IMG/VR virus record: IMGVR_UViG_3300037137_000891 | Coordinates: 1 to 26,726 of that record | Origin: a virus | DNA length: 26,726 bases | Reading direction: 5' to 3' (one strand) | Shown: in pieces, positions 1 to 26,726 of the stretch | Position numbering within the stretch: the stretch's first letter is position 1 | Layout of the letters: the number at the start of each line of letters is the position of its first letter | Position numbers and translations under genes: made by a program | The notes under the pieces: model-generated | Database searches by the model: none | What the model was told of the DNA's origin: nothing | What the model saw: only the letters and a program-made list of their open reading frames with translations

Positions 1-244
1 GAGCGGTATTCGCTGGCGTGACGTTCTGCTCTGATCTTGATGTCAGCGAATAATTTGATCCGACTCCGGTTGCCAATCCCATCGTTCTCTTGTGGGTGCG
101 AAGGCTTGATGCGTCAACGATTTCGGTGCGGCCGTTGCAAATAAAGATCAGGAACTTCGTCACGAATCCGGGTGTGATCGTGATAATGGTTCCGGGAGCG
201 GCTGTCCCGGTTTTCATATATCCGTGTGCGACATCGAGGGCCAT
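1..244 (-). CDS. 5' part of probable tail-fibre or other tail-tip gene, cut by the window edge
   Basis: An open frame starts at ATG 244, two bases after the stop of the upstream gene, and runs off the left edge without a stop, giving 81 visible codons. The protein begins MALDVAHGYMKTGTAAPG. It then has a hydrophobic beta-like stretch (FLIFICNGRTE) of a kind I associate with phage receptor-binding or fibre proteins (a beta-strand, then NGRTE, then an SR-rich turn). No domain can be named firmly. Fibre or fibre-adjacent identity is inferred mainly from position, as the second gene after baseplate J at the end of the tail cluster. The start could be weak because no clear Shine-Dalgarno precedes it; translation may be coupled to the upstream gene. 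Confidence 0.6.
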   Translation of the reverse strand, partial: MALDVAHGYMKTGTAAPGTIITITPGFVTKFLIFICNGRTEIVDASSLRTHKRTMGLATGVGSNYSLTSRSEQNVTPANTA

Positions 245-245
245 A

Positions 246-515
246 TTACCAGACCGGTTCCACAGGTCGTCCCGTTTTTCGATCCATGTTCGCGGCGCGT
301 TTTATTTCCGGTCCGATCTTTTGCCGGATGGCATCCACCTCCGTGCGCTCGGTGGCGTCGAGGCCGTTTTTTTTCCGTAGCTGGGCGAGGCGCTTCACGT
401 CCTTGTCATGCTTTGTCTTGAGGCGGCCGGCCGCGGCGGTCAGCACATCGGTTTCGATGGCGGTCAATGGATCCGCCTTTTTCAGAAGCTCGTCCTCGTA
501 TTCCCTGGTGGCCAT
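246..515 (-). CDS. Small charged protein after baseplate J, function unknown
   Basis: An 89-residue, Lys/Arg/Glu-rich and probably largely helical protein. It starts 11 bases after the baseplate J stop, with GGAGC as a plausible ribosome binding site 5 bases before ATG 515. Its pattern of charged helices without Cys or membrane segments would suit a short linker or chaperone. Its place between baseplate J and the probable fibre gene suggests a tail-tip or fibre-attachment role, but no family was recognised. The reading frame and tight spacing support a real gene. Confidence 0.7.
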   Translation of the reverse strand: MATREYEDELLKKADPLTAIETDVLTAAAGRLKTKHDKDVKRLAQLRKKNGLDATERTEVDAIRQKIGPEIKRAANMDRKTGRPVEPVW

Positions 516-526
516 GGCTTGCTCCG

Positions 527-1996
527 TTAAACGGAAACGGTGATCCTGGCGCTGTCGAATTCCGCCACCTGGGTTGCTCCGATGACGATATTGGCGGCGG
601 CGTATGTCGGCGGGTCCAGCGGTGCCGCGGTGGCGTCCGCGGTGACGGTGATGCTGGCCAATCCCGGAACGGTGAAGCAGGGCCCGATAAATCGATCGAG
701 CAGGACGTCCCGGCCGACCGGGTGGTTGGCAAGGGCGAAGGCCAAAACGGCCGCGGCGATTTGCGCCTCTCCATCGATCGGGAAATCTTCCTCGGCGTAT
801 AGGGTGTAAACAAATTTCAGGTGGATATATTGCGGAACCGGCCGGCTAAAATTCACGTCCTGCAGGTCGCCGTTGCTGTCCTCGATTTGCTCGGTGGTGT
901 TGCCGAAGGTGGCAATGCCCGCGGGCTTGGTGTCCCATATCTTTTGCGCGACGTCGGCGTCGGTTCCGCCCTGGACCACGGCCTCGAATGAATGCGGCGG
1001 TCTCCCGTCCACGTCCACGGCGTCGGTGGTGTTTTCGTAAATGGCCGCGGCCGTCACGCCCTCAACCTCGGCGACGATGTTCGCCAAAATTGCGGCCAAG
1101 GTGGCAAGGCCTCCAAGGCTCAGAACTTGTTTCCTCCGGATCCGGAGGTCGGTGTCGGTCTCCAAATCGCGGCCGAGGGTTCCGTCCTGCAGGTTGGTGA
1201 TGGCGTCGAATCCGGAAACCGGCGTTTCGATCACGTTCAGCGTTCCCGTCAGCGCCTGCACGGCGCCGGTGTTAACGGCCGCGTATGGCTGTGGCGTCCA
1301 TATCTCGTCCAGGTCCAAGCGCTCGAATGTCGGCGCCTCCTGCGGATCGACGTCGATGTCCATGGCGGTTTCGTTGTCGTCGGTGGTGATGGTGATGGTC
1401 CCATCCAAATTGTCCACGGCGGTGGCGGGCTCGATGCTGGCGTTCACGGCGATGGTTAATCCCGCGGCGATCTCCAGGTCGGTGGCGCTCCCGTCGCTGG
1501 TGAAATCGCTATTGGTTCCGTTGATCGAAATCCGATAAAGGGTGGTATTGGCCACCGTGTTGATGCTGATTTTCACCCGCAGGGTGTTGGTCCTGGCGAT
1601 GGTGGCATCGGCCTGGGCTTCGAATTGTTCGCCGGTCGGTGTGATGGATGCCCGCGTCGTTGCCGGCACCAGCGTTCCCTCGTCGCCTTGAATAGCGGCC
1701 TGCACGGCCGTTGATGTCGCCGGCAGGCGCGTGATATTTTCCAATGCGGCGACGTTGTCGAGCGCTATGCCGGTGGCGCTGTTCGGGTATTGGCTGTGGT
1801 AAATGGCCTCGAGCGCTTCCCAAACCAGGCCAATCTGGCGGGCGATCACGCCGTTGATTTGGCCGGCGACGGAATCCGGGGTAATGGGTGAATCGACCGG
1901 GATGCCTAAAATCGGCCGCACCTCCACGTCGATGGCGGAGAGGACGTCGCTCTCAAGCATGCGGTTAAAACCGGTGGCGCTTAATCCGAAACTCAT
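527..1996 (-). CDS. Baseplate wedge protein J-like
   Basis: A 489-residue protein of the gpJ/gp6-like baseplate family, which forms the wedge ring linking the tail tube end to fibres in contractile tails. The N-terminal part (residues 1-100) resembles the family's start, with a segment ending in a typical ALDNVAALENITR pattern. The C-terminal half has the usual features: a GRDLETDTDLRIRRKQ segment near 275-290, an internal VEGVTAAAIYEN strand and a late region of paired beta strands. Residues about 147-218 form an inserted beta domain nearly the same as one in the sheath protein of this window. It overlaps the gp25-like gene by ATGA, as is common for the gp25-J pair. Confidence 0.92.
   Translation of the reverse strand: MSFGLSATGFNRMLESDVLSAIDVEVRPILGIPVDSPITPDSVAGQINGVIARQIGLVWEALEAIYHSQYPNSATGIALDNVAALENITRLPATSTAVQAAIQGDEGTLVPATTRASITPTGEQFEAQADATIARTNTLRVKISINTVANTTLYRISINGTNSDFTSDGSATDLEIAAGLTIAVNASIEPATAVDNLDGTITITTDDNETAMDIDVDPQEAPTFERLDLDEIWTPQPYAAVNTGAVQALTGTLNVIETPVSGFDAITNLQDGTLGRDLETDTDLRIRRKQVLSLGGLATLAAILANIVAEVEGVTAAAIYENTTDAVDVDGRPPHSFEAVVQGGTDADVAQKIWDTKPAGIATFGNTTEQIEDSNGDLQDVNFSRPVPQYIHLKFVYTLYAEEDFPIDGEAQIAAAVLAFALANHPVGRDVLLDRFIGPCFTVPGLASITVTADATAAPLDPPTYAAANIVIGATQVAEFDSARITVSV
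1343..1558 (-). other. Inserted beta domain within baseplate J, shared with the sheath
   Basis: Codons for residues about 147-218 of baseplate J. The segment holds TVAN, TLY, ING, FTSD, SAT, EI, GL, AVN and EP in the same order and spacing as residues 91-163 of the sheath (bases 8656-8874). I count about 29 identities over the first 50 or so residues. It is probably a small beta-sandwich exposed on the particle; this is inference. Confidence 0.7.
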
Positions 1997-2358
1997 AGGA
2001 TGGTCTCCTCCACCGTCACGGTTCCGAATATAGTTTTCGCCCGAAGGCTAACGGCCAGGGTTCGGTTGGCGCCGTTGTAATCCAATTCCAGGCTTTCCAA
2101 TTCCAGCACGTCCGGCGTTGTCAGGACCTGGGTGCGGATGATGTCCTCGATGCGGTCCAGCGGTGGTGGTTTGATCCCTAAGATTTCCTGAAACCACGGC
2201 ACGCCGAAATCCAAATCTAGGAACCATTCCCCTTTGAAAAACTGCAGGCGGATTGCGATCTGTTGCCGCACGCGGTCGATGCCGTCCACCAATTTGAAAT
2301 CAAAATTTTCCACGATGAGGTCGTGGGTCGGCGCGTCCAGCATTATGTCCTTGGCCAT
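1993..2358 (-). CDS. Baseplate wedge protein, gp25-like
   Basis: A 121-residue protein of the T4 gp25 / P2 W family, the baseplate wedge core that contacts the sheath's first ring. Evidence is the size, the order next to baseplate J, and the pattern: an N-terminal strand, then GIDRVRQQIAIRLQFFKGEW, LDLDFGVPW and the later LELESLELDY strand. The start was placed at ATG 2358, which shares its A with the TAA of the upstream gene (TAATG). A longer frame upstream exists but overlaps the neighbouring gene out of frame. Confidence 0.9.
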   Translation of the reverse strand: MAKDIMLDAPTHDLIVENFDFKLVDGIDRVRQQIAIRLQFFKGEWFLDLDFGVPWFQEILGIKPPPLDRIEDIIRTQVLTTPDVLELESLELDYNGANRTLAVSLRAKTIFGTVTVEETIL

Positions 2359-2606
2359 TATGATACCTGCGTTGCTAAAGGTACGACGTTGAAAACTCCG
2401 CCGGTGGCGGCCACCAGCACGGTGCCGATGGGGATCTGGATCGGGTGCGCGTTCAGGTGGTTCACGATTGCTGTGGCGATCAAATCGCAAAAATCTTGTT
2501 TCATGGTGCTCGGGTTCTCGGCCGCAATGTCCACCATCATTTGCGCCTGGGCGCTGTCGAGGGCGGCCTTGATGGCGGCGGATAGTGCGGTGTTGCTGTA
2601 TGCCAT
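2358..2606 (-). CDS. Small baseplate-region protein, function unknown
   Basis: An 82-residue protein between the spike and gp25 genes, coupled to both: its start overlaps the spike stop as TGATG, and its stop overlaps the gp25 start as TAATG. It starts with a predicted helix rich in Ala and Gln and ends with a hydrophobic Gly/Val stretch (IPIGTVLVAATGGVF). Small proteins at this place in similar phages can be spike tips or adapters, but no PAAR-type metal-binding His pattern is visible, so no function is assigned. Confidence 0.72.
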   Translation of the reverse strand: MAYSNTALSAAIKAALDSAQAQMMVDIAAENPSTMKQDFCDLIATAIVNHLNAHPIQIPIGTVLVAATGGVFNVVPLATQVS

Positions 2607-3238
2607 CAGATGGTTCCCTTGAGGAAATTTACAAGGCGTAGCTTGATCGCGGCGATGTTCCCGTTGGTGACTTCGGATAATTGCTGTGGCCCGATGGCGG
2701 TCGGCACCACGGAAATTACCAGCGCCTGGAAAAGGTCATCGATAATATCCAGAAGCTCGTCCTGGGCGTTGCCGATGGCAATCTTGCCGTTTGGCTGTAG
2801 CTTGATTTTGGCCGTCTTGAATTTCAGGGCCAGGCTCCCGTCCGCCTCCGCCGGGCTGGCGGCGTTGAATGGGTAAAGCCCGGGCAGAAATATGCCGTCG
2901 GTCAAATCAAACCGGCGGGGGTCTCCCGGCTCCGCCTCTCCGCCTCGGGCCAGCCAATTCTCCAGGCTCCGCTCCGAAAATAAAATCAGGCCGGTGTCCC
3001 CTTTTTGAAGCGGAAACGATAGCGAGGCCTCTCCGCTCCGCGGGAAAATGACCGGAACGTTGGAAATAACCGGCAGGCTTATTTTCATTCCGTCGCGGTA
3101 AATCCTTTTGATCAATGGCTTTACCGAAACCATGGCCCGGGCCCGGTCGTATGTCTCCACCCGTCCCGGCATGGCCGTGTGAATCTCGGCCAGGCGTCCT
3201 TCGATGGCTCGGCGGGTTGCCTGTGGTAACGTGCTCAT
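2606..3238 (-). CDS. Baseplate central spike, Gp138-like N-terminal domain
   Basis: A 210-residue protein that fits the Gp138/gp5-like membrane-puncturing spike family. An N-terminal helix is followed by an OB-fold-like region (GRVETYDRARAMVSVKP, then LPVISNVPVIFPRSG, then the QKGDTGLILFSERSLENWL pattern), and a C-terminal part with ALKFKTAKIKLQPNGKIAIG that looks like a beta-helical stalk. In phages of this type the spike sits below the hub and pierces the outer membrane. It overlaps the hub gene by ATGA and is followed by a small gene and gp25, the usual order. Confidence 0.88.
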   Translation of the reverse strand: MSTLPQATRRAIEGRLAEIHTAMPGRVETYDRARAMVSVKPLIKRIYRDGMKISLPVISNVPVIFPRSGEASLSFPLQKGDTGLILFSERSLENWLARGGEAEPGDPRRFDLTDGIFLPGLYPFNAASPAEADGSLALKFKTAKIKLQPNGKIAIGNAQDELLDIIDDLFQALVISVVPTAIGPQQLSEVTNGNIAAIKLRLVNFLKGTI

Positions 3239-4134
3239 TGGCCGGTCCTATCCAAAACCTCCATGGCCGTCTCCCAGAGGGCGCCATGGGTATCTCCGCG
3301 GTGGGTTAACCGTTGGACGCGGTATTGGGTCTCCTGGCCGATGGCGACGCTCCTGACGGCCACCACGCCACCCGGCTCGGCTTTGGGCTGGAGCAGGGCG
3401 GTGATCTTCCATCCCTCCTCTTTGGGTTTTTCCTTGGCGTCCTCCTCCCGTTTGGATAGGCGCTCCGGGCTCCCAATTAATCCCGTCTCCGGTGAAAGGA
3501 GGACCACTTGTGGCGATCCGTCGTCTCCGTCCTCGGCGATGATTTTGAGCTCGTTGTTCTGGGATGTGATCGTCAGGCCTAGGCGCTTTCCCAATTTTTC
3601 CATGGCGTCCTCGGCCCGGCCCTCAAATGTGAATCCCTGCAGGTACTTGGAATCCCGGAACCGCTCGAGGAATTTATCCCGGAACTTTGCCGCGGGGATG
3701 CTGGTTCCGAATGCCTTAATCGCGGCGCCGTATTGCTTCAGGATATCCTGCAGGACCTGGGGTGCGCTGGTGTCGGCCGAATATGAAAGCGCGATCCTTT
3801 TCTCCCGGCCGCGGCGGGCTCCGTCGTTGGCCTCGATCTTGGTGATGACCTCGGGCGGCCGCGTCTCATGCGCGACGCTCACCATGTCGCCTGCAAAAAC
3901 CAATTCGGCGCCGGTCTCCTGGCTGTATCCCGCGTAAAGGATGATCAGGTCGTCCTTCCGGAACCGGGCCCGGGTGTCCGCGGCCAGGTTGTAAAGGTTG
4001 ATCTCCGCGGTGTTGCTGGTCTTGTCCCGGTCTTTTTTCACCGTGAATTCAATACGCACGCCCTCGATTCGGAATGCCAGGGCGGGTGCGGCGACGGGGT
4101 TTACCTCGATGGCGGCGATGCGATCAAATAGCAT
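3235..4134 (-). CDS. Baseplate hub protein
   Basis: A 299-residue protein consistent with the gp27/gp44-like hub that joins tail tube and spike. The early segment has RIEGVRIEFTVKKDRDKTSN and AEINLYNLAADTRARFRKDD, a pattern typical of hub proteins (NLYNLS-like strand, then a charged turn and DDLIILYAGY). The middle has a FEGRAEDAMEKLGKRLGLT segment like the family's second tube domain. It overlaps the plug gene by 11 bases and the spike gene by 4. The exact family name is from pattern memory, so identity rests also on gene order. Confidence 0.82.
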   Translation of the reverse strand: MLFDRIAAIEVNPVAAPALAFRIEGVRIEFTVKKDRDKTSNTAEINLYNLAADTRARFRKDDLIILYAGYSQETGAELVFAGDMVSVAHETRPPEVITKIEANDGARRGREKRIALSYSADTSAPQVLQDILKQYGAAIKAFGTSIPAAKFRDKFLERFRDSKYLQGFTFEGRAEDAMEKLGKRLGLTITSQNNELKIIAEDGDDGSPQVVLLSPETGLIGSPERLSKREEDAKEKPKEEGWKITALLQPKAEPGGVVAVRSVAIGQETQYRVQRLTHRGDTHGALWETAMEVLDRTGQ

Positions 4135-4450
4135 CGACCTCGTCCTCGGTCATATAAACCGGCTCGATGTCCGTTGGGACGTCGTTTCGGTTTATCACCT
4201 TGCGCAGGCCGAGGGGGTCAACGAAAAAAATCATGCCCGGCGGAATCCCGCGGCCTGGGAATTGGCGGATCAATTCGTATTCCGGCACGACGCGGATTCC
4301 CTCCACCAGCGGCGTTCCGTCTCGGTCATGAAATGTCATGCTCCAATGTCCGGCGCGTCCGTTCCATGCGAATGCCAAACGGTACGGGACCTCGTCCAGC
4401 GTTACCTCCTGGGTGAAGGCGGCGGCGGTTTGAAATGGAATCTGAATCAT
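4124..4450 (-). CDS. Baseplate plug-like protein (Pam3 gp18-like)
   Basis: A 108-residue protein with a beta-rich pattern: QIPFQTAAAFTQEVTLDEV, RLAFAWNGRAGHW, TFHDRDGTPLVEGIRVVP. This matches the small baseplate plug proteins found between the Dit-like and hub genes in simple myoviruses such as cyanophage Pam3. The role, sealing the tube end before the spike leaves, is known for that family and inferred here. It overlaps the Dit-like gene by ATGA. Confidence 0.75.
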   Translation of the reverse strand: MIQIPFQTAAAFTQEVTLDEVPYRLAFAWNGRAGHWSMTFHDRDGTPLVEGIRVVPEYELIRQFPGRGIPPGMIFFVDPLGLRKVINRNDVPTDIEPVYMTEDEVDAI

Positions 4451-5091
4451 GGGGTGGGTGGCCTTAAAGGTGCCGGCGTCAATTTAAATAGGGCGGATTG
4501 GTTGGTGACCTTTTCCGCGGCCTTGGCCGTTGCCGGCGGTGGTGTTTTCTTTCCCGCATCCCGTTTCGGCTGTGACCGCTCCTGGGTGGTTCGGGTGAAC
4601 CTCCGGCCGACCGTCCGCGTCTCCACCCGTTCCACCTCCCGGAATGAAACGGAAAACCGGAGGGCGGCGCCGGTGCTCCGGTCCTTTGGAATATTCAGGC
4701 GGGTGATGGCCATATTCTGGTAAAGGCGCCTGGGCGTTGCCACCTCGATCAATTCCCGGGCGTCGTATAGGCGTTCCAATTCCGCGAAGGCCAGCGCGAT
4801 CAGGTTTAAATTGGGCCCGACGACGGAATCATCGGCGCCGGGTGTTCCGCGGATCAGGGTTTTGGGAATCCCTCCCAAAAATCGGACCGGGTTATTGCTT
4901 ATGAATCCGTCGATGGAAACTTCCCGCGGGCGGTTCCGGATATTGTCCGAAATATTGGCGCCGGTCTCGACGGGAAATTCCGTCACCTCGGCCTGGCGGT
5001 CATGGCTCTCCCGCACCAATGCGTCCAGGAGCATGGTGGGCCCTATCCGCGTTGGCGCTGGGCGCTTGGTGACAAGGGCGTCGAGGGCCAT
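4447..5091 (-). CDS. Dit-like phage tail protein
   Basis: A 214-residue protein whose N-terminal part fits the Dit-like baseplate/tail family in myoviruses. Key pattern: LLDALVRESHDRQAEVTEFPVE, GANISDNIRNRPREVSIDGFIS, then an ARELIEVATPRRLYQNMAITRL segment and a SFREVERVETRTV strand. The last 40 residues are a Lys/Thr/Pro-rich tail that seems disordered. Its start overlaps the tape measure stop as TAATG. Proteins of this family cap the tube end and organise the baseplate. Confidence 0.82.
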   Translation of the reverse strand: MALDALVTKRPAPTRIGPTMLLDALVRESHDRQAEVTEFPVETGANISDNIRNRPREVSIDGFISNNPVRFLGGIPKTLIRGTPGADDSVVGPNLNLIALAFAELERLYDARELIEVATPRRLYQNMAITRLNIPKDRSTGAALRFSVSFREVERVETRTVGRRFTRTTQERSQPKRDAGKKTPPPATAKAAEKVTNQSALFKLTPAPLRPPTP

Positions 5092-6734
5092 TAATCCACC
5101 TGCGGATTTTCTTGGTTCACGTGATCAAAACTTCGGCGCAAATGCTCATCAACGACTTGGCCGACGGCAGATCGGATCGCATCCACTTGTTGTCCTGGTG
5201 TTCCGGGCGGGACCGTGACATAATTATTCACGGTGGCGGTGGCGCTGGTGCTGTTGCTGGCGCCGTTCACCACGGATGGCCGGGCGAATGCTCCGGCATT
5301 AAATCCTCCGCTTAAGCCGGCGCCGGCGAGGCTTGGACCGCCAGAAATACCGGCAGGCAATTGGCCGAATCCGCCGGTGTTAAATCCTCCGGTCAAAAAT
5401 TTAACGGCCCAATCCGGGATCACTTTTTTAATTAATTCGAACCCCAATTGAAAAGGGTAGGCGATGGCCTTGGCGATCAGGGAGGCGGTGCTGGTCAGCA
5501 CGTTCAGGATGCCCTTGATCATCTCGTCGGTGGCCGCAATAATCAGGTTGCCGTCCGCTGTGAAAAGCCCGACGATAAAAGTCAGGAATCCCGCGATCAC
5601 GCTGGCGACGCCGTCCAAAACCTTTTTCACGGATTGGAAATTGTCGAGCCATCCTCCGATGACGGATTGCCCGCCTTGCATCCAAACGTACAGGTCCTCT
5701 AAAACCAAAATCACCAGGAAAATTCCCGCGGCGATCAATGCCGGAAGGATTAAAATTTCCCCCCATGCAATCAGCGCCACCACGGCCAGGGCGGCGAATC
5801 CTATTGTCAATGCCGTCACGCCGAAAAGAACCAACTTCACGGCGTTGTCGAATCCGCCCAATCGCTCAATCGCCCAAACGAAAAAGGCGCCAACCTTTTC
5901 CCCAATCAAAAGCAAATATCCGAGGGCCTTGGTCAATCCCTCCACGAATTTATCCAGCTTTTGTTTGATCACGGCTTCATTTGCTATGAGCCATTTTTGC
6001 ATCCGTTCTGAAATGTCCCGGATCGATTTGAATAATCGGATGCCGAGCTCGTTCCGCAATCCGAAGGCGAGGCCTTTCAAATTCTGCAGGCTGTCGCCCA
6101 TGGCGTCCGCCTCTTTGGCGGTGGCCTCGGTGAAAAGCCCGAAGGTGGAAACGGCGGCGCTGGCGGCCTCGAGCCCGGCGGATCCTTGCATCAAAAAGCG
6201 GCCCATGCGGGCGCCTCCGCGGCCGAATAGGTCCATGCTTAAACTGGCCCGGGTGGCTGGGTCTTTTATGCCCTGGAACCGGTCGGCCACATCCCGAAGG
6301 ATTGATCCGGTGTCGCGGGTGTTTCCGTTGGCGTCCTTGAGGGTGATTCCCAATTTGGCGAATGTCTTTCCCACCTCGCCTTGGCCGCGGATGGCGTCGC
6401 CCACGTTGCGGGTTAAAAAGCGCAGGCTGGTGGTGAATTCCTCATTTGAAACTTCGGCAAGGCTGGCGGCGTGTCGGTATTTTTGGAATTCCTCGACGGA
6501 AAGGCCGACCAATTCCGCGGTGGCGATGGCTTCTTCTCCGGCGTTGGCGGCTGAAATGGCGACGCCGATCAGGGCGGCGCCGGCGGCGACGGCCGCTCCC
6601 GTTATTGCAAGCAGGCCCACCTTGGCTGTTCCGACCGCTCGGTCGAATCGCTTGATGGTTGCCTCGTCGACATCCCATCCCAATTTGGTTATTAATTCCC
6701 GGACCGTTATTCCGCCGCCTCCGCCTGGCATCAC
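5091..6734 (-). CDS. Tail tape measure protein
   Basis: A 547-residue protein with the features of a tape measure: an N-terminal helix (VRELITKLGWDVDEATIKRF), a hydrophobic Ala/Gly-rich segment at about 37-63, a conserved-looking FQKYRHAASLAEVSNEEF region, long helices, and membrane-like segments around 300-345 and 370-400 that could insert in the host membrane. The protein is short, which predicts a short tail; tail length is not measured here. The frame can start at GTG 6734 or ATG 6731; the upstream chaperone extension stops at 6731-6733. AAGGAGG lies just upstream. The C-terminal part is Gly/Ser/Asn rich. Confidence 0.93.
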   Translation of the reverse strand: MMPGGGGGITVRELITKLGWDVDEATIKRFDRAVGTAKVGLLAITGAAVAAGAALIGVAISAANAGEEAIATAELVGLSVEEFQKYRHAASLAEVSNEEFTTSLRFLTRNVGDAIRGQGEVGKTFAKLGITLKDANGNTRDTGSILRDVADRFQGIKDPATRASLSMDLFGRGGARMGRFLMQGSAGLEAASAAVSTFGLFTEATAKEADAMGDSLQNLKGLAFGLRNELGIRLFKSIRDISERMQKWLIANEAVIKQKLDKFVEGLTKALGYLLLIGEKVGAFFVWAIERLGGFDNAVKLVLFGVTALTIGFAALAVVALIAWGEILILPALIAAGIFLVILVLEDLYVWMQGGQSVIGGWLDNFQSVKKVLDGVASVIAGFLTFIVGLFTADGNLIIAATDEMIKGILNVLTSTASLIAKAIAYPFQLGFELIKKVIPDWAVKFLTGGFNTGGFGQLPAGISGGPSLAGAGLSGGFNAGAFARPSVVNGASNSTSATATVNNYVTVPPGTPGQQVDAIRSAVGQVVDEHLRRSFDHVNQENPQVD

Positions 6735-6985
6735 TTACCTCCTTTGGCCTTGGCGGCCTTCATGGCCTCCGCCTCAACCTCGGCCCGGAAATCTAGCACG
6801 GCGTTGGCTCGGAGTAGGTCGTCAAGGCTCCAGGTCGTTTCCAATTCCTCCAGCGTTGCCGCTCCGTCCAAAACCACCCGCCATATTAAAAGCTCCTCTC
6901 GAAGCTCGGGGCTCAGGCGCTCTGCGATGCGTTGGGAGGGACCGGCGCGAACCTTTGCAGGATTGCTCCAATGCCTCCCTTGCCG
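6731..6985 (-). CDS. Frameshift extension of tail assembly chaperone (GT-like)
   Basis: After the stop of the 151-residue chaperone, the -1 frame codes for a convincing protein that ends at TGA 6731-6733. It includes RIAERLSPELREELLIWRVV and ETTWSLDDLLRANAVLDFRA, a pattern typical of second tail chaperone frames (helix, then TWSLxDLxxAN). This frame has no good start codon of its own, but a T TTT TTC heptamer at 6991-6985 would allow a -1 slip and give a fusion of about 212 residues (128 from frame 0 plus 84). By analogy with lambda gpG/gpGT the fusion would load tape measure and tube. The slip site itself is inferred. Confidence 0.72.
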   Translation of the reverse strand, partial: RQGRHWSNPAKVRAGPSQRIAERLSPELREELLIWRVVLDGAATLEELETTWSLDDLLRANAVLDFRAEVEAEAMKAAKAKGGK

Positions 6986-7368
6986 AAAAAATCGGAGAAG
7001 TTTACCTCCAATGAAAATCCCAAAACCTTAAAAAGAAAAACCAGGCTATGCTCAAACGCGGCGTCGAATTGGGCGTTGGTCTTGATCTCTTTCCCGTTCA
7101 CCCATGTGTCCTGCAATAGCTCCATGGCCAATTGAAAAAATGATTCTGGGTCCATGGCGTCGGCCAGCTTTTGGATCGCGGGCCCGATGGCCTCGGTTCC
7201 GATCTTGGCGTCGAATCCGATCCCGCCTTTTCCGGCTCCGGCCGCGGCGCCTATCGCGGGCCCGACCAGCTTGACCAGCTTTATCTGCAGGAGCAATTTG
7301 CGGCGTGCGGCGAATTCCGTAATCCGGACCGCGACGTCGTCGATGGTTTTCTCTTTGGATTGAAGCAC
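6913..7368 (-). CDS. Tail assembly chaperone, frame 0 (G-like)
   Basis: A 151-residue protein between the tube and tape measure genes, where tail assembly chaperones lie. It starts at GTG 7368, ten bases after the tube stop, with AGGG as weak ribosome binding site. The N-terminal part has helices (VAVRITEFAARRKLLLQIKL), then a Gly/Ala-rich section and a DPESFFQLAMELLQDTWVNG region resembling chaperone proteins that follow the tube in myophages. Function is inferred from position, size and the overlapping -1 frame. Confidence 0.8.
   Translation of the reverse strand: MLQSKEKTIDDVAVRITEFAARRKLLLQIKLVKLVGPAIGAAAGAGKGGIGFDAKIGTEAIGPAIQKLADAMDPESFFQLAMELLQDTWVNGKEIKTNAQFDAAFEHSLVFLFKVLGFSLEVNFSDFFGKGGIGAILQRFAPVPPNASQSA
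6985..6991 (-). promoter_or_regulatory. Candidate -1 ribosomal slippery heptamer
   Basis: On the minus strand the codons GAT TTT TTC read as T TTT TTC, a canonical X XXY YYZ heptamer in phase with the chaperone frame. A -1 slip here enters the open frame described at 6731-6985. It lies about 70 bases before the frame 0 stop. A second candidate, C CCT CCC at 6940-6934, fits the rule less well. Confidence 0.55.
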
Positions 7369-7377
7369 GGCCAGCCC

Positions 7378-7815
7378 TTACGCCGGCGTGACGTCGGGGT
7401 TGCCTCCGACGAAATAATCCACATCGGAAAGGTCCATCACCCATTCCCGGTCCTCGATTTCCAAACCGAAGGCGGCGTCCGGTTGCTTTTGAACCCATCC
7501 CGTTGCCGAGAACAGGGTCGTTCTCCCGCTCCCGTCCTGGATCAAAATGGGAACGACGCCGGCATTCAGCAGGCGGTCGGCCTGGGCAATCGCGGCCAGC
7601 ACGTCGTTGCTCGGGCTCGTTTGCATCAGGGTGATGGTGGCGGTTCCACCGTTGTTGTTGCTTTTCGCTCGGGCGGTTTCGCCGTCGGCGCCGGTCTCCT
7701 TGGTGAAGGCCTGCTCGTCCATGGCGAGGCTTAGGAATGTTCCCGCGGCGAATCCGCCAATGGGAACGCCTCCGATGATAATGCGGACGGCTTTGGGGTC
7801 GTAGGTTCTCAGCAT
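7378..7815 (-). CDS. Tail tube protein, DUF3277-like
   Basis: A 145-residue protein that fits the tail tube family DUF3277. Key pattern: DPKAVRIIIGGVPIGGFAAG at the N terminus, then a central TATITLMQTSPSNDVLAA segment and a late GLEIEDREWVMDLSDVDYFV strand pair. Proteins of this family form the hexameric rings of the inner tube in contractile tails. It follows the sheath gene as expected and has a good AAGGAG site before ATG 7815. Confidence 0.9.
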   Translation of the reverse strand: MLRTYDPKAVRIIIGGVPIGGFAAGTFLSLAMDEQAFTKETGADGETARAKSNNNGGTATITLMQTSPSNDVLAAIAQADRLLNAGVVPILIQDGSGRTTLFSATGWVQKQPDAAFGLEIEDREWVMDLSDVDYFVGGNPDVTPA

Positions 7816-7842
7816 GGTTTTCTCCTTGTTGGGCGGCCTTGG

Positions 7843-9144
7843 TTAAACGGAAACGACGCCGTTGATCTCGGTCTTGTGAATTGCTCCCGCCAGGGTGGCG
7901 TTGAATTTCACATCGGGCAGGAGGCGTGCCTGCTTATCGATCGTGGCGACGTCCTTGGCAAGCGGCGCCGTCACGGTTGGTGCGGGGTCGTTGCTCAGGA
8001 AGGTGCGGTCGACGCCCTGTTGCAATTGCGCTTTGATCTCAGCCACCACGACGGCGATGCCGGGATCGGTGTATGGGATTTTCAGGGCTCCGGCCAATTT
8101 GCCGAATACCCTTTCCTTGGTCCGGGCTTCGAGCCAATCGATCCCGATGATGGTGTCGATATATTCGCCGCTGGAAACCACGCCATCGGCGGTGATGTTC
8201 ACGCCGGCCACCTGCTCATAGGTGTTGCAATTCTTGGCCAGGGCGTTGATGCTTTGCGTGCTCGTCAAAACGGAAACGGCGACGCCAGCCAGGTTCTTGA
8301 ATTTGGCGGTGTATGTTCCGGGGTCGAGCGCCAAAATCCGGCCCATGAAGGCGGCGTCCGGATATGCGGTGTCGGCCGCGGCGTGATAAATGCACGCGGT
8401 GCGGTCGTATCCCGCGGCCTTCAAAATGGCGGCGAGGCTGGTGGTGTCCGAGGGATCGGAAACGTTGATCACGTCCGATTCCTTGGTGGATGCGAAGAAG
8501 AACTTTTTGTTGGCCTCCACCCACGCGGCGCCGTCCTGCATGTCGGCGCTGGTTCGGTCGGTCAGAACCAATCCGTACCAATCCGATTGCTCGTTGTTGA
8601 TGGCGGTGAGGTCGTCGGCGATGGCATCGACCGCGGTCAAGGCGTCGATGGTCAAGCGGGCGCTAACGGTCAATGTCCACGCGTCGCCCGGCACGTCCTG
8701 GGTCAGGCTGAAGGTGTTGGCATCCACGGCCGCGGCGGTGACGGGTTCGCTCCCTCCGTTCACGGCGGCGATCAATCCGTCACGGATTTCCGTTGCGGTG
8801 GCGCTGGCATCCGAGGTGAACGGAAAATTCACGCCGTTGATGGTGACGCTGTAAAGGGTGAGATTGGCCACGGTGGAAACCGTGACGTCGGCGGCGTCGA
8901 CTTGTCGGCGGCCGACGGCCACGCGATCCGGAGCCGGTGATTGGCTGAAAACCTCGGCCGCGGCCTTGTATGCCTCGGTGGTCGATGGGAAAACCAGCGC
9001 CAATTCCGAAAGGCTGGAATAATATTCCACGCGGCTGGTGTTGTTCAGGTGGGTGGCCAAAATCAGGCCGGTGCCGAAGCCCTGCTGGGAAACGGTCACG
9101 CTGTCGCGTGTAATGGTGACGTCGACGATATTGGTGATGTCCAT
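7843..9144 (-). CDS. Tail sheath protein, DUF3383-like
   Basis: A 433-residue protein of the DUF3383 sheath family. The N-terminal strands (DVTITRDSVTVSQQGFGTGL) and the later segments VEANKKFFFASTKE, YDRTACIYHAAAD and FMGRILALDPGTYTAKFKNL are characteristic. The C-terminal part has DVKFNATLAGAIHKTEINGV, like the final strand that links sheath subunits. Residues about 91-163 form an inserted beta domain shared with baseplate J. A strong site, AAGGAGGAG, precedes ATG 9144. The protein wraps the tube and contracts on infection. Confidence 0.93.
   Translation of the reverse strand: MDITNIVDVTITRDSVTVSQQGFGTGLILATHLNNTSRVEYYSSLSELALVFPSTTEAYKAAAEVFSQSPAPDRVAVGRRQVDAADVTVSTVANLTLYSVTINGVNFPFTSDASATATEIRDGLIAAVNGGSEPVTAAAVDANTFSLTQDVPGDAWTLTVSARLTIDALTAVDAIADDLTAINNEQSDWYGLVLTDRTSADMQDGAAWVEANKKFFFASTKESDVINVSDPSDTTSLAAILKAAGYDRTACIYHAAADTAYPDAAFMGRILALDPGTYTAKFKNLAGVAVSVLTSTQSINALAKNCNTYEQVAGVNITADGVVSSGEYIDTIIGIDWLEARTKERVFGKLAGALKIPYTDPGIAVVVAEIKAQLQQGVDRTFLSNDPAPTVTAPLAKDVATIDKQARLLPDVKFNATLAGAIHKTEINGVVSV
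8656..8874 (-). other. Inserted beta domain within the sheath, shared with baseplate J
   Basis: Codons for residues about 91-163 of the sheath. The domain starts TVANLTLYSVTING, continues with FTSDASATATEI and ends in a TLTV strand. It matches residues 147-218 of baseplate J (bases 1343-1558) in sequence and spacing. It lies between the N-terminal sheath strands and the core, so it may decorate the outside of the sheath; this is inference. Confidence 0.7.
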
Positions 9145-9154
9145 TGGCTCCTCC

Positions 9155-9793
9155 TTAAGGGGTCAGGTCTGCAATAAAAGGTATTACGATATCCGGTTCC
9201 GGTGGATGCTCGTAGGTGGCTTCGCCTTCCACCCGTTCAATATAGTTAGCGTTTTGATCCTGCGTGCTGGCATGGGTTCTGAACCGGATTTCAAGGCTTC
9301 CCCTCTCCAAAAATTGCGAATCATAAAGCCCGGTCAAATCCACGACGTCCGCCGGCTGGATGGTGGCGATGGCCTCCTCCCGCAAGGCGTCGATCACGGA
9401 TTCGATGTCCAGGCATGTCCGCAAATCCTCGAGCACTTGGATCCCGCCTTTTCCGAATGCCTGCAGGGTGATTGCGAATTCACGATCCCCGATCATTTCC
9501 ACGTTTAATACCTCGGTGTCCAATTGCTCGACCGGGCCTTGGAAATCCCGGAGGCCGGGCTTGGTCAGCGGGCTCATGAAAATGGTCACGTACTTGGATG
9601 GGCTGGCCTCGTTGCTCGGCCGCGGCGCGTTCTGGCGCTCGAATATTACTTTCCATCCCGCCGGCAGGCATCCGACCACCCATTCGTAAATCGCGGATCG
9701 AAGCTCGGCCAATGTCGGCGATGGCGTATGGCTCGGCGCCGGCACCGTTGTGGTGGTGAAGGAGAAGGTGCTGGAAAATGGACCGAATGGCAT
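9155..9793 (-). CDS. Tail terminator-like (neck) protein
   Basis: A 212-residue protein between the neck genes and the sheath, where the tail terminator usually lies. After a Thr/Ser/Pro-rich start, it has LAELRSAIYEWVVGCLPAGW, then VIFERQNAPRPSNEASP, a pattern of phage neck terminator proteins (a helix, then a Pro-rich segment and a beta strand ending in the EVLNVEMIGDREFAITLQAFG strand pair). ATG 9793 follows AGGAGAAC; a longer upstream frame overlaps the neighbouring gene out of frame and was not used. Both this protein and its upstream neighbour begin MPF. Confidence 0.75.
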   Translation of the reverse strand: MPFGPFSSTFSFTTTTVPAPSHTPSPTLAELRSAIYEWVVGCLPAGWKVIFERQNAPRPSNEASPSKYVTIFMSPLTKPGLRDFQGPVEQLDTEVLNVEMIGDREFAITLQAFGKGGIQVLEDLRTCLDIESVIDALREEAIATIQPADVVDLTGLYDSQFLERGSLEIRFRTHASTQDQNANYIERVEGEATYEHPPEPDIVIPFIADLTP

Positions 9794-9801
9794 CTGTTCT
9801 C

Positions 9802-10692
9802 CTAGTCGTCGTTGGCCCGGGCCCGCCAGAAATATCCGGTTCCCTGGTCCAATGTCTCGGCCGGCACCTGCAGGCTGGTTTCCAATATACCGCTGGCGCT
9901 GTAAACGATGGCGGTGAATCCGGCATCCGTTGCTATTTCCACGGCGTAACTGGTGGCGCCGGCGACCGCCTCCCAATTCAAAAGCGGCCCGGTGAATATT
10001 CCGGTGGCGGCGTCCGCGGGCATGAGGAGGTTGGGTGCCGTCAGCGCCGGCGGGTCCTCGGCGGTGATGCTGATGTCGTCGATGGTTCCGTATCCGATTT
10101 GCGCATAAGCCGAAGGCCCGAATATATTATCCTCAATAAATCGGTTCAGCAAAAACCCGGTGTCCACGGTGAGCAGGCCCGGCTCCGTGTGTTTAAGGGT
10201 TCCGTTGATCCTCAATTCGATATCCGGACCGTTCTGGGTCATTTTGAAATCGGCCGAATGCGTAAAAAGAAAAGGCCGGGCTCCGACGGCCGCTGGCGTC
10301 AGCACCTCCTCGCTCCAAACTAAAACCGAATCCACGATAAAAAACCAGCGGGCGCCGAATTCGTCGGTGTTGAAATCGTACCATAGCTGGTATCCGCAAT
10401 AGGTGTTGCCTCCGGCCGAGAAAATGGTGGCGAAATTATCCCAGCTTAATCCGTTGCCGGCGCCGAGGTTCGGGGTGTTGTACCAAACCCCAAGGGTGGC
10501 CAGAAATTCCGTGACCGCGGTGGCGAGCTCATGGGTGAAATAGGTGATCGTCCCTTGGAAATTCTCCTCGTTGACGTTGTCTCCGTCCACGCGATAAAGG
10601 CCCGCCTCCGAAATCGTCGGCCCTCCCACGCCCAATGTCCAAAAGGGATCGACGCCCGGGCCCGCGCATGGATCGGTAAACGAAAACGGCAT
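9802..10692 (-). CDS. Beta-sandwich plus FN3-like neck or head decoration protein
   Basis: A 296-residue protein with two parts. Residues about 30-210 look like a concanavalin/LamG-type beta sandwich (alternating strands with WYDFN, FKMTQNGPDIELRINGTLKH and a final IGYGTIDDISITAED strand). Residues about 220-296 look like a fibronectin type III domain (PADAATGIFTGPLLNWEAV, AGATSYAVEIATDAGF, GTGYFWRARANDD at the very end). Such folds often bind glycans or sit on the particle surface. No close family is named. It follows the stopper-like gene with TAA AATG spacing and has no clear ribosome binding site, so it may depend on coupling. Confidence 0.75.
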   Translation of the reverse strand: MPFSFTDPCAGPGVDPFWTLGVGGPTISEAGLYRVDGDNVNEENFQGTITYFTHELATAVTEFLATLGVWYNTPNLGAGNGLSWDNFATIFSAGGNTYCGYQLWYDFNTDEFGARWFFIVDSVLVWSEEVLTPAAVGARPFLFTHSADFKMTQNGPDIELRINGTLKHTEPGLLTVDTGFLLNRFIEDNIFGPSAYAQIGYGTIDDISITAEDPPALTAPNLLMPADAATGIFTGPLLNWEAVAGATSYAVEIATDAGFTAIVYSASGILETSLQVPAETLDQGTGYFWRARANDD

Positions 10693-10693
10693 T

Positions 10694-11041
10694 TTATGCC
10701 AGGACCGCTGGTTGTTCGACCTTGATGGCGATGGCCTTGTAGTGGCTTATGATTTGGTTCTGCCAAACCTCGACGGATAAAATCTCGAATTCCTCGCCGA
10801 ATAATTGCACGCGGTCCGGGTTCTGGTGCCGGGTGGTGTGAAGCTCGATGTCGGTGTAAATCCGGTATGCCTGGGAATTCCTCCGGCCCTCGGGCAGGGT
10901 TTTCATTTCCTTTGGCGTCAGGGGTTGCACGCTGGCGATAATGTCAAAGGGTGCGATCTCGGCCTCGGTCGTCCATGTCCCGTCCACGTATTGGCCGCTG
11001 GCCAGGCGTCGGATGCTCAGGATGAAATTGCGCAGGCTCAT
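10694..11041 (-). CDS. Head closure or stopper-like connector protein
   Basis: A 115-residue protein in the position of a head-tail stopper. The pattern is MSLRNFILSIRRLASGQYVD, a strand region ASVQPLTPKEMKTLPEGRR, then AYRIYTDIELHT and FEILSVEVWQNQIISHYKAI. This alternation, with an internal Pro-Leu-Thr-Pro, resembles phage connector proteins that close the portal channel. It overlaps the gp10-like gene by ATGA. Family is inferred from position and strand pattern. Confidence 0.7.
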   Translation of the reverse strand: MSLRNFILSIRRLASGQYVDGTWTTEAEIAPFDIIASVQPLTPKEMKTLPEGRRNSQAYRIYTDIELHTTRHQNPDRVQLFGEEFEILSVEVWQNQIISHYKAIAIKVEQPAVLA

Positions 11042-11505
11042 TTTTTTATCTCGTTCACGTGGCGGATGCTTTGGATCATTTGCCCGGTGTCGATGAGGGT
11101 TGCGCTACTCCCCTTGATGGCGATCGTGGCCGGCGCGTTGGGCGGTGGAATGTTCGACCGGATCTTGGCCTGCACCTGGGCGGTGTGAAGAAGGCCGATC
11201 CGGTCCAATGAATCCTCGATGGTGCTGGTGCCCAGGATAATCTTTCCCTTTTCCTGGGCCATCACCCGTTCCAATCCTTTCCTGTTCTCGTCGTATGAAG
11301 GCCGCAAAAATGACCGGCGGGGAATCCCTGGCGCTCCGAATTCATGGGCGGCGCCGATGCTGACGAGGTCGGATGTCCCGTCCTCTCCCTTATGCTGGGC
11401 TCCCTGTTGCAGGCCGACCTTGGTGTGGGAACCGGAAAGCCTGCCCATGGTGCGCTTGATGCGGTCCCAGCCGAGGTCGGTGTCCTTGACGCTGTTCCGG
11501 CTCAT
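11038..11505 (-). CDS. HK97 gp10-like neck / virion morphogenesis protein
   Basis: A 155-residue protein with the landmark stretch IGAAHEFGAPGIPRRSFLRP at about residues 50-70, typical of gp10-like and phage virion morphogenesis proteins (a conserved HEFG followed by IPxRxFLR). The C-terminal part contains PLLD-like ATLIDTGQMIQSI, also typical. Such proteins act in head-tail joining. The gene overlaps the DUF4054 gene and the stopper-like gene by ATGA, so the three are likely co-translated. Confidence 0.88.
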   Translation of the reverse strand: MSRNSVKDTDLGWDRIKRTMGRLSGSHTKVGLQQGAQHKGEDGTSDLVSIGAAHEFGAPGIPRRSFLRPSYDENRKGLERVMAQEKGKIILGTSTIEDSLDRIGLLHTAQVQAKIRSNIPPPNAPATIAIKGSSATLIDTGQMIQSIRHVNEIKK

Positions 11506-11867
11506 AGGCCCGGCATCATCCGGTTTCGTGCGGCGAAAATAGTTGAATCCCGGAGGCGCTTTAATTCCAATCCCCAGGACGTCGATCCCAGGTCTCCGCT
11601 GATGCCGGTGCCGCTGGTTCCGTATCCGCGGGAAAGGTCGCCCTCGGCCTCATTGGTGATTGGTCCCGGTGCTCCGGAGGCGCCTCGTTGCTCGAGGGCC
11701 AGCCAATGCAAAACCAGGTAGGCGATGGCGGTTTGCTTTTGGGTCCCGAAAATATCGCCGGTCTGTTGGGTGGCGAGGAGGATTAAATCGGGAATGCGGG
11801 CGGCGTAGGCTATTGCCAGCGCCGGTGCCCGCAAGGTGATAATATCGGTGGCTGTCGAAATCGGCAC
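11502..11867 (-). CDS. Head-tail adaptor, DUF4054-like
   Basis: A 121-residue protein matching the DUF4054 adaptor family: N-terminal helices, then TQKQTAIAYLVLHWLALEQ, then the GPITNEAEGDLSRGYG segment and a terminal STSWGLELKRLRDSTIF pattern. In related phages this protein binds the portal and starts the neck. It starts at GTG 11867 with CAGGAG eight bases upstream, 12 bases after the preceding gene. Confidence 0.85.
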   Translation of the reverse strand: MPISTATDIITLRAPALAIAYAARIPDLILLATQQTGDIFGTQKQTAIAYLVLHWLALEQRGASGAPGPITNEAEGDLSRGYGTSGTGISGDLGSTSWGLELKRLRDSTIFAARNRMMPGL

Positions 11868-11879
11868 GACGACTCCTGT

Positions 11880-12110
11880 TTAGGCGTCGCTGTCGGCGCC
11901 TTTCTTTACGGTCTTTTTCTCGGCGGCGGGTGCGGTCTTGACGGCGGTGGCATCCTCGATTTTCACGAGGCCGGCCTTGGCGGCCCGGTCGTATGCCCAA
12001 TGCTTACCGATCTCGGTGGCGACCGAATCCTCGACCAGGTTTTCTCCCGGCATGATTTGGTGCAGGCCGAAGGAGGTCAGGTGCGGGCGGTTCCATGTAA
12101 TTTTTTTCAT
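11880..12110 (-). CDS. Small basic protein after the major capsid gene
   Basis: A 76-residue protein with an N-terminal folded part (MKKITWNRPHLTSFGLHQI, then PGENLVEDSVATEIGKHWAY) and a Lys/Ala/Thr-rich C-terminal tail that looks disordered. Good ribosome binding site GGAGA before ATG 12110. Small genes just after the capsid gene often code for head or connector accessories, but no function is recognised. Confidence 0.75.
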   Translation of the reverse strand: MKKITWNRPHLTSFGLHQIMPGENLVEDSVATEIGKHWAYDRAAKAGLVKIEDATAVKTAPAAEKKTVKKGADSDA

Positions 12111-12177
12111 GCTCGTTCTCCGGTTTGCCCGGCCAAATCGACCGGGGTTATTTGGAAGTTAATAAACTGTTTCCGGT

Positions 12178-13116
12178 TTAGACTTCCAATCCGTCCACGA
12201 CCGTGACGGAAAGGGGATAATAAACGATCACGCCCGCGGTGCGCGAATGGGTCGGCACCACGAATTCCAGGTTGCGTTCCTGGGCGGGGAATTGCTCGTA
12301 GGTCTGCGGAATTTGCAGGCCCAGCTTGTCGGCGCTCCGGCGGAAGATCAGCATGATGTCGGTGGGTCCCGCTCCGCCGGTGCTGGGGATGATGGCCAGC
12401 GCTTCGAATTCCGGCACGCTGTAAAACGTGATCCCGGGCCAAACCCGGCGCAGGAATTCCAGGATGGTGGTGTCGCTCGTCGCCGACCGCGGGGTGCTGG
12501 CGATGTGCGCGTGTTGCTTTGTGGCGATGGCCACCGTGTCCGGCCGTTCCACGCCCTTGGTGGTGGAAAGCATGGCGCCGATGGCGGTGTTCACGTCCTC
12601 GATGATGTCATCGGGGGTGGCCGTCAACCAGGCGCCGTTCACGGCCGCGGTCTTGGTGACGTTGGTGTTGTAAAGCAGGCCCTCGATGCCGTGGGCGCTG
12701 TTCCCGAACCAGGCGATCTGATTGGTCAGCTGATCGTTGGAATGCCGCGAGGCGTTGGCCTTGCGTTGTTCCAGCGGGAGGCCGGTCATGTTCGCCCGGC
12801 GGATTTCCTGAATGGAATATCCATAGGCGCCACCGATTCCCTTGACGCGGGCGGTGAATTCCAGGCCCTTGATGTCCGACCGGGGCAGGTCGTCCGCGTA
12901 GCTGGCGATGATTTTCGCCATGCCGACGTGATCGTACTGGCGGTAGGTGATGGTCTCGGCTCCGGGTCCCGCATCGGTTTCGATGGGGATCAATTCGTAT
13001 GCCATGAATTCCGGATAAATCACATCATAGCTCCGCGCCTTGATGTGTTCCAATTCCCGCTCGAAGAAGGCGGTCTCGTTGGCGTCGAGGTTCTGGGTGA
13101 TAATGCGTTCCTTCAT
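12178..13116 (-). CDS. Major capsid protein, DUF2184-like
   Basis: A 312-residue protein of the DUF2184 major capsid family, which adopts the HK97 fold. Landmarks are the N-terminal RSYDVIYPEFMAYELIPIE segment, TYRQYDHVGMAKIIASYADD, YGYSIQEIRRANMTGLPLEQ and the late DIMLIFRRSADKLGLQIP followed by a C-terminal strand that ends in YYPLSVTVVDGLEV. These are typical of the family. It has a good AAGGAGAA site before ATG 13116 and follows two decoration-type genes. No N-terminal cleavage domain is apparent, so the protease upstream may act mainly on the scaffold. Confidence 0.93.
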   Translation of the reverse strand: MKERIITQNLDANETAFFERELEHIKARSYDVIYPEFMAYELIPIETDAGPGAETITYRQYDHVGMAKIIASYADDLPRSDIKGLEFTARVKGIGGAYGYSIQEIRRANMTGLPLEQRKANASRHSNDQLTNQIAWFGNSAHGIEGLLYNTNVTKTAAVNGAWLTATPDDIIEDVNTAIGAMLSTTKGVERPDTVAIATKQHAHIASTPRSATSDTTILEFLRRVWPGITFYSVPEFEALAIIPSTGGAGPTDIMLIFRRSADKLGLQIPQTYEQFPAQERNLEFVVPTHSRTAGVIVYYPLSVTVVDGLEV

Positions 13117-13180
13117 GGCTTGTTCTCCTTGTGCCCATTCGGGCGTTGTTCAGTTTTTTCCTTGCGTCTCCGGCTTTGGA

Positions 13181-13633
13181 TTACGGAATGTTGATTTCGA
13201 CGATGGCGATGCCTCCGCTAACCGCGGCGGATCGGAAGACTCCGGTCGGCACCACGATGGCGTTGGTGTTGTCATTCCGGAACTTTCCGAAATCGCCGAC
13301 CGCGTTCACCACGAAGGCGGGTTCTCCATCGGCGACGGTGTCGTTCACCAAAACCCAGGCCTTTCCTCGGCGCAAAACGTTAACGGAATCGTTGGCCAGA
13401 TATCCGATCAGGGATTCCTTTTGTTCATGCAGGGCAATGCCCATGAAAGCGGCGGATGCGTCGGCGCCTGCGGGCAATCGCACGCGGTCGTCGCCGGCGG
13501 CGTGTCGAACGACGCCGAGACCGAAACCGACCGCGGCCTGTGCCGGGTGGCTTTCGACGTAGTCGAATTGGGCGTCGGCCTTCATGCCGGCCATGGCGGC
13601 GGCGGTGGTAAGGGAATATGCGGTCTGGCTCAT
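13181..13633 (-). CDS. Decoration / structural cement-like protein, short paralog
   Basis: A 150-residue protein that begins MSQTAYSLTTAAAMAGMKAD and contains VESHPAQAAVGFGLGVV, GIALHEQKESLIGY and VNVLRRGKAWVLVNDTVADG, then a beta-rich C terminus ending GGIAIVEINIP. The pattern fits small structural cement proteins that sit beside the capsid gene. It matches its upstream neighbour nearly throughout but lacks that protein's internal domain. ATG 13633 was chosen because it aligns with the paralog's start and has an AGGAG site; an upstream in-frame extension overlaps the neighbour. Confidence 0.85.
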   Translation of the reverse strand: MSQTAYSLTTAAAMAGMKADAQFDYVESHPAQAAVGFGLGVVRHAAGDDRVRLPAGADASAAFMGIALHEQKESLIGYLANDSVNVLRRGKAWVLVNDTVADGEPAFVVNAVGDFGKFRNDNTNAIVVPTGVFRSAAVSGGIAIVEINIP

Positions 13634-13673
13634 GGGTTTCTCCTGTTTTTTCGCGTTTGTTTTTCCGTTTCCG

Positions 13674-14408
13674 TCACGGCTCGTTGATTTCCACGATCGC
13701 GATCTGGCCGGTGGTGGCGGCGCTGCGGAATTTGGCGCCCGAAACCAGCAGGCCGCTGGCGTTGTCGTTTCGGAATTGCCCGGCGTTGGCGTCGGCGTAA
13801 CTGATGTAAACGTCGTCGCCGTCGGCAACGGTATCGCATACCACCACCCATGCCTTGCCGCGGCGCAGGACGTTGACGGTGGAAAATTGCGGATAGCCGA
13901 TCAGGCTTTCGCGCTGCTCATGCAGGGCGATGCCACGAACGATCGTGTCAATGGTGGATCGGGTTTCCACGACTCCGGCCTGGCTCGCGCCTCCGGTGAT
14001 CGAAATGCTCGCAGCATCCACGGCCACATTGGAGGCGACCACGGTGAGGGTGCGGTTTCCCGCGCCTCCGACGGTGGCGTCATAACTTGCGCCGGTCAAG
14101 GCTTCCACGGCCGCGGCGACCGCGTTCATGGTGGCCAGGTGAGAGGTGGCGAACAAAACGGAAACGGCCTCGCCGTTCAAGGTGAAGGCGAAGGTGTTGC
14201 CGGTGACAAGATTGGCATCCAGCACCAGCATTAATTGATTTAAGAGGGGGGGCCGAACTTGGCCGTCTCCGCCTTGCGCTTTCACTAGGCCCAGGCCGAA
14301 ATTGATCTGCGCCTGCGCCGCATGGCTTTCCACGTAGTCCGCACCGCTGTCGGCTTTCATGCCGGCGACTGCCACCGCGGTGGTGAGAGAATATGCGGTC
14401 TGGCTCAT
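13674..14408 (-). CDS. Decoration-type protein with inserted beta domain, long paralog
   Basis: A 244-residue protein with the same ends as its downstream paralog (MSQTAYSLTT start, then GIALHEQRESLIGY, VNVLRRGKAWVVVCDTVADG, and a QIAIVEINEP end). Between residues about 58 and 155 it carries an extra domain rich in beta strands and Ala/Val (GNTFAFTLNGEAVSVLF, then NRTLTVVASNVAV). That insert has the same layout as the domain in the sheath and baseplate J, though weaker in sequence. Likely on the head surface, by neighbourhood and paralogy; role inferred. Confidence 0.85.
   Translation of the reverse strand: MSQTAYSLTTAVAVAGMKADSGADYVESHAAQAQINFGLGLVKAQGGDGQVRPPLLNQLMLVLDANLVTGNTFAFTLNGEAVSVLFATSHLATMNAVAAAVEALTGASYDATVGGAGNRTLTVVASNVAVDAASISITGGASQAGVVETRSTIDTIVRGIALHEQRESLIGYPQFSTVNVLRRGKAWVVVCDTVADGDDVYISYADANAGQFRNDNASGLLVSGAKFRSAATTGQIAIVEINEP
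13944..14237 (-). other. Inserted domain in the long decoration paralog
   Basis: Codons for residues about 58-155, absent from the short paralog next door, which joins directly from VRLPAGADAS to the shared GIALHEQ segment. The insert holds a TF-strand, a LNGE turn, a helix NAVAAAVEALTG, and strands with TVGGAGNRTLTVVA. Same order of parts as in the sheath/baseplate J domain, with low identity. Confidence 0.6.
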
Positions 14409-14478
14409 GGTCTTATCCTTGTTGGGTGGCTTTCGCCGGCCCAGTTGCGTTTACGTCCTTGGCTTGTTTCCGATTCGG

Positions 14479-15051
14479 CTATTTGGCCTTTTCCGGATCC
14501 TTGTTTCCGTTTTTCAGGCGGGCGTTCATGCGGGTGCGGGCGTCGTCCTGGCCACCCTTTTCCGGGCTCCCGTCATTACGGGGTGCGCTATTGCGTCGGC
14601 CGGCGGCCAGCTTGTCGTCCGCGTTTTCCGCGTCCGCGTTCTCGGTGGCAAGCTCGAAGCGGGCCTGGATGTACTCATCGGATTTTCCGTCGAGGCTGGT
14701 TCCCTTCGGCGCCTTGGCCAACACGACCGCCTTTTTGATTTCGCTGTCGGTCATGCCGTCCAGATTTTTCACGGCCTCGGCGTCCAGCGCCTTGGTGGCG
14801 GCGGCGACCAGGGTTGCGCGTGCCTTGGAAGCGGCGATGATTTTCGCCGGTCCATCCTTCTCGAGGGCGTCATACTTGGTTTTCAATCCGTCCCGTTCGC
14901 CGGTGGCGGTGTCCAGCTTTGCCTGGATCGCGGCCTTTTCCGTCTTGGCGGTTTCGGTGGCGGCGGTCATGGCGGCGTTCACGCGGGCGAGCTCGTTGGC
15001 GACCTCGGGTGCGCAATCGTATGAAATTCCGTTGATGGTGACCTTGATCAT
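14479..15051 (-). CDS. Nested scaffold protein from internal start
   Basis: In frame with the protease gene, ATG 15051 (MIKVTINGISYDCAPEV) follows GAGGAGAG with good spacing, stronger than the start site of the full gene. Translation from it would give a 190-residue protein: a short beta start, a coiled-coil-like region (VNAAMTAATETAKTEKAAIQ to KTKYDALEKDG) and a charged C-terminal tail. This resembles the nested scaffold of other phages (lambda Nu3 inside C). Inference from the ribosome binding site and domain boundary. Confidence 0.6.
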   Translation of the reverse strand: MIKVTINGISYDCAPEVANELARVNAAMTAATETAKTEKAAIQAKLDTATGERDGLKTKYDALEKDGPAKIIAASKARATLVAAATKALDAEAVKNLDGMTDSEIKKAVVLAKAPKGTSLDGKSDEYIQARFELATENADAENADDKLAAGRRNSAPRNDGSPEKGGQDDARTRMNARLKNGNKDPEKAK

Positions 15052-15633
15052 TGTTCTCTCCTCGTTGGGGTTGGAATCTGTCCGGGCATCGGTGCGCACG
15101 GAATAAGGTACATCCGAATCGATGCGAAGCTCGGGCCCGAGGCGGGCCATGTCCGTGATCGCCAGGTGGTTCTCTCGGATATTGGTCTGGCGATGGGTGT
15201 AAGCATGGCCCTCGTAAATTCCGGAATCCTCGACCAGGTCGAGAAAATATCCGCAGGATAATTCCTGCTTACCGGCCTCGATTGCCCGGATGGCCTCGGC
15301 GTCGGTGATGATTAAATCCGCTATTACGAATGGGGCGTCCGCCTCCACCCTGTCGCCGACGTGTCCGACCGATAGCTCCTTGGCGTTGGCCGCGGTCAAC
15401 ATTTGCCGCGGGTGCTCGAGCGTGATCGGTATCTGTTTCATGGAATCCATGGCCGGCTTTTTGAAAACGTCATCCGGGTGGCGCAATTCATAGCGCACGG
15501 ATCCGTCGGCGTTTCGATATGGAAATACTCCGGTCCGCGCTACCTTGGCTGTTGCCGTGAGGTAACCTTCCGGTGTCTTGACCGCATTAAGCCGAAGCTC
15601 TCCGCGGTCGATTCGTATTTCTCTTTTTGCCAT
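14479..15633 (-). CDS. Prohead protease fused to scaffold, DUF2213-like
   Basis: A 384-residue protein. Residues about 1-185 match DUF2213 phage proteases: KTPEGYLTATAKVARTGVFP, RHPDDVFKKPAMDSMKQIPI, TLEHPRQ (His74), ELSVGHVGDRVEADAP, KQELSCGY (Ser126) and NIRENHLAI (His156). These are candidate catalytic residues. Residues about 195-384 are a long helical, Ala/Lys/Glu-rich scaffold-like region that ends in a basic tail. A strong internal start at residue 195 suggests a separate scaffold. The start ATG 15633 directly follows the T tract of a terminator and has no ordinary ribosome binding site; GGGGA nine bases upstream lies inside the hairpin. It precedes decoration and capsid genes as expected. 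Confidence 0.9.
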   Translation of the reverse strand: MAKREIRIDRGELRLNAVKTPEGYLTATAKVARTGVFPYRNADGSVRYELRHPDDVFKKPAMDSMKQIPITLEHPRQMLTAANAKELSVGHVGDRVEADAPFVIADLIITDAEAIRAIEAGKQELSCGYFLDLVEDSGIYEGHAYTHRQTNIRENHLAITDMARLGPELRIDSDVPYSVRTDARTDSNPNEERTMIKVTINGISYDCAPEVANELARVNAAMTAATETAKTEKAAIQAKLDTATGERDGLKTKYDALEKDGPAKIIAASKARATLVAAATKALDAEAVKNLDGMTDSEIKKAVVLAKAPKGTSLDGKSDEYIQARFELATENADAENADDKLAAGRRNSAPRNDGSPEKGGQDDARTRMNARLKNGNKDPEKAK

Positions 15634-15666
15634 AAAAAAAATCCCCGATGCCGTTTCGGCTCGGGG
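15634..15666 (-). terminator. Rho-independent terminator abutting the protease start codon
   Basis: On the minus strand CCCCGAGCCG pairs with CGGC-A-TCGGGG (one bulged A) around a short AAA loop, followed by eight T residues. The last T touches ATG 15633. The GGGG of the 3' arm is also the only Shine-Dalgarno-like sequence for that gene, so folding would both stop transcription and hide the start. Confidence 0.85.
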
Positions 15667-15714
15667 CTTTCCTCACTTCTGGTTTTTTCCGTCCAGGTGA
15701 TTCGGCTACTCGTT
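15634..15714 (-). ncRNA. Putative short leader RNA or attenuator
   Basis: Between a predicted promoter and the terminator lies a leader of about 81 nt. It holds a first stem-loop (TCACCTGG at 15700-15693 pairing with CCAG at 15682-15679 and, after a two-base bulge, GTGA at 15676-15673, around a ten-base A-rich loop), then the terminator hairpin. No leader peptide with a ribosome binding site is evident. It may be a small RNA or an attenuator controlling the head genes. Confidence 0.5.
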
Positions 15715-15721
15715 GCGATCT

Positions 15722-15750
15722 ATTGTACTCGGTCCGATTGAATTTGGCAA
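15722..15750 (-). promoter_or_regulatory. Predicted sigma70-type promoter
   Basis: On the minus strand TTGCCA (-35, 5/6 match) and TACAAT (-10, 5/6 match) are separated by exactly 17 bases. It lies ten bases after the stop of the 78-residue gene and points to the head genes. Transcription would start near 15714. Confidence 0.7.
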
Positions 15751-15759
15751 GGGCCTAAT

Positions 15760-15996
15760 TTACGGATGTCGCCATTCCGGGGATCGGCCGTTGTTTCCGT
15801 CCTCCCGGTAACTTGGAACCGGAACCGGCGGCGCTCCCGCGGTGCGGGCCCTGATGTCATGCTCTTTGCGCACGGAAACTTTAGCGATTCCACCCTGGCG
15901 CATCTCGATGTCGAATGAAAGCCGGCCGGTAAATCCCGCGGCCAATTCCGGCGCCACCACCTGGGCCAGCGCCTCGGTCATGTCTTTTAGGTTCAT
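15760..15996 (-). CDS. Small conserved-looking phage protein, function unknown
   Basis: A 78-residue protein: a helix MNLKDMTEALAQVVAPELAA, then a beta segment FTGRLSFDIEMRQGGIAKVS and a basic, Pro-rich tail. The TGRLSFDI...GGIAKVSV pattern recurs in my memory of small phage proteins but no function is known to me. It overlaps the upstream Cys/His-rich gene by ATGA, and the predicted promoter of the head genes begins 10 bases past its stop. Confidence 0.78.
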   Translation of the reverse strand: MNLKDMTEALAQVVAPELAAGFTGRLSFDIEMRQGGIAKVSVRKEHDIRARTAGAPPVPVPSYREDGNNGRSPEWRHP

Positions 15997-16271
15997 GGTT
16001 CCTCCTTAATATCCGGCAGGTCGACGGTCTGGCCTTTTAATTCATGGGTGCAATCGCCCAGAAATTGGATCCGGCCATCCTTCACGAATGAATGGCATCG
16101 ACCGTTTGGCGGCGGGGAATTGAAAGCCAGGAGGGAAGGGGTAAATGTTGGTTTTTCCACGTCGCCATTGAATTGCCATCCCTTGTCCATGTGGTGGGTG
16201 CCTTTGCAACCTGGGCAAAAAATCACGTACCGGAAAACTTCCCCGTTCCGCATCCATATCCTTGCCTTCAT
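15993..16271 (-). CDS. Cys/His-rich small phage protein (resembles DUF6527-type)
   Basis: A 92-residue protein with conserved-looking metal-binding residues: FCPGCKGTHH (Cys19, Cys22, His26, His27), then PTFTPSLL, RCHSFVKDGRIQFLGDCTHE (Cys59, His60, Cys74, His76) and a GQTVDLP end. This pattern is common in phage genomes near structural genes; I recall the name DUF6527, but this is from memory. It may bind zinc. GAGGAG overlaps the upstream gene's end, seven bases before ATG 16271. Confidence 0.82.
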   Translation of the reverse strand: MKARIWMRNGEVFRYVIFCPGCKGTHHMDKGWQFNGDVEKPTFTPSLLAFNSPPPNGRCHSFVKDGRIQFLGDCTHELKGQTVDLPDIKEEP

Positions 16272-16275
16272 TTTT

Positions 16276-17175
16276 TTACTCCTCGGCCGCGGCCAAAAGG
16301 CCGGCCATGTCCGGTTCTGCTGTGCATCGGCATTGGTAGTCCTGGCCCGGATGTCCGGTGTCGGCCGGTGGGTTGTTCCACTTAAATGATTTCCCTTCCT
16401 TGATCCAATGGCTCGGGCGGGCGTTCGGATATTTTCCGGCAGGGTTTCCCCTCACCCGCTCGTCGAGGCTGGTGCGCCATATATATCCGGTGACGCCGGC
16501 GGCGACTTGGCGGCGTTCGGTGAGGTCTCCGTTTAATTTCGCGGTTTGATCCCTGGCGATTAACTTCGCCCGGCTACGGGAAACTTCGAAGCGCTCCAAT
16601 ATTTTCTCGGTGATTTGCTCATGGCGTTGGCCGGTGCGCAGGCCTTGCAATGTCCAGCGCTCGACATCCCTGATGCCGGTCTCCTCCAGGCTGGTGATTA
16701 AATTCGCATTCACCTGGGCCCATGCATTTAATTCCGGCCTCAGCCATGGCTCCGCTTGGAAAAGGTCGACGCCCAGGGTGGCCTGCAGAACCTTTCGCCA
16801 TTCCTTGTCGTTCCATTTGCCGAGGTTGTTTCCGAATTCCTGGGTGATGTCCTCGACCGGGATCCGGCCGCGGCCCAGGTTTAATTTCATGGCCGCGATT
16901 AATCGGGCGGCCTCGGCGGGCCATTGATCTTTCCGTATGCTGTCGGCGCTCGGGCGGCCGGCCGCGGCCTCCTCCACCAGCGCCGGCAAATGGGGCAGGA
17001 ATATTTCCCGCCATGCCTTTTCGATCCGGTTTATGATTTCAATAATGGCCCGTCGGTATTGGCGCTCGATGGCCGCGGGCCTAATCATTTTCGGCGGCCG
17101 GCGCAGGCGCTTTGGAATCTTTCCCCGCTGGCGTGCGGCCTTAATGCGGAGGCGCAATTCCTGGGAAATCGGCAC
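16276..17175 (-). CDS. Head morphogenesis protein, Mu F / SPP1 gp7-like
   Basis: A 299-residue protein, starting at GTG 17175. The C-terminal half (about residues 204-284) has the family signature: KLIARDQTAKLNGDLTERR, YIWRTSLDERVRGN, the His-Trp segment after KYPNARPS, then PPADTGHPGQDYQCRC. The N-terminal part is basic and helical, probably for DNA or portal contact. These minor head proteins are packaged with the portal and may be ejected. The gene begins three bases after the portal stop, the usual order. Confidence 0.9.
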   Translation of the reverse strand: MPISQELRLRIKAARQRGKIPKRLRRPPKMIRPAAIERQYRRAIIEIINRIEKAWREIFLPHLPALVEEAAAGRPSADSIRKDQWPAEAARLIAAMKLNLGRGRIPVEDITQEFGNNLGKWNDKEWRKVLQATLGVDLFQAEPWLRPELNAWAQVNANLITSLEETGIRDVERWTLQGLRTGQRHEQITEKILERFEVSRSRAKLIARDQTAKLNGDLTERRQVAAGVTGYIWRTSLDERVRGNPAGKYPNARPSHWIKEGKSFKWNNPPADTGHPGQDYQCRCTAEPDMAGLLAAAEE

Positions 17176-17178
17176 GGC

Positions 17179-18534
17179 TTATTCCGCGGCTCCGGTTTCG
17201 GTTTGTTCGGGCGCCTCGTCCTGGTCCACGATGCCTCCGAATCCGTCGCCCATAAAACGCTGGTCATGGACGGTGCCGGGATCGAGCACGCCGGCGCCGA
17301 TGTACGCGGCGTCGCCATCGGCCGTGGCCTTGTATAGCTCGGCCTGTTCCTTGGCGGTCAATTCATAAAGCGGATTCCATTTGATGGTCCAGCCCTCGGG
17401 CTCCTTGCCCTTGAATCCTCCGGCCTTGGAAATGAAAACCAAATAGCACAAGCGTTCGTAAACCGGTGAAAGGATGGCCTCCTGTTCGGCGCTCAGGTCG
17501 TCGTACCAATTCCGGATATCGCTTTCTCCGGTGGCGTTCAATCCCGCGGGCGCCATCCCGAGTAGCTTGGTGGCCGGGATTCCCGTCACGCCGGCGAGGG
17601 CGGTTCCGAAGCGGTCCATCAAATCGGAAAGGCCGGCGACGCTCGATGCTTCCTTTTTGTATTGCTCGGCATCGGCATCCAATAATTTTATGTGCAGGAC
17701 GTGGCGGGAAATGTCCATCAAGTCTAGGCGCCTTTTCACTAGCTCCGTTCCCTCGGGCGTTGCCAGCATGTCCTGCAGGTTTTTAATGGAAAGAACCGCC
17801 TGGATAAAATCCTCGATGATTATTTCCGCTCCGCCATACGCGGCCGCGAATTGTCGCAAATGTTCGAATGCCGGCTGGAGGCTGGTGTCTCCCCATCCCT
17901 GATTGCTTTGTCGGTCTTGGTCCGGCACTTCCAATCCGTCGATCATCACGGTGCGGCTTTCATGGACCTTGAAACTTTGCCCGACGCCGATGGGGCTCAC
18001 CGTATAAAATTTTGGCTTGCCAAATTTGGCGTCCTTGGGATCGTTGTATAAATCGGCGCTCGTCCATTGCACGCGGTAGCGGTCGAATACGTGCATGAAT
18101 TCCACCGATTGCAATGTCGGTTCGTTCAGGGGCTGGCTCATCTCCCGGCCGTCCTTCAATCCCAGCACGCCGAATCCGCCACCGAAAAGGCGCGACCATT
18201 TCAGCATTTTCAAAACGGATTTATTTATTCCCGTCTCCTGAAATCGGGCGTTCACAAATCCATCGGGATCGCCCACCAGGGTAAATCCTTTCCTCATCAT
18301 TTCCTTTGCCGGCACGTCGATAATTTTCCGGGCGAACCCGTCGCCTCGGTACATGTCCCGGAGCACGCCATCGCTCAATCGCCCGGTTGGCCTGTAGGTG
18401 GTGTCGGCGCGTCGATCTATTCCCTTGACGCCGACGCCGGTGAGGAGGTTGGCCCAGGCGTCGGTGCGGGTTTTCGTATCCGCGACGTTCAGGCGCTGTT
18501 GCTGTTTGGCGGTGATGGGTTTTAGCTTGCTCAT
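17179..18534 (-). CDS. Portal protein, DUF1073-like
   Basis: A 451-residue portal of the DUF1073 family. Landmarks are the N-terminal DAWANLLTGVGVKGIDRRAD, the LSDGVLRDMYRGDGFARKII segment, VPAKEMMRKGF, KMLKWSRLFGGGFGVLGLKD, EIIIEDFIQAVLSIKNLQD, SDLMDRFGTALAGVTGIPAT followed by KLLGMAPAGLNATGE, and a long C-terminal helical part. Portals form the dodecameric ring at the packaging vertex. A good AGGAGA site precedes ATG 18534. It follows the large terminase gene as expected. Confidence 0.92.
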   Translation of the reverse strand: MSKLKPITAKQQQRLNVADTKTRTDAWANLLTGVGVKGIDRRADTTYRPTGRLSDGVLRDMYRGDGFARKIIDVPAKEMMRKGFTLVGDPDGFVNARFQETGINKSVLKMLKWSRLFGGGFGVLGLKDGREMSQPLNEPTLQSVEFMHVFDRYRVQWTSADLYNDPKDAKFGKPKFYTVSPIGVGQSFKVHESRTVMIDGLEVPDQDRQSNQGWGDTSLQPAFEHLRQFAAAYGGAEIIIEDFIQAVLSIKNLQDMLATPEGTELVKRRLDLMDISRHVLHIKLLDADAEQYKKEASSVAGLSDLMDRFGTALAGVTGIPATKLLGMAPAGLNATGESDIRNWYDDLSAEQEAILSPVYERLCYLVFISKAGGFKGKEPEGWTIKWNPLYELTAKEQAELYKATADGDAAYIGAGVLDPGTVHDQRFMGDGFGGIVDQDEAPEQTETGAAE

Positions 18535-18543
18535 GGGTCTCTC

Positions 18544-19944
18544 CTATCGCTCGGCCAGGGCGCCGTATGTGAATTTGTCCGGCTCCGTCAGGAATTTATG
18601 GAGCCCGCTCACGGCGTCGACCTGGTCCTTTTTGCCGTCGGGGAAAGTAGAAACCTCGGCCAGGAAGGCGTGATTCCAATCCCCGCGCACGAGGTGAACC
18701 TTTCCGCGTTCCGCTTTTGCGCACCATGGTTTGGCCCGGATGGTCTTGTCTCCGGTTGGCCTGTCGCCGTGGACGGTGTATCCCTTTAGCACCTTGCTCT
18801 GGTAATAATCGACGACGTCCTTGCCGGCGCTCCCGGGCTCCTGCTCCAATGCGATCTCGATTTCCTTCCCGTCAATTTCCGCGGTTCGCTTTATCCGGCG
18901 CTCGTTTCCTCCTGGGCCATCCTGGAAATGTTCCATGCCTGTGATCCATAGCTCGTCCTGGTCGTCGAGGCCTCCGATGGCGCCGGCCGTCCAATCGGGA
19001 TCGGGGTTTTTCGGTGTCGCCTCCGTTGCCGCTCGATCCCAATATCGCACGGCGCGCATGCCCGCGGGCGCTCGATCCTCGATCTTGAACCAGGCGGGAT
19101 CGAACATCCCGGCCTCCTCCATCACATCCCAATTCCCCTCTTTCAGCCGGAGGCGATCTCCCCGCTCCTGGGCGTTCAAATTGGAAACGTAGCCCGGGTC
19201 CCTGGCCATGCCGATTTTGTTGTCGCTGTATTTTGCCGGGATGAAGGTGATCGATTTCGGCGCCGTTCCCTCCGCGTCCCTCCATCCCTTTTCCACCCAG
19301 ATTATTTTGTTGTCCTCTCGGTGGAAATAGCGGACGACGCCGGTCCGCTCCGTGATTGGGTATCCCCTTTCCTCCTTCGGGTAGCTCTCTCCCTTGATCC
19401 ACCAATCGAGAAGGTTCCGGAGCCAATGCCGGGATGCTCCCTTTTTCCTCCGCGGTGGGTTTGCCGTCGCCCGGCAATATGGCCGCACTCCGCATCCGGA
19501 TCGATTGCGGGAAAGCATGTAAAAGAATTGGCGCTCGGTGAATTGCTCCAGCTGGTCGAATCCGATCAGGGCAATCTGGGCGCCGTCGTAATCGAGCAGG
19601 GTGTTCTCGTCCTCCAAATGGGCTAATCTTATTTCAGCCCCAGATTCAAATGTCCACGAGCAATCTCCCGTTGCCGGCGTCGCTCCCAGGGCTGGGTAAA
19701 TTTCGAAGCTCGTATCCCATAGTGCGCCTTGTTTTTTTATTTGGGGCATCGACCGGCGGAAACATGAAAACGTGAATCCCGGGTTGTCTTTATGCCGGCC
19801 TCCCTCCATCAGCAGGGCGTAGGTTTTCCCTCCGTATGCGGCGCCTCCATAAATAACGATGTCGGCCTCGCTGGCGAGGAATTCGGTTTGGGGTCCGGCT
19901 TGTGGCCTTATCGTTGGGGCGTCGACCTCGATGGTGGCTTTCAC
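18544..19944 (-). CDS. terL: Terminase large subunit
   Basis: A 466-residue packaging motor. Walker A is GGAAYGGKT (residues 33-41), a Walker B-like strand IALIGFDQLEQF is at about 124-135, and the C-terminal nuclease has candidate metal residues Asp303 (RYWDRAAT), the EQEPGSAGKD region (367-376), and KKDQVDAVSG (Asp440, Asp443). It starts with GTG 19944, which overlaps the small subunit stop as GTGA. The length suits a TerL of this kind. Both the ATPase and nuclease motifs appear intact. Confidence 0.95.
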   Translation of the reverse strand: MKATIEVDAPTIRPQAGPQTEFLASEADIVIYGGAAYGGKTYALLMEGGRHKDNPGFTFSCFRRSMPQIKKQGALWDTSFEIYPALGATPATGDCSWTFESGAEIRLAHLEDENTLLDYDGAQIALIGFDQLEQFTERQFFYMLSRNRSGCGVRPYCRATANPPRRKKGASRHWLRNLLDWWIKGESYPKEERGYPITERTGVVRYFHREDNKIIWVEKGWRDAEGTAPKSITFIPAKYSDNKIGMARDPGYVSNLNAQERGDRLRLKEGNWDVMEEAGMFDPAWFKIEDRAPAGMRAVRYWDRAATEATPKNPDPDWTAGAIGGLDDQDELWITGMEHFQDGPGGNERRIKRTAEIDGKEIEIALEQEPGSAGKDVVDYYQSKVLKGYTVHGDRPTGDKTIRAKPWCAKAERGKVHLVRGDWNHAFLAEVSTFPDGKKDQVDAVSGLHKFLTEPDKFTYGALAER

Positions 19945-20417
19945 CGTGCCGGCGTCGCCTTGGCCTTGGGCCCATCCCCGCGGCGATTGTCCGGCAAAAT
20001 CAGGACCATTCCCTTGGCTCCGGTAATTGGCAGGGGGTGTTTCGGATCAAATCGCATGGTGTCCCGTCTCCCCCATCGGCTCGGGAATTTGCGGCTCAGG
20101 ACCTCAAGGGCGAGGCGGCCGTCGGTTCGGGCCTGGCCGGCGACGGTTATGGCCAGGTTGAATTCGCCCTTGATCTCGGCGTCGCGCATTGCGTTGATCA
20201 AGTTTGAATATGGATTGTTACCTCCGCCCTTGGAAGCCCTTATTTTCCATGTGCTTAGGGTGCTCTTGTCGATGCCGGCGAGGCGTGCGGCCTCGGCCTC
20301 GTACATGCCGATGGTGATCGCGTCCACGATTATCTGGTGAACGGCGGGCGTGAGGAGGGTTGGGCGTCCTCCTCCGGTTCCCTTGTCCGGTCCCCTTTTC
20401 CCGCTGGCCTTAGCCAT
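19941..20417 (-). CDS. terS: Terminase small subunit
   Basis: A 158-residue DNA-recognition subunit. A basic Gly-rich N terminus is followed by a helix-turn-helix of about residues 36-60 (EAEAARLAGIDKSTLSTWK), then a helical NLINAMRDAEIKGEFNLAI region and an EVLSRKFPSRWGRRDTM segment that is typical of this family. It lies directly before terL and overlaps the ParB-MTase stop by 8 bases (AATGGCTAA). Helix-turn-helix, size and place agree. Confidence 0.9.
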   Translation of the reverse strand: MAKASGKRGPDKGTGGGRPTLLTPAVHQIIVDAITIGMYEAEAARLAGIDKSTLSTWKIRASKGGGNNPYSNLINAMRDAEIKGEFNLAITVAGQARTDGRLALEVLSRKFPSRWGRRDTMRFDPKHPLPITGAKGMVLILPDNRRGDGPKAKATPAR

Positions 20418-21885
20418 TCTTTGGCGCCTTTTCCGCGGTCTCTCCGGTGAAGGCCTGCCATCGGTCCACGATTAAATCGCAATATCCCGGGTCCCGTTCC
20501 ATGATTCGGGCTTGGCGGTTCAATTGCTCGGCGGCGATCAGCGTGCATCCCGTCCCTCCGAAAAGGTCGAGGACGATTTGATCGGGCAGGCTGGAATTGA
20601 TCAGGGCCCGGGTGGCGAGCTCGACCGGCTTTTGGGTGGGGTGGTCGGCGGCTGTGTCCCTGGCGACGGTCCAGGTGTCGGTGGCGGCGCTGTCCTGCAG
20701 GAGCTCGATTTTCTGGCCGGGCGTGATCCGGATGGTCCTCAGCTTTTTCCCTTTCGGCGCTTTGCTTTGGAGGTATAGCTGGGCGCCTTGTCCGTCCAAA
20801 AGCAGGAGGCCGGATGCCAATGCCGCGGCGACATCGCTTTTCCCGTCCTGCAGGCTGGCGGTCCAGACGGTTTGCTGTTTCCTGTCGCCGTGGAACGGTG
20901 CGCTCTCTCCGTCCTTGTGGCAATAAAAGCATGGTTCATGGGCCCAATGGTAATCTGCGTGTCCCATAATGAAATTGTTTTTTACCCAGATCAGGTATTG
21001 GGTCTCGACGATTCCCTCGGCCTTGAGGGCGAATGTGAAATCTTCCCGGGTGCTGGAGGCGTGCCAAATGTAAAACGCGGCGGTGGGCAGGCTGTGCTTT
21101 GCCGCGAGGCGGAATGCCGGCCGGAGCAATTTGGCGACCAGGTCGTCCGCCTTTTTCTCGTCTCCGCGGATCGGCTTGTAGATTTTGTCGGATATGGTTT
21201 TATAGCCGACGCCGTAGGGGGGGTCGGTAAAAACCATGTGCGCTCGTTGTCCGGCCATCAATCGCTCGACGTCCTTGTCCTGGGTTGAATCCCCGCATAG
21301 GATTCGGTGCCGGCCGAGGATGTAAAGGTCTCCGGGCTTGGTCCTGGGCTTGGTGGGTAATTCCGGCAGGGCGTCCGCCGGTGTTTTGCCTGGCTTTGGC
21401 TCCTCCCGGTCCTGCAATTCTCCGAAGCGCAGGGCCCGGAACCGCTCGGCGTTCTCGGCCAGGATTTCCTGTAATTGGGGGTGGATGGCGTCGGTGAACC
21501 GGCCCTGCAGGGCGGGGTTGTTGGCGGCGATGTTCGCGGCGCGTTGCTTTGCCCTGGGCCATGCCACCTCCCGGATTCGGTAGGTCTCTCCGTTGGGCGC
21601 CTGCACGAAGGCGGTGCCGTCGGCGTTCCGCTGGATCGCCATGGGTCCGAACTTTTGCCGCAATCCGTCCAGGCGCTGGTGCCCGCATACGATTTGGCCG
21701 GTCTTGGTGTTGTAGGTGATTCCGGAAAGGTCGCCGAATTCCCCCAGCGAATATCCCAGGCCCTCGATGGCGGCCTTGGAAATGGATCGCGGGTTGTCCG
21801 GATCCGCTTGTAGGTCGTCCAGGGTTTTCAATACCAGGGGTGGTGTTTTGGTTCGGCTCGGTTTCGGTGCGGGATCCTTGGCCAT
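20410..21885 (-). CDS. ParB-domain / DNA methyltransferase fusion
   Basis: A 491-residue protein. Residues about 15-110 form a ParB-like N-terminal domain (DDLQADPDNPRSISKAAIEG, then GQIVCGHQRLDGLR, similar to ParB GERR boxes). After a linker with a PGDLYILGRHRILCGDST segment, residues about 190-480 are a beta-class DNA methyltransferase with catalytic DPPY at 221-224 (VFTDPPYG), HPTQKP at 415-420 and the SAM-binding LDLFGGTGC at 439-447 after the catalytic motif. Order of motifs suggests N4-cytosine or N6-adenine methylation. No helix-turn-helix is seen, so it may not itself read parS. A clear AAGGAA site precedes ATG 21885. Such fusions occur in many phages next to terminase. Confidence 0.93.
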   Translation of the reverse strand: MAKDPAPKPSRTKTPPLVLKTLDDLQADPDNPRSISKAAIEGLGYSLGEFGDLSGITYNTKTGQIVCGHQRLDGLRQKFGPMAIQRNADGTAFVQAPNGETYRIREVAWPRAKQRAANIAANNPALQGRFTDAIHPQLQEILAENAERFRALRFGELQDREEPKPGKTPADALPELPTKPRTKPGDLYILGRHRILCGDSTQDKDVERLMAGQRAHMVFTDPPYGVGYKTISDKIYKPIRGDEKKADDLVAKLLRPAFRLAAKHSLPTAAFYIWHASSTREDFTFALKAEGIVETQYLIWVKNNFIMGHADYHWAHEPCFYCHKDGESAPFHGDRKQQTVWTASLQDGKSDVAAALASGLLLLDGQGAQLYLQSKAPKGKKLRTIRITPGQKIELLQDSAATDTWTVARDTAADHPTQKPVELATRALINSSLPDQIVLDLFGGTGCTLIAAEQLNRQARIMERDPGYCDLIVDRWQAFTGETAEKAPKNG

Positions 21886-21898
21886 GGTATTCCTTCAT

Positions 21899-21949
21899 GG
21901 CTCGGGATGTGGTTCTCCCGCGGCGACGGTCGGCCGCTCCACCCGAGCC
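21899..21949 (-). promoter_or_regulatory. Large stem-loop before the ParB-MTase ribosome binding site
   Basis: GGCTCGGG (21906-21899 on the plus strand) and CCCGAGCC (21942-21949) form a perfect 8-base inverted repeat around 35 bases, and a GC-rich GCGGC/GCCGC inner pair can extend it. It ends just before AAGGAA and ATG 21885. It could control translation of the methyltransferase. Confidence 0.5.
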
Positions 21950-22013
21950 CGGGAGGCGGCGTCGCTGGTCACCAGCGGTTCGGGGTGGCCTTGGTGGCTA
22001 CCTCGTTCCCGGC

Positions 22014-22042
22014 AATATCACAATTTGCGGATTGGGTGGCAA
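22014..22042 (-). promoter_or_regulatory. Predicted promoter for the ParB-MTase and packaging genes
   Basis: On the minus strand TTGCCA and GATATT are separated by 17 bases, with a TG one base before the -10 (extended -10). The -35 box is the same as in the second predicted promoter at 15722-15750. The parS-like palindrome touches its upstream side. Confidence 0.5.
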
Positions 22043-22058
22043 TGTTTCACGTGGAACG
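22043..22058. promoter_or_regulatory. parS-like palindrome
   Basis: TGTTTCACGTGGAACG reads, on the other strand, CGTTCCACGTGAAACA. It matches the bacterial chromosomal parS consensus (TGTTTCACGTGGAACA and variants) at 15 of 16 positions, differing only in the last base. It is between genes, directly upstream of the -35 box of a predicted promoter. No other site as good was seen in the window; partial matches near 5119 and 11055 lie in coding sequence and have about 11-12 of 16. Confidence 0.65.
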
Positions 22059-22071
22059 ATCAGGCGCCTTT

Positions 22072-22284
22072 TCAATCCGGGCGCATCTGTTGTCTCCGCT
22101 TTGGTTTCCATCTGGGAGGTGGTGCGATCCGGTGCCGGCCTCCATGTCGGCCTGGGCAGTCCTTGCTCCGGAAGGTTCCGCATCGCCGGCAAACGAGGAC
22201 CGGCGCGTCTGGCGTGCTCAGAATATTCCGGGTGCGGAGGCGCCGGTTGCATATCCGGCTCTCCACCTTGTTCGGGCATCTCAT
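22072..22284 (-). CDS. Com-like zinc-ribbon protein
   Basis: A 70-residue protein starting MRCPNKVESRICNRRL and containing LVCRRCGTFRSKDCPGRHGG. Cys3, Cys12, Cys32 and Cys35 could bind zinc; the CNRRL and CRRC spacing resembles phage Mu Com, a translational activator of the DNA-modification gene mom. A basic Pro/Lys/Arg tail follows. Its start overlaps the upstream stop as ATGA, consistent with nearby genes, which is why this frame was chosen over a Pro-rich 93-residue frame at 21998-22279. It is followed by the control region and the ParB-MTase gene. Com identity is likely but not proven. Confidence 0.65.
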   Translation of the reverse strand: MRCPNKVESRICNRRLRTRNILSTPDAPVLVCRRCGTFRSKDCPGRHGGRHRIAPPPRWKPKRRQQMRPD

Positions 22285-22505
22285 GCGTTGGCGAGGCGCC
22301 GTTTCCGCATGGCGGCCTTGGCGTTGGCTCGGGCTCTTTGCTTTTGCTGTTCCCGTTTCCTGGCCTCGGCGCCTTGTTGCTCCGCCGGTGGCTTCGAGCG
22401 GACCTTTCCAGTTAATTCCTTTGGCTTGTTGGAATAAACGCCGAGGTCGACCTTGTCCATGGCATCCTGCATGAAATTTTGGGCGGCTACTGGGTTCGAT
22501 TGCAT
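22281..22505 (-). CDS. Small basic protein, function unknown
   Basis: A 74-residue protein with a helical N terminus (MQSNPVAAQNFMQDAMDKVD) and a strongly basic, Gln-rich C terminus (ARKREQQKQRARANAKAAMR and following) that may bind nucleic acid. Good AAAGGAGAA site before ATG 22505. It overlaps the Com-like gene by ATGA. No family recognised. Confidence 0.75.
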   Translation of the reverse strand: MQSNPVAAQNFMQDAMDKVDLGVYSNKPKELTGKVRSKPPAEQQGAEARKREQQKQRARANAKAAMRKRRLANA

Positions 22506-22541
22506 GGTGTTCTCCTTTGTTGCCGGAACCGGCCGGCGCCG

Positions 22542-22769
22542 TTAGAAGCCGTCGCTTATTTTCCGTTGGAAATTCTCCAGGTCCGTCCTTAATTCCCTGA
22601 TGTCGGCCAGGGCGTCGCCATCGGGCTTGATCGTTGCTCGAAGCGATATCCCATAAACCGCGGCGGCTCCGGCGTAAAATGCCCGGCGCATCTCCTGGCG
22701 CTGGAATTCCGCGGCGTTGGCCGGCACCACCAAGGCCTCGAAATCCGCCCATGCGGCGTTGATCATCAT
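22542..22769 (-). CDS. Small phage protein downstream of endolysin
   Basis: A 75-residue protein: MMINAAWADFEALVVPANAA, then the EFQRQEMRRAFYAGAAAVYG segment and a helical end. The QRxEMRRAFYAGA pattern is familiar from small proteins next to phage lysis genes; function unknown. ATG 22769 overlaps the endolysin stop (TGA 22768-22766), so the two may be co-translated. Confidence 0.8.
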   Translation of the reverse strand: MMINAAWADFEALVVPANAAEFQRQEMRRAFYAGAAAVYGISLRATIKPDGDALADIRELRTDLENFQRKISDGF

Positions 22770-23362
22770 TGGGTTGCCCTCGGTGTCCGGGCGAGGACCT
22801 GGCGGGTTAAATCCAGCGCGTTCCAAACCGCCGGCAATCCTCCGATCTCAAATAGCGCGTGTGCTTCGGTGATTTGCATTCCCCAGGTTTTCTGGAAATG
22901 GGGAAACTCCGGGAAGGTGTCCCATGTCCCTGCCCATTCCAGCCCGATCTCGATTCCCTTTCGGCCCATGGCGAACCACGGAAATTTGCCATCCCATGAC
23001 GCCTGCAGGTCCGGCTTGATTGGGTCGGCGTCGAATACCGAATCCACGGCCACGCCGTATTGGTGCCATGAAAATCCGGCCGGTGCATTGGTGACCTTTT
23101 TCCCTAGCGGGTGGTCCTTGCATGTTCCGATGGGAAAAAGCACGCCGTTGGGAAAGGATGGGGTCTTGTGCACGCATGGGTTGCCTGGTGTCGTCCGGCC
23201 CTGGGCATATAGCTCGGCCTGTCTGTCGAATGACCGGAGGCCCTCGAAAACTTGGATCGATTCCTTTGGGTTGGTGGCGTTCCATGCCCAATGGTGCGCC
23301 GATACGATTTTCGCAAATGGCGGGTATAGGTCGGCGGGGTTGCGGTTGATGGGTGTCGTCAT
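22766..23362 (-). CDS. M15-family peptidase endolysin
   Basis: A 198-residue peptidoglycan peptidase of the M15/VanY-like family. Landmarks are GLRSFDRQAELYAQGRTTPG (residues 41-60), the zinc motif SWHQYGVAVD with His100 and Asp107, and the third ligand His155 in FPHFQ. All three metal ligands are present. It probably cuts peptide crosslinks or stems for lysis. No signal peptide is seen, so a holin would be needed. ATG 23362 overlaps the stop of the preceding 32-residue gene by ATGA; longer in-frame sequence upstream overlaps that gene. Confidence 0.93.
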   Translation of the reverse strand: MTTPINRNPADLYPPFAKIVSAHHWAWNATNPKESIQVFEGLRSFDRQAELYAQGRTTPGNPCVHKTPSFPNGVLFPIGTCKDHPLGKKVTNAPAGFSWHQYGVAVDSVFDADPIKPDLQASWDGKFPWFAMGRKGIEIGLEWAGTWDTFPEFPHFQKTWGMQITEAHALFEIGGLPAVWNALDLTRQVLARTPRATQ

Positions 23363-23457
23363 TTTATTCCCGTTGCTTTGAAAATTAAATTCACGGCCAA
23401 TTGGCCTGCAATCGCGACGATAATTCCAAACCAGAATCCCTTTGTCCAATCGTTCAT
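23359..23457 (-). CDS. 32-residue transmembrane peptide
   Basis: A small gene, MNDWTKGFWFGIIVAIAGQL then AVNLIFKATGIK, with one membrane span at about residues 8-27. AAGGAGAA lies before ATG 23457, and its start overlaps the HU-like stop as ATGA while its stop overlaps the endolysin start as ATGA. Its location next to the endolysin suggests a lysis-related membrane peptide or a small holin-like factor; inferred. Confidence 0.68.
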   Translation of the reverse strand: MNDWTKGFWFGIIVAIAGQLAVNLIFKATGIK

Positions 23458-23837
23458 TTTGTTTTCTCCTTGATGAATGCTCGGGCGTGTGATGCGATGT
23501 TCCTGCGCTCCTGGGCGCTCTCGAAGCGGGCGGGGCTGGCGTATGGGAGGCCCAGGCACAGGCCGATGTCCTCTTTCAATTCCGGGGAATATCTGAATAG
23601 TAAAATGCGGCGCTTTGGCAATGGCACGATCGCTCCCGTCCTCGGGTTGCGTGCCGGCCGCGGTTTCCGTTCCTTGGTGTAAAAGGTTCCGAAGCCACGA
23701 ATCTCGACCGGCCATTCCTTTTTCGCGCATTGGAAAACCGCGGCTAGAAATTTCTCAATCACAGCCCTGACCTCGGTTTGCGTTCGTCCGCTGGCCGCGG
23801 CTGTATCCTGAATCAGATCAATCTTTGCGGTGTTCAC
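23454..23837 (-). CDS. HU/IHF-family DNA-binding protein with C-terminal extension
   Basis: A 127-residue protein. Residues 1-90 follow the HU/IHF pattern: NTAKIDLIQDTAAASGRTQTE (helices), then VEIRGFGTFYTKERKPRPAR, NPRTGAIVPLPKRRILLFRY, with the DNA-binding arm region. About 37 extra residues at the C terminus (GLCLGLPYASPARFESAQER and on) are not in normal HU. GTG 23837 was chosen because it sits 9 bases from GGAGA and aligns with the usual HU start; an ATG further upstream overlaps the neighbour more. Could shape phage DNA or regulate late genes. Confidence 0.85.
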   Translation of the reverse strand: MNTAKIDLIQDTAAASGRTQTEVRAVIEKFLAAVFQCAKKEWPVEIRGFGTFYTKERKPRPARNPRTGAIVPLPKRRILLFRYSPELKEDIGLCLGLPYASPARFESAQERRNIASHARAFIKEKTK

Positions 23838-24009
23838 TTCGCCTGTTCTCCATGATGCCGGCAAGCCGGACGAAAATTAAAACGATCCCGCATCCGAGCA
23901 GGGTTCCGGCGCCGTCCGCTGGGTCCCTGTTGTAAATGAAAAAGGCAAGGTTGATCACGGTTCCGATGAAGGCGCCGGCGGCGGCGAAATCGAAAATGTT
24001 TAATCGCAT
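23818..24009 (-). CDS. Two-TM small membrane protein, candidate holin
   Basis: A 63-residue protein with two membrane-like segments (FDFAAAGAFIGTVINLAFFI and AGTLLGCGIVLIFVRLAGI) joined by a short charged loop, and a basic C-terminal tail. This suits a class II holin. A GGAGGGGG site precedes ATG 24009, which overlaps the upstream stop. Function inferred from topology and nearness to the endolysin. Confidence 0.7.
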   Translation of the reverse strand: MRLNIFDFAAAGAFIGTVINLAFFIYNRDPADGAGTLLGCGIVLIFVRLAGIMENRRSEHRKD

Positions 24010-24272
24010 TCCCCCTCCTCGACCTCGGCACATAAGCCCTGGACGCTGGCCTCAAGGCTCAGGCGCTGGGCGAGGAAATTTGCGGCGCTCCCGGCTTGAT
24101 GGATTAATTTCTGGTCCAGGCCCATGAATGCCACCCGGTCTCCGCGGCGGAACCGCGGGCTCCATGCCACGACCACGTGCCCGGCCGTTAAACAGGCGAA
24201 GGAGGCGCGAAGGCGCACGCCCAATTTGAAAAACCACGGCGTTCTCAATCTTTCGCTAACGGGTGCGGGCAT
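24000..24272 (-). CDS. Hypothetical protein in lysis region
   Basis: A 90-residue protein from ATG 24272 (MPAPVSERLRTPWFFKLGVR). AAGGA lies 8 bases before it. Another start at 24311 would give 103 residues. The protein has basic and hydrophobic stretches, then DQKLIHQAGSAANFLAQRLS and an acidic end; no clear domain. It overlaps the upstream spanin-like gene by 17 bases and the downstream holin-like gene by ten. Confidence 0.62.
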   Translation of the reverse strand: MPAPVSERLRTPWFFKLGVRLRASFACLTAGHVVVAWSPRFRRGDRVAFMGLDQKLIHQAGSAANFLAQRLSLEASVQGLCAEVEEGECD

Positions 24273-24570
24273 TTTTTTTCCTTGGTCGGTTCCGGTTTTT
24301 TTCCGCGACATAAACCTTGAGGCTCTCGGCCTTCCAAATATAGGCGGCGCGTTCCGTCTCGTCCCTATCCCGTTTCACGCCCTCGGTGCTTTGTTGTCTT
24401 TCCGTCCGCAGGCTGTCGATCTTGGTGGCATCCCGCTTGGTCTCGATGTCCTGGTAAACGAATTCCCATCCTCCCAGCAGGGCGGTGGTGCAAATCAGGC
24501 CGAGGGTGATCAAAAAAATTATCCGCCATGGGGTGTGGATGTGGATCGGTGTCGGCTCCTGCTCAGGCAT
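24256..24570 (-). CDS. Membrane protein with coiled coil, spanin-like
   Basis: A 104-residue protein with a short N-terminal tail, one membrane span (WRIIFLITLGLICTTALLGG, about residues 12-31) and then a charged helical part up to the basic end (SLRTERQQSTEGVKRDRDETE region). This topology fits an inner-membrane spanin (Rz-like), but no separate outer-membrane partner with a lipobox was seen. ATG 24570 overlaps the preceding stop by 8 bases; a longer in-frame upstream stretch overlaps that gene. Confidence 0.65.
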   Translation of the reverse strand: MPEQEPTPIHIHTPWRIIFLITLGLICTTALLGGWEFVYQDIETKRDATKIDSLRTERQQSTEGVKRDRDETERAAYIWKAESLKVYVAEKNRNRPRKKNARTR

Positions 24571-24844
24571 GGATCGGGTCCTTGGCATCGCCGACCGCAA
24601 TCGAAAAAATCGGCATCCTCCTCGGCTCGATTCGGAAATGGATATTTCCCTCGGCCGCATTCCGTCCCTGCAGGAGCGCGATCAAAAGGGCGGAAATGTC
24701 CCGGGCCAATGTCTCCGCTTGGATGGTGGGTGTTGTCGGTGGGTTCAGCATCGGCTTATATGCGGTTCCGGCGTTGCTGTGGTTCCCCTTGTGCCCTGAT
24801 TTTAAATCGCAATGGAGCCCGGCGAATGTGGATCGGCATTTCAT
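24563..24844 (-). CDS. Small protein with Cys/His knuckle
   Basis: A 93-residue protein starting MKCRSTFAGLHCDLKSGHKG; Cys3, Cys12, His18 and His22 could bind a metal (C-x8-C-x5-H-x3-H). The rest has a Pro-Thr-rich linker, a helix (LARDISALLIALLQGRNAAE) and a beta strand. ATG 24844 overlaps the ASCH-like stop as ATGA; a longer upstream frame is a shadow. Function unknown. Confidence 0.7.
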   Translation of the reverse strand: MKCRSTFAGLHCDLKSGHKGNHSNAGTAYKPMLNPPTTPTIQAETLARDISALLIALLQGRNAAEGNIHFRIEPRRMPIFSIAVGDAKDPIHA

Positions 24845-25176
24845 ACGTACCTGAATTCGATCCTGTTGACCGGCCAATCCGGGCGGTGCATCATGTGATC
24901 GCAGAACATGGCCACGAAATCGTCCGGGCCCATCTCCGGGAATCCCTCGGCCGCGCAATCCTCCGCCGTGATGGCGTACAGCGGTTCCGAACGGATGCTG
25001 ATGATTTCGATCTCGGCCAGCGGTTCCGTTTTCTCCCCGCGTTTTAATCCCTGGCATTTCACCACGGCCTTGATTCTATCTCCCGGCACCAGATCCTTCC
25101 ATCCCACGCGGCGTGTGACCGTCTTGGTCCGGTTTCGGATTTGCTCGGTCGTATAAAAAAAGCTCATCTGTCTCAT
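24841..25176 (-). CDS. ASCH/PUA-like domain protein
   Basis: A 111-residue protein with a fold pattern like ASCH: RNRTKTVTRRVGWKDLVPGD at about residues 14-33, a strand AEIEIISIRSEPLYAI, then TAEDCAAEGFPEMGPDDFVA and a final strand. Proteins with this pattern may bind RNA or modified nucleotides. A GGGAGGAGCC site precedes ATG 25176. The family assignment is by sequence pattern only. Confidence 0.72.
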   Translation of the reverse strand: MRQMSFFYTTEQIRNRTKTVTRRVGWKDLVPGDRIKAVVKCQGLKRGEKTEPLAEIEIISIRSEPLYAITAEDCAAEGFPEMGPDDFVAMFCDHMMHRPDWPVNRIEFRYV

Positions 25177-25185
25177 GGCTCCTCC

Positions 25186-25410
25186 CTATCCTGCTTTCGG
25201 CAAATATTTTCCGAGGCAAATCCGCACGAACGGCTGGGCCTTCCCCACCTCCTCCGCGGTCTGGATTACGCTCATTGGGCGGCCAATTAAACCCAGATCG
25301 ATTTCGCGTTCCTGTTGTTGCTGAATAAACCACATGATGATTTCGCGTTCGGCATGGCTGTCCGGCGAAATGTGGAGGCATTGACCTTCCTCGGCTATCT
25401 GCATTTTCAT
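25186..25410 (-). CDS. Hypothetical protein
   Basis: A 74-residue protein starting MKMQIAEEGQCLHISPDSHA; a helix of about residues 20-34 is rich in Gln and Glu, and a beta/turn part follows. ATG 25410 overlaps the previous stop as ATGA and has AAGGAG six bases upstream; this is preferred over a longer frame. No family recognised. Confidence 0.72.
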   Translation of the reverse strand: MKMQIAEEGQCLHISPDSHAEREIIMWFIQQQQEREIDLGLIGRPMSVIQTAEEVGKAQPFVRICLGKYLPKAG

Positions 25411-25781
25411 ATTGGCTCCTTGTTGATTGGTTCTATTCCGGCCGTCGCGCACATGGGCTCATCCGGCCGTCCATCGGGCCATGGCCTTTCGGGGTGGGTG
25501 CCTCCCGGTAATGATTTTTGAATGATTGCGCGTTCTAGATTTTCCATCCTGGTGCGCATGCGCTCGTTCTCGGTGTCGGCGTCCTTGAGGTATTCCCTGG
25601 CGGCGAGAAGGTCCCGGGATAATTTCGCCATGTTTTCGACCGCGTTCTCGATGGGTTCCCGGAGGCCGGCCATTTGCGGGATGCTTTTCAGCGTCTTATT
25701 GAAGGCCTCCAATGCCGCCGGCGATTTTTCGATGATGTGGTTCAGGGTTTCCTCGTCGTATCTCCAATTTCGGAATGTCAT
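25407..25781 (-). CDS. Coiled-coil protein, function unknown
   Basis: A 124-residue, helical and charged protein. Residues about 45-92 (ENAVENMAKLSRDLLAAREY to MENLERAIIQK) have a heptad-like pattern suggesting coiled coil. The C terminus is Pro/Gly rich and not conserved-looking. ATG 25781 overlaps the previous stop (ATGA) and uses the AAGGAG inside the end of the preceding gene. Confidence 0.75.
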   Translation of the reverse strand: MTFRNWRYDEETLNHIIEKSPAALEAFNKTLKSIPQMAGLREPIENAVENMAKLSRDLLAAREYLKDADTENERMRTRMENLERAIIQKSLPGGTHPERPWPDGRPDEPMCATAGIEPINKEPI

Positions 25782-25954
25782 TTCGGCTCCTTGGGGGTGG
25801 GGGTGACTTTGCGTATTAGGCGGCGAGTAGCTAGTGCCCAGTTTTTTAAATCGTTGTCGTGTGCATACCCTATACCGTTGACGATTTTATCAATGCCTTC
25901 CAGCGGCGTTTTTATCGGATCGCACCCGTCAGGTAACTCCATCGCGTCACTCAT
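25778..25954 (-). CDS. Small gene with duplicated start cassette, 58 residues
   Basis: The protein begins MSDAMELPDGCDPIK and ends TPTPKEPK. ATG 25954 overlaps the stop of the 50-residue gene by 8 bases and follows GAGGAG. The longer upstream frame here is a shadow of that gene. The first five residues (MSDAM) and the start region are the same as in the 50-residue gene upstream. Function unknown. Confidence 0.72.
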   Translation of the reverse strand: MSDAMELPDGCDPIKTPLEGIDKIVNGIGYAHDNDLKNWALATRRLIRKVTPTPKEPK

Positions 25955-25963
25955 GCGGCTCCT
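25937..25963. repeat. 27-base direct repeat, copy A (translation start cassette)
   Basis: CTCCATCGCGTCACTCATGC (then GGCTCCT) also occurs at 26082-26108. On the minus strand it holds the ribosome binding site, the end of one frame and the first codons of the next (MSDAME). Confidence 0.9.
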
Positions 25964-26099
25964 CTTCATGGTTATCGCTGTTTTCGTTGTCCCACAAATC
26001 TGCATCGTTAGGGTAAAGGACGCATTCAAACCCATCGCAGGAATGGTGTTCACATGGGGGCCAAATTTGAATTTGCTTGCTCTCCATCGCGTCACTCAT
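25947..26099 (-). CDS. 50-residue gene with duplicated start cassette
   Basis: A frame of 50 codons, MSDAMESKQIQIWPPCEHHS and then CDGFECVLYPNDADLWDNEN before the acidic end EEEPHE. It contains three Cys and several His/Asp but no known domain. ATG 26099 follows AAGGAG with seven bases between and shares the start cassette of the next gene. The stop overlaps that gene's start by 8 bases. It is too short to be found by length alone but fits the operon's coupling pattern. Confidence 0.68.
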   Translation of the reverse strand: MSDAMESKQIQIWPPCEHHSCDGFECVLYPNDADLWDNENSDNHEEEPHE

Positions 26100-26108
26100 G
26101 CGGCTCCT
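26082..26108. repeat. 27-base direct repeat, copy B (translation start cassette)
   Basis: The second copy of the repeat at 25937-25963, 145 bases away. A 20-base piece next to it (26101-26120) also recurs at 25784-25803, where it encodes the end of the 58-residue gene. Confidence 0.9.
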
Positions 26109-26130
26109 TGGGGGTGGGGGGCGGTTTCAT
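26092..26130 (-). other. 12-codon mini-frame, possible leader or gene remnant
   Basis: MKPPPTPKEPHE followed by TGA, starting just after the methyltransferase stop with GGAGG upstream. Its end (KEPHE) resembles the ends of the next two genes (EEPHE and TPKEPK), and it overlaps the 50-residue gene by 8 bases. It may couple translation, or be the remnant of a duplicated gene. Confidence 0.4.
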
Positions 26131-26667
26131 TTATTTCCTCCAATCCCACCAGCCGGTGGATGTGCCGTGTCCAAAAATTGCCAGGAGCATGTCCTTCCCG
26201 TATGGGTCGGTGTTCGGTTTCCCCCTCTTGGCCGGGTTTTTATGCGTCATGGGGTTGATGAATTCAAAAATCGGGCGGCCGATTAAAAAAATGATTTGGG
26301 CGCTCCGCCGGCATGGCTCCAGCCATCCCGCTCCCGTTGCGCTGGGCAGGAGCATGACTATTTTGGCACCGTCCTTGGCCTCGGTCTCCGCCTTGGTTGT
26401 CCATGGATCGATGTCTCCAAATGGCGGGTTCAGCCAGCACCATTCCTCGGGATCGATCTTGGGTCCCATCCATGGCTGGGCCAGGGCGTTGTCGTCCTCC
26501 CCATAAAAATACCCGTCTCCCCTTCCCAATCTTTTCACGGCGTTGTTCTGGGCATGGGCGGCGAGGTCGAAGCCCAGCGGCCAGCGGTGGTGAACCGGCC
26601 GCAGGATTTCGAGCGGCGTCTGGTAGACGCCCTCCATCAAATCCTGGCCCTGGGATGGGTGGCTCAT
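26131..26667 (-). CDS. Phage Dam-like DNA N6-adenine methyltransferase
   Basis: A 178-residue protein. The pattern fits the phage DNA N6-adenine methyltransferase family: an N-terminal WPLGFDLAAHAQNNAV (SAM-site-like), the catalytic NPPF motif at residues 80-83 (WLNPPFGD), then KIVMLLPSATGAGWL, the GRPIFEF segment and a late DMLLAIFG strand. The size is normal for the family. It probably methylates phage DNA and may protect it from restriction. ATG 26667 overlaps the stop of a gene that continues off the right edge. Confidence 0.9.
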   Translation of the reverse strand: MSHPSQGQDLMEGVYQTPLEILRPVHHRWPLGFDLAAHAQNNAVKRLGRGDGYFYGEDDNALAQPWMGPKIDPEEWCWLNPPFGDIDPWTTKAETEAKDGAKIVMLLPSATGAGWLEPCRRSAQIIFLIGRPIFEFINPMTHKNPAKRGKPNTDPYGKDMLLAIFGHGTSTGWWDWRK

Positions 26668-26726
26668 TTTTTCCTCGGTCGCGGTTTTTTAATCCATGCC
26701 GTTGTCTTGGATCCCCGCTCCGTTGA
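26664..26726 (-). CDS. 3' end of a gene cut by the right edge
   Basis: The frame ending at TGA 26664-26666 has 20 visible codons, including TAWIKKPRPRKK. Its ATGA overlap with the methyltransferase start fits the coupling used in this region. Nothing more can be said about its function. Confidence 0.45.
   Translation of the reverse strand, partial: STERGSKTTAWIKKPRPRKK

Follow-up and report, generated by a model that had tools for sequence, protein, structure and literature searches.

Lateral domains of type 2 tail sheath proteins occur also in nozzles, auxiliary capsid proteins, FliD, and flagellin (2025, PMC12846349). These domains have no direct part in contraction, and their outward position has been published for Adele/phiTE (PMC12846349); domains added to sheaths are placed at a distance from the tube (PMC9230969). 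Promiscuous Ig-like domains of virions (Fraser et al. 2006), as far as they are presented where cited in PMC9230969, are likewise accessory, exchanged between structural genes, directed outward, and dispensable for the core.

The window analyzed here, 26,726 nt in length and comprising positions 1-26,726 of IMG/VR record IMGVR_UViG_3300037137_000891, belongs to an uncultured contractile-tailed phage. Two modules, designated as domains A and B, were found inside its virion genes, unlike the Ig-like virion domains, and were predicted to possess a central helix and not an Ig fold. Ig-like virion domains are situated mostly at gene ends or behind frameshifts. The type 2 lateral domains (Adele/PAK_P1, phiTE, Sf14, and Mu) belong to the same protein family and occupy the same position as the sheath domain of the window; wedge J, the terminator, and the swapping and nesting of modules, all seen here, are unmentioned in PMC12846349. 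The outer domain of podovirus nozzles (T7 gp12 and P-SCSP1u gp23; Phage_nozzle) was matched by domain A at Z 9.8-11.5 over about 148-250, but nozzles represent another tail type and another carrier protein than the J and sheath of the window. Similarly, flagellin D2/D3 and the hook-associated FliD possess a fold like that of domain A, whereas the proteins hosting it differ. Added domains of sheaths are known and usually studied protein by protein; here, one sequence family spans four virion proteins of related phages. In the literature searched, no description of a sequence family across wedge J, sheath, terminator, and cement proteins and no statement on the swapping and nesting of A and B were found. 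The case is a true insertion of a known virion fold, more widespread and more mobile than first noted.

A domain common to the baseplate J and tail sheath proteins

The gene at nt 527-1996 (minus strand) encoded a baseplate J-like wedge protein of 489 aa, which matched Pfam Baseplate_J PF04865 (1.5e-11, 44.5 bits, above the cut-off of 21.1) and PHROG 6 (baseplate wedge, 1e-46), with 9ndy_H and 9zd7_0 as solved relatives. The gene at nt 7843-9144 (minus strand) encoded a DUF3383 tail sheath protein of 433 aa, matching PF11863 (1.4e-36, 126.9 bits, above the cut-off of 34.9) and PHROG 205 (tail sheath, 1.3e-108); full-length relatives solved as sheath proteins were 9zdk_S (3e-75), 9c39_H, and 9mt4_Q. 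The protein in the tail-tube position, nt 7378-7815 (minus strand), matched PHROG 280 (8.5e-45), which is filed under head and packaging.

BLASTP between the two proteins gave E = 1e-12, with the conserved part located within a shared domain. Residues 143-206 of J and 87-150 of the sheath were identical at 32 of 64 positions without gaps (50%), close to the approximately 29 identities per 50 positions claimed in a previous sequence-only reading. That reading had placed the J segment at residues 147-218, which correctly corresponds to nt 1343-1558 (minus strand). The full domain was slightly larger, spanning about residues 139-232 of J (nt 1301-1582, minus strand), as judged from identity to the sheath domain, the empty site of locus L008 (see below), and the predicted model, and about residues 85-170 of the sheath (nt 8635-8892, minus strand), as judged from identity to the J domain and empty sites elsewhere. 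For the domain alone, the Smith-Waterman score was 149, versus a mean of 36.1 (sd 6.7) and a maximum of 67 for 2000 shuffles. Outside the domain, the score of 36 was below the shuffle mean of 42.7, and the remainders of the two proteins are therefore unrelated, in agreement with the earlier claim. With T, A, N, and D abundant in both segments, a chance or compositional resemblance of two Thr/Ala/Asn-rich beta segments might be considered. The probability of such a resemblance is practically nil, since composition-preserving shuffles never exceeded 67, J-to-sheath cross-matches recurred between different phages, and solved structures agreed; the shuffles and the structures refute it. These results confirm that J and the sheath of the window have one domain in common.

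Insertion, predicted fold, and distribution among virion proteins

The proteins of the IMG/VR locus L008 lacked the domain region while retaining conserved flanks: its J (405 aa) aligned to residues 4-133 and 240-489 of the window J, and its sheath (345 aa) to residues 1-80 and 182-432 of the window sheath. Domain-less sheaths of 340-360 residues were also present in the bacterial genome contigs L105-L109, and the sheath and wedge of Pam3, which are minimal relatives with solved structures, matched mainly outside the domain. The proposed insertion was thus borne out for both proteins, and since members of both the J and the sheath families are devoid of the domain, the match does not fall within a fold common to the two full families. 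The matched empty sites provide natural pairs with and without the domain for testing a decoration function, and they define carrier loops that accept whole extra domains. In the J of L009 (nt 9980-11419), a different beta-rich segment, THGLTTGDYVFVTGA, with no Pfam match, occupied the same insertion site. A sheath frame of 3693 residues in L100 was an artefact of masked N and was rejected.

The AlphaFold model of the J domain A had a pLDDT of 85.4, partly dependent on the sheath because the folding alignment contained sheath domains, and that of domain B from the cement protein (see below) had a pLDDT of 92.8. Both models possessed the same beta/alpha order, with one helix of 13-14 residues after the third strand; the beta domain anticipated from sequence thus consists of beta strands plus one helix in the J model. 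With this helix, neither model corresponds to an all-beta Greek-key Ig sandwich without a central helix, and no Ig-fold chain was among the best structural matches listed for them. Domain A matched the wedge of phage Bas63 (9ndy_L 134-228, Z 11.7), the A-1(L) sheath (8kee_C 93-186, Z 11.5), a podovirus nozzle (8i4m_A, Z 11.5), flagellin (9atl_A, Z 10.6), and the phiTE sheath (Z 10.0), as well as the Sf14 sheath, flagellin-type 4nx9 (Z 9.2), and FliD (Z 6-8). Domain B matched the solved domains found for A at Z 8.6-9.7, with only a moderate margin over the usual background (7-8). Domain A also matched the Vibrio colonisation factor GbpA (second domain, Z 8.9) and LPMO chains (Z about 9); these matches do not prove a function. 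A domain A profile (A4) matched sheath 9zdk_S at residues 85-168 (E 1.6e-19), and this homology places the window domain A with the type 2 sheath lateral domains; it also matched 9zd7_0, the wedge of the same structure set as 9zdk (2.4e-5). Among the 51 members of the domain alignment, weak matches to Flagellin_IN PF07196 were observed in 5 (best 7.4e-5); Phage_nozzle was matched by 4 and the Ig-like family Big_2 by 8 (best 3.4e-4). The window's own domains (the first-listed ones) had no Pfam match to Flagellin_IN.

An iterated profile, run over every open frame of the loci analyzed, detected domain A in 82 of the 92 sheaths and 32 of the 45 Js from related phages, as well as in three tail terminators (L022, L025, and L065) and one cement protein (L045). 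The search for the domain in other phage proteins, which had been suggested as a check, thus added terminators and a cement protein as carriers, and the domain, as claimed, is mobile, moving among virion genes within this group of related phages. Two of the terminators were identified as such by PF23961 (L025, 6.1e-15; L065, 1.1e-9). The terminator of the window, nt 9158-9796 (minus strand; PF23961, 2.3e-14), is without insertion. In the 45 loci with both genes, some frames of which were cut by contig ends, a domain was present in both proteins in 32, in the sheath only in 9, in J only in 2, and in neither in 2. The J of L026 possessed two copies of domain A at two sites. With the HMM consensus of domain A, tblastn against cultured phages gave no match at 1e-3. 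Directly upstream of the terminator, nt 9802-10692 (minus strand) encoded a 296-residue protein that by eye resembles a lectin-type domain with a fibronectin-type one behind it; at 0.01 it matched neither Pfam nor PHROG, and it is possibly another surface protein.

Domain B was observed at about residues 56-147 (nt 13968-14243, minus strand; HMM of B and AlphaFold model) of a capsid cement protein of the E217 gp24/Pam3 gp6 family, encoded at nt 13674-14408 (minus strand) and matching PF22758 Phage_cement (2e-17, 64.1 bits, above the cut-off of 27). A smaller tandem paralogue at nt 13181-13636 (minus strand; PF22758, 7.3e-24) shared 69% and 62% identity with the two flanks of the larger protein and had no B, representing an empty site within the window; the two genes are tandem duplicates, one with and one without B. 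Both cement proteins were 100% identical in amino acid sequence to those encoded by a metagenome contig (L010, nt 5959-7225), indicating that a near-identical phage exists elsewhere.

The domain B profile matched many cement proteins, as well as the sheath site of A (L052, L053, L061, L073, L075, and L094), Js (L066, L071, L074, L084, L087, L093, L095, and L096), and a head-completion-like protein (L076). In the relatives, A and B take each other's place at one sheath site, are arranged in tandem, or nest; in J and the sheath of L084, as read from the sequence, the loop of A that precedes the helix holds B. Sheath cores sharing 52-53% identity were found to have A, B, or nothing. Comparison of A with B by hhalign gave E 6.9e-5 but a probability of only 63, and the two are probably distant homologues. 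No match to the window domain B was found by tblastn against cultured phages. Sheaths of 630-740 residues and Js of 670-760 residues with several A/B modules, both tandem and nested, were encoded by L084, L087, L093, L095, L101, and L102, which belong to phages or proviruses, Chlamydiae-assigned contigs included.

Relationships of the domain copies

A tree built from 98 A domains placed the J domain of the window with those of the L004 and L021 Js; within this lineage, J domains formed a separate clade. Sheath domains from other phages were closer to the window J domain than the window sheath domain, which ranked only 14th among the nearest relatives, and the pair is therefore not a recent copy. 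A recent exchange between the J and sheath genes of the window, one explanation offered for the likeness, was not supported by this ranking or by the separate J clade. At supported forks, the terminator copy of L025 and the cement copy of L045 each joined sheath domains from their own or an almost identical phage. Sheath domains of such phages were also the nearest relatives by alignment: at 62% identity for the L045 cement copy, at 50% for the L025 terminator copy (L022 sheath domain), and at 47% for the second L026 J copy (sheath domain of its own locus).

Copying within one genome, with the sheath domain as the donor for the wedge, terminator, and cement genes and a common particle surface as the outcome, is one possible reading of these relationships, but an unlikely one. 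If it were true, copying into fixed tolerant loops would give head, neck, tail, and baseplate a uniform coat of a mobile module, which would have a function of its own, e.g. broad adhesion or masking. A single origin of all J domains was not rejected (AU test, p = 0.082), and frequent exchange between J and sheath is therefore not proven. This test result, the presence of A in most sheaths and Js of the group, and the lack of special closeness between the window J domain and its own sheath are in line with old vertical inheritance, with one entry each into sheath and J and nothing mobile here. Such inheritance is on the unlikely side, since sheaths differ in having A, B, or none at the core identity given above, the supported forks force three independent arrivals in other genes, and a J with A stands beside a domain-less sheath in four genome contigs (L105, L106, L108, and L109), with the reverse in others.

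Possible function of the modules

Homology, insertion, a shared predicted fold, and gain, loss, and swapping are established for these modules. Domain A is probably a mobile, accessory, and non-catalytic decoration of the particle surface, directed outward and either weakly adhesive or stabilising. It would represent a surface module of approximately 75-90 residues, carried by the tail sheath and the middle part of J, with a predicted order of one strand, two strands, a helix, and about four strands resembling flagellin D2/D3; the head cement protein of the window carries domain B, its putative distant relative. Gain, loss, swapping, and nesting of such modules take place at a small number of tolerant virion-protein sites, and some additional copies are closest to the sheath domain of their own genome. 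Judging from published structures, they may take an outward, lateral position with no direct part in contraction. Since relatives without them exist, the modules are dispensable for the core machine, and recurrence at few, fixed positions among related phages makes them look like a reusable surface add-on and not part of the core. We infer that the module may act through many weak contacts, which would provide either loose adhesion to polymers of the cell surface or the environment or side-to-side stabilisation of the particle, presumably without an enzymatic role.

Binding to glycans of the host surface or the environment, as weak multivalent adhesion, is a plausible role that falls short of an even chance; glycan binding had been suggested in the sequence-only reading. 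It would suit carriers that are several of the proteins forming the outside of the particle, the fold match to the second domain of GbpA, and a distribution like that of the Ig-like virion domains, which are proposed, in what PMC9230969 cites of them, to be weak carbohydrate binders; the fold is, however, common to many non-binding parts such as nozzle and flagellin. Identity of the domain was close to that of the core over all distances (0.54 vs 0.67; 0.37 vs 0.43), and the domain thus evolves only slightly faster than the core, unlike strain-specific receptor binders. These values speak against a receptor binder that changes rapidly and is specific to strains, but leave weak, broad adhesion unaffected. 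A role as a stabiliser or docking piece, making lateral contacts between sheath subunits or holding fibres or neighbours at the baseplate rim and on the capsid, can be put forward tentatively. Added sheath domains have been suggested to stabilise the tail disk (PMC9230969), and the middle and C-terminal globular parts of the Milano wedge link the periphery and attach receptor-binding proteins (PMC10811340). Such a role is weakened by the filling of one site by different families, and sheath cores approximately 52% identical with A, B, or nothing are hard to square with a specific contact. The preferred reading, an outward surface decoration, encompasses both roles.

A receptor-binding lead for the wedge of phage K8 (PMC9887876) was rejected: the mutated protein, GP075 (243 residues), is the product of a gene other than the J-like gp074 and is therefore uninformative on domain A. 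Elsewhere in the window, beside the terminase, nt 20410-21885 (minus strand) encoded a product in which, by eye, a ParB-like part seems joined to a DNA methyltransferase.
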